A stretch of DNA of 45,400 nt, from the NCBI GenBank assembly GCA_017543595.1, contig JAFYFU010000057.1:1-45400 (forward strand), read 5' to 3'. The stretch comes from Ruminococcus sp. GTDB taxonomy: Bacteria; Bacillota; Clostridia; Oscillospirales; Ruminococcaceae. The notes beneath the pieces are model-generated. The model was not told the DNA's origin, did not search any database, and saw only the letters and a program-made list of their open reading frames with translations. Shown here piece after piece: positions 1-45,400 of the stretch (the first letter of the stretch is position 1; every line of letters starts with the position of its first letter). Made by a program: the position numbers and the translations under genes.

Positions 1-24
1 AGCTGCTGAAAAAAGTTTCTTCAT
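1..24 (-). CDS. Start of a secreted protein gene, cut by the window edge
   Basis: Only the first eight codons are present, reading MKKLFSAA, which is a typical start of a signal peptide. An AAAGGA Shine-Dalgarno lies about 10 nt upstream of the ATG at position 24. It follows the ScaC-like gene on the same strand after about 100 nt, with a small hairpin (arms 45-49 and 55-59) but no clear terminator in between. In R. flavefaciens the scaffoldin cluster order is scaC, scaA, scaB, cttA, scaE, so scaA is the expected neighbour. That identity is inference from gene order only. Confidence 0.6.
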
Positions 25-122
25 TTGTAATAATTCCTTTCTTTAGACCTCTGCGGTCTTTAATAACTTATTGATTTGGGGTTTGTATTCCTTTGTAAGG
101 GGACAAATCAGATAATCCTTGG

Positions 123-935
123 TCAAAACTTGTCTATCATGCCTGCGTCGTAAAGCTGAATCATAACAGCATCATTACCTGTAACGCCGGGTTTGCCGTC
201 AACGTCTGCATTTTCCTTAGCTATGCCTTCAAGCGGATATGCGTCCTGATTTGCAAGATACTGAAGTATTGCAACAGCATCAGAAATTGTTACGTCACCG
301 CTGAGGTTTGCATCGCCTTTGAGACCTGTTGTAACGTCCGAACCGATAGTAATTCCGCCGTTAGTAACCTTTACGTTGCACTTCACAGGCTGACCGTCTT
401 TAACATAACCGATACCGAATTCTGTATTTTCAACGCCTGTTTCGGGTTTTACCTCACGGCCTGTGGGTACAGCCTTGATATCGATATGTCCGGAAGCTCC
501 TTCTGCAACTGTACCTGATACGGTACAGAAAACGCCGTCACCTTTCAGCCAGTAACTTGCATCATCAACCTTTGTGGACCACATAAGGCTTATGTTACCC
601 TTTGTCTTGTCTGTGTAGCTTGAAAAATTGGGTATAGATGCAGATGAACTGTCAACCTTCTCAACACCTGTCTTTGTTATTGCCCCTGCCTCTACGCTTG
701 TTACAGTTATGAGACTGCTGTCGTAAGAGAGAGAGAACTGACAGCCCTGAAGTCCGGTTGCAGGAATACCGGCCAATGAAACATCGACCGTAAAAGCCCC
801 TCCTGCCTCTGCTGTTACCTCGCCAACGGAAATCTGCACTGTTTCGTCAGCGGCTGCAGCCGGAGCGATTGAGCAGACTGAAAGTGAAAGCATCGCAGCA
901 GCCATAGCTCCGATGACTATCTTTTTTGTCTTCAT
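123..935 (-). CDS. scaC: ScaC-like adaptor scaffoldin (one cohesin, one dockerin)
   Basis: A 270-residue secreted protein that probably acts as a cellulosome adaptor. Residues 1-29 form a signal peptide ending AAAA before DE. Residues about 32-190 are a cohesin-like beta module beginning VQISVGEV. Residues 205-270 are a dockerin with two calcium-binding loops, at 208-219 (DANLSGDVTISD) and 244-255 (DVDGKPGVTGND). In R. flavefaciens, ScaC docks on ScaA through its dockerin and its cohesin recruits a different set of dockerin enzymes; size and domain order match that role here. A strong site, AAGGAGG, lies 8 nt before the ATG. The gene has a promoter at 1160-1188 and a leader of roughly 218 nt. 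Cohesin specificity cannot be read from sequence. Another single-cohesin adaptor from a related species is the main alternative. Confidence 0.85.
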   Translation of the reverse strand: MKTKKIVIGAMAAAMLSLSVCSIAPAAAADETVQISVGEVTAEAGGAFTVDVSLAGIPATGLQGCQFSLSYDSSLITVTSVEAGAITKTGVEKVDSSSASIPNFSSYTDKTKGNISLMWSTKVDDASYWLKGDGVFCTVSGTVAEGASGHIDIKAVPTGREVKPETGVENTEFGIGYVKDGQPVKCNVKVTNGGITIGSDVTTGLKGDANLSGDVTISDAVAILQYLANQDAYPLEGIAKENADVDGKPGVTGNDAVMIQLYDAGMIDKF

Positions 936-1153
936 GTGTTTTCCTCCTTCTTCATTAATGTGTTATATAACTTAAAGGAACTGCCTGCCCCTTTAATTAT
1001 ATCGTGTGTCTTAACCGCACGTGACCTTGTTCACCCTGCGGATTGAGAAACCTTCATGAACAAACATATCGGAATAATCCGCAGTGGTTTCATCGTAAGA
1101 CGCATCACACTGCCGTGATGAGATATCCAATCCCAAAATCTATATTTATTCAT
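936..1153 (-). promoter_or_regulatory. Long structured 5' leader of scaC
   Basis: If transcription starts just after the -10 box at 1160-1165, the mRNA carries about 218 nt before the scaC ATG. Four inverted repeats are visible: CATCAC/GTGATG at 1103-1108 and 1115-1120; a perfect 9-bp pair CTGCGGATT/AATCCGCAG at 1036-1044 and 1076-1084; GTGA/TCAC at 1021-1024 and 1031-1034; and TTAAAGG/CCTTTAA at 972-978 and 990-996. A 24-codon open frame (1105 to 1031) lies inside but has no good ribosome site. I do not recognise a known riboswitch. Confidence 0.5.
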
Positions 1154-1159
1154 GATTTC

Positions 1160-1188
1160 ATTATATATCAGCTTTCCAAAAAAGTAAA
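1160..1188 (-). promoter_or_regulatory. Promoter of scaC
   Basis: TTTACT (1183-1188), a 17-nt spacer and TATAAT (1160-1165) form a near-consensus housekeeping promoter on the minus strand. It points at the scaC leader, and the next gene upstream on this strand is not in range. Confidence 0.65.
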
Positions 1189-1315
1189 TAGTTTTGTGTT
1201 GTTTTTGGTACTTTATATAAACAGCCCCCCCATTATTTGGGCAGTCTGCACAATAGATTTTTTTAACAAAAACAGTAAAAATCGTTTGTTTATTACCAAA
1301 ATATGAATAGGTTAA

Positions 1316-2587
1316 TTATTTATCCAACTTTCTGAATTCAAGGGGTATATTTTCCTCAATTATGCCGTTGATTATATCCCAGCCGAACTCAGTGTAAGTT
1401 CCCTGCGGTTCTGCATAGGGCAGTCCGTGTCTCTCTGCAAGTTCGGGGGTATATTTGCTGTAAGGATAAACCCTGAGAGTTGAAACGGAATCGTCAATTT
1501 CATAGTGAACTATATTCGGAATACAGCCCATGTCTTCAAGTCTTATTTCTCCCGTTTCGGAATCGAGAACTATATCAAAATCGGGCATTTCGCCGACAAC
1601 ATTGAAATTATCCGTCTGATAGCAGATGAAGTTGCCCATTGAGTAGAATACAAAGCCTTTTGAACCGTCCTCACGGGTAAGCCATTCCATAGTCTGTGCC
1701 GTATGGGGGTGGCTTCCGAGGATTACATCTGCGCCCCAGTCAACCATTTTCTGTGCGAGGATTTTTCTGTCCTCACTGACTTCGTGGGTATCCTCTGCGC
1801 CCCAGTGTGCGGAAACAACGACTGCATCGGCAATCTGGTCGGCATATCTTATCTGTCTTTCTATGACATCTTCTTCCTCGTTGAGAATAACTCTTATGGG
1901 GGAATCATCGGGAATTTCAAAGCCGTTTATATTCATGGTATAGGCGAGGAAAGCGATTTTCACGCCGTTTACTTCTCTTACCCTGATATTTTCGGCATCA
2001 GCCTCATTGAGATAAGCACCGAGAACCGTAAGGTCATACTGTTCTGCTTTCTGATTCCAGAAATTTATGGATTCTTCGAGGGCATCTATACCGAAATCGA
2101 GGAGGTGATTGTTTGCCATTGTAATGACATCAAATCCCATATCTATAACGGCATCGGCAACTTCGGGCGGAGAATTGAAAAGGAGTGCGCCTCCGTTTGC
2201 GCCTCTGAGTTCGTTGCTTTCGGAGATAATAGTCTCCTGATTGATAATTGCCACATCAGCTTCTTCTATGAGATACTTAACATTTTCATAGAGGGGCTTG
2301 AAATCGAAATTTTCGCCCGGACCTGCAAGCTGTTCGGCATTTTTATACACTGAATAATGTATAAGGTTGTCACCTACCGCCGTCACATGGACACGCTTTT
2401 CGGGCGGTTCTGTGGGAGGTTCGGTAGTGGGTTCTTCCTGTGGGGTCATGGTGATTGGTTCATAAATGGAATCCCCGTCAGCTTCGTCATTTGCGTTTTT
2501 GACTGTATCTCCGCAGGCTGTCACCGAAAGAAGTGCGGCTGCGGCGAGTATTGTTCCGAAACTTCTGAAACATTTTTTCAAATTCAT
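1316..2587 (-). CDS. CapA-family lipoprotein (poly-gamma-glutamate capsule type)
   Basis: A 423-residue lipoprotein. A lipobox VTAC puts the lipidated cysteine at residue 25, followed by an acidic stretch and a Pro/Thr/Glu linker to about residue 65. The rest is the CapA metallophosphatase-like domain, with HVTAVGDNLIH, IINQETII, MANNHLLDFG, SAHWGAED and GSHPHTAQ. These are the conserved metal-ligand motifs of the family. CapA proteins belong to poly-gamma-glutamate capsule synthesis, but no capB or capC is nearby, and lone CapA-like lipoproteins are common in Clostridia with unknown substrate. AAAAAGGAG lies 8 nt before the ATG, and a 6-bp hairpin (2604-2622) sits just ahead of it. It is probably transcribed alone from 2628-2656. 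Confidence 0.85.
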   Translation of the reverse strand: MNLKKCFRSFGTILAAAALLSVTACGDTVKNANDEADGDSIYEPITMTPQEEPTTEPPTEPPEKRVHVTAVGDNLIHYSVYKNAEQLAGPGENFDFKPLYENVKYLIEEADVAIINQETIISESNELRGANGGALLFNSPPEVADAVIDMGFDVITMANNHLLDFGIDALEESINFWNQKAEQYDLTVLGAYLNEADAENIRVREVNGVKIAFLAYTMNINGFEIPDDSPIRVILNEEEDVIERQIRYADQIADAVVVSAHWGAEDTHEVSEDRKILAQKMVDWGADVILGSHPHTAQTMEWLTREDGSKGFVFYSMGNFICYQTDNFNVVGEMPDFDIVLDSETGEIRLEDMGCIPNIVHYEIDDSVSTLRVYPYSKYTPELAERHGLPYAEPQGTYTEFGWDIINGIIEENIPLEFRKLDK

Positions 2588-2627
2588 TTTATTGACTCCT
2601 TTTTCGGGTATCCCTGACCCGATTAAT

Positions 2628-2656
2628 ATTATAACACATCATTTCAGATTTTGCAA
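2628..2656 (-). promoter_or_regulatory. Promoter of the CapA-like gene
   Basis: TTGCAA (2651-2656), 17 nt, TATAAT (2628-2633) on the minus strand, about 40 nt before the start codon. Confidence 0.6.
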
Positions 2657-2836
2657 TTACAAATTGTATGATTTTACAAACTTATTACAGTTCATAATGC
2701 AGAAAATCAAATCTTTTAAGTCCGACAAACGGCTGAATAAAGGCAATTTTCGGCTTTTGGAAAATCTTTTAAGTATTTTTTGGTTATGCTCACGAATTTT
2801 TTTGTTAAATTTTGTGCAATATAGCAAAACCGTTGG

Positions 2837-3832
2837 TCAGTTCCCTCTTGAACGCTGCAAATCGACAAATTCTTCCGCCAGACGCTCTGCTTCGTCATAG
2901 GAATCAAGCTGATAACAGCGTCCCCTGAATTTTGCCGAACCGTAATAGCCGTTCATATACCATGCGGCGTGCTTTCTTGCCTCATGCATGGCAAGTTCCT
3001 CATTTTTGGGACTCAATTCAAGAATAAGCCTTATATGTTCAAGCATTACCTGCATTTTTTCTTCGAGTGTGGGCGGAGAATAGTTTTCCCCGTTCAGATA
3101 GGCATTTATCTCACGGAAAACAAAAGGATTCCCATAACTGCCCCTGCCAATCATAACGAGGTCACAGCCCGTCTGATTATACATATTAATACAGCTTTGT
3201 GCGCTGTTCACATCGCCGTTTCCTATAACGGGTATACTCACGGCATTTTTCACGGCTTTTATCACATTCAAATCAGCCGTTCCGCCGTAGAACTGTTCTC
3301 TTGTTCTTCCGTGAACGGCAACGGCAGCCGCACCTGCATCTTCAATATATTTTGCTGTTTCAACGGCATTTATGCAGTTATTGTCCCAGCCGCTTCTTAT
3401 TTTTGCGGTAACGGGGACATTTCCCGCTGATTTTACAGCGGCGGCGACTAATTCGCCCGCAAGCTTAGGATTTTTCATTACAGCCGAACCTGCACCCGTG
3501 TTCACGACTTTCGGGACGGGACAGCCCATATTTATATCAATTATATCGGGCTTGTATTCAAGAACTATATCCACGGCTTTTTCCATAAATTCGGGTTCAT
3601 TTCCGAAAAGCTGAACAGCCATCGGTCTTTCGGAATCCGTAACGGTACATAATTCTGCGGTTTTCCTGTCGCTGTAACATATACCCTTTGCGGAAACCAT
3701 TTCGCTGACTACATAAGCCGCCCCGTATTTTATGCACATAAGCCTGTAAGCCCTGTCCGCAACTCCTGCCATCGGGGCGAGTACGGCAGTACGCTTTATT
3801 TTCACGCTACCTATATTTATATAATCAGCCAT
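2837..3832 (-). CDS. dusB: tRNA-dihydrouridine synthase, DusB type
   Basis: A 331-residue FMN enzyme that reduces specific uridines in the tRNA D-loop. The TIM-barrel start has LAPMAGVADRAYR, the catalytic cysteine is residue 104 in NMGCPVPKV, and tRNA/FMN-binding motifs AKIRSGW, VHGRTREQ and IGRGSYGNP follow in order. I chose the ATG at 3832 because AAGGA lies just upstream and the product then begins directly with the family's typical start. A longer frame exists to 3862 but adds ten basic residues with no homology. The gene overlaps the end of gtrA by 8 nt, so the two are almost surely co-transcribed and translationally coupled. Confidence 0.93.
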   Translation of the reverse strand: MADYINIGSVKIKRTAVLAPMAGVADRAYRLMCIKYGAAYVVSEMVSAKGICYSDRKTAELCTVTDSERPMAVQLFGNEPEFMEKAVDIVLEYKPDIIDINMGCPVPKVVNTGAGSAVMKNPKLAGELVAAAVKSAGNVPVTAKIRSGWDNNCINAVETAKYIEDAGAAAVAVHGRTREQFYGGTADLNVIKAVKNAVSIPVIGNGDVNSAQSCINMYNQTGCDLVMIGRGSYGNPFVFREINAYLNGENYSPPTLEEKMQVMLEHIRLILELSPKNEELAMHEARKHAAWYMNGYYGSAKFRGRCYQLDSYDEAERLAEEFVDLQRSRGN

Positions 3833-4304
3833 TTGTATTTTCCTTTTTCTCCTTGAAAACAAACAATTTGCTGAGAATATAATTTGCTATAAATATAAGT
3901 ACCTGACTTACAAAAGTTATAACAGTCTTGTTCATGTTCATGATGTCACAGCAGACAACGAATATAACTTCCTCCATGAAGAAAGTCGCAAGCCTTGCAC
4001 CGTAGAAAGACGCAAAGACTTTCCAGAACTCCTGACTTGTCTTTGTTTCGTTTTTGAAAACATATTTCTTGTTTGTGAAAAATGCAAAAGTTACGGCGAG
4101 TATCCACGAAATAACAACTCCCGCAGTGCTTTCCCATTTTGGTTCGCCCGGTATCGCCCAGAATACCAGAAGTTTTGAAACGATTGAAACGACTGTTGTA
4201 AGTCCCCCGAAAAGAACATACAGCCATTTTTCCTCATACTTGTAGTAGATATCCTGAAGGGGTTTCGGGAGTATCGACACACAAGCCTTGATAAATTTTT
4301 CCAA
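3825..4304 (-). CDS. GtrA-family membrane protein
   Basis: A 159-residue protein with four predicted membrane helices and the GtrA hallmarks: YVLFGGLTTVVSIVSKLLVF in helix 1, NKKYVF after helix 2, and a last helix ending in LSKLFVFKEK. GtrA-like proteins take part in moving undecaprenyl-linked sugars across the membrane for glycosylation of surface polymers. The start is TTG at 4304, read as Met, because AAAGGAG lies 7 nt upstream and no ATG fits in frame. It is first in an operon with dusB. A YfhO homologue, which acts in similar glycosylation, lies at 27059-29557. The sugar and polymer are unknown. Confidence 0.85.
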   Translation of the reverse strand: MEKFIKACVSILPKPLQDIYYKYEEKWLYVLFGGLTTVVSIVSKLLVFWAIPGEPKWESTAGVVISWILAVTFAFFTNKKYVFKNETKTSQEFWKVFASFYGARLATFFMEEVIFVVCCDIMNMNKTVITFVSQVLIFIANYILSKLFVFKEKKENTNG

Positions 4305-4346
4305 AGAAATTCTCCTTTCGTGTAAAAAAACAAATCTTACTGATAT

Positions 4347-4375
4347 ATAATAACAGATTATTTCCGATTTTTCAA
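4347..4375 (-). promoter_or_regulatory. Promoter of gtrA-dusB
   Basis: TTGAAA (4370-4375), 17 nt, TATTAT (4347-4352), about 40 nt before the TTG start of gtrA. Confidence 0.5.
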
Positions 4376-4513
4376 GACCCGAAAGAAATTTTTATTTATT
4401 TTATTTTTTTGCCGTATATACAATAATATTCTTATTTTTAATTACAAAAATATTATTCTGCACAGATTAAAACAAATATTACTTAAAGTTTCAAAAAAAA
4501 GTATTATTTTTCA

Positions 4514-4542
4514 TTGATTTTCTTCAAATAATAATGTATAAT
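4514..4542 (+). promoter_or_regulatory. Promoter of the pectate lyase gene
   Basis: TTGATT (4514-4519), 17 nt, TATAAT (4537-4542). The remaining 4305-4513 interval is very AT-rich and holds nothing else I can support beyond the divergent gtrA promoter. Confidence 0.6.
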
Positions 4543-4602
4543 AATTGTAACAGTTAATATTCCGTTCAAAAAATAAAAAAGATTAATAAGAGGAGGAATT
4601 TT

Positions 4603-7296
4603 ATGAAAATCAAAAAATTAACGGCACTTCTCACGGGAATTGTCACGATGATTGCAGGAACATCTGTCTGCACTACATCAAAAACTTTCCCGACTGCAAA
4701 GGCGGCAGGCGGACTTGTTGCCTTCCCCGGTGCTGTCGGCGCAGGTAAATATGCAACAGGCGGTCGTGGCGGAGAAGTCTATCATGTCACAAACCTCAAC
4801 GACAGCGGTGCAGGCTCTTTCCGTGACGCTGTAAGCAAGTCGGGCAGAATCGTTGTCTTTGATATCAGCGGTACTATCGAACTCAAAAGCAATATTCTCT
4901 GCCAGAGCAATATAACTGTCGCAGGTCAGACTGCCCCCGGCGGTTCGGGAATTACCCTCAAAAACTATAAAATGGGTATGTCAGGCGACAATATAATCTG
5001 CCGTTACATAAGTTCACGCCCCGGTCCGTATGCTTCAACAAGTTCGGGAAATGATGCGTGGGGCGGTGCGAAAGGTTCAAACTCTATCATAGACCACTGT
5101 TCAATGGGCTGGACTACCGATGAACAATGGGGACTTTATTCCGCAAATCAGTACTATACCGTACAGTATTCCGTTCTCGGCCCTGCCGATTCATGGGGCG
5201 GTCACTCAAAAGGTCTGCACGGTTTCGGAATCATGATGGGAAAAGGCTATCTCACCTTTGACCATAACCTCATAATCCACAACGTTTCAAGAAATTTCCG
5301 TGGAAAAGTCGAAGGTCAGCAGACCGCAGACTTCACAAACAATATAATCTATGACTGGGGCTATCAGACAGCCTACGGAACTATCGGTCATCTCAACTAT
5401 GTCAATAATACCCTCAAAGCAGGAAATTCCACTACGGGAGGATATCACTGGATGTATGTTGACAGCGGTACAAAACCCGAAAATTTCAAGGTCTACTGTG
5501 CAGGAAATCAGCTCATCAACAAGGACGGCTCTCTCCATGCCATAACCTATGACAACTGGGCAGGCGTTACCCTTAAAGAATCTATCGGAATAACTATGAA
5601 TGACCTTAAATCAAGTTCCGCCTTTGAAACTGTTTTAAACGGCGAAAATGTCTCAACTGCAACTACCTGCGAAAGCGCACAGGCATCTTATGACCATGTT
5701 ATCAGCTTTGCAGGAAACGGAATCGCTCCCGATAAAAGAACAGCCATTGACCAACAGTGCGCTGCCGAAACAAAAAACGGCACAGGCTCATGCAGCGGTA
5801 CTTCCGCATATGATTCATCACAGACAAATCTCGATAAATATAATATACAGTGCGGTGTTACTTATACATACCCGTCAGCCGTCACCAAAAAGGAAATTAC
5901 CGACAACGACAATGACGGAATGGACGATAACTGGGAACTCGAAAGAGGTCTTAACCCAAGTGACCCCTCCGATACAAACGGTGACTACTGCGGTCAGGGC
6001 TATACAAATATCGAATACTATATAAATGATTTGACAGTAAATTCTTTCCCCGAAGGCGTTGTTGAACTTTCACCAACTGCAAATATTCCCGCAATATCCG
6101 CATTTGAAACGATTCAGGCTGAAAGTTTTGCATCTCAGGAAGGTGTCCGCACAGAGGATACAAGCGGAGGCGGTCAGAATATAGGATACATCGAAAACGG
6201 TGACTGGATTATGTTCAAAAAAGTAGATTTCGAGGACGGTGCAAACAGCTTTACAGGCAGAATTTCAGGAAATTCCGCAACAATGGAAATCTACATCGAC
6301 AATATGAACGGTTCGCCCGCCGCAAAAATTAATTTTGCAGGAACAAGCGGTTTTTCCGACTATCAGGAATTTTCATATAACATTCCGCAGATAAAAGGCT
6401 CTCACAATCTTTATATCAAATTCACAGGCGGAGAGGGATATCTCCTCAATATGGACAGCTTTGTATTCGGAAAAGATTCAATTCCTTTAAGCGGTGAACT
6501 CATTAAAAATGTTAAAGTCAGCGAAAATGCCGTTCCCCTTGTTTGGGGAATATCCGAAAATGCCGCTGTCGGCTCAAAAATGTTCGGTGACAGGGATTTC
6601 ACATTTACAGAACTCCCCGAAGAAGTCACAGGCGGAGAAATATTGCTTACTGCCTGCGATTCAAAGACAAGCACGGGAACTACCGCAGAATTTAACACAG
6701 GCAAAAATATTGACCTCTATGTTGCACTTGACAGCAGAGTTGAAAACCGCCCCGACTGGCTTGCAGACTATGAAAAAACTCCCCTGACCGCAAAAAGCTC
6801 AAATGATGTTATTTTTGAATTTTATAAGAAGAATTTCAGCGAAAATCAGCCCGTAACAATCGGTTCAAACGGTCAGTCCTATATGTGCGTAAATTTCGCT
6901 GTTATAGCCGTTGAAAGCAATAATCAGGAGGAAATCACCACCACTGAAACTACCGTAACGACAACGGAAACAACCACTACCGTTACAACCGCAGAAGAAA
7001 CTACAACCACACAGAAAATTACGGAAGAAACTACAACAACTCCCGAAAATACAATAGTTTTCGGCGATGCAAATGAGGACGGAAATGTAAGCGTTTCCGA
7101 TGCTGTAAGCATACTCCAATACCTCGCAAACAGCGAAAAATATCCCCTCACCACACAGGGAAAACTCAACGGCGATGTTGACGAATCCGAGGGTATCACG
7201 GGTAAAGATGCCGCTGTTATACAACTGGTAGATGCAGGAATATATTCTGTTAAAGAACTGCCGTTGAGATATATATTCACAGACCCGATAAATTAA
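4603..7296 (+). CDS. Cellulosomal pectate lyase (PL1-like) with CBM6 and dockerin
   Basis: An 897-residue modular enzyme. Residues 1-35 are a signal peptide. About 36-430 is a PL1-like right-handed beta-helix with FPGAVGAGKYATGGRGG, VTNLNDSGAGSFRDAV, SIIDHCSMGW and HNVSRNFRGK; these Asp, His and Arg positions are typical for pectate lyases of this subgroup. A calcium-type acidic motif DNDNDGMDDNWE follows at about 432-443. A CBM6-like module (about 503-623) has IQAESFASQEG and YIENGDWIMFK. An unassigned beta-rich module spans about 626-775. A Thr/Glu linker (about 779-813) leads to a dockerin at about 821-880 (GDANEDGNVSVSD). AGAGGAGGA lies 7 nt before the ATG. The dockerin implies assembly on the scaffoldin encoded nearby. 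The exact pectic substrate is not certain. Confidence 0.9.
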   Translation: MKIKKLTALLTGIVTMIAGTSVCTTSKTFPTAKAAGGLVAFPGAVGAGKYATGGRGGEVYHVTNLNDSGAGSFRDAVSKSGRIVVFDISGTIELKSNILCQSNITVAGQTAPGGSGITLKNYKMGMSGDNIICRYISSRPGPYASTSSGNDAWGGAKGSNSIIDHCSMGWTTDEQWGLYSANQYYTVQYSVLGPADSWGGHSKGLHGFGIMMGKGYLTFDHNLIIHNVSRNFRGKVEGQQTADFTNNIIYDWGYQTAYGTIGHLNYVNNTLKAGNSTTGGYHWMYVDSGTKPENFKVYCAGNQLINKDGSLHAITYDNWAGVTLKESIGITMNDLKSSSAFETVLNGENVSTATTCESAQASYDHVISFAGNGIAPDKRTAIDQQCAAETKNGTGSCSGTSAYDSSQTNLDKYNIQCGVTYTYPSAVTKKEITDNDNDGMDDNWELERGLNPSDPSDTNGDYCGQGYTNIEYYINDLTVNSFPEGVVELSPTANIPAISAFETIQAESFASQEGVRTEDTSGGGQNIGYIENGDWIMFKKVDFEDGANSFTGRISGNSATMEIYIDNMNGSPAAKINFAGTSGFSDYQEFSYNIPQIKGSHNLYIKFTGGEGYLLNMDSFVFGKDSIPLSGELIKNVKVSENAVPLVWGISENAAVGSKMFGDRDFTFTELPEEVTGGEILLTACDSKTSTGTTAEFNTGKNIDLYVALDSRVENRPDWLADYEKTPLTAKSSNDVIFEFYKKNFSENQPVTIGSNGQSYMCVNFAVIAVESNNQEEITTTETTVTTTETTTTVTTAEETTTTQKITEETTTTPENTIVFGDANEDGNVSVSDAVSILQYLANSEKYPLTTQGKLNGDVDESEGITGKDAAVIQLVDAGIYSVKELPLRYIFTDPIN

Positions 7297-7305
7297 AAAA
7301 TTAAA

Positions 7306-7335
7306 AAAATCCCCTGTTCCGACAGGGGATTTTAT
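7306..7335. terminator. Bidirectional terminator
   Basis: A 10-bp stem (7308-7317 with 7322-7331) and TCCG loop, with a T-rich tail on the plus strand and an A-run giving a T-tail on the minus strand. It lies between the convergent pectate lyase and the 7374-7880 gene. Confidence 0.85.
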
Positions 7336-7373
7336 TTCTGCGTATATTTTTCTTATAACAAGCAATAATATTA

Positions 7374-7880
7374 TTAGTCGATGATTTTAGGAGCAGGAGC
7401 ATCTTTTTTTAATTTTTTTAATCTTCTCTGTTCGGCAGCCTCATATGAGAAAAGCTGTATGAGAGATACTGCCACGGATATCACAAACGGCACAATACAG
7501 GGCAGAACCCTTGATTTATACATATCGCTTATGGGAGTCATTGAAAATTTGTCGCTCCAACCCGCACGGTCTGCGTGTTCGCATAATTTATACAACATTC
7601 TCATGCAGATTATAAATCCCGAACACGAAAAAATCAGGGAAAATATATTTAAAATATTTTTCTTAGGCACGCAAAGCAGTGAACCAAATGTCATTATGAT
7701 TCCCGAAAAAATCATAAGTATTCCTGTGTTTCCAATTTCCCTGCCGTAGCTTTCACGGTTAAAATACAGCCCCGCACCGCTTAAAATAACCATTGTACAA
7801 TGATATATCAGCGTGAGGACAAGCATTATTATTTTGGAAATATTTATTGCATGATACGCAAATTTATTTTTGTTTTCCAT
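7374..7880 (-). CDS. Small four-helix membrane protein of unknown function
   Basis: A 168-residue protein I do not recognise. Hydrophobic segments lie at about 13-35, 50-68, 75-95 and 125-148, and the C-terminal tail is basic (RRLKKLKKD). AGGAG lies 7 nt before the ATG, supporting translation. It ends at the shared terminator with the pectate lyase gene. A possible promoter (TTTACT-16-TATAAG, 7925-7952) overlaps a palindrome in the intergenic region shared with the divergent SpoIVB-like gene. No catalytic motif is visible. Confidence 0.7.
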   Translation of the reverse strand: MENKNKFAYHAINISKIIMLVLTLIYHCTMVILSGAGLYFNRESYGREIGNTGILMIFSGIIMTFGSLLCVPKKNILNIFSLIFSCSGFIICMRMLYKLCEHADRAGWSDKFSMTPISDMYKSRVLPCIVPFVISVAVSLIQLFSYEAAEQRRLKKLKKDAPAPKIID

Positions 7881-7946
7881 ATTTATTCTCCTGTCAATGG
7901 GGATATTTTTCAGTGATAAACCGCCTTATATGCGGAAAAATAACAA

Positions 7947-7968
7947 AGTAAACAGTAATATGTTTACT
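7947..7968. promoter_or_regulatory. Perfect 8-bp palindrome, possible operator
   Basis: AGTAAACA (7947-7954), 6 nt, TGTTTACT (7961-7968). It lies 2 nt before the AAGGAG site of the SpoIVB-like gene and overlaps the likely -35 of the divergent 7374-7880 gene, so it could be an operator acting on both or an mRNA hairpin masking the ribosome site. Confidence 0.45.
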
Positions 7969-7983
7969 GAAAGGAGTATGCAG

Positions 7984-9156
7984 ATGAAAATAAGTCCCAG
8001 AAAAATAACAGCACTTATATTATCCGCTTCAATGCTTTCACTTTTCGGCACGGCTGAATATTACTCCGAAAAACTCCCCGTAAGTTTCATGACGGACAAG
8101 GGGCAAAGTATAAAAATAGCCGCATATCCGAACTTATCCTGCAAAAAGGATTCTCGGACAAGTGCAACAGTTTCGCTTTTCGGGGCTGTCCCCGTCAAGA
8201 ATATAGAAATAGACGAAAGGGAACTCCCTGTGCTTGCTGTGGGCGGAAATACTTTCGGGATAAAACTACTCATGGAAGGCGTACTCGTCACGGGTTTCGG
8301 AGAGGTTGAAAACGAAAACGGCATGAAATGCTGTCCCGCAGATGAATCGGGAATCCGAAAAGGCGATATAATCAAATCAGTAAACAATATCCCCGTGGAT
8401 TCAAATTCGCAGTTTCAGGATATAGTAAATTCCTCGGAAAATATTACCCTGACCATACAGCGTGACGGAAAAGAACAAGATATAGATATATTCCCCTGTA
8501 TTTCCGCTGACGGAGAGAAAAAATGCGGTATGTGGATTCGTGACAGCATAGCAGGCATAGGCACAATGACCTTTATAGACACCGAAACAGGCAGATTTGC
8601 AGGTCTCGGACACCCCATATGCGATACCGACACGGGAGGACTTATCCCCGTACAAAGCGGTGAAGCCGTACCCGTTGAAATTACCGATGCGAAAAAAGGA
8701 GTTTCGGGTATCCCCGGAGAAATTCACGGGCGGTTTTCGGGAGAAAGCTACGGACAGCTTATTCTTAATACCGAAACGGGAATATACGGGATATTAAATA
8801 ATCAAACTCTTGAAAATATCTGTTCCGATGCCGAAAAATTCCGTCTTGCCTGCCGTCAGGATATAACCGAGGGAGAGGCTTGTATTTATACATCTGTGTG
8901 CGGTGAAAATCCGAAAAAATATTCCGCATTGATTGAAAAAGTTGACTATAACAGTGATGACACGAAAAACATGGTTATTAAGATAACCGATGAAGAATTA
9001 ATCGAAAAGACAGGCGGTATAATTCAGGGTATGAGCGGAAGTCCCATAATTCAGAATGATAAAATCATAGGTGCGGTAACTCATGTGTTTGTTGCAGACC
9101 CCACAAGGGGATACGGAATTTTTGCCGAAAACATGATAAAAGATATCAACAGTTAA
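7984..9156 (+). CDS. spoIVB: SpoIVB-like serine peptidase (S55) with PDZ domain
   Basis: A 390-residue protein with one N-terminal hydrophobic anchor (about 8-25), a PDZ domain (about 100-170, with DESGIRKGDIIKSVNNIPV) and an S55 peptidase domain. Conserved motifs are GTMTFIDTETGRFAGLGH, with His at residue 210, and GMSGSPI with the catalytic Ser at 351-353. In Bacillus, SpoIVB signals from forespore to mother cell by cutting SpoIVFA to activate pro-sigma-K processing; length and domain order match. I chose the ATG at 7984 because AAGGAG is 7 nt upstream; the frame stays open to 7870 but that part overlaps the divergent gene. No sigma-F or sigma-G promoter was clear. Ruminococci are rarely seen to sporulate, so its current role is uncertain. 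Confidence 0.88.
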   Translation: MKISPRKITALILSASMLSLFGTAEYYSEKLPVSFMTDKGQSIKIAAYPNLSCKKDSRTSATVSLFGAVPVKNIEIDERELPVLAVGGNTFGIKLLMEGVLVTGFGEVENENGMKCCPADESGIRKGDIIKSVNNIPVDSNSQFQDIVNSSENITLTIQRDGKEQDIDIFPCISADGEKKCGMWIRDSIAGIGTMTFIDTETGRFAGLGHPICDTDTGGLIPVQSGEAVPVEITDAKKGVSGIPGEIHGRFSGESYGQLILNTETGIYGILNNQTLENICSDAEKFRLACRQDITEGEACIYTSVCGENPKKYSALIEKVDYNSDDTKNMVIKITDEELIEKTGGIIQGMSGSPIIQNDKIIGAVTHVFVADPTRGYGIFAENMIKDINS

Positions 9157-9190
9157 AAAAAGAACCGCTGTCGCATATTGCGGCGGCGGT
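9155..9190 (-). terminator. Terminator of the HPr gene
   Basis: An 11-bp imperfect GC-rich stem (9164-9174 with 9180-9190) followed on the minus strand by a run of seven T, directly after the HPr gene. It lies between convergent genes and has no T-tail on the plus strand. Confidence 0.7.
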
Positions 9191-9210
9191 CTGAGAATTT
9201 AATTTGCTTA

Positions 9211-9483
9211 TTATCTGTTTTCTTCGCTGAAACCGCTGTCTACGAGGTCAATAAGTGCATCAACAGCAGCTCTTTCATCTGAACCGTCAGCGATAACCTT
9301 AACCTGTGTACCGCCTACGATACCGAGTGAAAGGATTCCGAGAAGGCTCTTTGCATTGACTCTGCGCTCTTCCTTTTCAATCCAGATGGACGATTTGAAC
9401 TCGTTAGCCTTCTGGATAAAGAATGTTGCGGGTCTTGCGTGAAGTCCAACCTGATTCTTAACCAATACTTCTCTGACAAACAT
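9211..9483 (-). CDS. ptsH: HPr-family phosphocarrier protein
   Basis: A 90-residue HPr. With the start at 9483, the active-site histidine falls at residue 15 (GLHARPAT) and the regulatory serine at residue 46 (NAKSLLGILSLG), exactly the numbering of Bacillus HPr; this and AGGAG 8-9 nt upstream fix the start. His15 marks it as HPr rather than Crh. HPr carries phosphate from Enzyme I to sugar permeases, and HPr-Ser46-P is the co-repressor for CcpA in Firmicutes. No Enzyme I, permease or HPr kinase gene is nearby, so the regulatory role may be the main one. A hairpin in the leader (9508-9513 with 9525-9530) precedes the ribosome site. Confidence 0.93.
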   Translation of the reverse strand: MFVREVLVKNQVGLHARPATFFIQKANEFKSSIWIEKEERRVNAKSLLGILSLGIVGGTQVKVIADGSDERAAVDALIDLVDSGFSEENR

Positions 9484-9557
9484 ATACAACTCTCCTATCT
9501 TTGTAGTTGGCGGCGTTGCCTGAACCGCCATGCAAATATGTTTCTTTGCTGATTATT

Positions 9558-9586
9558 ATTATACAATAAAATTTCCCGTTAGTCAA
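9558..9586 (-). promoter_or_regulatory. Promoter of the HPr gene
   Basis: TTGACT (9581-9586), 17 nt, TATAAT (9558-9563) on the minus strand. Confidence 0.7.
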
Positions 9587-9935
9587 CGGATTTTTTTATT
9601 AAATGTACGAGTTTTGAATATTTTCTACATTTACATTAAACATGAGTATATTTTTTTCGCTTTGCTTGTTTAAATATCACAATAAAAATTGTGAAATTCT
9701 ATTGTTAAAGATATATAATTTTCAACAGAATATTATGTTAATATTGCTTACAGGAGAAATAAAGCAAAGATATACAGTTTGTTGACAAAACTTTTAAAAT
9801 ATAAGCATTTCTTTTACATATACGGTATATATTGCATATTAATTTACAGAATGTATTTTTTAAGGAAACATTTAAAAAAATAATATAGCTTTTTATATAT
9901 TTATTCAAAATTGTATTTACTAATTCAAATATTGT
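9587..9935. other. Gene-free AT-rich interval
   Basis: About 350 nt between the end of trmD and the HPr promoter. It is extremely AT-rich, holds no frame with a ribosome site, and I see no terminator, tRNA or repeat in it. Confidence 0.6.
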
Positions 9936-10658
9936 CTATTTTTTATTTTTATGCGGTTTTTCAGGGTGTTCGGAAATATACTTCTCATACATTTCGGGAC
10001 GGCGCAAGGCAGTTATTTCAAGGCTTTTTTCCTTTCGCCACTTCTGAATATTTGCATGATGACCCGAAAGAAGAATTTCGGGTACTCTTTCGCCCTCCCA
10101 TATTTCGGGTCTTGTATAATGAGGATATTCAAGCAGTCCGCTGTATATGCTTTCCTCCATGAAACATGAATCGCTTGGAAGTACGCCGTCACACATTCTC
10201 GCAACAGCGTCAGTCACTATCATGGCAGGAAGTTCCCCGCCCGTAAGGACATAATCCCCCACGGATATTTCCTCATCAACGATTTTGTCAATTATTCTCT
10301 GGTCAACGCCTTCATAGTGACCGCACAAAATAGCTATATTTTCCATTTTGGAAAGTTCCTTTGCCCTCTCCTGCGTGAAAACCTTTCCTTTCGGGGACAT
10401 ATATATAGTATGCGGTTTAGTACCCATTCTGTCACACACAGCCTCATAGCACCTGTAAATAGGTTCGCACTGCATGACCATTCCCATGCCTCCGCCGTAA
10501 GGAGTATCATCAACATGATTGTGCCTGTTGAAAGCGTAGTCTCTTATCTGACGGCAGTATATATCTATAAGTCCTGCTTTTCTTGCCCTGCCGATAATGC
10601 TTGAACCGAGTACAGCCTCGCACATTTCGGGAAAAAGCGTCATTATTTCTATTCTCAT
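9936..10658 (-). CDS. trmD: tRNA (guanine-N1)-methyltransferase TrmD
   Basis: A 240-residue SPOUT methyltransferase that makes m1G37 next to the anticodon. Family motifs run in order: MRIEIMTLFPEM at the start, DDTPYGGGMGMVM, ILCGHYEGVDQRI and SVGDYVLTGGELPAM (knot and AdoMet site), and LLSGHHANI. Length is normal for the family. The ATG overlaps the rimM stop in an ATGA tetranucleotide, so translation is coupled. The usual rpsP and KH-protein genes before rimM, and rplS after trmD, are absent here. Confidence 0.97.
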   Translation of the reverse strand: MRIEIMTLFPEMCEAVLGSSIIGRARKAGLIDIYCRQIRDYAFNRHNHVDDTPYGGGMGMVMQCEPIYRCYEAVCDRMGTKPHTIYMSPKGKVFTQERAKELSKMENIAILCGHYEGVDQRIIDKIVDEEISVGDYVLTGGELPAMIVTDAVARMCDGVLPSDSCFMEESIYSGLLEYPHYTRPEIWEGERVPEILLSGHHANIQKWRKEKSLEITALRRPEMYEKYISEHPEKPHKNKK

Positions 10659-11155
10659 TCAAAAAGCCCCTCCACAGGACGGATAAGCATTAAATTCCCG
10701 TCAACGTCCGTACTTACCACAACATCGGGAATTGCGGGGACAAGATATTCTTTTTCGCCCTGAATGACATAGACATCATTTGCGCCCGTCTGCATAATGT
10801 CCGTGATTTTTCCGTATAAAACGCCTGTATCTGCATCTTTTACTTCCATTCCAATCAAATCCTGTATAAAATAGGTATCCTCATCGAGAATCAAATCATC
10901 ACGGTGCATGAACAGTATTTTATTCCTGTATTTTTCCGCATCTTCGGGAGTATCAACGCCCTGAATCTTGGCGATTACCATATTTTTGAAAACTCTCGCA
11001 CGTTCGATAATTATTTCCTTTTTATCTTTTCCGATAAAAAGCCTGTCAAATTCGCTTAAAAGTTCGGGAGTATCCGTATAAGGCATAATTTTTACTTCTC
11101 CCCTTATGCCGTGGGTAGTAACTATTTTTCCTGCTTCAAGAAATTCTTTTTTCAT
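10655..11155 (-). CDS. rimM: 16S rRNA processing protein RimM
   Basis: A 166-residue 30S maturation factor. The N-terminal RimM domain starts with LEAGKIVTTHGIRGEVKI, and the C-terminal PRC-barrel (about 95-165) has DLIGMEV, YGKITDIMQTGANDVYVI and YLVPAIPDVV. AGGAG lies about 11 nt before the ATG. It forms a two-gene operon with trmD from the promoter at 11216-11244. A 7-bp leader hairpin (about 11185-11203, TATTTGC/GCAAATA) precedes the ribosome site. Confidence 0.96.
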   Translation of the reverse strand: MKKEFLEAGKIVTTHGIRGEVKIMPYTDTPELLSEFDRLFIGKDKKEIIIERARVFKNMVIAKIQGVDTPEDAEKYRNKILFMHRDDLILDEDTYFIQDLIGMEVKDADTGVLYGKITDIMQTGANDVYVIQGEKEYLVPAIPDVVVSTDVDGNLMLIRPVEGLFE

Positions 11156-11215
11156 ATTATTAATTGCTCCTGTAAAAAATTATATATTTGCTGAAAGCAA
11201 ATATTTATCTATTGA

Positions 11216-11244
11216 AGTATATAATATTTTATCTCTTTTGTCAA
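11216..11244 (-). promoter_or_regulatory. Promoter of rimM-trmD
   Basis: TTGACA (11239-11244), 17 nt, TATACT (11216-11221) on the minus strand. Confidence 0.75.
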
Positions 11245-11304
11245 GACGGATAAATTATTTTTTCCGTGGAATAATATTAACATCAAATAAAAGGAAGTGA
11301 TTTT

Positions 11305-11532
11305 ACGGTTGAAATTTATTCCTCCGATTACTGCATATGGAGCAGAAAAATGAAAAATTATCTCAATTCAAAGGGAATTGACTACCGTTCCATAGATGCG
11401 GCAGTCCCGGAAAATGCACAGAAAGCCTTTGAACTCACGGGACAGCGTGGAATCCCCGTTACCGTGATAGGAGATACTTCAATAGTGGGCTACAACACTC
11501 AGGCTGTTGACAATGCGCTGGAAAAAATATAA
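11305..11532 (+). CDS. Glutaredoxin-like protein with a non-standard start
   Basis: A thioredoxin-fold protein of about 75 residues. The reading frame gives VEIYSSDYCIWSRKMKNYL, with a CIWS (CxxS) redox site, then GQRGIPVTVIGD containing the cis-Pro, and a C-terminal VGYN. These are glutaredoxin/NrdH-like hallmarks. The first in-frame ATG, at 11350, lies after the active-site cysteine, so it cannot be the true start. In frame upstream, ACG at 11305 occupies the place expected for ATG, 7 nt after GGAAG. Either ACG is used as a weak start or the start codon has mutated. CxxS suggests monothiol or disulfide-isomerase-type chemistry. A terminator follows directly. Confidence 0.7.
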   Translation, partial: TVEIYSSDYCIWSRKMKNYLNSKGIDYRSIDAAVPENAQKAFELTGQRGIPVTVIGDTSIVGYNTQAVDNALEKI

Positions 11533-11538
11533 TATTTT

Positions 11539-11570
11539 AAAAAAAGTCCGTGAAACACTGGACTTTTTTT
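11539..11570 (+). terminator. Terminator after the glutaredoxin-like gene
   Basis: A-run, stem AAGTCC-GTG / CAC-T-GGACTT with loop AAA and one bulged T, then seven T. The right arm overlaps the -35 of the next promoter. Confidence 0.8.
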
Positions 11571-11587
11571 ATCATATGATATATAAT
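11559..11587 (+). promoter_or_regulatory. Promoter of the 11628-12992 lipoprotein gene
   Basis: TGGACT (11559-11564), 17 nt, TATAAT (11582-11587). The -35 lies inside the preceding terminator stem. Confidence 0.5.
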
Positions 11588-11627
11588 ACTATAAGATATA
11601 TTTTATTTCCGCAAAGAGGTTTTATTT

Positions 11628-12992
11628 ATGAAAAAATATTTAATTCTTTTGATTTCGGCTTTTATGGCTCTTTCCTGCTTTTCATGTGAAGATAAAAACA
11701 TGGAGGATACCCCCGAAAATCCTGAAATTCAGGAAGAAGTTCAGGACGATAACTCCCCCCGTGAATATACCGACAGTGATTTCAAGGATATAAGCGTAAT
11801 TACAACACGTTCGCAGGATAAACTCCGTGCGAATAACTATGAAAAAACTGTTGACCTTAATCTCGGAAAACGTGTTTCCCCCTGTAAGGCTGACGAATTT
11901 TACGAGAAATTTATCCCCTACTATTACATAAATCCGCAGTATCAGCAGACCAATGAAGAATACATAAAAGACATTCGTGAAGCTGAATCCGCAGGGCGTG
12001 CGGACTGGTTCTGCATAAACGGGAATATCATGTACTTTGTTGTGTCGCATGATGATTTCTGTTCTTACTATTCGCATGATATTTCCGTTTACAGCTATAA
12101 TTTCGACACTGAAATAACAGACGAACTTTATAATTATTCGGGTACTGACTACGGAATGAGCATTGAAAGACTTGAATACAGTGACGGTCTTTTCTTTGTT
12201 ACAACAAAAGGCTATACAAAAGATTTGATATTGACTCAGCACGGCTATGAGTACGGACCGAACAACAGCAGAACAGAAACAGCCCTCTGCCGTCTTGACG
12301 AAAAGAAAAAAGATATAGTTACCATACAGGAAGAACCTTATTTGGATTATTATTTCTCCGACAGCGAAAACGGCTTTATAATTAAAAATGTTGAATTTTC
12401 GGGAACAAACAACAGTGACGAAACATACACGCTTTCCGAATACAACAGCGAAACAAAGAAAACAACCGAGATTTTCAAGGGAGAACTTAATCAGATACCC
12501 GTACCCTGCGGAAACAGTTTCGTTACCTATTACAAGGACGACAGCAAAAATATTACTGTAAATGCAGAAAATTACACCCTTTCAACTGAATTAAAGGGAA
12601 ATGTAACTTATGCGTCCGAAAAAAGTCTGATTATTTCCCACAGTGACGATTTGTCGTCATACAGCAAAACAAGAATCTATATCTACAATTTCAAGACTAT
12701 GGAGAGATATGTAATTGATTTGTCGGATTACGGTTCATCTGTTTATCCCTGCGGAGAAAATTTAATAATAAGCGGTGACAACATGAACTATTATTTAATC
12801 CCTGAAAACGGAATGACATTTTTCCTCGGCACACAAAACGATATTCCTAAAACCGACAAGGAGTCAGGCAGAACATACATAACAAATATTGCAAGCGATG
12901 AGGGCTATTCCTCATACATGGACGATGAGGGAAAACTGAAACTCGCAAAGACAATGGGCGGAACAAGCGGAACAATTTTATTTATAGAATAA
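11628..12992 (+). CDS. Lipoprotein of unknown function
   Basis: A 454-residue protein. The N-terminus MKKYLILLISAFMALSCFSC is a lipoprotein signal with the modified cysteine at 17 or 20. An acidic Glu/Pro/Asp linker reaches about residue 45. The remainder is rich in Tyr, Ser, Asp and Asn, with repeated short beta-strand patterns (for example YYFSDSENGFIIKN and YIYNFKTMERYVIDL) like those in beta-propeller lipoproteins. I see no catalytic motif and do not recognise the family with confidence. AGAGG lies 8 nt before the ATG. It is a single gene between its own promoter and the inverted repeat upstream of the XRE regulator. Confidence 0.75.
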   Translation: MKKYLILLISAFMALSCFSCEDKNMEDTPENPEIQEEVQDDNSPREYTDSDFKDISVITTRSQDKLRANNYEKTVDLNLGKRVSPCKADEFYEKFIPYYYINPQYQQTNEEYIKDIREAESAGRADWFCINGNIMYFVVSHDDFCSYYSHDISVYSYNFDTEITDELYNYSGTDYGMSIERLEYSDGLFFVTTKGYTKDLILTQHGYEYGPNNSRTETALCRLDEKKKDIVTIQEEPYLDYYFSDSENGFIIKNVEFSGTNNSDETYTLSEYNSETKKTTEIFKGELNQIPVPCGNSFVTYYKDDSKNITVNAENYTLSTELKGNVTYASEKSLIISHSDDLSSYSKTRIYIYNFKTMERYVIDLSDYGSSVYPCGENLIISGDNMNYYLIPENGMTFFLGTQNDIPKTDKESGRTYITNIASDEGYSSYMDDEGKLKLAKTMGGTSGTILFIE

Positions 12993-13029
12993 ATGACCTG
13001 TCACGGTTTTTCCCTGTTTTACGTACTCT

Positions 13030-13064
13030 ACCGATAGTTGAGTCCCCGTTTTTCAACTGTCGGT
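13030..13064. promoter_or_regulatory. Inverted repeat ahead of the XRE gene promoter
   Basis: Arms of 12 bp, ACCGATAGTTGA (13030-13041) and TCAACTGTCGGT (13053-13064), pair with one G-T mismatch across 11 nt. It ends 4 nt before the -35 box of the 13118 gene, the position of an activator or autoregulator site. It has no T-tail, so it is not a good terminator for the upstream lipoprotein gene. Confidence 0.5.
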
Positions 13065-13067
13065 TCG

Positions 13068-13096
13068 TTGATTTCTGAGATAATCGGTGCTAAAAT
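13068..13096 (+). promoter_or_regulatory. Promoter of the XRE regulator
   Basis: TTGATT (13068-13073), 17 nt, TAAAAT (13091-13096). The transcript would start almost at the AAAGGAGG ribosome site, giving a very short leader. Confidence 0.6.
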
Positions 13097-13117
13097 GGAA
13101 TTGAAAGGAGGAGAACT

Positions 13118-13729
13118 ATGGACCAGATTAAAATCGGAAAATTCATAGCTTCAAAAAGAAAAGAACAGAAAATGACACAGGTACAGCTTGCCGAAAAACT
13201 CGGCATAACCGACCGTGCAGTTTCAAAATGGGAAACAGGAAAATCTTTGCCTGACGCTTCCATTATGCTTCAATTGTGCGGTTATCTCAAAATCACAGTC
13301 AACGACTTATTAAGCGGGGAGGTAGTTTCTATGGAGAACTATAATGAAAGAACAGAAAAAAACCTGATTGAAGTTATCAGGCAGAAAGAGGACGCAGACA
13401 AAAGACTGCTCACAATCGAAATTGTTATCGGTTTACTGTCAACGGCATTTTTGTTTACAATGGTAGCCGTAGCAGCCCTGATTCAGATGCAGGACAGCAT
13501 AAGATTTTTACTCATAGCCATAGGATTTGTACAGTTTCTTGTTGCAATGACATTTGCAATAAGAATTGAACAGACAGCAGGCTATTATGTATGTGCAAAA
13601 TGCGGTCACAGATACGTTCCTACTTTCGGAAGCGTAAATATGGCTATGCACTTCGGCAGAACACGCTACATGAGATGCCCTGAATGTAAAGAGAAATCAT
13701 GGCAGAAAAAAGTAATAAGCAAGGAATAA
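13118..13729 (+). CDS. Membrane-anchored XRE-family regulator with zinc ribbon
   Basis: A 203-residue protein in three parts. Residues about 7-62 are an XRE helix-turn-helix (MTQVQLAEKLGITDRAVSKWE, then SLPDASIMLQLCGYL), the form common in Clostridia. Two membrane helices follow at about 105-130 and 136-153. The C-terminus is a small zinc ribbon with CAKCGH and CPECKE. This layout suggests a DNA-binding protein tethered to the membrane, with the ribbon as sensor or partner site; that is inference. AAAGGAGGAG lies just before the ATG. The inverted repeat at 13030-13064 is a candidate target. A terminator follows. Confidence 0.85.
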   Translation: MDQIKIGKFIASKRKEQKMTQVQLAEKLGITDRAVSKWETGKSLPDASIMLQLCGYLKITVNDLLSGEVVSMENYNERTEKNLIEVIRQKEDADKRLLTIEIVIGLLSTAFLFTMVAVAALIQMQDSIRFLLIAIGFVQFLVAMTFAIRIEQTAGYYVCAKCGHRYVPTFGSVNMAMHFGRTRYMRCPECKEKSWQKKVISKE

Positions 13730-13732
13730 TAT

Positions 13733-13770
13733 AATCCCGAAAGCGGTTAATACTGCTTTCGGGATTTTTC
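13733..13770. terminator. Bidirectional terminator
   Basis: A perfect 12-bp stem, AATCCCGAAAGC (13733-13744) with its complement (13755-13766), then a T-run on the plus strand. It lies between the convergent XRE gene and nfnB, 7 nt after the nfnB stop. Confidence 0.85.
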
Positions 13771-13772
13771 TG

Positions 13773-15158
13773 TTATTTATTCTGAATATATTCGTCCATA
13801 GCGGCTGCGGCTTTTTTGCCTGCACCCATAGCGAGTATAACGGTTGCCGCACCTGTTACGGCATCACCGCCTGCATACACGCCTGTTTTTGAAGTAAGAC
13901 CGTTGTCATCAGCGATAATTCCACCCCATTTCTGAGTATCAAGTCCCTCTGTTGTGGATTTGATAAGCGGATTCGGAGAAGTACCTATCGACATGATAAC
14001 GCAGTCAGCCTCTATTTCAAAAAATGCACCGTCAATCGGAACAGGCTTTGCTCTGCCTGATGCATCGGGTTCGGAGAGTTTCATCTGCTGACAGATAACG
14101 CCCTTTACCCAGCCCTTGTCGGTAGAAGTTATCTCTGTGGGGTTTGTGAGGAATTTAAACTCAATTCCCTCCTCCATAGCGTGTTCAACTTCTTCTGCCC
14201 TTGCGGGGAGTTCCTTTTCTGTACGTCTGTAAACGATTGTTACATCTGCGCCGAGTCTCTTTGCACAGCGTGCAGCGTCCATGGCAACGTTTCCTCCGCC
14301 CACGATAACAGCCTTAGTGCCTGCCTTTATGGGAGTTGACGAACCGTCCTTATATGCTTTCATGAGGTTGATTCTTGTAAGAAATTCATTTGCAGAATAT
14401 ACGCCGTTGAGGTTTTCGCCCTTGATATTCATAAATCTGGGAAGTCCTGCTCCCGAACCTATGAACACGCTTTCAAAGCCTTCCTCCTGCATAAGCTCAT
14501 CAATTGAAATTGTCTTTCCGACAACGGTATTTGTTTCAACTTTTACACCGAGGGCTTTAAGACCTTCAATTTCTTTCTGAACAATAGACTTGGGAAGTCT
14601 GAACTCAGGGATTCCGTAGGAGAGAACTCCGCCTGCTATATGTAAAGCCTCAAATACCGTAACGTCATAGCCTTTCTTTGCGAGGTCTCCCGCACACGCA
14701 AGACCCGAAGGACCTGAGCCGATTATTGCGACTTTGTGACCGTTTGAAACGGGCTTTTCAACAGTTGTTTCGGGCTGTGAATTGTGCCAGTCAGCAACGA
14801 ATCTTTCAAGTCTGCCTATTGCAACGGGTTCGCCCTTTACGCCTCTTACACATTTGCTTTCGCACTGTGTTTCCTGCGGACAAACTCTGCCGCATACAGC
14901 GGGGAGAGAGCTTGATTTTGTGATTATCTTATAGGCTTCCGCAAAATTTCCCTGTGCAACCTGAGCGATAAACGCAGGAATATCAATCTGCACGGGACAG
15001 CCTGTGGAACAGGGCTTGTTTTTGCAGTTAAGGCATCTCTTAGCTTCATCTATTGCCTGTTCTTCCGTATAACCGAGAGCAACTTCCTTAAAGTTCTTGT
15101 TTCTCACATCGGGAGCCTGAACGGGCATTTCATTTCTTTTAAGTGACATATTCGGCAT
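13773..15158 (-). CDS. nfnB: NfnB-type NADPH-linked subunit (GltA/glutamate synthase small subunit family)
   Basis: A 461-residue iron-sulfur flavoprotein. An N-terminal [4Fe-4S] motif has cysteines at 42, 45, 50 and 54 (CLNCKNKPCSTGCP), followed by a second set in CGRVCPQETQC. The FAD fold shows IGSGPSGLACAGDLAKKG and the NADP(H) fold VGGGNVAMDAARCAKRLGAD. Annotation pipelines often call this GltA, but it follows directly on an NfnA-like gene (1 nt gap) and no glutamate synthase large subunit is present. The pair therefore fits NADH-dependent reduced ferredoxin:NADP+ oxidoreductase, which bifurcates electrons between ferredoxin, NADH and NADPH. The ribosome site AAGGGGG lies inside the end of nfnA. 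Confidence 0.88.
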   Translation of the reverse strand: MPNMSLKRNEMPVQAPDVRNKNFKEVALGYTEEQAIDEAKRCLNCKNKPCSTGCPVQIDIPAFIAQVAQGNFAEAYKIITKSSSLPAVCGRVCPQETQCESKCVRGVKGEPVAIGRLERFVADWHNSQPETTVEKPVSNGHKVAIIGSGPSGLACAGDLAKKGYDVTVFEALHIAGGVLSYGIPEFRLPKSIVQKEIEGLKALGVKVETNTVVGKTISIDELMQEEGFESVFIGSGAGLPRFMNIKGENLNGVYSANEFLTRINLMKAYKDGSSTPIKAGTKAVIVGGGNVAMDAARCAKRLGADVTIVYRRTEKELPARAEEVEHAMEEGIEFKFLTNPTEITSTDKGWVKGVICQQMKLSEPDASGRAKPVPIDGAFFEIEADCVIMSIGTSPNPLIKSTTEGLDTQKWGGIIADDNGLTSKTGVYAGGDAVTGAATVILAMGAGKKAAAAMDEYIQNK

Positions 15159-15159
15159 A

Positions 15160-15999
15160 TTATTCTACCCCCTTGAAAAGATTGCAGGCATCGTCATGGG
15201 CTTTTCTTTCAAAGTCCCTGTACATAGCACCTCTTGCCATAGCTTCATCGAAATCTATGAGATGACCGTCAAATTCAGGACCGTCAACGCAGGCAAATTT
15301 TGTCTGACCACCGACTGTAAGACGACAGCCTCCGCACATTCCCGTGCCGTCAATCATAATGGGATTCATAGATGCAACAGTAGGAATTTCATACTGTTTT
15401 GTAAGCTGACAGACAAATTTCATCATGATGAGAGGACCTATTGTGATAACTCTGTCGTATTTTTCTCCGCTTTCGATAAGCTTTTTGAGGGCATCTGTAA
15501 CAAGACCCTTTTCGCCTGCCGTTCCGTCATCGGACATGAGGACGAATTTGCTTGATGCAGCCTTAAATTCATCTTCAAGGATAACGAGGTCTTTGTTTCT
15601 GAATCCTACAACGGAATGAACTTCAACGCCGAGTTCATGAAGTTTTTTTGCAACGGGATAGGCAATTGCACAGCCAACGCCTCCGCCGACAACAGCGACT
15701 TTTTTAAGTCCTTCGGTTTCGGTAGCTCTGCCGAGAGGTCCTACAAAATCCTGCAAGCAGTCGCCCTCATTGAGATGATTTAATTTTTCGGTAGTTGCGC
15801 CCACTATCTGGAATATTATGGTAACGCTTCCGCTTTCTCTGTCATAGTCTGCAACAGTAAGGGGTATTCTCTCTCCCTCGCTGTCAGTCCTGAGAATGAT
15901 AAACTGTCCCGGTTCAGCTTTTCTTGCAACTTTGGGAGCATATATCCTCATAAGGGTAACAGTGGGATTGAGTGATTTCTTTTCAAGAATTTCAAACAT
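15160..15999 (-). CDS. nfnA: NfnA-type ferredoxin-NADP+ reductase subunit
   Basis: A 279-residue protein of the dihydroorotate dehydrogenase electron-transfer subunit family. FAD binding is shown by PGQFIILRTDSEGERIPLTV, NAD binding by VAVVGGGVGCAIAYPVAKKL, and a C-terminal [2Fe-2S] site by MCGGCRLTVGGQTKFACVDG. It carries the small-subunit role of Nfn: FAD, a [2Fe-2S] cluster and NADH. Length equals that of known NfnA proteins. AAGAAGG lies upstream of the ATG. It is first in the nfnA-nfnB operon with its own promoter (16055-16083) and a leader hairpin (16024-16031 with 16038-16045). PFOR in this window makes the reduced ferredoxin it would use. Confidence 0.9.
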   Translation of the reverse strand: MFEILEKKSLNPTVTLMRIYAPKVARKAEPGQFIILRTDSEGERIPLTVADYDRESGSVTIIFQIVGATTEKLNHLNEGDCLQDFVGPLGRATETEGLKKVAVVGGGVGCAIAYPVAKKLHELGVEVHSVVGFRNKDLVILEDEFKAASSKFVLMSDDGTAGEKGLVTDALKKLIESGEKYDRVITIGPLIMMKFVCQLTKQYEIPTVASMNPIMIDGTGMCGGCRLTVGGQTKFACVDGPEFDGHLIDFDEAMARGAMYRDFERKAHDDACNLFKGVE

Positions 16000-16054
16000 T
16001 TCCGTAACCTTCTTTCGTTTTATGTATCATCGCCGTTGACGATACTTATATAAT

Positions 16055-16083
16055 AATATATCACACTTTTTGCAATATGTCAA
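16055..16083 (-). promoter_or_regulatory. Promoter of nfnAB
   Basis: TTGACA (16078-16083), 17 nt, TATATT (16055-16060) on the minus strand. Confidence 0.75.
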
Positions 16084-16106
16084 TATATTTCTTTTCTCCG
16101 AAAATA

Positions 16107-16130
16107 TTATTCCCCTGCACAGACAGGGGA
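16107..16130 (-). terminator. Terminator after the 16132-16440 gene
   Basis: A 7-bp GC-rich stem, TCCCCTG with CAGGGGA (16111-16117 and 16124-16130), starts right after the stop codon. The tail on the minus strand is only moderately T-rich. Confidence 0.5.
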
Positions 16131-16131
16131 G

Positions 16132-16440
16132 TTATTTTTTGTTCATTAATTTATCGAAATCTGATTTTTTTATTTTTATTTTCTTATGTGCGTATTTTTC
16201 AGTTAATTTATTGGATATTACCCTTGAAAGTATAATTCCGCCGACAGCGGTAACAACCGTTAATATTGCCGAAACAACGGGATTTTCAAAAATCACAAGC
16301 ATAAAGCCACCCGCAGCCATAAAAATTACTGCAAGGAAATATCCGAGAAACTGAAATATAATTTCAAGTCCGTAGCTGTATGATTCTTCTGTTATATATT
16401 CCTCATCGGCATTTTCCTTGTTTTCGTCTAATTCCTGCAT
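16132..16440 (-). CDS. Small membrane protein of unknown function
   Basis: A 102-residue protein with a very acidic N-terminus (to about residue 22), two hydrophobic helices (about 27-50 and 55-75), and a lysine-rich tail. No known motif. GGGGGTG lies before the ATG, and the gene starts 12 nt after the LysR gene stop, so the two are probably co-transcribed. Confidence 0.65.
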   Translation of the reverse strand: MQELDENKENADEEYITEESYSYGLEIIFQFLGYFLAVIFMAAGGFMLVIFENPVVSAILTVVTAVGGIILSRVISNKLTEKYAHKKIKIKKSDFDKLMNKK

Positions 16441-16452
16441 TTTACACCCCCG

Positions 16453-17397
16453 TCAGAATTTGAAAGCGAGTTCGTTTCTCACTTCATAAAGCCTGTTTAC
16501 GAGTGCGAGTTCGCTTTTTGAAAGTTTCCTGCCCGATGAATATATAAGAAAATCTTTGAATTTATTGTCGGGGAATATGCATTTTCTCTGGACAAGCCCG
16601 TATTTTCCGCATAAGCTTTCGGGGACGGGTGAATCAAGCATGAACGACTGCGGAACGGTAAGAAGAAAATCAAGGGAACTTCCCCTGTCGAACATACAAA
16701 TCCGCCTTGTTTTCGTGCCTTCGGGACGGTTCGCATCGAAAAGCCTTTCAACCGCACCCGAAACATAGGGAACTGCGTCATCTCCCTGAGTTAATTCCGC
16801 ATAGTGTGCGGAAAGTTCCGCATATGTCAGGTTTTCATTTTCTGCGGCGGGGTGTTCCGCAGACATAACCGCAAGCATTTCATATTCCCACAAAAGCTGA
16901 CATTCAAGATTTTTTTCTTTGAGAAAATCAAAGAAATATTTTTCATGGACGGCATTGAATCTGATTATACCGAAATTATAGCCGTTTTCCCTTACGTTTT
17001 CGATAGTGCGGAGGGAATTTGTCTCGCAGAAATATACTTCCATATCGTCAGACGAATCCGAGGCGGCTATATACTCCGAAAAAGCCTTTGATATATAGCC
17101 TGCCCTCGGAACGGATATACGCATTTTTCTCTCTTTTTGTCTTTCGGGAGAACTTATTGCCTCCATGTTGTCAATCTGCATGAGAATCTGCTTTGCACAG
17201 GCAAGAAATTTCATGCCCTGGTCTGTCGGGATAACGCCCTTTGAAGTCCTGCGGAAAATAGTTATCCCCAGTGAATTTTCAAGTTCCTTTATGGCTTTGC
17301 TGAGATTGGGCTGAGCCATGTAGAGATTTTCAGCAGCCTGAGTTATTGAGCGTGTTTTTTCTATCTCAACAGCATATTTAAAATGTAGAGTATTCAT
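16453..17397 (-). CDS. LysR-family transcriptional regulator
   Basis: A 314-residue regulator. The N-terminal winged helix-turn-helix has RSITQAAENLYMAQPNLSKA and ELENSLGITIFRRTSKGVIPT, the LysR signature. The rest is a periplasmic-binding-protein-like effector domain. The effector is unknown. It lies 38 nt after the dockerin-CAP gene on the same strand with no terminator between them, so it may sit at the end of the long operon that starts at 22791. No divergent target gene is adjacent, which is unusual for LysR. GAAAGGA lies before the ATG. Confidence 0.9.
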   Translation of the reverse strand: MNTLHFKYAVEIEKTRSITQAAENLYMAQPNLSKAIKELENSLGITIFRRTSKGVIPTDQGMKFLACAKQILMQIDNMEAISSPERQKERKMRISVPRAGYISKAFSEYIAASDSSDDMEVYFCETNSLRTIENVRENGYNFGIIRFNAVHEKYFFDFLKEKNLECQLLWEYEMLAVMSAEHPAAENENLTYAELSAHYAELTQGDDAVPYVSGAVERLFDANRPEGTKTRRICMFDRGSSLDFLLTVPQSFMLDSPVPESLCGKYGLVQRKCIFPDNKFKDFLIYSSGRKLSKSELALVNRLYEVRNELAFKF

Positions 17398-17435
17398 GGT
17401 TCAGTCCTTTCAGAATTGAAAATAATTAAATTAAT

Positions 17436-18233
17436 TTACGGTATGTATTCACCGTCAAGGGGACGTGCAGCCTGAACAAAAAATGTTTCCCAGTACCAGC
17501 GGTAAGTTGAATTTTCGCTGTATGCGACACCTATGCCCATATGTGTATTCTGAGGCAGCATTATTTCCTGCCAGTGACCCTGCGTTGAGCTTCTCCACTG
17601 TTCAAGCGTTCCGCTTACGGTTGAAGCACCTGCGGCTATATCCTCTCCTGCGTGGTAATAGGGGACTTTCACATCATCAAGTATTGAAAAACAGCTTGAC
17701 CCGTCAGGGCGGTAATGGCTGAAAGTTCCGACTATTTCCTTTGCCCTTATGTCTGATATTTCCATAAGGTAGGGTGTAATTTTCAGGGGTTGAAGTCCTG
17801 CGGCAACTCTCTCCTTGTTTATTTCCCGTCCCATTTCAAGTGCAAAGGCTTTTAATTTTTCTTCCTGTTCGTTTGAAGTGTCGGGGTTGTCCGAAGGATT
17901 GTCCGAGGTTTTTTCCGCAAGGTAATAATCTATAAGCATATCTCCGCCTGTTGATGTATAGGCATAATAGTTCAGAACGTCCGATGCATCAGAGGAATCT
18001 ATATTTCCGCTTTTGTTCACATCGGCAGCCTGTTTCTGTGCATTTGAAAAATGTGAAATTCCATATGTTGAAATTGATGAATATTCACTGAGAATCATTG
18101 AGGCATCGGAAGAATCTATACTTCCCGAACCGTTGACATCTCCGAGAGAATAAGCTGCATTTGCCGAAAAATCCGCATTAAAGCTCATACAGACGGCAAA
18201 TGCCGAAAGAAAAACGGTAAGAATCTTTTTCAT
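17436..18233 (-). CDS. Secreted dockerin plus CAP/SCP-domain protein
   Basis: A 265-residue secreted protein with an unusual order: signal peptide (1-27, ending ANA), then a dockerin (about 29-95) with loops DVNGSGSIDSSD and DVNKSGNIDSSD, then a linker and a CAP/SCP domain (about 125-260). The CAP domain has REINKERVAAGLQPL, SHYRPDGSSCF, HAGEDIAAG, WRSSTQGHWQEIM and MGIGVAY, including the paired His and Glu of the cavity. Bacterial CAP proteins are surface or stress proteins of mostly unknown activity. The dockerin implies attachment to a cohesin. I start at 18233 because AAAGGCGG is 7 nt upstream; an earlier ATG at 18251 overlaps the acetyltransferase stop and adds only MKGGII. Confidence 0.87.
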   Translation of the reverse strand: MKKILTVFLSAFAVCMSFNADFSANAAYSLGDVNGSGSIDSSDASMILSEYSSISTYGISHFSNAQKQAADVNKSGNIDSSDASDVLNYYAYTSTGGDMLIDYYLAEKTSDNPSDNPDTSNEQEEKLKAFALEMGREINKERVAAGLQPLKITPYLMEISDIRAKEIVGTFSHYRPDGSSCFSILDDVKVPYYHAGEDIAAGASTVSGTLEQWRSSTQGHWQEIMLPQNTHMGIGVAYSENSTYRWYWETFFVQAARPLDGEYIP

Positions 18234-18247
18234 AATGATACCGCCTT

Positions 18248-18808
18248 TCATTTTTCGTCAATTTTTCTGACGGGCTTGCACGGGTTGCCTACGGCAAGAA
18301 ATCCCGAAGGGATATCGTCAACTACTACGCTTCCTCCTCCTATAACAACATTGTCGCCTATTGTGACTCCCGGCATAACGCAGACATTTCCGCCTATCCA
18401 AACATCATTTCCGACTTTTATGGGCTTTGCGTATTCAAGACCCTGATTTCTTGATTCAGCATCAAGAGGGTGACCTGCCGTATAGAATCCGCAGTTCGGA
18501 CCTATAAAGACATTGTTTCCGAAAACCACTTCCGCACAGTCAAGAATAACGCAGTTATGGTTTGCATAGAAGTTATCGCCTATGATTATGTTATAGCCGT
18601 AATCACAGAAGAAATTCGCCTCTATCCAAGTGTTTTCGCCTCTGAGGGCGAGAAGTCTGTCGAGTATGCGCTCTTTTTTCTGGTAGTCGTTGTAGGTTAT
18701 TGCGTTGTACTCCGCACAGAGTTTTTTTGCGGTAACTCTTTCAGCAACAAGTTCCCTGTCGTTTCCGTGATAGAGTTCGCCTGCCTGTTGTTTTTCCTTT
18801 TCGGTCAT
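18248..18808 (-). CDS. Maltose/galactoside O-acetyltransferase-like hexapeptide protein
   Basis: A 186-residue left-handed beta-helix acetyltransferase. The N-terminal Mac domain (MTEKEKQQAGELYHGNDREL) is followed by hexapeptide repeats and the sugar O-acetyltransferase signature: ANFFCDYGYNIIIGDNFYAN, FYTAGHPLD with the catalytic His, and WIGGNVCVMPGVTIGDN. It transfers acetyl from acetyl-CoA to a sugar; the natural substrate is unclear. AAGGAGG before the ATG is the end of a structured repeat element. It lies between ddl and the dockerin-CAP gene in one operon. Confidence 0.9.
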   Translation of the reverse strand: MTEKEKQQAGELYHGNDRELVAERVTAKKLCAEYNAITYNDYQKKERILDRLLALRGENTWIEANFFCDYGYNIIIGDNFYANHNCVILDCAEVVFGNNVFIGPNCGFYTAGHPLDAESRNQGLEYAKPIKVGNDVWIGGNVCVMPGVTIGDNVVIGGGSVVVDDIPSGFLAVGNPCKPVRKIDEK

Positions 18809-18816
18809 TTAAAGCA

Positions 18817-18930
18817 CCTCCTTATTTAATTATATTTAAAATCGTCAAATTTCGCCTTTTGTGGCTTGACTATTCACTCACTCCGCTTTGCTGCGTTCAT
18901 TTTCAGTGCAAGGCGCAAATTTTCCTTTTA
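18817..18930 (-). repeat. Dispersed structured element, copy 1
   Basis: Intergenic hairpin element between ddl and the acetyltransferase gene. Outer arms AAATTTCGCCTT (18847-18858) and AAGGCGCAAATTT (18910-18922) pair with one bulge, and inner arms CTTGACT/AGTGCAAG pair with one bulge. The element ends with TAAATAAGGAGG, the ribosome site of the next gene. It aligns with copies at 21806-21912 and 45064-45185, sharing a core of the form CTTG..CTGA.A.TGAACG.AG and a following AGTGA. Confidence 0.8.
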
Positions 18931-18932
18931 TA

Positions 18933-20120
18933 TTATCTCTTGCTTCCTTTTGCTCCGAAACTTCCGCCCATTGAGAGAATATTCGTATCAAATGTATAAT
19001 TTATCTTCTGGCTCTGGCGGTGACGCTTTAATGCAAGCTGTATCATTCTTTCGAGGAGCTGAGGATATTTAACGCCTTTGGGTTCCCACAGATAGAACGC
19101 AAGCGAACCGGGAATCGTGTTTATTTCATTGATATACACTTTATCCGTTGCCATATCTATCATGAAATCTATTCTTGTAACGCCGTTGCAGCCGAGATAT
19201 TTAAATGCCTCAACAGCAGTTTTCCTGATAAATTCGTCCTGCTCCTTGGTGATATCTGCGGGGATTTTTCTTTTGAGAGTAGCCATACCCTTGCTGCCGC
19301 CTGATTTTCCGCCGCCGACATATTTCTGCTCATAGCTTAAAATATCATCATCGCTTGCCTGAACGGGTTCTTCACAGACAGAAGCCTCAGCTTCTTCGCT
19401 GTCACCGACTACCGAGCAGTTTATTTCTTTAAGCTGAACAACAGCGGGTTCTACGAGGATTCTGTCAGCAAATTCAAAAGCCTCCTCCATTGATTTTACA
19501 AGTCCGTCATGGTCTTTTGCCTTTGAAATTCCGACACTTGAACCGAGGTTTATGGGCTTTACGATTACGGGGTAGCCGAATTTCTTTTCAACTTCCGCAA
19601 CACATTCCTCAACTCTGTCCAAATCAAAGCTTGAAAAACGACAGCAGTCAAGAACGGGGAAACCTGCATCTTTGAGTAATATTTTCATTACGAATTTATC
19701 CATTCCGACAGCGGACGCAATAACGTCACAGCCGACATAAGGCAGGTCAAGCGTCTGCAAATAGCCCTGCAAAGCACCGTCCTCAACGTTTGTTCCGTGT
19801 ACAATCGGGAAAGCTATATCTATATCCGATATGAGATTTGAGCCGAACATTTTTGTTTTCTGGCGGATAAGCTGAACTTTTCCCTCACTTCTGACAAAAA
19901 CACATTCCGTACACTCAGCGAGAAGTGCGGGAATATCCTTGAACGAATTTATATCCGTGAGCTTTTCGCCCGTGTAAAATTCGCTCTTTTTTGTCATGTA
20001 AACAGGGATTATATTATATTTCTCCTTGTTCATGCTTGCCATAGCCTGAACAGCGGAAATTACGGATACTTCATGTTCAACGCTTCTTCCGCCGAACAAA
20101 ACAGCCATATTAATCTTCAT
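18933..20120 (-). CDS. ddl: D-alanine--D-alanine ligase
   Basis: A 395-residue ATP-grasp ligase that makes the D-Ala-D-Ala end of the peptidoglycan stem. It has MAVLFGGRSVEHEVSVIS at the start, VHGTNVEDGALQGYLQ, PVIVKPINLGSSVGISKAKD, and at the C-terminal active site TRIDFMID and INEINTIPGSL. A charged insertion (about 230-275, SEEAEASVCEEPVQ and neighbours) interrupts the central domain. The ATG at 20120 has AAGGAG 9 nt upstream; the longer frame to 20180 overlaps the murF end and is unlikely. It follows the MurF-like gene by 31 nt, and the two steps are consecutive in the pathway. Confidence 0.95.
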   Translation of the reverse strand: MKINMAVLFGGRSVEHEVSVISAVQAMASMNKEKYNIIPVYMTKKSEFYTGEKLTDINSFKDIPALLAECTECVFVRSEGKVQLIRQKTKMFGSNLISDIDIAFPIVHGTNVEDGALQGYLQTLDLPYVGCDVIASAVGMDKFVMKILLKDAGFPVLDCCRFSSFDLDRVEECVAEVEKKFGYPVIVKPINLGSSVGISKAKDHDGLVKSMEEAFEFADRILVEPAVVQLKEINCSVVGDSEEAEASVCEEPVQASDDDILSYEQKYVGGGKSGGSKGMATLKRKIPADITKEQDEFIRKTAVEAFKYLGCNGVTRIDFMIDMATDKVYINEINTIPGSLAFYLWEPKGVKYPQLLERMIQLALKRHRQSQKINYTFDTNILSMGGSFGAKGSKR

Positions 20121-20151
20121 CTTAATTATCTCCTTATTAAATATAATTATT

Positions 20152-21801
20152 TTAATAGTTGTCGGGCAAATCGTTTTCAAGAAGAACTACTTTCTTCTTA
20201 CTTGTCTGATATGCCTGAACTTTTGCAAGTGCGTCATTGAGATTATCGGCTACATAGACGTTATCCATGTTGTAGCCTGCATCTTTTATGCCGTTGTAAA
20301 TGGGAACAGTCTGATTTTTTCCGACAAGGACTATATAGTCACAGGCTTTTGCAGCCTCCTGACCGAACTCAAAATTCAGTTCTTCCTGCTTTGCACCGAG
20401 TTCAACCATTCCGGGGGTTACAAGTATTCTGCACGCATCAAACAAGCCGAGTACATTTAACGCCGCACGGCAGCCGCTGGGATTTGAATTGTATGCGTCA
20501 TCTATATATGTAACTCCGCCGCCCTTGTCTAAAAGCTGTAAACGGTGCGGAACAGAGGCTATTCTCTTTACGGGGAGAACAAGTTTTTCAAGGGATATTC
20601 CCGTGCCGTTGGCATAGGCGATAGCACCGAGGAGATTCTGAACACTGTGTTCACCGAGTAATTTTGTGGTAAATCTGCATGATTTTCCGTCAGGGGCAGT
20701 CACGGTAAATTCCGTACCCCTGTCTGAAACGGAAATATCCGTTCCTCTGTAATGGCTTCCCTCAGATGTTCCGTAGAGAACTGCGTTCGGATATTCGGGG
20801 GCTTTTTTTCTTATGTATTCGTTGTCATTGTTCAGATAAATCTTTCCGCCCTTGGATTTAACGCAGTCGGCAAGTTCAAACTTTGTATTTATTACATTTT
20901 CGATAGAGTTAAAAGTTTCCAGATGCTGAGGACCTACGGAAGTTATAATTCCGTCATGCGGCTCGGCAATATCGCAGAGTTCCTTTATTTCGTGGACACG
21001 CCTTGCACCCATTTCGCATATGAAGTATTCGTGTGTGGGTCTTAAATCACGCCTTACGGTAATAGTTACGCCCATGGGAGTATTGAAACTTTCGGGAGTT
21101 TTAAGCGTTTCATACTGAGATGACAATAATTCGCTGAGATAGAATTTCATGCTTGTTTTGCCGTAACTTCCCGTGATTCCTACTTTGTGCAAATCAGGCA
21201 TTGAGGCAAGCTTTTTCTTTGCGTCATTGATATACCAGTTATTTATTGAAGTTTCAAGGGGCTTGTTAATCAGATTTGAAAGCGGTACGAGTATGGGAGT
21301 AAGATACAATCCGCAGCCCACAATTATAAAAGGCAGATTGTTTGTAAATCTTGTTCCGCTGTAAACCTGCACCCTGTCAGCCGAGAAAAACGCTCCCACG
21401 AATATTATCGCAATAAGTATAAAGAAAGTCGTAAGCATACGCTTTACCCTTGGGGTATATTTAAAGGGCTTTTTGAATTTCTTTCCGGGTTTGTTTTTTA
21501 CCGCAATAGCAATATTTAAAACAGTCAGAACAGAACTTATAAAAATTGAAATATTATTTTTCCCTTCAACAAGAACGTGTTTTTCGGGCATATATATTAC
21601 GGGATTTGTAAAAAGCAATGAAAGCTGAATCAGCAGAAAAATACAAAGCGGAATGTATCTGCCTTTGTTTTTCTTCATCCACCACGAATGTTCGGGGGTT
21701 TTGTAACCGTTAAGCTGTAACATATGAAACTCACGCAGGGACAGGAATATCACTGACGCAAGGGCAACAGCCGCATAAATAAACCATATAACTATATCCA
21801 T
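20152..21801 (-). CDS. Membrane-bound MurF-like ligase
   Basis: A 549-residue protein in two parts. The first about 180 residues hold five hydrophobic segments (about 4-22, 50-66, 84-100, 123-140, 154-175). The rest is a Mur ligase with P-loop GITGSYGKTS, MGVTITVRRDLRP, CEMGARRVHEIKELC, a lid region GPQHLETFNSIE, LLGEHSVQNLLGAIAYA and YIDDAYNSNPSG. MurF adds D-Ala-D-Ala to UDP-MurNAc-tripeptide and is normally soluble at about 450 residues. The membrane domain is therefore unusual and could tie the enzyme to the envelope. The ddl gene directly downstream supports D-Ala-D-Ala as substrate. Whether this is the only MurF of the cell cannot be told from this window. Confidence 0.88.
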   Translation of the reverse strand: MDIVIWFIYAAVALASVIFLSLREFHMLQLNGYKTPEHSWWMKKNKGRYIPLCIFLLIQLSLLFTNPVIYMPEKHVLVEGKNNISIFISSVLTVLNIAIAVKNKPGKKFKKPFKYTPRVKRMLTTFFILIAIIFVGAFFSADRVQVYSGTRFTNNLPFIIVGCGLYLTPILVPLSNLINKPLETSINNWYINDAKKKLASMPDLHKVGITGSYGKTSMKFYLSELLSSQYETLKTPESFNTPMGVTITVRRDLRPTHEYFICEMGARRVHEIKELCDIAEPHDGIITSVGPQHLETFNSIENVINTKFELADCVKSKGGKIYLNNDNEYIRKKAPEYPNAVLYGTSEGSHYRGTDISVSDRGTEFTVTAPDGKSCRFTTKLLGEHSVQNLLGAIAYANGTGISLEKLVLPVKRIASVPHRLQLLDKGGGVTYIDDAYNSNPSGCRAALNVLGLFDACRILVTPGMVELGAKQEELNFEFGQEAAKACDYIVLVGKNQTVPIYNGIKDAGYNMDNVYVADNLNDALAKVQAYQTSKKKVVLLENDLPDNY

Positions 21802-21805
21802 ATTT

Positions 21806-21912
21806 TCTCCTTATTTAGAATCGTCAAATTTGCGCTTTTGGGGCTTGTGCTTTCGTTCACTCCGTAAACTGCGTTCACTCTCAGCACAAGGCGCAAATTT
21901 TCCTCTTATTTA
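21806..21912 (-). repeat. Dispersed structured element, copy 2
   Basis: The best-formed copy, between the hydrolase stop and the MurF-like start. Perfect 10-bp outer arms AAATTTGCGC (21826-21835) and GCGCAAATTT (21891-21900), and perfect 8-bp inner arms CTTGTGCT (21844-21851) and AGCACAAG (21883-21890), with an 8-nt one-sided bulge. The 31-nt loop holds AGTGAACG twice. The element ends in TAAATAAGGAG, 5 nt from the murF-like ATG. Confidence 0.85.
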
Positions 21913-21918
21913 AAATAA

Positions 21919-22716
21919 TTAATCTTCTATTTTCATGAACGAACACATTACACGGTTGAAAGTATACTGCTGTTCAAGGAAAGAATAATGCCCTGCATTT
22001 TCGAGCTTTACAAGACCTGCATCGGGAATGAGTTTCTCCATTTTTTCGCCGTCCGAAAGCGGTGTGGCGGTATCATTCACGCCCCATACAAGAAGTGTCG
22101 GGCATTTTATATTCGGGAGATGAGGTTCTAAGTCCTCATTTACGGTCTTTACAAGCACCTGACGCATGAGGGGAGATGCTGCGGCATAGTCGGCACTTCC
22201 CATTTTCTTTCTGAAATTTTCGAGGGCATCGGGAGCTAATTTTTTAACTATTCCGTTTGAAAGAATTGCCTTTCCTGCCTTGTAATAATATGTACGGAAA
22301 CTTTTTTTGTTATTTTTCGGAGGAAGTATTCCCGCACTGTCAACGAGTATAACTTTTGACACCTTAAAGGGGAGGTTTTTGCGTTTTTCGTCCGAGTGCA
22401 TTTTTATTATAACTCTGCCTCCGAAACTGTGACCGAGGAACATAATTTCCTTGTTGTCGTAATCTTTAAGGAAATCAATTACGAAATCCACATAATCCCC
22501 GACAGCCCACGCAGAGGGCGGTTCCTGACTTTCACCGAAACCCGGCATATCCATAGCGACTACCTTATATTTTTTTGAAAGCAGGTCAATAAGATTTGCA
22601 AAGAGTTTGATATTGCTGCCCCAGCCGTGAAGCAGTACAATCAAATCGCCCTCGCCCTTTTCTTCATAGTTTATCCTGATATTATTTACTGTTTTAAACA
22701 ATTTCACTATCTCCAT
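21919..22716 (-). CDS. Alpha/beta hydrolase
   Basis: A 265-residue hydrolase. The oxyanion motif is LLHGWGSN, the nucleophile Ser97 lies in GHSFGG, and the acid and base are Asp215 (WGVNDTATPL) and His243 (NAGHYSFLE). A cap region with basic residues (about 130-180) is typical of the broad esterase/epoxide hydrolase group, so the substrate is unknown. It has no signal peptide and is probably cytoplasmic. It is the first gene of the operon that goes on to the MurF-like ligase and ddl, starting from a full-consensus promoter at 22791-22819. GGAAGGA lies upstream of the ATG. Confidence 0.88.
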   Translation of the reverse strand: MEIVKLFKTVNNIRINYEEKGEGDLIVLLHGWGSNIKLFANLIDLLSKKYKVVAMDMPGFGESQEPPSAWAVGDYVDFVIDFLKDYDNKEIMFLGHSFGGRVIIKMHSDEKRKNLPFKVSKVILVDSAGILPPKNNKKSFRTYYYKAGKAILSNGIVKKLAPDALENFRKKMGSADYAAASPLMRQVLVKTVNEDLEPHLPNIKCPTLLVWGVNDTATPLSDGEKMEKLIPDAGLVKLENAGHYSFLEQQYTFNRVMCSFMKIED

Positions 22717-22790
22717 TTACAGAAATTTCCTTCCGTTACATTCTATGAAAAAGCGGGAGAACCTATGCGGAAGGCTTTACATACACATTA

Positions 22791-22819
22791 ATTATATCAT
22801 GATAAATAAACAATGTCAA
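22791..22819 (-). promoter_or_regulatory. Strong promoter of the hydrolase-murF-ddl operon
   Basis: Exact consensus TTGACA (22814-22819), 17 nt, TATAAT (22791-22796). No internal terminator is evident down to the LysR gene, so it may drive five to seven genes. Confidence 0.85.
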
Positions 22820-22928
22820 TTATTTTGGTGGGAATATTTTACAGTTTCGACAAGATTAATTTGGTAATAACGGCTAAAAGCATTTCATATAATTTATTTG
22901 TATTTTTAATTACATCGGGGTGTATGTT

Positions 22929-25900
22929 ATGATAACAAATTATCTTATAAGAAAAATTTTTATATTAATTGCCTGCATATCTTTATTTCTCACACCTTTC
23001 AGGAATTTTCCCGAAAAAAACAAGACAATTCCCGAAAACGCAAAAATTATCCGCAGACTTGATTCTCGTGAGGACAGAACTGTTAAAACTGCGAAAAAAA
23101 TCCCCGTTTACGAACTTCCGACAGTTTCAATTACAGATTTCAATAACGGCGGAATTTCGGAATATATTATAATATATAAAAAAATCTGGAACGCTGATAC
23201 TGAACATTATGACAATTACGCAGTTGACGGGAACGGAAATTTAATAAAAGTCTGGGAAAGCGGTGATGTTATACAATGGTATGAAAATTCGGAAATTCCC
23301 CTCTGCTGGCAGGCAATAAAACATAATGACATTTACTATGATTTCTATAATCCCGCAACAAACAAATATCTCTCCCCCGTAAGCGAAAACTGCATATCGG
23401 ATACAAGAATCGGCATCACTCTCGGAGGAATCGCCGAAAACACCTATTCTTCCGCAATTGAGGCTTGGAACAATAATACATGGAACTGGTACGGGCTTAC
23501 ATATATCGGAAACGATACAAACGCAGACGGTGAATATATAATATCAGATAACGAAATTCCCGAACTCAGTGCGGAAGAAAACTGTTCCGAAAAATTTATA
23601 TTTGCGGTATTGGGTGATATTCCGCCCTTTGCGCCTGTTGAAACTGTTGACAATAATTCAAAAGGCATAGATATTAAAATATTCAATTATGAGAAAAATT
23701 CTCAGGCGGGAATAATAGGGAATGACCAATGGACGGGTGACGGCGGAGGAAGAACAGAAAATCTTGTCGGAAATATCCTCGGAAATGACGGTTTTCCGAT
23801 AGCTGTTAAAAACAATAATAAATCCCTTGCACCGCTTTTCAACAACAGTGACCTTGTAACGGAATATTACACAGTCAACGGACTTTTCCTGAAAAGTACA
23901 TACGAAGAAACAGGATATTTTGAATACAGTTGCTTTGAAAATTCCGCAGTTATCGAAAGAAATAATATTCCCAACGGCGGAGAAACAAATTTTTCAGTAT
24001 ATCATGAACTTGTAACGCCACGCAAAAGCGACAGATTTTCGTGTTGCAGGGGAAATTTTCTGCCTTTCAATCATGCGGGAAATAAATTTTCCCATAATCT
24101 CTATAACAGTGACGGAAGCCTAAAAAGCGATGATGACCCACGTAAAAATGAAAAATTATATATTTCTGAATCTGCGGATTATTATTTCGGAATGTCCATA
24201 GAAACGGATTTTATGATTCCGAAAAACGGCTGTGACACGAACGGAAACCCCGTCATATTTGAATTTAACGGCGATGACGATTTCTGGCTTTTTATAGACA
24301 ATGTTCTTGTCATGGACATAGGCGGTATACATAATGCACTCAACGGAAGCATAAATTTTTCATCAGGGGAGATTAAAATATTTGACGGCACAAACAAAAA
24401 CACTTACACTGTCACAAACATATATGAACAGTTCAGAACAGCGGGAATTTTCCCTGACGGCACTCAATGGGACGACAGCAAAACAGATATTTATTTCAGC
24501 AACGGAATATTTAAAGATTACAGCACCCATAATATGAAAATATTCTACATGGAAAGAGGAGCAGGTGCATCAAATCTCAAACTTAAATTCAATCTTTCAA
24601 CTGTTGAAAACGACAGCATATTTTTAAGCAAAGACTGCACAGGCGACTTTGACAGAAAATATCCCTTTCAGCTTTACTATAAAAATTCATCGGGGGATTT
24701 TGTTCTTTATAACAATACAGAAAATTCAGCACCCGTATATGAAAACAGTTCGGACGAAATCCCGTATGAGGAAACTTTTGAGACATATAACAGCGTTTAC
24801 TTCATAAAATCAGGGGAAACTGCGGAATTTAAACTCCCGAATCCGAATACGGAATATTATTTCAGGGAGATAAATTTAAACACGGAAGAATATAATCAAA
24901 CCGAAATAAACGGAGAAATTTTCTACGGCAGGGAGGATAATATCTATAAAAATATAACTTTCAACGATAAATATATTGACATAAGTTCGGACACCGATAC
25001 CCCGACAAACAGAAAAAAAGTAATTTTTACAAACCATATCTCCCCAGAATATCCGAAAGATTTGAAAATAACAAAAAAAGTCGTGTTCAAAAATCAGAAC
25101 GGCGAATATGAAAATATTCAACAGGATAATTCAAAATTTGAGTTTCAGGTTGAATTTATGGACGAAAACGGAAATTTTATCCCCTACAACAAGGGAGAAT
25201 ATTATCTCACCGACAGCGAAAACAATTATTATAAATATTCCAACGGTATATTAACCAAAAGCGATTCACCGACAATATGCAGTATATCGGGCGCAAACGG
25301 TTCAATCGCAGGTGTTCCGAACGGCTTTACGGTCATAATAAAAAATATCCTGCCCGATACTGTTTTCAAAGTGTACGAACAGGAAAACAAAATGCCTGAC
25401 GGATATAAAACCCTTGAATATATCTGCGGACAGGAAAACAATGAGGACAGCTATTTCTATACAGACAGCCCCAATATCGGCACAGTCACGGAAAATCACA
25501 ACCCGAATATAATTGTTGTGAACGAAAAATATTTGACATCAGAGGAAAAATACGGAAACATAAAAATAATAAAAAATATTAATAAATCAAATCCCGAAAC
25601 AGGTGCAAATATTTTCATGTTCGGGATTACAAACCTTGAAAACAACAACAAGTATACAGTCTGCCTGAATCTTGAAAATAAATTAACTTCTTCGGAATAT
25701 GTAAAAAATATACCCGTGGGAAGATATAAAATTGAGGAACTTTCCGTCCTCGGATATGAGACCGTTTCCGTGGACTCAGACAGCATAAGCCCCGATTTCA
25801 GCGGAAAAACAATCGCTTATATAACAGTTTCCGAAAACAAAACCGTAACTGTAACCTATGAAAACAATCTCACAGACAAAGAAATTTACAAATCTTTTGC

Positions 25901-25940
25901 AGACAATTATATAAATTACAATAACGAGGCTGAAACATGA
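22929..25940 (+). CDS. Large secreted fibro-slime / Cna-B-like surface protein
   Basis: A protein of about 1003 residues. The N-terminus is one hydrophobic segment (signal peptide or anchor). Around residue 447 is the fibro-slime signature GDDDFWLFIDNVLVMDIGG followed by HNALNG, a PA14-related binding fold named from Fibrobacter. From about residue 690 come Cna-B/SpaA-like beta modules, with ending motifs PVGRYKIEELSVLGYE and VTYENNLTD. No LPXTG motif or C-terminal helix exists, so sortase anchoring is not expected. I prefer the ATG at 22929 because GGGGTG lies 6 nt upstream; 22920 is possible. The ribosome site is weak. The next gene overlaps by 4 nt and must be co-expressed. Adhesion or fibre formation is inference. 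Confidence 0.8.
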   Translation: MITNYLIRKIFILIACISLFLTPFRNFPEKNKTIPENAKIIRRLDSREDRTVKTAKKIPVYELPTVSITDFNNGGISEYIIIYKKIWNADTEHYDNYAVDGNGNLIKVWESGDVIQWYENSEIPLCWQAIKHNDIYYDFYNPATNKYLSPVSENCISDTRIGITLGGIAENTYSSAIEAWNNNTWNWYGLTYIGNDTNADGEYIISDNEIPELSAEENCSEKFIFAVLGDIPPFAPVETVDNNSKGIDIKIFNYEKNSQAGIIGNDQWTGDGGGRTENLVGNILGNDGFPIAVKNNNKSLAPLFNNSDLVTEYYTVNGLFLKSTYEETGYFEYSCFENSAVIERNNIPNGGETNFSVYHELVTPRKSDRFSCCRGNFLPFNHAGNKFSHNLYNSDGSLKSDDDPRKNEKLYISESADYYFGMSIETDFMIPKNGCDTNGNPVIFEFNGDDDFWLFIDNVLVMDIGGIHNALNGSINFSSGEIKIFDGTNKNTYTVTNIYEQFRTAGIFPDGTQWDDSKTDIYFSNGIFKDYSTHNMKIFYMERGAGASNLKLKFNLSTVENDSIFLSKDCTGDFDRKYPFQLYYKNSSGDFVLYNNTENSAPVYENSSDEIPYEETFETYNSVYFIKSGETAEFKLPNPNTEYYFREINLNTEEYNQTEINGEIFYGREDNIYKNITFNDKYIDISSDTDTPTNRKKVIFTNHISPEYPKDLKITKKVVFKNQNGEYENIQQDNSKFEFQVEFMDENGNFIPYNKGEYYLTDSENNYYKYSNGILTKSDSPTICSISGANGSIAGVPNGFTVIIKNILPDTVFKVYEQENKMPDGYKTLEYICGQENNEDSYFYTDSPNIGTVTENHNPNIIVVNEKYLTSEEKYGNIKIIKNINKSNPETGANIFMFGITNLENNNKYTVCLNLENKLTSSEYVKNIPVGRYKIEELSVLGYETVSVDSDSISPDFSGKTIAYITVSENKTVTVTYENNLTDKEIYKSFADNYINYNNEAET

Positions 25941-26494
25941 AATTAAAAAATATAATTTTAATAATATCATTGGTTATAATTTTCCTGATATCATCATCAA
26001 TGGCATATTTTTCGGGGAGCGAAAAAATTTCAAACCGCCTGCACGGATATTCCGAAAATGATAATAATATTTACAAATATCTCCGAATCGAAACAGATGA
26101 AAATTTTCAACAGCCCGAAAATTCAGATATTTTCATGAAAGATATAAAAATTAAAAACACGGGAAATACGGATTGCTTTGTAAGGGTAAGGCTTGAATTT
26201 TCATCGTCCGAATACGAAAACATATCGTTTTTTTCGTACAGCAAGGAAAAAAATTCCGATACATATATTCCCGCAAAAGATTTAAAAAATTACCCTCCCG
26301 AAAACTGGGTATATTCAGACGGATTTTATTATTACAAAAATTTGCTCCCTCCGAACGATTCAACGGAAAGCCTTATAAAATGGGTGAAAACCGTCTTTCC
26401 CGAAAATATAAAAGATAAAAATTATCATATATTTGTATACGCCGAGGCGATAGGTGCGGAAATTTCCGATTCTTACTTAAATGCATGGGCATAA
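25937..26494 (+). CDS. TasA/camelysin-like secreted protein (SipW-type signal)
   Basis: A 185-residue protein with signal MKLKNIILIISLVIIFLISS followed by SMAYFSGSEKISNRL. The AYFSGSEKISN pattern after the hydrophobic core resembles substrates of the ER-type signal peptidase SipW, such as TasA and CalY. The mature part includes KIKNTGNTDCFVRVRLEF, a motif also typical of this family. These proteins form biofilm fibres in Bacillus. The start overlaps the end of the 1003-residue gene (ATGA), which points to joint assembly. No sipW gene is in the window. The family call is moderate because the protein is short and divergent. Confidence 0.65.
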   Translation: MKLKNIILIISLVIIFLISSSMAYFSGSEKISNRLHGYSENDNNIYKYLRIETDENFQQPENSDIFMKDIKIKNTGNTDCFVRVRLEFSSSEYENISFFSYSKEKNSDTYIPAKDLKNYPPENWVYSDGFYYYKNLLPPNDSTESLIKWVKTVFPENIKDKNYHIFVYAEAIGAEISDSYLNAWA

Positions 26495-26525
26495 AAATCT
26501 CCCCTTGACGGGGAGAATTTTTTTA
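26494..26525. terminator. Bidirectional terminator
   Basis: Stem TCTCCCC (26498-26504) with GGGGAGA (26510-26516), loop TTGAC, then seven T on the plus strand and a run of A giving T on the minus strand. It ends both the surface operon and the NUDIX gene; the latter's stop lies within the tail. Confidence 0.85.
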
Positions 26526-27059
26526 TATTCCGAGTATTCTTGCGGCTTTGAGAATAACTACCTGAGTTTTTCCGTCCTTTATTTTTCCGTCCATGACGAG
26601 TTCAACGGCTTCCGAAAGCGGAATTTTCTCAACGTCAAGAAATTCATCGGGGTCAAGATTCTGTTTTTCAAAGCTTAATCCCCTTGCAAGGTACATATGT
26701 GTTATTTCGGAATTGTATGCGGGAGTGGGGTACATTTCTCCGAGGTAGATATATTCCGTACAGGTACAGCCTGTTTCTTCGAGGAGTTCACGTTTTCCGC
26801 ACTGTGCGTGGTCTTCGCCCTTTTCGAGTTTTCCTGCGGGGACTTCCCTTGTTACGGTTCTGAACGGATAACGGAACTGCTTGACGAGATATATCTCGTT
26901 GTTGTCGGTCACGGGTATGACGCATACACCACCGTGATGAAGGAGGACATCTCTTATTGTTTCATTGCCGTTTTCGAGTTCAACGGTATCATGAGTTATA
27001 GTAAAGATAGGTCCTTCGTAGATTGTTTCGCTTTTGAGTGTTTTTTCCTGTAAATGCAT
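26523..27059 (-). CDS. NUDIX hydrolase, ADP-ribose pyrophosphatase type
   Basis: A 178-residue enzyme. The NUDIX box begins at GKLEKGED and contains the metal-binding core RELLEETG. The preceding VRQFRYP-like segment (LVKQFRYPFRTVTREVPAGK) and the proline-containing MYPTPAYNSE downstream are typical of ADP-ribose pyrophosphatases, which split ADP-ribose to AMP and ribose 5-phosphate. Its start overlaps the YfhO stop by one base (TAATG), so it is translationally coupled to the membrane gene. AGAGGA lies 6-8 nt upstream. The role next to YfhO is not obvious. Confidence 0.9.
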   Translation of the reverse strand: MHLQEKTLKSETIYEGPIFTITHDTVELENGNETIRDVLLHHGGVCVIPVTDNNEIYLVKQFRYPFRTVTREVPAGKLEKGEDHAQCGKRELLEETGCTCTEYIYLGEMYPTPAYNSEITHMYLARGLSFEKQNLDPDEFLDVEKIPLSEAVELVMDGKIKDGKTQVVILKAARILGI

Positions 27060-29557
27060 TATTTTTTCCTCTTTCTTGTTAATTTTTCTATATACTGTTC
27101 CGATGCGCTTAATTTCTGGCGTGAATCGTAGTCATAAGTGTGGCTTACATTGTAATATTTTTTCTTTTTATTTCCTACACTGCATATCAATACATATGCC
27201 GTAAGGAGTACAATGCCTGCTGCGGAAACTACAATTCCCATTTTAAGACCGGGGGTTTCATAAGTGAAAACTATTTCGTTTTCGCCTTCTTCCGCCCTGA
27301 CAGCCATAAATCCGTGTGATACTTTTTCAACATCAACGGGCTGACCGTTTACCTTTGCGGTCCAGCCCTCGCTGTAAGGCACGCTGAAAAATACAAGCTG
27401 AGGCTTTTCAAGGCTTATTATTGAGGTAAAGCCCTTTGAATCATATGTGAACGAACTTGAACATTTCTGCTGTTTTTCCTCGCAGAACTGCCTGTATGAT
27501 TCTCTTGTGACGGTAGATGCAAGCGTTCCTGAGATATCTTCCATTATGTCATGGTATTTTTCCACCTGTTCATCTGAAAGAATAACCGCTTTCATTAAAA
27601 GTTTTTCAATAGTTCTTTTGGGTGTGTCTTCAACTCTTTTTTCCGTCATGTAGGTATCATAGGCAAATCCCATGGGAACATAAAGCTTGTTTTCATATAT
27701 TTCGTAATAATCGTTTTCGGCAACGTATTCAAAGCCTTCAAGCTGTTTTGAAATATTCGCATAATTCGGGTTTATCTCATCGTTCGGGTCATCGTTTATA
27801 ACATAGTCATCGCCTATTCCCTGCAAATACCACGTATCCGAAAGTTTCTGCCTGTAATAATATTTAACGGAAAACAGCCCTCTGATTGCATAGTGTGATA
27901 TGTCAGCCCTTGACGCAACATCTCTCTGTATGCCGAAATCATTGTAGAAATCCATGATTGAAGTATTTACAACACTCTGAAAAGCCCTCATATTCGGCAA
28001 GCCCCAGACCATTGTATAATTATCGCAGTCATTGGATATATCCACACGGAAGAAATTATCCTCCGAAACCTGTTCATAAACTCTGTCTTTTCCGTTGAGA
28101 ACGCTGTCTATATATTTGTGTGATTCTTCAATGCTGTCCGCACCGTAAAGGACGGCTGTAAGCGTACAAACAATACAGGTAAACACTGTCGCCCATACAG
28201 TTCCTATGCCTGTACAGCGGTTGTTTTTCCTGTAACTGAAAATTATTCCCGCTGCGATAAGGCTTGCCACGGCAACACCAAGACAAAGGAAGAAATAAAG
28301 ATTGTCGCTTGCAAATTCAAAATATCTTACTTCATCATCTTTCCATACGGGCAGGCAGGCAATTATTCCGTATGCCGCAAGGAATACCGCATTTATTGTC
28401 ACCGCAGGCTTTATATCCGCATTTTCTTCATCAAGGGTTCTCGCCGTCATCATAGCAAATATGAGTATGGGCATATAGAACCACCTTGCATAATAATAGC
28501 TGTTTCCAAGCTGGAAAAAGCTGTTGAGAATGGGAATAAAGGCAAATACAACACAGAGAAGTGAAAGTCTTGTTGCCCAGTGTTTTTTCTTTGTGCGGAT
28601 AAACGTTATAACGCCGACCATTGAGAACAACGGGAAATATCCGCCGATAGATGCCCATTTTTCATAGTCCGAATAGAATAAGTTCGGTCTTGCGGGAACA
28701 TCAACAGGCATGAAGAACGACTGTATAACTCTCGGTATTACCGTGTTGTCGCTGTACATTGTCAGGTCGTGTCCGTAGCTGTGTTCGCTGACACGGTAAT
28801 TTCCCATTATAAGCATTGCGGACGGGAGAATAACAAATCCTGCTATCATAACTCCTGCGACAGCCTCAATTGCAAGCCCTATGAATTTTTTCTGCGTGAG
28901 GCGGAAATCGTCCGAAAGCGCACGGATAAAATAATACATTATAAGAAATACGCACTGTCCCGCAAAGAAATAATAATTCACTATTGCCATGACTGCAACA
29001 ATGACCGCAAACCAGCCTTTTCTGTCATTGTTTACTTTTTCCTCCATAGCTATAAGCATAAGTGGAAAAAGTGCGGTTACGTCCTGAAAATGATTGAAAA
29101 ATAAATTAAATATCTGGAATCCCGAAAATGCATAGAGAAGTCCGCCGACAAGTGCCATGTTTTTGTTTCTGACAAAACGCCTTATATATGCGTATGCCGT
29201 CATAGCCGCAACACCGTGCTTTATTGAGAGTATCACGGGCATTGAGAAAGTCACAAGCGAACGGGGCAGCAATACGGTAAGCCAGAAAAACGGACTGCCT
29301 ATAAGATAAAAAGAATAAGATGTCAGCAAATCCGAACCCAAATCAGTAAACCAGTTCCAGCCGAACTGACCGTTTCTTATTGCGTCGTTGAGAAGATTGT
29401 AAAAGGGTATCTGCTGTGCGTTATAGTCGCCGTAATAGATAAAATAACCCTTTTCGGCTATCATTATGGGAATCAGCGATATCATAAGTGCCGAAAATCC
29501 GAGAATAAAAGCCATAAAATATTTTTCACGACCGTATCGTGAAGTGTTTTTATACAT
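27059..29557 (-). CDS. YfhO-family membrane glycosylation protein
   Basis: An 832-residue protein with about a dozen membrane helices across residues 15-480, a large extracytoplasmic domain, and a last helix at about 780-805. The first external loop has GDYNAQQIPFYNLL and FTDLGSDLLTSYSFY, which match YfhO/GT-C proteins, including the acidic pair expected at the catalytic centre. The late segment FFSVPYSEGWTAKVNGQPV is another YfhO hallmark. YfhO proteins act in sugar modification of lipoteichoic or wall teichoic acids. CGGAGG lies before the ATG. It is the middle gene of a three-gene operon, 20 nt after the zinc-ribbon gene. Confidence 0.92.
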   Translation of the reverse strand: MYKNTSRYGREKYFMAFILGFSALMISLIPIMIAEKGYFIYYGDYNAQQIPFYNLLNDAIRNGQFGWNWFTDLGSDLLTSYSFYLIGSPFFWLTVLLPRSLVTFSMPVILSIKHGVAAMTAYAYIRRFVRNKNMALVGGLLYAFSGFQIFNLFFNHFQDVTALFPLMLIAMEEKVNNDRKGWFAVIVAVMAIVNYYFFAGQCVFLIMYYFIRALSDDFRLTQKKFIGLAIEAVAGVMIAGFVILPSAMLIMGNYRVSEHSYGHDLTMYSDNTVIPRVIQSFFMPVDVPARPNLFYSDYEKWASIGGYFPLFSMVGVITFIRTKKKHWATRLSLLCVVFAFIPILNSFFQLGNSYYYARWFYMPILIFAMMTARTLDEENADIKPAVTINAVFLAAYGIIACLPVWKDDEVRYFEFASDNLYFFLCLGVAVASLIAAGIIFSYRKNNRCTGIGTVWATVFTCIVCTLTAVLYGADSIEESHKYIDSVLNGKDRVYEQVSEDNFFRVDISNDCDNYTMVWGLPNMRAFQSVVNTSIMDFYNDFGIQRDVASRADISHYAIRGLFSVKYYYRQKLSDTWYLQGIGDDYVINDDPNDEINPNYANISKQLEGFEYVAENDYYEIYENKLYVPMGFAYDTYMTEKRVEDTPKRTIEKLLMKAVILSDEQVEKYHDIMEDISGTLASTVTRESYRQFCEEKQQKCSSSFTYDSKGFTSIISLEKPQLVFFSVPYSEGWTAKVNGQPVDVEKVSHGFMAVRAEEGENEIVFTYETPGLKMGIVVSAAGIVLLTAYVLICSVGNKKKKYYNVSHTYDYDSRQKLSASEQYIEKLTRKRKK

Positions 29558-29577
29558 ATATACCTCCGAAATTTATA

Positions 29578-30759
29578 TTAATTTCCTGTTTTTTCAATTG
29601 CAATTTTTTCTCTTTTTTTGATTAGTTTCTTTATGGATTTCAGAATAACTCCGACAGTGATATCAAACAAGCCCGTTGCCGATGCAAAAAGCGCAAAAGG
29701 CACAAGCATTGTCGAACCTGCGTAGAATAAAAGTTCTCCCGTGTATATATATGCAACTGCCGAACCGGGAACAGACAAAATACCTGCAAGAAGTATGATT
29801 ATACCGCCGAAAAAGAAAATATTTCCGTAAAATCCCAGAACATATTTGGCTTTTCTGTCAAGGATAACGGCTATCCATATAAACAGCACAACCGTAAGGG
29901 CTGTAAATATTCCGAGAGTTATATATTGAAAGACATAGTTTAATTTTCCGAAATTAAAATCTGTTTTCACACTCCATGAAGAAATAAGCAGATTTGCGGC
30001 GGCTTCTTTTCTGTCAAGCTGTTTTCTTATTGCGTTGTAGTCGCCTTTTTTCATTGAATAATTAAAAGCTTTTTCTGCCGAATCGGAATTTCTCTTAAAA
30101 AATTCAACCATTTCATTTGTGGTAACGGTTGGTTCAGTGCCTTTGCCGTTTATTATATAATCCACATAAAGACCGACTTTCTCCGAGGCAAAATCAAGAA
30201 AATCCGAATTTACCATAAAATCCCTGAACTGTGATTTATTTATTCCCTCATCATTGATATTTCCGAAATCAATGGAATCATATATAATATCCGAAAAATT
30301 CTCCCCGTTTGATTCCGTGTCCATTAAGACGGAAGTTTTCATGTTTCTCACGGCATTTGCGGAAGTTTTCCCCGAAACTCCGAGCTTTACGCAGAAACAA
30401 AGACTAACGCAGACAAAAAGCACAAGGGCGGGAATCATCACAAAAAAAGAACATACAAGCTTTCCGAAACCTGTTTTTTCGGTATGCCTGCTGTCTTTGT
30501 ATATGGTATTCTCAAAATACTGCGTATCCTGTGTTTCTTCCTCAGAAATATCCTGATTTTCGGGCAGTGTGGGCGGAATATATTCTTCCGAAATTTCGGG
30601 CGGTTTTTCTTCTGTATCAATGAAAACATCATCATTCCGCAATTCTTCCGCTTTGTCTGAATCTTTTTCAAGAGAAATTACACTTTCGGATTTTTTTCCG
30701 CAGTTATTGCAGAAAACGGCATCTTCACCCATATCATTGCCACAATATTTACATTTCAT
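29578..30759 (-). CDS. Zinc-ribbon membrane protein of unknown function
   Basis: A 393-residue protein. The N-terminus is a zinc ribbon with cysteines at 3, 6, 17 and 20 (CKYC, CNNC). An acidic Pro/Glu linker reaches about residue 95. A first helix lies at about 105-130, an extracytoplasmic region of about 130 residues follows, and three or four helices fill the C-terminal third, ending in a lysine-rich tail. No catalytic motif is seen. I start at 30759 (CGGAGGGG 5-6 nt upstream) so that the ribbon begins at residue 1. First gene of the operon with YfhO and NUDIX. Confidence 0.75.
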   Translation of the reverse strand: MKCKYCGNDMGEDAVFCNNCGKKSESVISLEKDSDKAEELRNDDVFIDTEEKPPEISEEYIPPTLPENQDISEEETQDTQYFENTIYKDSRHTEKTGFGKLVCSFFVMIPALVLFVCVSLCFCVKLGVSGKTSANAVRNMKTSVLMDTESNGENFSDIIYDSIDFGNINDEGINKSQFRDFMVNSDFLDFASEKVGLYVDYIINGKGTEPTVTTNEMVEFFKRNSDSAEKAFNYSMKKGDYNAIRKQLDRKEAAANLLISSWSVKTDFNFGKLNYVFQYITLGIFTALTVVLFIWIAVILDRKAKYVLGFYGNIFFFGGIIILLAGILSVPGSAVAYIYTGELLFYAGSTMLVPFALFASATGLFDITVGVILKSIKKLIKKREKIAIEKTGN

Positions 30760-30786
30760 GTTTTCCCCTCCGAATCTGTTTTTTTC

Positions 30787-30815
30787 ATTATACAACAGAA
30801 AAAATAATCTGTCAA
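30787..30815 (-). promoter_or_regulatory. Promoter of the zinc-ribbon/yfhO/NUDIX operon
   Basis: Exact consensus TTGACA (30810-30815), 17 nt, TATAAT (30787-30792), 28 nt before the start codon. Confidence 0.85.
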
Positions 30816-30865
30816 CTTATTATCAGAGGCATTAAGTAAAGATTTTTCCAAATTCATCAATTTAC

Positions 30866-30896
30866 ACAAAAAGCTGTCCCGCAGAAACGGGACAGC
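30866..30896 (-). terminator. Terminator of the wall-anchored protein gene
   Basis: A perfect 9-bp stem, GCTGTCCCG (30873-30881) with CGGGACAGC (30888-30896), followed by TTTTT on the minus strand. Confidence 0.8.
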
Positions 30897-30927
30897 CTTT
30901 TACATTAATGAAAGGAAGTGATAGTTA

Positions 30928-32397
30928 TCAGTCTTTTTTCTTTTTTGAAAGAACAGTAAATACAGTGAGTGCAACTGCTGCTGCGCCTGTACCTGCTGCT
31001 GCTATCGGGAATGATACACCTGTCTTGGGTGAATCGGTCTTTTTAACTTCTTTCTTGGCATCTTTCTTAGCCTCAGACTTGGGAGCTGCGGAAGAAGCCT
31101 TGCCGTGAAGTCCTGTGTAGTCTTTGAGTTCAAAATTAACAACGTTTTCGTTGGGGTCTGCTGTGTAGTCAAACAGAGGTGTTTTGTTCTTTACGTTTGA
31201 AATCCTGATATCTGCATCTTTGCCTTCAAGAGAAGCGGTTACATCAGCGTCAACGCCGTGTGCCTTGAATGCATCTTTAAGCTCATCTACACTCTCAGGT
31301 CCTATAAGATAGCCTACCTTGTGGTCTTTATCGAGCATATTGTATTCAACGCCTGCTGTATACGGGTCTTTTACCTGATAGTTGTCGCCAACCTCATACA
31401 TTGTGTACAGATGAATAGAACTTGCATCTCCTCTGCTGTCGGCAGAAACCTCTTCAAGGATAGTATCACCCACGAGGCTTACGGACATTTCTTCCTTGCC
31501 TACCTCAAAGATTCCGTTGTTTGTAAGGTGGAGCGGTACAAAGCTGGGAATTGTTGCAATTTTCTTAATCCAGTTGTCAGCCTTGTCATACTGCCAGATG
31601 TCATAACTGATTTTTGAACGATAGTTATTCATCACATCTTCTACACCGCCGCCGCTGGGAACTTCTCTTTCGTTTGTAGCCGTAATGAGTTCGGGAATAC
31701 CGTCATTGCAGAAATCGTGGACAGTTGCGGCAAAAATACCGAGCATTTCGCTGTATACACGAACTTCTGTCTTGTCATCGGGGTGAATCAGCTCCTGTGG
31801 TCTTCCGAGTTCGGCTGTTTCGGAGATACCGCCCTCTATATTAACGGCATTAGCCATTTCGTTATTTACAAAATCATTGTAGATTTTATTATAGTCTATG
31901 TCCTTGTCTGCGAGCTGTGCCTTGCCCTTATCGGAATTTACATCAATGGGAGAATAAATATTTGTATCAATAACAACAGTAGTTGTTGTTGTGGTAGTGG
32001 TTTCAGCGCCAGCAGTAGTTGTTGTTCCGACAGAAACGGCAACAGCGGTTGCTTTTACTGCGGTTGCAGTTGTGGCTGTTTCTGTTGCGTATTCGTCAAA
32101 CATTGAATCAACAGCGACAGTTGTTTCGGGAGCAGCATCTTCATATACGGCAGTTGTCACAATGTCGGTTTTCTCAGCGGGAACGGCAATTTCTCCGACA
32201 GGAGCGATATCCTCAACGGGTGCAGATTCCTGAACGGACTCCGCAACGTCCTCAACGGGAGCTGCAACGTCCTCAACGGGAGCAGTTTCCTCGGCGGAAA
32301 TAATTTCTTCTGCCTGTGCATTGAGAGCCTGTCCGAAAATCATTGTGCTTCCTGCTGCGACAGCAGAGAGAACAGCGAGAATCTTCTTCATTTTCAT
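30928..32397 (-). CDS. Secreted protein with SPKTG wall-anchor signal
   Basis: A 489-residue surface protein. Signal peptide 1-30 (ending AQAEE), then a repetitive low-complexity part with near-copies of APVEDVA, a Thr/Val-rich run (about 115-140), a folded region of unknown type (about 150-425), an alanine/lysine spacer, and a C-terminal sorting signal: SPKTG, a hydrophobic stretch and KKKK. SPKTG deviates from LPXTG but fits the sortase substrates of several Clostridia. No sortase gene is in the window. The folded part has no motif I recognise. AGGAGGA lies 9 nt before the ATG, and promoter and terminator are its own. Confidence 0.78.
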   Translation of the reverse strand: MKMKKILAVLSAVAAGSTMIFGQALNAQAEEIISAEETAPVEDVAAPVEDVAESVQESAPVEDIAPVGEIAVPAEKTDIVTTAVYEDAAPETTVAVDSMFDEYATETATTATAVKATAVAVSVGTTTTAGAETTTTTTTTVVIDTNIYSPIDVNSDKGKAQLADKDIDYNKIYNDFVNNEMANAVNIEGGISETAELGRPQELIHPDDKTEVRVYSEMLGIFAATVHDFCNDGIPELITATNEREVPSGGGVEDVMNNYRSKISYDIWQYDKADNWIKKIATIPSFVPLHLTNNGIFEVGKEEMSVSLVGDTILEEVSADSRGDASSIHLYTMYEVGDNYQVKDPYTAGVEYNMLDKDHKVGYLIGPESVDELKDAFKAHGVDADVTASLEGKDADIRISNVKNKTPLFDYTADPNENVVNFELKDYTGLHGKASSAAPKSEAKKDAKKEVKKTDSPKTGVSFPIAAAGTGAAAVALTVFTVLSKKKKD

Positions 32398-32454
32398 AAT
32401 CTTTTTCCTCCTATATCATACAAGTAAAGATATGGATATAACGTCCATAGGATT

Positions 32455-32483
32455 ATTATATCACCATGATACGGGAATTTCAA
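32455..32483 (-). promoter_or_regulatory. Promoter of the SPKTG protein gene
   Basis: TTGAAA (32478-32483), 17 nt, TATAAT (32455-32460) on the minus strand. Confidence 0.7.
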
Positions 32484-32591
32484 GCAAATTGAAAAAAATT
32501 TTATATTATGCGGATTTTTTTGTTGACATAAACAAATATTAATGCAATTTTTGTATAATATAATGCATAAATTTTTTATTTTTACGGAAAT

Positions 32592-32631
32592 AATGAAAAG
32601 CGGCTCACCCGTCAGGGGAAAAGCCGCTTTT
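32592..32631 (-). terminator. Terminator of mscL
   Basis: A 10-bp stem, AAAAGCGGCT (32596-32605) with its complement (32622-32631), 2 nt after the mscL stop, with TTTT on the minus strand. Confidence 0.75.
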
Positions 32632-32633
32632 AT

Positions 32634-33077
32634 TTAAGAATCTTTTTTTGATTCAGTCGTTTCAGCCTGTGCTTTGAGGAGGTCTCTTATTTCTGTAAGA
32701 AGAACTTCTTCTTTGGGAGGCTCGGCAGGTTTTTCTTCTTCTTTCTTCTTGCCGAGTGCTATGGCAGCGTTTACGGCTTTAAGAAGCAGGAAAAGAATAA
32801 ATGCTATGATAAGGAAGTTTACAACGGCTGAGATAAATGCTCCGTAGTTGAAAGAGATTCCGTTTATTTTGAACGAACCGCCCACTACCTGCATTACACC
32901 GTTTTCGTCTTTCTTTGCACCGCCCGTGCATACTGCAATAAGGGGATTGATGAAGCAGTCCGTCAGTGCGGTTACGATATTTCCGAAAGCAGCACCAACG
33001 ATAACACCTATCGCCATATCCATTACATTGCCTTTGAGTGCAAATTCTTTAAATTCCTGCAATAGCTTTTTGAACAT
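32634..33077 (-). CDS. mscL: Large-conductance mechanosensitive channel
   Basis: A 147-residue MscL. The N-terminal helix FKEFALKGNVMDMAIGVIVGAAF is the pore-lining TM1 with its Gly/Ala zipper, and TM2 lies at about 80-100 (NFLIIAFILFLLLKAVN). The C-terminal part is a charged helix with KKKEEEKPAEPPKEE, longer than in E. coli. It opens under membrane tension to release solutes on osmotic downshock. AAAGGAGA lies before the ATG. It starts 21 nt after the zinc-ribbon repeat gene and shares its transcript. Confidence 0.96.
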   Translation of the reverse strand: MFKKLLQEFKEFALKGNVMDMAIGVIVGAAFGNIVTALTDCFINPLIAVCTGGAKKDENGVMQVVGGSFKINGISFNYGAFISAVVNFLIIAFILFLLLKAVNAAIALGKKKEEEKPAEPPKEEVLLTEIRDLLKAQAETTESKKDS

Positions 33078-33098
33078 TGAAACTTCTCCTTTCTTTTA

Positions 33099-34697
33099 TT
33101 ATTCTATTCCAACCTCGGGGAGTGAAGGTATTTCTGCCTTTTCTTCCTTACTGGTCTTCTTAGCCTGCATATAGTCGGGAAGCTCTATCTTGTCGAGGTC
33201 ATCAATATAAGCCTCTTTCTTTTTCGGGAGAGCCTCAACAGCCTTGTCCGCCTCTGCCATGAGAGCTTTTTTGTGTTCGGGGGTATAAGCCTCCAAATCA
33301 TCGGCATTGACATCTGCTGTGGTATACATTTTTATCTGTGTTTTATATTTTTCTGCGGCTGCGAGCTTATTTGCGTCAACTTCTTTTGTAACGCCCATTA
33401 TATCCTGTTGTTTTTCCTGTTTTTTGGCTTGCAGGTTGCTTGCATCGACAACTTCCGTCTGTTTCATGTAGAACTTGTTGAATTTGTCCGCATCGTTCTG
33501 TCTTAATTTTGAAGCATCGACAAAGGGGGTATCGCCCATGTAATCGACTTTCTTTTTCTCATTCCGTTTAAGTTTTGAGAAGTCAAGGTTATCGGTTGAA
33601 AGGTCGCCCATGTCATCATTGTTTTTATGTGAAGATTTTCCGAAGAAATCGTCTGTGCTTTCGTGTTTCTTTTCTTTTCCCTCATCGAAGAAATCCCAGA
33701 AATCGGCATTTGATTTCTTTTTGGTTTCGGTTTTTTCGGGTTTCGGGGGATTCTGCGAAACGCCGAGCTGTGGGAGTTCGTTTGCGGGTTTCTGGTTATT
33801 CTGTGGCTGTGCCGACTGCGGAGCGGGCTGGACGAGCTGGCTGTAAATCGGCATACCCTTTGAATCGTAACCCATTATCTGGGGCTGTCCGTACATTACG
33901 GGCTGTCCGTAAATCGGCATACCGCTCTGGTCATATCCCATTATCTGGGGCTGTCCGTACATCACGGGCTGTCCGTAAATCGGCATACCGTTCTGGTCAT
34001 AGCCTATTATCTGGGGCTGTCCGTACATCATGGGCTGTCCGTAAATCGGCATACCGCTCTGGTCATAGCCTATTATCTGGGGCTGTCCGTACATCACGGG
34101 CTGATTGTACATCTGCTGCATACCCTGATTTGCATTTTTCTGTGACGGAACGGGCATATTCATCTGGGGCACATTCTGGTTTGCATTTTTCTGCGGCTGA
34201 GCGGGCATATTCATCTGAGGCATACCCTGCATACCATAATTTCTGTTTGCCTGCTGGTTGGGCATATTCATCTGGGGCATACCCTGCATACCGTAATTTC
34301 TGTTTGCCTGCTGGTTGGGCATATTCATCTGTGGCATACCCTGCATATTCTGATTTTGTTTCGGCTGCTGACCGGGCATTGATACTCTGTCGGCGTCAAG
34401 TTTGGGGATATACGGCTCATCGTACATACTGAAATCAAACTCCTCATCACTGTCATTGAGTTCGTCAGCCGTATACATATCCGATGCGGCATCTGACGGT
34501 GCAGTATCTCTTATTACAAAAGTTCCCGAACCGAAAGTAAAACCTGTTTTATTATCGGAAAATTCCTCCTCCGTATGATAACCGCCCATATCGACCTGTT
34601 CATAATTGACTTCCTGCGGATTTTCAAGGTTACTTCCGCATTTTACGCAAAACTTGAAACCTCTTTCGTTATTTGTTCCGCACTGACGGCAAACCAC
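33099..34697 (-). CDS. Zinc-ribbon protein with Met/Gln/Pro/Tyr repeats
   Basis: A 532-residue, probably cytoplasmic protein. The N-terminus is a zinc ribbon (CRQCGTN, CVKCGS). The middle is disordered and repetitive: first units of the type MPQMNMPNQQANRNYGMQG, then four near-identical 22-residue units with GYDQSGMPIYGQPVMYGQP. The C-terminal third is charged, with repeated short motifs VDASKL, VDASNL, VDANKL and VNADDL, each after a gap of about 20-25 residues. Start is GTG at 34697 with GGAGGGG 5 nt upstream. It is co-transcribed with mscL. Function unknown; the repeats look like a low-complexity linker or condensate-type region, which is inference. Confidence 0.75.
   Translation of the reverse strand: MVCRQCGTNNERGFKFCVKCGSNLENPQEVNYEQVDMGGYHTEEEFSDNKTGFTFGSGTFVIRDTAPSDAASDMYTADELNDSDEEFDFSMYDEPYIPKLDADRVSMPGQQPKQNQNMQGMPQMNMPNQQANRNYGMQGMPQMNMPNQQANRNYGMQGMPQMNMPAQPQKNANQNVPQMNMPVPSQKNANQGMQQMYNQPVMYGQPQIIGYDQSGMPIYGQPMMYGQPQIIGYDQNGMPIYGQPVMYGQPQIMGYDQSGMPIYGQPVMYGQPQIMGYDSKGMPIYSQLVQPAPQSAQPQNNQKPANELPQLGVSQNPPKPEKTETKKKSNADFWDFFDEGKEKKHESTDDFFGKSSHKNNDDMGDLSTDNLDFSKLKRNEKKKVDYMGDTPFVDASKLRQNDADKFNKFYMKQTEVVDASNLQAKKQEKQQDIMGVTKEVDANKLAAAEKYKTQIKMYTTADVNADDLEAYTPEHKKALMAEADKAVEALPKKKEAYIDDLDKIELPDYMQAKKTSKEEKAEIPSLPEVGIE
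33845..34108 (-). repeat. Four 66-bp tandem repeats inside a coding region
   Basis: Units start at 33845, 33911, 33977 and 34043, each 66 bp (22 codons) and nearly identical at DNA level. High DNA identity means they are young or are being homogenised, and the copy number may differ between strains. Confidence 0.85.
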
Positions 34698-34752
34698 AAA
34701 AACCCCTCCTTTCGGTCGTTAGTATTCAATAATCACATCTGCACTACTGTTA

Positions 34753-34781
34753 ATTATAGCATTACGGATTAAATAATGCAA
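34753..34781 (-). promoter_or_regulatory. Promoter of the zinc-ribbon repeat gene and mscL
   Basis: TTGCAT (34776-34781), 17 nt, TATAAT (34753-34758). The interval 34698-35025 holds this and the divergent promoter at 34943, and nothing else that I can support. Confidence 0.65.
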
Positions 34782-34942
34782 GAGTTTTTCAAAAAATTGT
34801 GCATATCAGAAATAAATAAGCAGTATTATTTGTATATATTGCTGTAAAAACTGAATTTTTATGCCCGATATAGTCGGTTTATATAAATATGCACTGTATA
34901 TAACGCTTTTTTTCGGTAAAGATACAAAATTTTTCTCAGCAC

Positions 34943-34972
34943 TTGTATTTCTTAAAAAAGATGTGCTATAAT
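34943..34972 (+). promoter_or_regulatory. Promoter of the VanY-type carboxypeptidase gene
   Basis: TTGTAT (34943-34948), 18 nt, TATAAT (34967-34972) on the plus strand. Confidence 0.6.
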
Positions 34973-35025
34973 ACATTATATAGATATAATTTACTTTCCG
35001 CCAAAACGGAAGATTGGAGAAAACG

Positions 35026-36132
35026 ATGTCAAAAAAGAAGGCAAAAAAACAGAACACAGCAGTAATCCTTGCCGAATTTTTCCTCTGCATTGCGATTATC
35101 GCCGCAGGTGTCTATTTCATCAAGGGAGCTGTTGACAAAAGCAAAAGCGTAAGTTCAACAGAACCGACAGAACCCGAAATTGTCGCAGAAACAGAACCCC
35201 CGACAGAACCCGACCCAATGGAAAACTTTGATACATATGACGCAAAATCAAAGGATATGTTCAAGGGCGACCTCATACTTGTAAACAATGACCACGAATA
35301 TAAATCGGACGGCACTGAGGACCTCGTTGAAATAGGTCCTGAAAATGAAAAAACAGGCAGATATTACGTGAATGTTGTTCAGGACGACTATAAAATCCTC
35401 AGCGTTGTCTATGAACCTATGGCTGATATGATGCATGACTTCATTGAGGCTACTTCCATCGAAGACGTAATGCTCTACGGAACATACAGGTCAACCGAAT
35501 TTCAGAGGGAACTCTACGAAAATGACCTCGCAGCCAACGGCTCGGAAGAATCAACCCTTGTCGCAAAACCCGGATACAGCGAACATGAAACAGGCTACGC
35601 TTTCGACTTCACAACTATGACAGACTATGACTATGACGGCACGGGCGAATATGCATGGTATACGAAAAACTGCTATAAATACGGCTTTATTCTCAGATAC
35701 CCCGAAGGCAAGGAAAGCTTTACGCATATAGAATATGAACCTTGGCATTTCAGATATGTAGGTCTGCCCCATGCAACTTACATGACAAGATACAGCTTAT
35801 GCCTTGAAGAATATATTGATATGCTTCACAGCTACACCTATGACGGTATGCACCTCGAAATAATTGACGACAACGGACAGAATTATGAAGTTTATTTCTA
35901 TCCCGCAGATACAGCCTCCGAAACAACTGCAATTCCCGTTCCGAAAGATTCAAAATACGAAATATCGGGAAACAACATTGACGGATTTATTGTAACCGTA
36001 TACAAAGACGAATTTTCTGCCGCTCCCGAAATATCCGAAGAAGAAACAACCACAGAAGAATCTGCGGGAGAATCCCCCGAAGAAGTTACGGAAGAAAATG
36101 CGGAAGAAGATATAGAAGATATAGAAGAATAA
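35026..36132 (+). CDS. D-alanyl-D-alanine carboxypeptidase, VanY/M15B family
   Basis: A 368-residue membrane-anchored peptidase. A basic start and one helix (about 15-35) are followed by a Thr/Glu/Pro linker and the M15 domain (about 85-260). Zinc ligands lie in SEHETGYAFD (His and Asp) and EPWHFRYVG (His), with YRSTEFQ before them. The enzyme removes the last D-Ala from peptidoglycan stems, outside the membrane. The C-terminal 45 residues are a Glu/Thr-rich tail. I start at the ATG at 35026 (TTGGAG 6 nt upstream); a TTG at 35014 would overlap that site. No vanS/vanR or vanH/A/X is present, so housekeeping wall trimming is likelier than glycopeptide resistance. Confidence 0.92.
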   Translation: MSKKKAKKQNTAVILAEFFLCIAIIAAGVYFIKGAVDKSKSVSSTEPTEPEIVAETEPPTEPDPMENFDTYDAKSKDMFKGDLILVNNDHEYKSDGTEDLVEIGPENEKTGRYYVNVVQDDYKILSVVYEPMADMMHDFIEATSIEDVMLYGTYRSTEFQRELYENDLAANGSEESTLVAKPGYSEHETGYAFDFTTMTDYDYDGTGEYAWYTKNCYKYGFILRYPEGKESFTHIEYEPWHFRYVGLPHATYMTRYSLCLEEYIDMLHSYTYDGMHLEIIDDNGQNYEVYFYPADTASETTAIPVPKDSKYEISGNNIDGFIVTVYKDEFSAAPEISEEETTTEESAGESPEEVTEENAEEDIEDIEE

Positions 36133-36137
36133 CAAAT

Positions 36138-36168
36138 CAACGGTCAGCCTGCGCTGACCGTTTTTTTA
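36138..36168. terminator. Terminator between convergent genes
   Basis: A perfect 9-bp stem, ACGGTCAGC (36140-36148) with GCTGACCGT (36153-36161), loop CTGC, then seven T on the plus strand. It ends the carboxypeptidase gene, and may help to stop the minus-strand pair. Confidence 0.85.
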
Positions 36169-36468
36169 TTACTGCACATAATAGCGCAGTATGCGGAATA
36201 TTTTAAGCCTTGCTCTCGACATAAGCGCAGAAACAGCCTGCGGAGTTATTTCAAGCATTTCTCCTATTTCGGTTATGTTCATTCTCCTGAAATAATACAT
36301 TTCTATTACTTCTTTCTGTCTTGGGGTGAGTTCATTCTGTACAACTCTCACAAGTACCCTTTTGAGATGTTCTGTTCTTTTGTTCCCTTCACTTCCGAAA
36401 AGTATTTCACGGATATTTTCGTCAGCCTCTCCCGTAAAGGTATCCGAATATGCATTACGAATTGCCAC
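36169..36468 (-). CDS. Sigma-70 region 4-like small protein
   Basis: A 99-residue protein holding only a region-4-type helix-turn-helix: LTPRQKEVIEMYYFRRMNIT, then IGEMLEITPQAVSALMSRAR. There is no region 2, so it cannot act as a complete sigma factor; it could assist RNA polymerase or work with the coiled-coil partner. Start is GTG at 36468 with GGAG about 11 nt upstream, inside the end of the 36455-36688 gene (14-nt overlap). Such pairs also occur in phage regions as late-gene regulators, but no phage genes are nearby. The promoter carries LexA-like boxes. Confidence 0.8.
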   Translation of the reverse strand: MAIRNAYSDTFTGEADENIREILFGSEGNKRTEHLKRVLVRVVQNELTPRQKEVIEMYYFRRMNITEIGEMLEITPQAVSALMSRARLKIFRILRYYVQ

Positions 36469-36688
36469 GTTCTTTCACTCTCCTCTGATATAATTCAAGA
36501 TGCTGTATGATTTCCTCCATTTCACGGTGTTCACAATACAGGAGATTAATTCTTCTTGTCAGGTCAAGCTCTGCTATTTTTACTTCATCGCCCTGATTTT
36601 TCAGTAATTTTTCAATTTCCCTGAGTTCGGCTATACGTTTCTTTACTGCCGTACAGCTTTTGCGGTAATTTCTTATCATATCTGTCAT
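36455..36688 (-). CDS. Small coiled-coil protein paired with the sigma-like gene
   Basis: A 77-residue, highly charged, all-helical protein with heptad-like spacing (KKRIAELREIEKLLKNQG, LDLTRRINLLYCEHREMEEI). No known domain that I recognise. GGAGGA lies before the ATG at 36688. Overlap with the downstream sigma-like gene argues that the two proteins work together, possibly as a split sigma-type regulator. It is first in the two-gene operon driven from 36737-36765. Confidence 0.7.
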   Translation of the reverse strand: MTDMIRNYRKSCTAVKKRIAELREIEKLLKNQGDEVKIAELDLTRRINLLYCEHREMEEIIQHLELYQRRVKERGNS

Positions 36689-36708
36689 TTAAATTCCTCC
36701 GTTCTTAA

Positions 36709-36786
36709 AGAACTAATGTTCTTTGGTAATATTTCTATTATAGAACAAAAGTTTCTTCTTGTCAATAGTTTGCGAACATATGTTTT
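36709..36786. promoter_or_regulatory. Three LexA-like boxes around one promoter
   Basis: AGAACTAATGTTCT (36709-36722), AGAACAAAAGTTTC (36742-36755) and CGAACATATGTTTT (36773-36786). The third is very close to the Gram-positive SOS box CGAAC-N4-GTTCG; the first is a perfect palindrome extended to AAAGAAC..GTTCTTT. Centres are 33 and 31 bp apart, about three helical turns. They lie downstream of, beside and upstream of the -10/-35 of the sigma-like gene pair. Confidence 0.6.
36737..36765 (-). promoter_or_regulatory. Promoter of the coiled-coil/sigma-like pair
   Basis: Exact consensus TTGACA (36760-36765), 17 nt, TATAAT (36737-36742). The middle LexA-like box begins one base after the -10 hexamer edge, so a bound repressor would block it. 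Confidence 0.85.
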
Positions 36787-36889
36787 TGTTTTAACATTTC
36801 GGCAACGTTGGAATTATATGAATATTTACGGAAATACCGCAGATTTTCAGTGTTTTAAATTCAGCGGAAAAATAATAAAAAAATCGCAT

Positions 36890-36920
36890 TTCAAAAAAAT
36901 CCGACAGGCATTTTCGGATT
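36890..36920 (-). terminator. Second terminator-like hairpin downstream of the 37121-37744 gene
   Basis: Stem AATCCGA (36898-36904) with TCGGATT (36914-36920), followed on the minus strand by seven T. It lies in tandem after the hairpin at 36958-36983. Confidence 0.55.
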
Positions 36921-36957
36921 TCGGCTTTAAGAATAATAGCATTTTCTTTAACTGAAA

Positions 36958-37120
36958 TAAAAAAACGCCTGCTCTTGCAGACGGTCAAAAAATGAAAAGA
37001 TTCCGCAGCATAGGAGGAGACTGCGGAACCTTTCCTTAAAGAAGAGAGATATATTTTCAGTGAGTATTTTTTTAAATCCATGCCGCAGCAAGATTCTGTC
37101 ATTCACTGACTGCGGTGATT
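36958..37120 (-). ncRNA. Structured 3' region or small RNA with anti-Shine-Dalgarno loop
   Basis: About 160 nt after the cytidylate-kinase-like gene hold no credible frame but strong structure. A perfect 8-bp stem (37001-37008 with 37021-37028) presents a 12-nt loop that reads TCTCCTCCTATG on the minus strand, complementary to AGGAGG. An intrinsic terminator follows: a 7-bp stem (36966-36972 with 36977-36983) and a run of T. A CCGCAG/CTGCGG pair nearer the gene may form a third stem. It may be a 3'UTR-derived regulatory RNA. No independent promoter is convincing. Confidence 0.45.
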
Positions 37121-37744
37121 TTATTTCTCAAAACGGCTGTTATACTCCTGATAAGCCTTGACTATCAGTTCGGCGCAAACCTTGTCGCCGAGTTCTGCGC
37201 TGTTAAGGCACATTGAATACATATCCTTGTCCTGCCAGCTTCTGCCCGTGTTGACATTGAAAAAAGTTTCACGGCGTTTGTCGGCTTTTTTGAGGATATT
37301 TTCGGCTTTGTTGGGGGCAAGCCCGTATTCTTCGACAGCCCTTTTTACTCTTGCCTCATGGGGGGCATATATATAGACGCTGAAACAGCCTTTTTCTTCG
37401 AGAATATAGCTTCCGCACCTGCCGACAAGCACGAAATTTTTTTCTCTTTCGGCTATTTCGGTAATTATTTTACTTTCCATTATGAAAACCTTGTCCGACA
37501 GCGGGAGATTTTCTTCCATTGACCTGCCGGGGTTAGCCGAGAGCAACAACGAATATATAAAGCTTGTGGGGACGCTTTCTTCTGCGGATTCAAGATATTC
37601 TGCGGATATACCGCATTTTTCGGCGGTCATTTCGAGAATCTGCCTGTTATAGCAGTTTATGCCGAGCATTTCTGCGGCGAGTTTACCGATAACGCTGCCA
37701 CCGCTTCCGTATTGTCGTTCTATGGTTATGATTGGTTTTCTCAT
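37121..37744 (-). CDS. Cytidylate kinase-like family protein
   Basis: A 207-residue P-loop protein. It starts ITIERQYGSGGSVIGKLAAE, with the phosphate loop at about 12-20, then GINCYNRQILEMTA, NFVLVGRCGSYIL, HEARVKRAVEEYG and a lid-like DKRRETFFNVNTGRSW. This is the 'cytidylate kinase-like' group widespread in Clostridia, distinct from the main Cmk. Phosphorylation of a nucleotide is likely but the acceptor is not proven. AAAGGCGG lies upstream of the ATG. It is transcribed away from pckG with its own promoter. Confidence 0.85.
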   Translation of the reverse strand: MRKPIITIERQYGSGGSVIGKLAAEMLGINCYNRQILEMTAEKCGISAEYLESAEESVPTSFIYSLLLSANPGRSMEENLPLSDKVFIMESKIITEIAEREKNFVLVGRCGSYILEEKGCFSVYIYAPHEARVKRAVEEYGLAPNKAENILKKADKRRETFFNVNTGRSWQDKDMYSMCLNSAELGDKVCAELIVKAYQEYNSRFEK

Positions 37745-37802
37745 CGATATTACCGCCTTTCCTGACGGGAGAAAATATTAAAAGCCCCCGTATCTTTATT
37801 TT

Positions 37803-37830
37803 ATTATACCACATTACACATAAATTTCAA
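37803..37830 (-). promoter_or_regulatory. Promoter of the cytidylate kinase-like gene
   Basis: TTGAAA (37825-37830), 16 nt, TATAAT (37803-37808) on the minus strand. Confidence 0.55.
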
Positions 37831-37993
37831 TATAATTCTCAAAAAAATATTGTTAATTTATAAAATTTCAGTGTTTTAAACAACAATCAAAACTGTTTAT
37901 TGTTCATTTTGACATTAATATTTTTTAATTAATATAATAAATGCAATTCCGAAAATTGTATATCAACATGATAAAAAAATATCATTCCTGCTA

Positions 37994-38022
37994 TTGACAT
38001 ATTGACAAAAATTATATATAAT
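37994..38022 (+). promoter_or_regulatory. Promoter and leader of pckG
   Basis: Exact consensus TTGACA (37994-37999), 17 nt, TATAAT (38017-38022). The leader of about 80 nt holds GAACAA/TTGTTC (38033-38038 with 38046-38051) and ATCGG/CCGAT (38063-38067 with 38075-38079), which may be operator or hairpin sites. The rest of 37831-37993 is AT-rich with nothing I can name. Confidence 0.8.
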
Positions 38023-38112
38023 AGTATTTGAGGAACAATTTGATTTTGTTCACATTCTTCAAATCGGCTTGTTACCGATATGAAAACGATTATTTTTAGG
38101 AGGTACAATACA

Positions 38113-39930
38113 ATGTCACTGACAAACAACCCCAATGTTTTAAAATGGGTTGACGAGATGATTGCTCTCTGTAAACCCGAAAAAGTTGTATGGATTGACG
38201 GCTCTCAGGAGCAGATTGATTCACTCATTGAAGAAGTTACTTCTCTCCCCGATGACAGCTGGGACAAGATGTACAAGCTCAATCAGGAAAAATATCCTAA
38301 CTGCCTTTACCACAGAACACGTGCAAATGACGTTGCCCGTGTTGAGGACAGAACTTTCATCTGCTCAAAGGAAAAGAAAGGTGCAGGTCCTACAAACAAC
38401 TGGATGGCTCCCGATGAGATGAAAGCTCTCCTTACTCCCATGTATGACGGCGTTATGAAGGGCAGAACAATGTACGTTATCCCCTATTCAATGGGTCCTA
38501 TCGGTTCTCCTCTCGCAAAAGTAGGCGTTGAAGTTACCGATTCAATCTATGTTGTTCTCAACATGAACATCATGACAAGAATGGGCAAGCAGGCTTTTGA
38601 AAACCTCGGCGATACTTCCGATGATTTCGTAAGAGGTCTCCACTCAAAGGCTGACGTTGACCCCGAAAAGAGATATATCGTTCAGTTCCCCGAAGAAAAT
38701 ACCATCTGGTCAATCAACTCCGCTTACGGAGGAAACGTTCTCCTCGGAAAGAAATGCTTTGCTCTCCGTATCGCATCATTCCAGGGCAAGAACGAAGCTT
38801 GGATGGCTGAACATATGCTTATCCTCGGCGTTAAGAAACCCGACGGCGAAATCAAGTATATCACTGCTGCTTTCCCGTCTGCCTGCGGTAAGACAAACCT
38901 CGCTATGCTTATTCCCCCCGAGGGATACAAGAAGGACGGCTATGAAGTATTCACAGTCGGCGATGATATAGCTTGGATGAAGCCCGGCAAGGACGGCAGA
39001 CTCTACGCTATCAACCCCGAAAACGGTTTCTTCGGCGTTGCTCCCGGAACTAACGAGAAGTCAAACTTCAATGCTCTTGCCTGCACAAAGAACGGTGCAA
39101 TCTTCACAAACGTTGCTCTTGATAACAGTGACAATACTCCGTGGTGGGAAAAACTCACAAAGAATCCCCCCAAGGACGCTACAGAATGGAAGGGCGCAAA
39201 GGTTGACGGTGAGGCTTACACTGCTGAGGGCAACAAGCTCGCTCACCCCAATTCAAGATTTACTGCTCCCGCTCAGAACTGCCCCTGCATTTCTCCTGAG
39301 TTCAACAATCCCGAGGGTGTTCCCGTATCTGCTATCATTTTCGGCGGCAGACGTGCAACAACTGCTCCCCTTGTTTATCAGTCATTCGACTGGACACACG
39401 GTACATATATCGGTTCTGCTGTTTCTTCCGAAACAACTGCTGCCGCAACAGGTGCAGTAGGCGTTCTCCGTCATGACCCCATGGCTATGAAGCCTTTCAT
39501 CGGCTACAATGTAGGCGACTACTGGGCTCACTGGCTCGAAATGGGCGCAAGACTCGGAAGCAAAGCTCCCAAGATTTTCAATGTAAACTGGTTCAGAACT
39601 GATGACGAAGGCAACTTCCTCTGGCCCGGATTCGGCGATAACATGAGAGTTATCGACTGGATTATCAAGAGAGTTGAAGGCAAGGTTGACGCTGTTGAAA
39701 CTCCTATCGGTTTCCTCCCCAAGCCCGAAGATATCAACCTCGCAGGCATTGAGGACGAAGTTTCTCCCTCTGCTCTCGAAGCTCTCCTTACAGTAAACAA
39801 GGACGAATGGAAGAAAGAAATCGCTGAGATGAGAAGATACTATGACGAGGACATCAAGGCTAAGGGCGGTAATATCCCGCAGGCTCTCTATGATGAACTT
39901 GACATGATTGAGGCAAATCTCAACAAGTAA
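38113..39930 (+). CDS. pckG: Phosphoenolpyruvate carboxykinase (GTP)
   Basis: A 605-residue GTP-type PEPCK, interconverting oxaloacetate and PEP. Motifs run in order: PEKVVWIDGS, GAGPTNNWM, RTMYVIPYSMGPIGSPLAKV, the nucleotide-binding P-loop PSACGKTN (from Pro255), FTVGDDIAWM, the Mn2+/GTP segment GFFGVAPGTN, and IIFGGRRATTAPLVYQ. In succinate-forming ruminal bacteria it runs toward oxaloacetate, conserving energy from PEP. I start at 38113 because AGGAGG lies 9 nt upstream and the family begins near here; the longer frame from 38080 has no ribosome site. The gene is codon-rich in C-ending codons, as in highly expressed genes. Confidence 0.97.
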   Translation: MSLTNNPNVLKWVDEMIALCKPEKVVWIDGSQEQIDSLIEEVTSLPDDSWDKMYKLNQEKYPNCLYHRTRANDVARVEDRTFICSKEKKGAGPTNNWMAPDEMKALLTPMYDGVMKGRTMYVIPYSMGPIGSPLAKVGVEVTDSIYVVLNMNIMTRMGKQAFENLGDTSDDFVRGLHSKADVDPEKRYIVQFPEENTIWSINSAYGGNVLLGKKCFALRIASFQGKNEAWMAEHMLILGVKKPDGEIKYITAAFPSACGKTNLAMLIPPEGYKKDGYEVFTVGDDIAWMKPGKDGRLYAINPENGFFGVAPGTNEKSNFNALACTKNGAIFTNVALDNSDNTPWWEKLTKNPPKDATEWKGAKVDGEAYTAEGNKLAHPNSRFTAPAQNCPCISPEFNNPEGVPVSAIIFGGRRATTAPLVYQSFDWTHGTYIGSAVSSETTAAATGAVGVLRHDPMAMKPFIGYNVGDYWAHWLEMGARLGSKAPKIFNVNWFRTDDEGNFLWPGFGDNMRVIDWIIKRVEGKVDAVETPIGFLPKPEDINLAGIEDEVSPSALEALLTVNKDEWKKEIAEMRRYYDEDIKAKGGNIPQALYDELDMIEANLNK

Positions 39931-39948
39931 TCAAATAATATGATTTCA

Positions 39949-39985
39949 AGCCGCAGGATTTCTGATATTGGAAATACTGCGGTTT
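39949..39985 (+). terminator. Probable terminator of pckG
   Basis: CCGCAG-G-ATTTC (39951-39962) pairs with GAAAT-A-CTGCGG (39971-39982) with one mismatch. The T-tail is short, so it may be leaky. Confidence 0.5.
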
Positions 39986-39986
39986 G

Positions 39987-40015
39987 TTGACTAATCTAAA
40001 ATATTGTGGTATAGT
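39987..40015 (+). promoter_or_regulatory. Promoter of the PD-(D/E)XK gene
   Basis: TTGACT (39987-39992), 17 nt, TATAGT (40010-40015), directly after the pckG terminator. Confidence 0.6.
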
Positions 40016-40061
40016 TGTTACTGAAATAAATCAAGGTTTGCATAATAAAGGAGATAATTTT

Positions 40062-40868
40062 ATGATTGTTGCCGAATCAAATTATTATGAATTTGAAGAA
40101 TATAAAAACATTGTTGAAAAATATGTAAACAACGATGCACGTGAGATTTGTTTTCAAAATAGAGTAATTGTGTGTCTTTTGGAAAAAATATTTATAAATG
40201 AAGAGAACATATGGATTGTAGATGTATCAACTCAATTTAAAAACAAGAAAAGTAAAAATCATACAAGAAATCCTTATGCTGGGGAACAAACTCCTGATTT
40301 GCTTGTTGCAGAAAATTGGGCTTATAAGAATGAAAATAGGAATATAAATTATTATGTTGTAATTGAAGTGAAATCTCCGATTCTTAATAAAAATGTAGTT
40401 AAAGACCTTACAGATATAAAACTGTTAGAAGAATTGACGGATTATATACAACATATAGACAAAGTAATTTTAACAGATTGCCATATGTGGCGTTTTTTCG
40501 AGAAAATAAAGACTATGCCGAAATTAAAACAAAAACTGACTGCACAATTTGAAGAAGTTTCTGTGGAAAAATTTACTCTTACGAATGGCGAAGTGGAAAA
40601 ATTTACTCTTACGAATGGCGAAGATGAAAAACGAATTATTTTGCGTGTAACTAACAAACAGAATAATGAATGGATTATGGAAGAAAAGAAACAATTTATT
40701 TTGCATGATGGTAAAAATTGGATTACGAAAAAGATAAGTTCAGATATTCCATTTGAAATTAAAGGTGCTCCATTGACTGTAACTTTTAGTATAAATGAAC
40801 CAGAGAACTGGAAAGAGTTTCTAGATTACATTAAAGATTTTGTTTTACCACAACAAAAGAATGAGTAA
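40062..40868 (+). CDS. Lone PD-(D/E)XK nuclease-like protein
   Basis: A 268-residue protein I cannot assign to a named family. Residues 78-79 (PD in EQTPDLLV) and 102-104 (EVK in VVIEVKSP), with Glu28 or Glu41 before them, match the PD-(D/E)XK nuclease core found in restriction and repair enzymes. Residues about 165-190 hold a 10-residue tandem repeat, EKFTLTNGE-V/D. The C-terminal 80 residues are a separate beta-rich region. I start at 40062 because AAGGAG lies 8 nt upstream; the frame opens earlier at 39984 but over the promoter. GC is visibly lower and codon choice more A/T-ending than in pckG and nifJ, pointing to transfer. It stands alone between its own promoter and terminator. Nuclease activity is inference. 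Confidence 0.65.
   Translation: MIVAESNYYEFEEYKNIVEKYVNNDAREICFQNRVIVCLLEKIFINEENIWIVDVSTQFKNKKSKNHTRNPYAGEQTPDLLVAENWAYKNENRNINYYVVIEVKSPILNKNVVKDLTDIKLLEELTDYIQHIDKVILTDCHMWRFFEKIKTMPKLKQKLTAQFEEVSVEKFTLTNGEVEKFTLTNGEDEKRIILRVTNKQNNEWIMEEKKQFILHDGKNWITKKISSDIPFEIKGAPLTVTFSINEPENWKEFLDYIKDFVLPQQKNE
40563..40622 (+). repeat. Two-copy 30-bp in-frame tandem repeat
   Basis: Identical 30-nt units at 40563-40592 and 40593-40622 (GTGGAAAAATTTACTCTTAC... and on) encode VEKFTLTNGE twice. Loss or gain of a unit keeps the frame. Confidence 0.9.
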
Positions 40869-40873
40869 TTGAA

Positions 40874-40912
40874 AAAACTCCCCTCTGCTTGTCCGCAGTA
40901 GGGGAGTTTTCT
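40874..40912. terminator. Bidirectional terminator
   Basis: Stem ACTCCCCT (40877-40884) with AGGGGAGT (40900-40907), extended inside by CTGC/GCAG, with T-run on the plus strand and A-run for the minus strand. It separates the nuclease-like gene and nifJ. Confidence 0.85.
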
Positions 40913-40939
40913 TATATCAAAGGTTTGTATTCTTATGAA

Positions 40940-43900
40940 TTAGTCCTGTCCGTAGAGTGTTGTAAGTCTTGTCAGATAATCATATCTGTCCTTAGCATTA
41001 GCAACAGCAGCATCGAAAAGCTTCTCAGCTCTCTCAGGATTTGAACGAGCGAGTGAGTTGTAACGAACTTCACCCATGAGGAAGTTCTTGTATTCCTCAA
41101 CATTGGGAGCTTTGGAATCAAGAGTAAAGGGATTCTTGCCCTCTTCCTTGAGAGTGGGATTGTATCTGTAAAGGTGCCAGTAACCTGCCTCAACAGCTTT
41201 CTTTTCCTCAGCCTGAGCAGTAGCCATACCTGTCTTGATACCGTGGTTGATACAAGGAGCATAGCAGATAACGATTGAAGGACCGTCATAAGCCTCAGCC
41301 TCAGCAAATGCCTTGATACACTGATTCATGTTAGCACCCATAGCAACGTGAGCGACATATACATAGCCGTAGCTCATTGCAATACCTGCGAGGTCTTTCT
41401 TCTTCATAACCTTACCTGCTGCTGCGAACTGAGCAATAGCACCTGTGGGAGTTGACTTGGAAGCCTGACCGCCTGTATTTGAGTAAACCTCTGTATCGAA
41501 TACGAGGATATTAACGTTCTTGCCTGATGCGATTACGTGGTCAAGACCGCCGAAACCGATATCATAAGCCCAGCCGTCACCGCCGAATATCCACTGTGAC
41601 TTCTTGCTGAGGTAATCCTTTTCAGCGAGGATAGCCTTAGCGTCATCACAGCCGCAAGCTTCGAGAACTTCAACGAGCTTATCGGTAGCGATACTGTTTG
41701 CAGCACCGTCATTGTATGTATTGAAGTATTCAGCAATAGCGTCCTTAACTTCCTGCTTTTCAGCCTTAGCTTCAAGAGCCTTAACCTTGTCGGTAACTCT
41801 CTTTCTAAGTGTTTCCTGAGCAAGGAACATACCGTAACCAAATTCTGCGTTGTCCTCAAAGAGTGAGTTGCTCCATGCAGGACCTCTGCCTTTCTTGTTT
41901 ACAGTATAGGGAGTTGAGGGTGCGCTGCCGCCCCAGATTGAAGAACAGCCGGTAGCGTTGGCAATCATCATTCTGTCGCCAAAGAGCTGAGTAACGAGTT
42001 TAGCATAAGGAGTTTCGCCACAGCCTGCACAAGCACCTGAGAATTCGAGGAGGGGCTGTTTGAACTGTGAACCCTTAACTGTTTCAGCCTTAAACTTGTT
42101 AGCAACTTCGGGCTTTTCATCAAGAGTTACACCGTAGTTGAATACTTCCTGCTGGTCCATCTGAGAAGCGATAGGCTCCATAACGAGAGCTTTTTCCTTA
42201 GCGGGACAAACGTTTGCACAAACGCCGCAGCCTGTACAGTCAAGAGTTGAAACTGTCATAACGAATTTGAGGTCGTTGAGAGCGGGTTTGAAGTCAGCAG
42301 ACTTTGTTGCGGCAGGAGCAGCAGCGAGTTCATCGGCTGTCATTGCAACGGGTCTGATTACAGCGTGAGGACATACATATGCACACTGATTACACTGGAT
42401 ACACTTTGAAGCGTCCCATGAAGGAACTTTTACAGCGATACCACGTTTTTCAAATGCAGCACTGCCCTGCGGGAATGTACCGTCAGCCATGTCAACGAAT
42501 GTTGAAACGGGGAGAGTATCACCCTTCTGAGCGTTGCAGGGAATCTGGATATTATTTACATAGTCCTGAAGTTTCTTGTCTGCACATTCAACGTGAGCCA
42601 TGCCCATCTGAGTATCAGCGCAGTTCTTCCAAGCTTCGGGAACGTCAACCTTAACGATGTTCTGGTGACCTGCATCAATAGCGTTCCAGTTCTTTTCAAC
42701 AACGTCCTGACCCTTCTTGCTGTAAGAAGCTTCAGCAGCGGCTTTCATGTATTTGAGAGCGTCCTCGAAAGGAATGATGTTAGCAAGCTTGAAGAATGCA
42801 GACTGGAGAATTGTGTTGATTCTTGTACCCATGCCTGTTTCTTCACCGAGCTTAACGCCGTTGATGATGTAGAAGTTTATATTGTTTTCAGCAATATATC
42901 TCTTAACCTGTCCGGGGAGGTTTGCATCAAGTTCTTCGGGAGTCCAGATTGTGTTGAGGAGGAAAGTACCGCCGGGCTTGATATCGGAAACCAGATCGTA
43001 CTTGTCGATATAGCTCTGGTTGTGACAGGCAACAAAGTCAGCCTTGTTGATGAGATATGTTGACTTGATGGGAGTCTTGCCGAAACGGAGGTGAGAAATT
43101 GTAACACCGCCTGATTTCTTTGAATCGTAAGCGAAATAAGCCTGAGCATAGAGGTCAGTATGGTCGCCTATGATTTTGATTGAGTTCTTGTTTGCACCAA
43201 CAGTACCGTCAGAACCAAGACCCCAGAACTTACAAGCTGTTGTGCCTGCGGGAGCTGAATCGGGGTTAGCTTCGAGAGGAAGTGAGAGGTTTGTAACATC
43301 ATCTTCGATACCGATAGTGAATCTCTTCTTGCTGTCGTTCTTGAATACAGCAACAATCTGAGCAGGAACAGTATCCTTTGAACCAAGACCGTAACGACCT
43401 GTGAATACAGGAATGTCATTGAACTTAGTACCTTTGAGAGCTGCAACAACGTCAAGGTAAAGAGGTTCGCCGAGTGAACCGGGTTCTTTTGTTCTGTCGA
43501 GAACGGAAATTCTCTTTACGCTGTCGGGAATAACTTCAACGAGCTTTTCAGCAACGAAAGGTCTGTAAAGACGAACCTTAACAAGACCGTACTTACCGCC
43601 CTGTGCGTTGAGGTAGTCAATAGTTTCTTCGATAGTTTCATTTACTGAACCCATAGCGATGATGATGTGTTCAGCATCAGCAGCACCGTAGTAGTTAAAG
43701 AGCTTGTAATCTGTACCGATAAGCTCATTTACCTTGTTCATGTAATCTTCAACGATAGCGGGGAGTGCATCATAATACTTGTTGCAAGCCTCACGAGCCT
43801 GGAAGAAGATATCAGGGTTCTGAGCAGAACCACGGAGAACAGGTCTTTCGGGGTGGAGCGCACCGTCTCTGAATCTCTGAGCAGCTTCTTTGTCAAGAAG

Positions 43901-44485
43901 GTCATAGAGAGTAGCATCGTCCCAGGTTTCAATTTTCTGGATTTCGTGAGATGTACGGAAACCGTCAAAGAAGTGGAGGAAAGGAACTCTGCCCTTTATT
44001 GTTGAAAGGTGAGCAACTGCACCGAGGTCCATAACTTCCTGTGCGCTTCCTGAACAGAGCATAGCATAACCTGTCTGACGGCAAGCGTAGATATCTGAGT
44101 GGTCACCGAAGATATTGAGAGCGTGTGAAGAAACGCATCTTGCGGAAACATGGATAACATTGGGGAGAAGTTCACCTGCGATTTTGTACATATTGGGAAT
44201 CATAAGGAGAAGACCCTGTGATGCTGTATATGTAGTTGTGAGCGCACCTGCTGAGAGTGAGCCGTGAACAGTACCTGCTGCGCCTGCTTCGGACTGCATT
44301 TCAGCAACGGTAACAGGCTGACCGAAAAGGTTCTTCTTGTCCTTTGCAGACCAGCTGTCGGTAACTTCAGCCATTACAGATGAAGGGGTGATGGGGTAGA
44401 TGGCAGCAACGTCAGTGAAGGGATATGATACCCAAGCGGCAGCGTTGTTACCGTCCATAGTTTTCATTTTTCTTTTGATAGCCAT
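40940..44485 (-). CDS. nifJ: Pyruvate:ferredoxin (flavodoxin) oxidoreductase
   Basis: A 1181-residue single-chain PFOR that converts pyruvate and CoA to acetyl-CoA, CO2 and reduced ferredoxin. Domains in order: MDGNNAAAWVSYPFTDVAAIYPITPSS (domain I), the gamma-like domain with RTKEPGSLGEPLYLDV, two [4Fe-4S] ferredoxin motifs CIQCNQCAYVCP and CTGCGVCANVCP, and the thiamine-diphosphate domain with CAGCGETPYAKL, GCSSIWGGSAP, GGDGWAYDIGFGGLDHV and NTEVYSNTGGQ-type DTEVYSNTGGQASKS. All key cysteines are present and the length is normal. AGGAGG lies before the ATG. It supplies ferredoxin for NfnAB and hydrogenase. Codon use suggests high expression. Confidence 0.98.
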   Translation of the reverse strand: MAIKRKMKTMDGNNAAAWVSYPFTDVAAIYPITPSSVMAEVTDSWSAKDKKNLFGQPVTVAEMQSEAGAAGTVHGSLSAGALTTTYTASQGLLLMIPNMYKIAGELLPNVIHVSARCVSSHALNIFGDHSDIYACRQTGYAMLCSGSAQEVMDLGAVAHLSTIKGRVPFLHFFDGFRTSHEIQKIETWDDATLYDLLDKEAAQRFRDGALHPERPVLRGSAQNPDIFFQAREACNKYYDALPAIVEDYMNKVNELIGTDYKLFNYYGAADAEHIIIAMGSVNETIEETIDYLNAQGGKYGLVKVRLYRPFVAEKLVEVIPDSVKRISVLDRTKEPGSLGEPLYLDVVAALKGTKFNDIPVFTGRYGLGSKDTVPAQIVAVFKNDSKKRFTIGIEDDVTNLSLPLEANPDSAPAGTTACKFWGLGSDGTVGANKNSIKIIGDHTDLYAQAYFAYDSKKSGGVTISHLRFGKTPIKSTYLINKADFVACHNQSYIDKYDLVSDIKPGGTFLLNTIWTPEELDANLPGQVKRYIAENNINFYIINGVKLGEETGMGTRINTILQSAFFKLANIIPFEDALKYMKAAAEASYSKKGQDVVEKNWNAIDAGHQNIVKVDVPEAWKNCADTQMGMAHVECADKKLQDYVNNIQIPCNAQKGDTLPVSTFVDMADGTFPQGSAAFEKRGIAVKVPSWDASKCIQCNQCAYVCPHAVIRPVAMTADELAAAPAATKSADFKPALNDLKFVMTVSTLDCTGCGVCANVCPAKEKALVMEPIASQMDQQEVFNYGVTLDEKPEVANKFKAETVKGSQFKQPLLEFSGACAGCGETPYAKLVTQLFGDRMMIANATGCSSIWGGSAPSTPYTVNKKGRGPAWSNSLFEDNAEFGYGMFLAQETLRKRVTDKVKALEAKAEKQEVKDAIAEYFNTYNDGAANSIATDKLVEVLEACGCDDAKAILAEKDYLSKKSQWIFGGDGWAYDIGFGGLDHVIASGKNVNILVFDTEVYSNTGGQASKSTPTGAIAQFAAAGKVMKKKDLAGIAMSYGYVYVAHVAMGANMNQCIKAFAEAEAYDGPSIVICYAPCINHGIKTGMATAQAEEKKAVEAGYWHLYRYNPTLKEEGKNPFTLDSKAPNVEEYKNFLMGEVRYNSLARSNPERAEKLFDAAVANAKDRYDYLTRLTTLYGQD

Positions 44486-44565
44486 TGTTTGACCTCCTGT
44501 AAAAAATATCCAAGGGTTATGAGCGGAGTGAGTTCATCACAAAACCGCATATAACTTCATTAAAC

Positions 44566-44594
44566 ATTATATCACACTATAAATAAAAAGTAAA
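44566..44594 (-). promoter_or_regulatory. Promoter of nifJ
   Basis: TTTACT (44589-44594), 17 nt, TATAAT (44566-44571) on the minus strand; the leader is about 75 nt. Confidence 0.65.
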
Positions 44595-44857
44595 CAACTT
44601 TTTTTGATTTTGAAAACTTTAAGTTACAATCAACAAATATGTGCATGATTTTTTGTTGAAACTTCTGAAAAAATATAAGGCTTTCAATATATTTCAGATG
44701 ATTTGATGTAAAAAGCACAGATTTAAGGCTTATAAAGGATATTAAAAGAATAAACGGATTTATAAAAATTCATTGTGCATATTGCAACAAGAGAGAGTGA
44801 TTTATTGTGAAAAATGCCAGAATTTCAGCCGAAATTATAATTTTTTTCAGTTTTCTC
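44595..44857. other. Gene-free AT-rich interval
   Basis: Between the nifJ promoter and the plus-strand promoter at 44858. No frame with a ribosome site. A small hairpin AATTTC/GAAATT with a T-run on the plus strand (about 44821-44848) could stop stray transcription; nothing else is supported. Confidence 0.5.
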
Positions 44858-44886
44858 TTGACGAAACACTGAAAATCAGCTATAAT
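44858..44886 (+). promoter_or_regulatory. Promoter of a small non-coding transcript
   Basis: TTGACG (44858-44863), 17 nt, TATAAT (44881-44886) on the plus strand, with a terminator but no gene within 200 nt. Confidence 0.65.
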
Positions 44887-44892
44887 GAATAC

Positions 44893-45058
44893 AGTGTTAA
44901 ATAATCTTTGGTCAATCGTGATTAAGTCTGTATTTTTATACAGATGATTGCAAGCAATTATTAACACTCGTTTTGTTGTCTCCTTTCTTTTGTTCTACAC
45001 ATATTTATTTTCTAATTTCATTTGCAACACCCCCGACACTTGTCGGGGAATTTTTTTA
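44893..45058 (+). ncRNA. Candidate small RNA of about 165 nt
   Basis: The transcript would begin near 44893 just after its promoter and end at a terminator. Its 5' end AGTGTTAA-A-TAAT (from about 44893) pairs with ATTATTAACACT near 44960, one base bulged, closing a domain that contains the hairpin CTGTAT/ATACAG. A single-stranded U/C-rich stretch with GTCTCCTTTCTTTTG follows, complementary to AAAGGAGA ribosome sites. Then comes a perfect CCCCGAC/GTCGGGG terminator (about 45031-45058). No frame with start and ribosome site is present. The family is unknown; 6S-like folding is not evident. Confidence 0.55.
45029..45058 (+). terminator. Terminator of the candidate small RNA
   Basis: CCCCGAC, ACTT loop, GTCGGGG, AA and seven T on the plus strand. 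The right part overlaps the -35 of the next promoter. Confidence 0.85.
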
Positions 45059-45069
45059 AAATATATAAT
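45040..45069 (+). promoter_or_regulatory. Possible promoter of the phosphopantetheinyl transferase gene
   Basis: TTGTCG (45040-45045), 18 nt, TATAAT (45064-45069). The -35 lies inside the preceding terminator. Confidence 0.4.
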
Positions 45070-45185
45070 TTAAGGGGGTTTGGGGGAAAAGCCGCCTTGC
45101 GCTGAAAGTGAACGTAGCAAAGCGCAGTGAACGAAAGCGCAATATTTCAAAAGCGGCGTTCACCCATTTTAAAATAAGGAGGTTT
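45064..45185 (+). repeat. Dispersed structured element, copy 3
   Basis: Same layout as the copies at 18817 and 21806, here on the plus strand. Outer arms GCCGC (45091-45095) and GCGGC (45153-45157), inner arms TTGCGCT (45097-45103) and AGCGCAA (45136-45142), loop with AGTGAACG twice, and an ending AAAATAAGGAGG. A 23-nt near-direct repeat (CAAAAGCGGCGTTCACCCAT, then CAAAAGCGGTGTTCCCCCAT) spaces the ribosome site from the next start. Confidence 0.75.
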
Positions 45186-45231
45186 GGGGAAACAGGATTC
45201 AAAAGCGGTGTTCCCCCATTTCAGATACATT

Positions 45232-45400
45232 ATGCTTATAATTTCAATAAAAGATATTGCCAAAAAAGAACAGCATACCCACGCACATAAACTGCTCAGG
45301 GAATGTCTTAAAAAATATAATATTAACTACAATGAAGAAACCAAAATACATAAAACAGAAATGGGAAAGCCCTCACTTGCGGACTATCCCGAAATAAAAT
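45232..45400 (+). CDS. 4'-phosphopantetheinyl transferase (Sfp type), N-terminal part
   Basis: The first 56 codons of a protein that runs off the window. The motif HKTEMGKPSLADYPEIK is the Sfp/AcpS-superfamily signature before the usual HFNISHS segment, which would lie just beyond the edge. A preceding HAHKLLRECLKKYNI also fits. These enzymes load phosphopantetheine on acyl-carrier or peptide-carrier proteins. The start at 45232 has no ribosome site close by; the AAGGAGG of the structured element lies about 48 nt upstream. A GTG at 45208 is an alternative start. The N-terminus is short for a full Sfp. Confidence 0.7.
   Translation, partial: MLIISIKDIAKKEQHTHAHKLLRECLKKYNINYNEETKIHKTEMGKPSLADYPEIK

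Follow-up and report, generated by a model that had tools for sequence, protein, structure and literature searches.

The PATEs and SMRs of Haloquadratum walsbyi are short, transposase-free mobile repeats that occur in many copies, are nested in one another and leave no target duplication; as characterised in the cited account, PATEs are palindromic, related to IS605-type elements and equipped with near-terminal palindromes, and SMRs possess terminal inverted repeats, with a mobilisation that is called enigmatic (PMC3119063). REPs, as portrayed in the sections cited here, measure 20-40 bp, bear a tag (GTAG or CGTC) and are accompanied by a RAYT gene, and the stems of Escherichia coli REPs contain conserved mismatches (PMC8266576; PMC3733652). 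Among the pneumococcal repeats, according to the relevant parts of one study, BOX and RUP are present in >100 copies, BOX with tandem inner modules; BOX, RUP and SPRITE are transcribable hairpins that are patchily distributed among close species and inserted into one another, and both BOX and RUP end in inverted repeats and are flanked by target duplications (PMC3049150). In its distances to genes, BOX conforms to the general intergenic pattern; RUP is densest 50-150 bp away from genes; and the Shine-Dalgarno (SD) passage of that study concerns ORFs encoded by BOX, not targeting (PMC3049150).

The repeat described here, found in a stretch of 45,400 nt from a Ruminococcus sp. genome (contig JAFYFU010000057.1, positions 1-45,400; hereafter the window), works like REP, PATE, SMR and BOX but departs from REP in size and tag, from PATE in the near-terminal palindromes and IS605-type parent, and from BOX in build. 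As in the cited account of PATEs and SMRs, the units are short, present in many copies and nested, and insertion occurs without target duplication (with the exception of locus L188); unlike them, each unit consists of one long central hairpin with internal G.A mismatches, insertion is SD-directed and in the sense orientation, and the tandem arrays are exact. No IS605-type parent transposon was identified in the window's genome (G000). High-copy palindromic DNA, conserved stem mismatches and a proposed single-strand mobilisation in trans are shared with REPs as these are described above, whereas the units are 94-97 nt long, running from a conserved 5' flank, AGAGGAAR, to TTTTAAAT, and by eye carry no such tag at the hairpin foot. 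Arrays are built of whole units end to end, unlike the BOX layout given in that source, in which end modules surround a tandem inner module. In contrast to a classical MITE, there is no target duplication (L188 again excepted) and there are no terminal inverted repeats, the inverted arms being internal; no MITE-type parent element was present among the families searched (Y1, RVT_1 and IS110). Integron attC sites combine a folded single strand, covarying arms, head-to-tail arrays and a short target, and the units resemble them in all of these, but have no cassette gene and, by eye, no attC boxes. Word searches of the open-access literature, in themselves weak evidence, returned neither an SD-targeted repeat nor a report on these Ruminococcus units.

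The window is part of a 2.41-Mb assembly of 127 contigs (93% complete). A covariance model (R1) was built from 52 aligned units of this genome, one of which was the first window copy, and was used with filters off to score the copies in the window: 21813-21906 (minus strand, 110.4 bits), 18834-18928 (minus strand, 80.1 bits) and 45081-45174 (plus strand, 64.3 bits), all with E-values no higher than 1.6e-14, against 0.33 for the next match in the window. The original prediction had been a hairpin repeat in three copies of shared length, with arms that change together and a common end in the ribosome site of the following gene. The three copies, their length and the repeated AGTGAACG of the core were borne out, as were the Mur ligase and hexapeptide acetyltransferase genes said to lie downstream (Pfam); the third pair of arms and the common SD end were not. 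Copy 1 is an A-type unit (5'-AGAGGAA...TTCTAAAT-3') positioned directly upstream of the AAGGAG SD (21807-21812) of the Mur ligase gene (ATG at 21801, minus strand). Copy 2, also A-type and upstream of the acetyltransferase gene, has mispaired arms (sense CTTGCACT / AGTCAAG, with an outer GCG / GCG mismatch), resulting in 7 broken pairs and a fold energy of only -17.4 kcal/mol compared to -26.8 and -30.5 kcal/mol for the other two copies. It appears to be a chimera, in which the 5' portion comes from one unit and the 3' portion from another, and the orthologous site in Ruminococcus sp. RGIG4914 lacks a unit. The arms of copies 1 and 3 co-vary as predicted; those of copy 2 do not.

Copy 3, with its different outer arms (AGGGGGTTTGGGGGAAAAGCCGCC), represents a second subtype, B, and occupies 45073-45175 (plus strand, ends set by eye). 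Between it and the ATG at 45232 stands an apparent remnant of a second B-type unit (45176-45225, plus strand; repeat family D8), in which the left end and the 3' outer arm are recognisable by eye and the core is deleted. The shared terminal AAATAAGGAG proposed for the copies fared correspondingly: the SD lies at the unit end in copy 1 and ~11 nt beyond it in copy 2, and after copy 3 the AAGGAGG (45176-45182) is ~50 nt short of the ATG; by eye it appears to form the left end of the internally deleted B-type unit, and it is hence not the ribosome site of that gene. Only copy 1 of the three directly abuts the SD of its own gene. Two other kinds of repetition also occur in the window: direct repeats with 66-nt and 57-nt periods at 33832-34379, within a long ORF (33099-34697, minus strand), and an exact 30-nt tandem duplication at 40563-40622, within the ORF at 39984-40868.

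In each unit, the outer helix spans 9 bp and the middle helix 8 bp (CTTGnnnn / nnnnCAAG); the 3' side also has an unpaired segment, and towards the tip the pairs form two-bp islands, with almost invariant G.A mismatches between them, ending in a short loop. Of the 52 units, 51-52 have G.A or A.G at each of the alignment columns 33.54, 34.53, 37.50 and 39.48. These mismatches would be C.T on the opposite strand, and the sense strand is therefore taken as the one that would fold. B-type units possess the same core with GGGGG-rich outer arms. Across the 52 units of the window's species, 97.3% of 1196 cells were paired compared to 81.4% when shuffled, 198 cells were changed on both sides compared to 61.1 when shuffled, and 16 of the 23 pairs had changed on both sides. 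None of 500 shuffles reached the observed pairing or both-side changes and three of 500 did so for further pair types (the shuffles ignore relatedness), and sliding the partner by 1-3 columns lowered pairing to 21-37%. The same was seen in RGIG4914 (95.6% paired; 346 both-side-changed cells vs 107.4; 19 of 23 pairs), for which the alignment was fitted to the model and so leans towards it. The idea that the fold itself is being kept is supported by these counts, and the covariation persisted as more copies were aligned; the arm pair of copy 2, which had been cited in its favour, contributes nothing.

The changes are nearly all from one Watson-Crick pair to another: among 4058 cells from the three species, only 54 were G.T and 32 A.C, a mild excess of G.T (P = 0.02). 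Such near-absence of wobble pairs seems unusual for RNA helices, and nearly wobble-free covariation would fit selection on folded DNA. An apparent extra small hairpin occurs in the apical loop or 3' linker of units at L109:10880-10987 and L106 near 18757 (minus-strand coordinates). No Rfam 15 family matched the window at the gathering threshold, and none matched loci L002, L132 or L209 at E-values up to 0.5.

Within the window's genome, at least 149 units were matched by R1; one match was partial, and 150 candidates had been scored. Nucleotide searches with copy 1 and copy 3 recovered at least 58 stretches (40 of 147 candidates scored) and at least 48 stretches (including copy 3 itself; 40 of 101 candidates scored), respectively, partly at the same places. 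Further copies were also found in relatives, as expected of a genuine family: with R1, units were present in three of 125 Ruminococcus genomes, the window's included (stricter filters apply above 40 genomes), and there were none in the 24 genomes of other genera of the same order among 60 relatives. The other two carriers, Ruminococcus sp. RGIG4914 (G028) and Ruminococcus sp. UBA4383 (G083), were likewise the carriers identified in a core-pattern scan of GTDB species, a scan from which the window's own records may be absent. By bit score, their Mur ligase proteins are the best full-length matches to that of the window (89% each), followed by the congener G005 (84%); partial matches in G009, G032 and G075 (86-87% over parts) are unrankable. 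As the best matches come from the other carriers, the three, all Ruminococcus species of the rumen, are probably a small clade.

Units also occur in viruses. Three pattern scans yielded 10 viral loci, five of which (L209, L255, L258, L260 and L261) had strong R1 matches, with L260 and L261 scoring alike and possibly representing the same virus; L257 had a weak match (27.8 bits) and the other four had none. The L209 contig carries four units and encodes terminase, portal, capsid, connector and tape-measure proteins, identifying a tailed phage. No match was found in phage and plasmid record collections at the blastn level. Core-pattern matches in Candidatus Methanoperedens were considered and left out of the family, since they share just a 34-nt apical hairpin within a different repeat. 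That hairpin (GAGTGAACGCAGC..GCGGAGTGARCGAAGG) recurs at L175:4007-4040, L175:3017-3050 and L176:195-228, in three copies of a dispersed repeat with a conserved stretch of ~140 nt on archaeal MAG contigs, and is perhaps a recurrent structural module.

The insertion target was explored with 344 units from loci up to L208 (75 partial ones and 8 at contig ends were excluded from the flank counts; viral and later loci are outside the counts). This set, on which the figures for shared-site likeness, G.T and A.C pairs, the -10 motif, upstream genes and left flanks are based, holds a few double counts from overlapping loci (e.g., L110/L161), strict de-duplication leaving 339 units (268 full), and many of the loci were chosen for holding units, such that densities are not genome-wide. 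Scoring of a gene start required, within 40 nt, an SD-like motif together with an ORF start (≥50 codons). An SD and start followed 68 units in the window's species, 52 in RGIG4914 and 15 in UBA4383; before de-duplication, a further 97 units were followed by another unit, six by a start without an SD motif and 23 by other sequence, several of these last turning out to be tandem or nested. After de-duplication, an SD and start were present in 135 of 177 sense right flanks without a full neighbour compared to one of 181 antisense left flanks (135 of 182 and one of 178 prior to strict de-duplication). The SD motif started 0-2 nt past the unit end in 126 of the 135, and of the 42 right flanks without the pattern some are partial-tandem or nested.

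On the other side, the left flank of 135 first-in-array units has the consensus TTTAAAYA with ~5.1 bits over nine positions, compared to ~1.2 bits before the SD of 137 unit-free control genes; tandem units and flanks resembling the end of an older unit had been removed from this set, to which decayed older units may still contribute. Left flanks, junctions and right ends, taken together, indicate that the target, the junction between units and the right end of the unit share TTTAAAYA^AGRGG. Short repeats such as AATTCGGAATTAGGAATTA and AATGCATAATTCATAATTC often lie directly upstream of units (e.g., L139, L028, L181 and L093) and apparently belong to another intergenic repeat family.

Comparison with the sister species resolves individual insertions. 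At the focal site, both sisters have an empty TTTAAATA^AGGAG-like sequence, and the window has one extra block of ~95 nt: the flank reads ...GATTAATTGTTTAAATAAGGAGAAAATATG in UBA4383 and ...GACTGACGATTAAATAAGGAGATAATATG in RGIG4914, and ...GATTAATTATTTTAAATA, the unit and then AAGGAGAAAATATG in the window. The focal unit is flanked by TAAATAAG on either side, and the insertion joint can therefore be placed only to within this sequence. The claim that the element supplies the ribosome site stands insofar as copy 1 adjoins an SD, and fails in that the aligned sister sites possess the SD without a unit and copy 3 supplies none; at the focal locus it is better put that the element would have inserted beside an SD already there. 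The converse case is found at 11156-11172 (minus strand), an empty target consisting of the SD and leader of rimM (RimM by Pfam), where at the 11172/11173 junction RGIG4914 has a 3-unit array (pair #68) and UBA4383 two units, one partial. Further empty and filled pairs with small differences near the joint are #91, #160, #163 and #202, the last having a B unit that separates an A unit from the SD; many other pairs are not clean, the left flank having other changes. No target duplication beyond the common TAAATAAG homology was seen in the clearest pairs, the exception being L188 (#158), with an 8-12-nt repeat at the ends of a unit away from an SD. At L265, beside the Mur ligase gene, RGIG4914 carries a unit ahead of the gene that follows in the operon, which in the window encodes D-Ala-D-Ala ligase; the other two species show none there.

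Units are also inserted into one another. At L042, L132, L133 and L119, a unit is nested in the apical loop of another, with both halves of the host visible and a few host bases beside the insert apparently lost or changed, and L132 and L133 contain an identical insert in different hosts. The suggestion that this might be a small mobile element is upheld by that identical copy in two hosts, by the focal empty sites in both sisters, by the viral copies and by the restriction to three of 125 congeners.

These observations are probably best explained by a non-autonomous mobile element of ~95 bp whose sense-strand fold would be recognised, and joined at TTTAAAYA^AGGAG, by a putative enzyme acting in trans. 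The sense strand, as a single-stranded substrate, would fold into the long hairpin that such an enzyme reads, and the unit ends (5' AGAGGAA, 3' TTTTAAATA) would be joined by strand exchange at YA^RG to a target made up of a gene's SD and the A/T-rich stretch before it, usually with no clear target duplication. Since the junction of two element ends, TTTTAAATA^AGAGGAA, resembles the target, new units may also insert beside old ones, giving head-to-tail arrays, which recombination may then enlarge or shrink and in which it may produce chimeras. After insertion, the hairpin would sit in the 5' leader of the mRNA, and insertions would be tolerated because the SD is spared.

Transfer of a single strand by an IS200/IS605-type or RAYT-type Y1 HUH transposase, with loops and displaced strands offering single-stranded targets, accounts for a number of these features and is nonetheless unlikely. 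The cleavage sites of such elements match each other, as the left target (TTTAAAYA) here matches the right end of the unit, and the lack of clear duplication in most clean pairs, the nesting in loops and a structured strand with conserved mismatches are all consistent with it. TnpAREP, as described in part of the literature on REPs, has single-stranded REP as its substrate, with cleavage at CT or CA, and may require a bulge in the stem (PMC8266576). No intact Y1 gene (PF01797), however, is present in the three carrier assemblies, which are incomplete and MAG-like (93%, 73% and 81%), and its remnants amount to a broken match in G000 that misses the E-value threshold of 0.001 (E = 0.014) and a 77-aa fragment in RGIG4914, with none in UBA4383 at E-values up to 1. 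An unsystematic look beside the hairpin foot identified no guide tetranucleotide. Targets of IS200/IS605-kind elements are set by one flank, and the SD side is the more constant flank here, a constancy that a Y1 mechanism alone would leave unexplained.

The position of the units in leaders raises the question of function, and a cis-regulatory RNA under selection, acting on translation, stability, processing or attenuation, might have been spread once by mobility and now constitute the regulon of one protein or ligand. Units almost always lie in the sense orientation in 5' leaders beside an SD, their fold is kept with compensatory changes, and a co-oriented gene clearly lies within 300 nt upstream of 91 of 167 first units (39 ambiguous, 16 divergent, 21 neither). 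Sites are also shared: 13 of 25 window-species sites that could be mapped into RGIG4914 were occupied there, compared to a base rate of 15% (47 sites per 313 ORFs; P = 1.7e-5), a rough comparison given that the stretches were chosen for units and ORFs are a mere proxy for sites. Such co-occupancy could reflect selection for having some unit at these places. Vertical descent of the units at shared orthologous sites was rejected as its cause, as the similarity of units at 27 shared site pairs (0.773) does not exceed that of random cross-species pairs (0.775 ± 0.054), which also counts against a conserved regulator; the shared sites are read as repeated insertion and replacement at favoured sites. 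Further, 122 of the 125 congeners have no match to the element, though 117 have a Mur ligase match (~6 at just 30-34% identity), and the few annotated downstream genes (Mur ligase, acetyltransferase and phage structural genes) are unrelated. A -10 promoter motif was found upstream of 64 of 167 first units compared to a shuffled mean of 46, but the antisense control reached 75, and so it is not taken as a signal. The operon-internal regulator and the RNA-processing site of the original prediction, both rivals of the mobile reading, found no direct support. A regulon of this kind is, on this evidence, decidedly unlikely.

The arrays bear on whether any dedicated enzyme is required. They consist mostly of one or two units and at most four, arranged head-to-tail, with a 1-nt gap at 62 of 83 tandem junctions. 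In principle, the SD-like (AGAGG / AGGAG) and A/T-rich ends could serve as micro-homology for slippage, template switching or illegitimate recombination, which would suit the 24 of 79 adjacent tandem units that are ≥95% identical, the TAAATAAG on both sides of the focal unit and the chimera-like units (≥3 broken pairs in one main helix), of which there are 3 of 52, 2 of 88 and 0 of 45 in the three sets of aligned units, with window copy 2 as another outside those rows. Array neighbours are mostly not near copies, however (median identity 0.83 over 79 pairs vs 0.80 for unlinked pairs drawn at random), local slippage does not suffice for the gain of 95 nt at the focal site or for the identical insert in two hosts, and the element is confined to three of 125 congeners although SD homology is universal, making an origin by micro-homology alone improbable. 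For the same reason of few near-identical neighbours, tandem duplication was discarded as the source of all arrays, and these are read as growing by both duplication and new insertion.

A route through RNA, in which reverse transcription of the hairpin transcript precedes insertion at SDs, or the hairpin enters mRNA at the SD and is then copied back, is very improbable: the sense orientation and leader position agree with it, and a similarity of cDNA ends to the target would explain arrays, but RVT_1, like IS110, is absent at E-values up to 0.001 from the incomplete assemblies G000 and G028, G.U pairs are few for an RNA fold and the apical-loop targets fit DNA equally.

The preferred reading, a non-autonomous element moved in trans, can be taken a step further, to a version that is offered tentatively and as possible rather than probable. 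The ribosome-binding site would itself be the attachment site, and a folded sense strand, stabilised by two-bp islands lying between tandem sheared G.A pairs, would be exchanged at TTTAAAYA^AGRGG by a novel recombinase; by mimicking its target, the element would build arrays and enter the leaders of both host and phage genes with translation spared. Tyrosine recombinases (two in G000, four in G028) and serine recombinases (four in G000, five in G028) are encoded in the carriers, none of them linked to the element.

Small mobile repeats shape bacterial leaders and operons. Discovery of the enzyme would reveal an integrase or transposase that targets a translation signal and offers a natural way to put structured RNA before many genes. 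The nearly wobble-free covariation of the units, in turn, offers a test of selection on folded DNA versus folded RNA.
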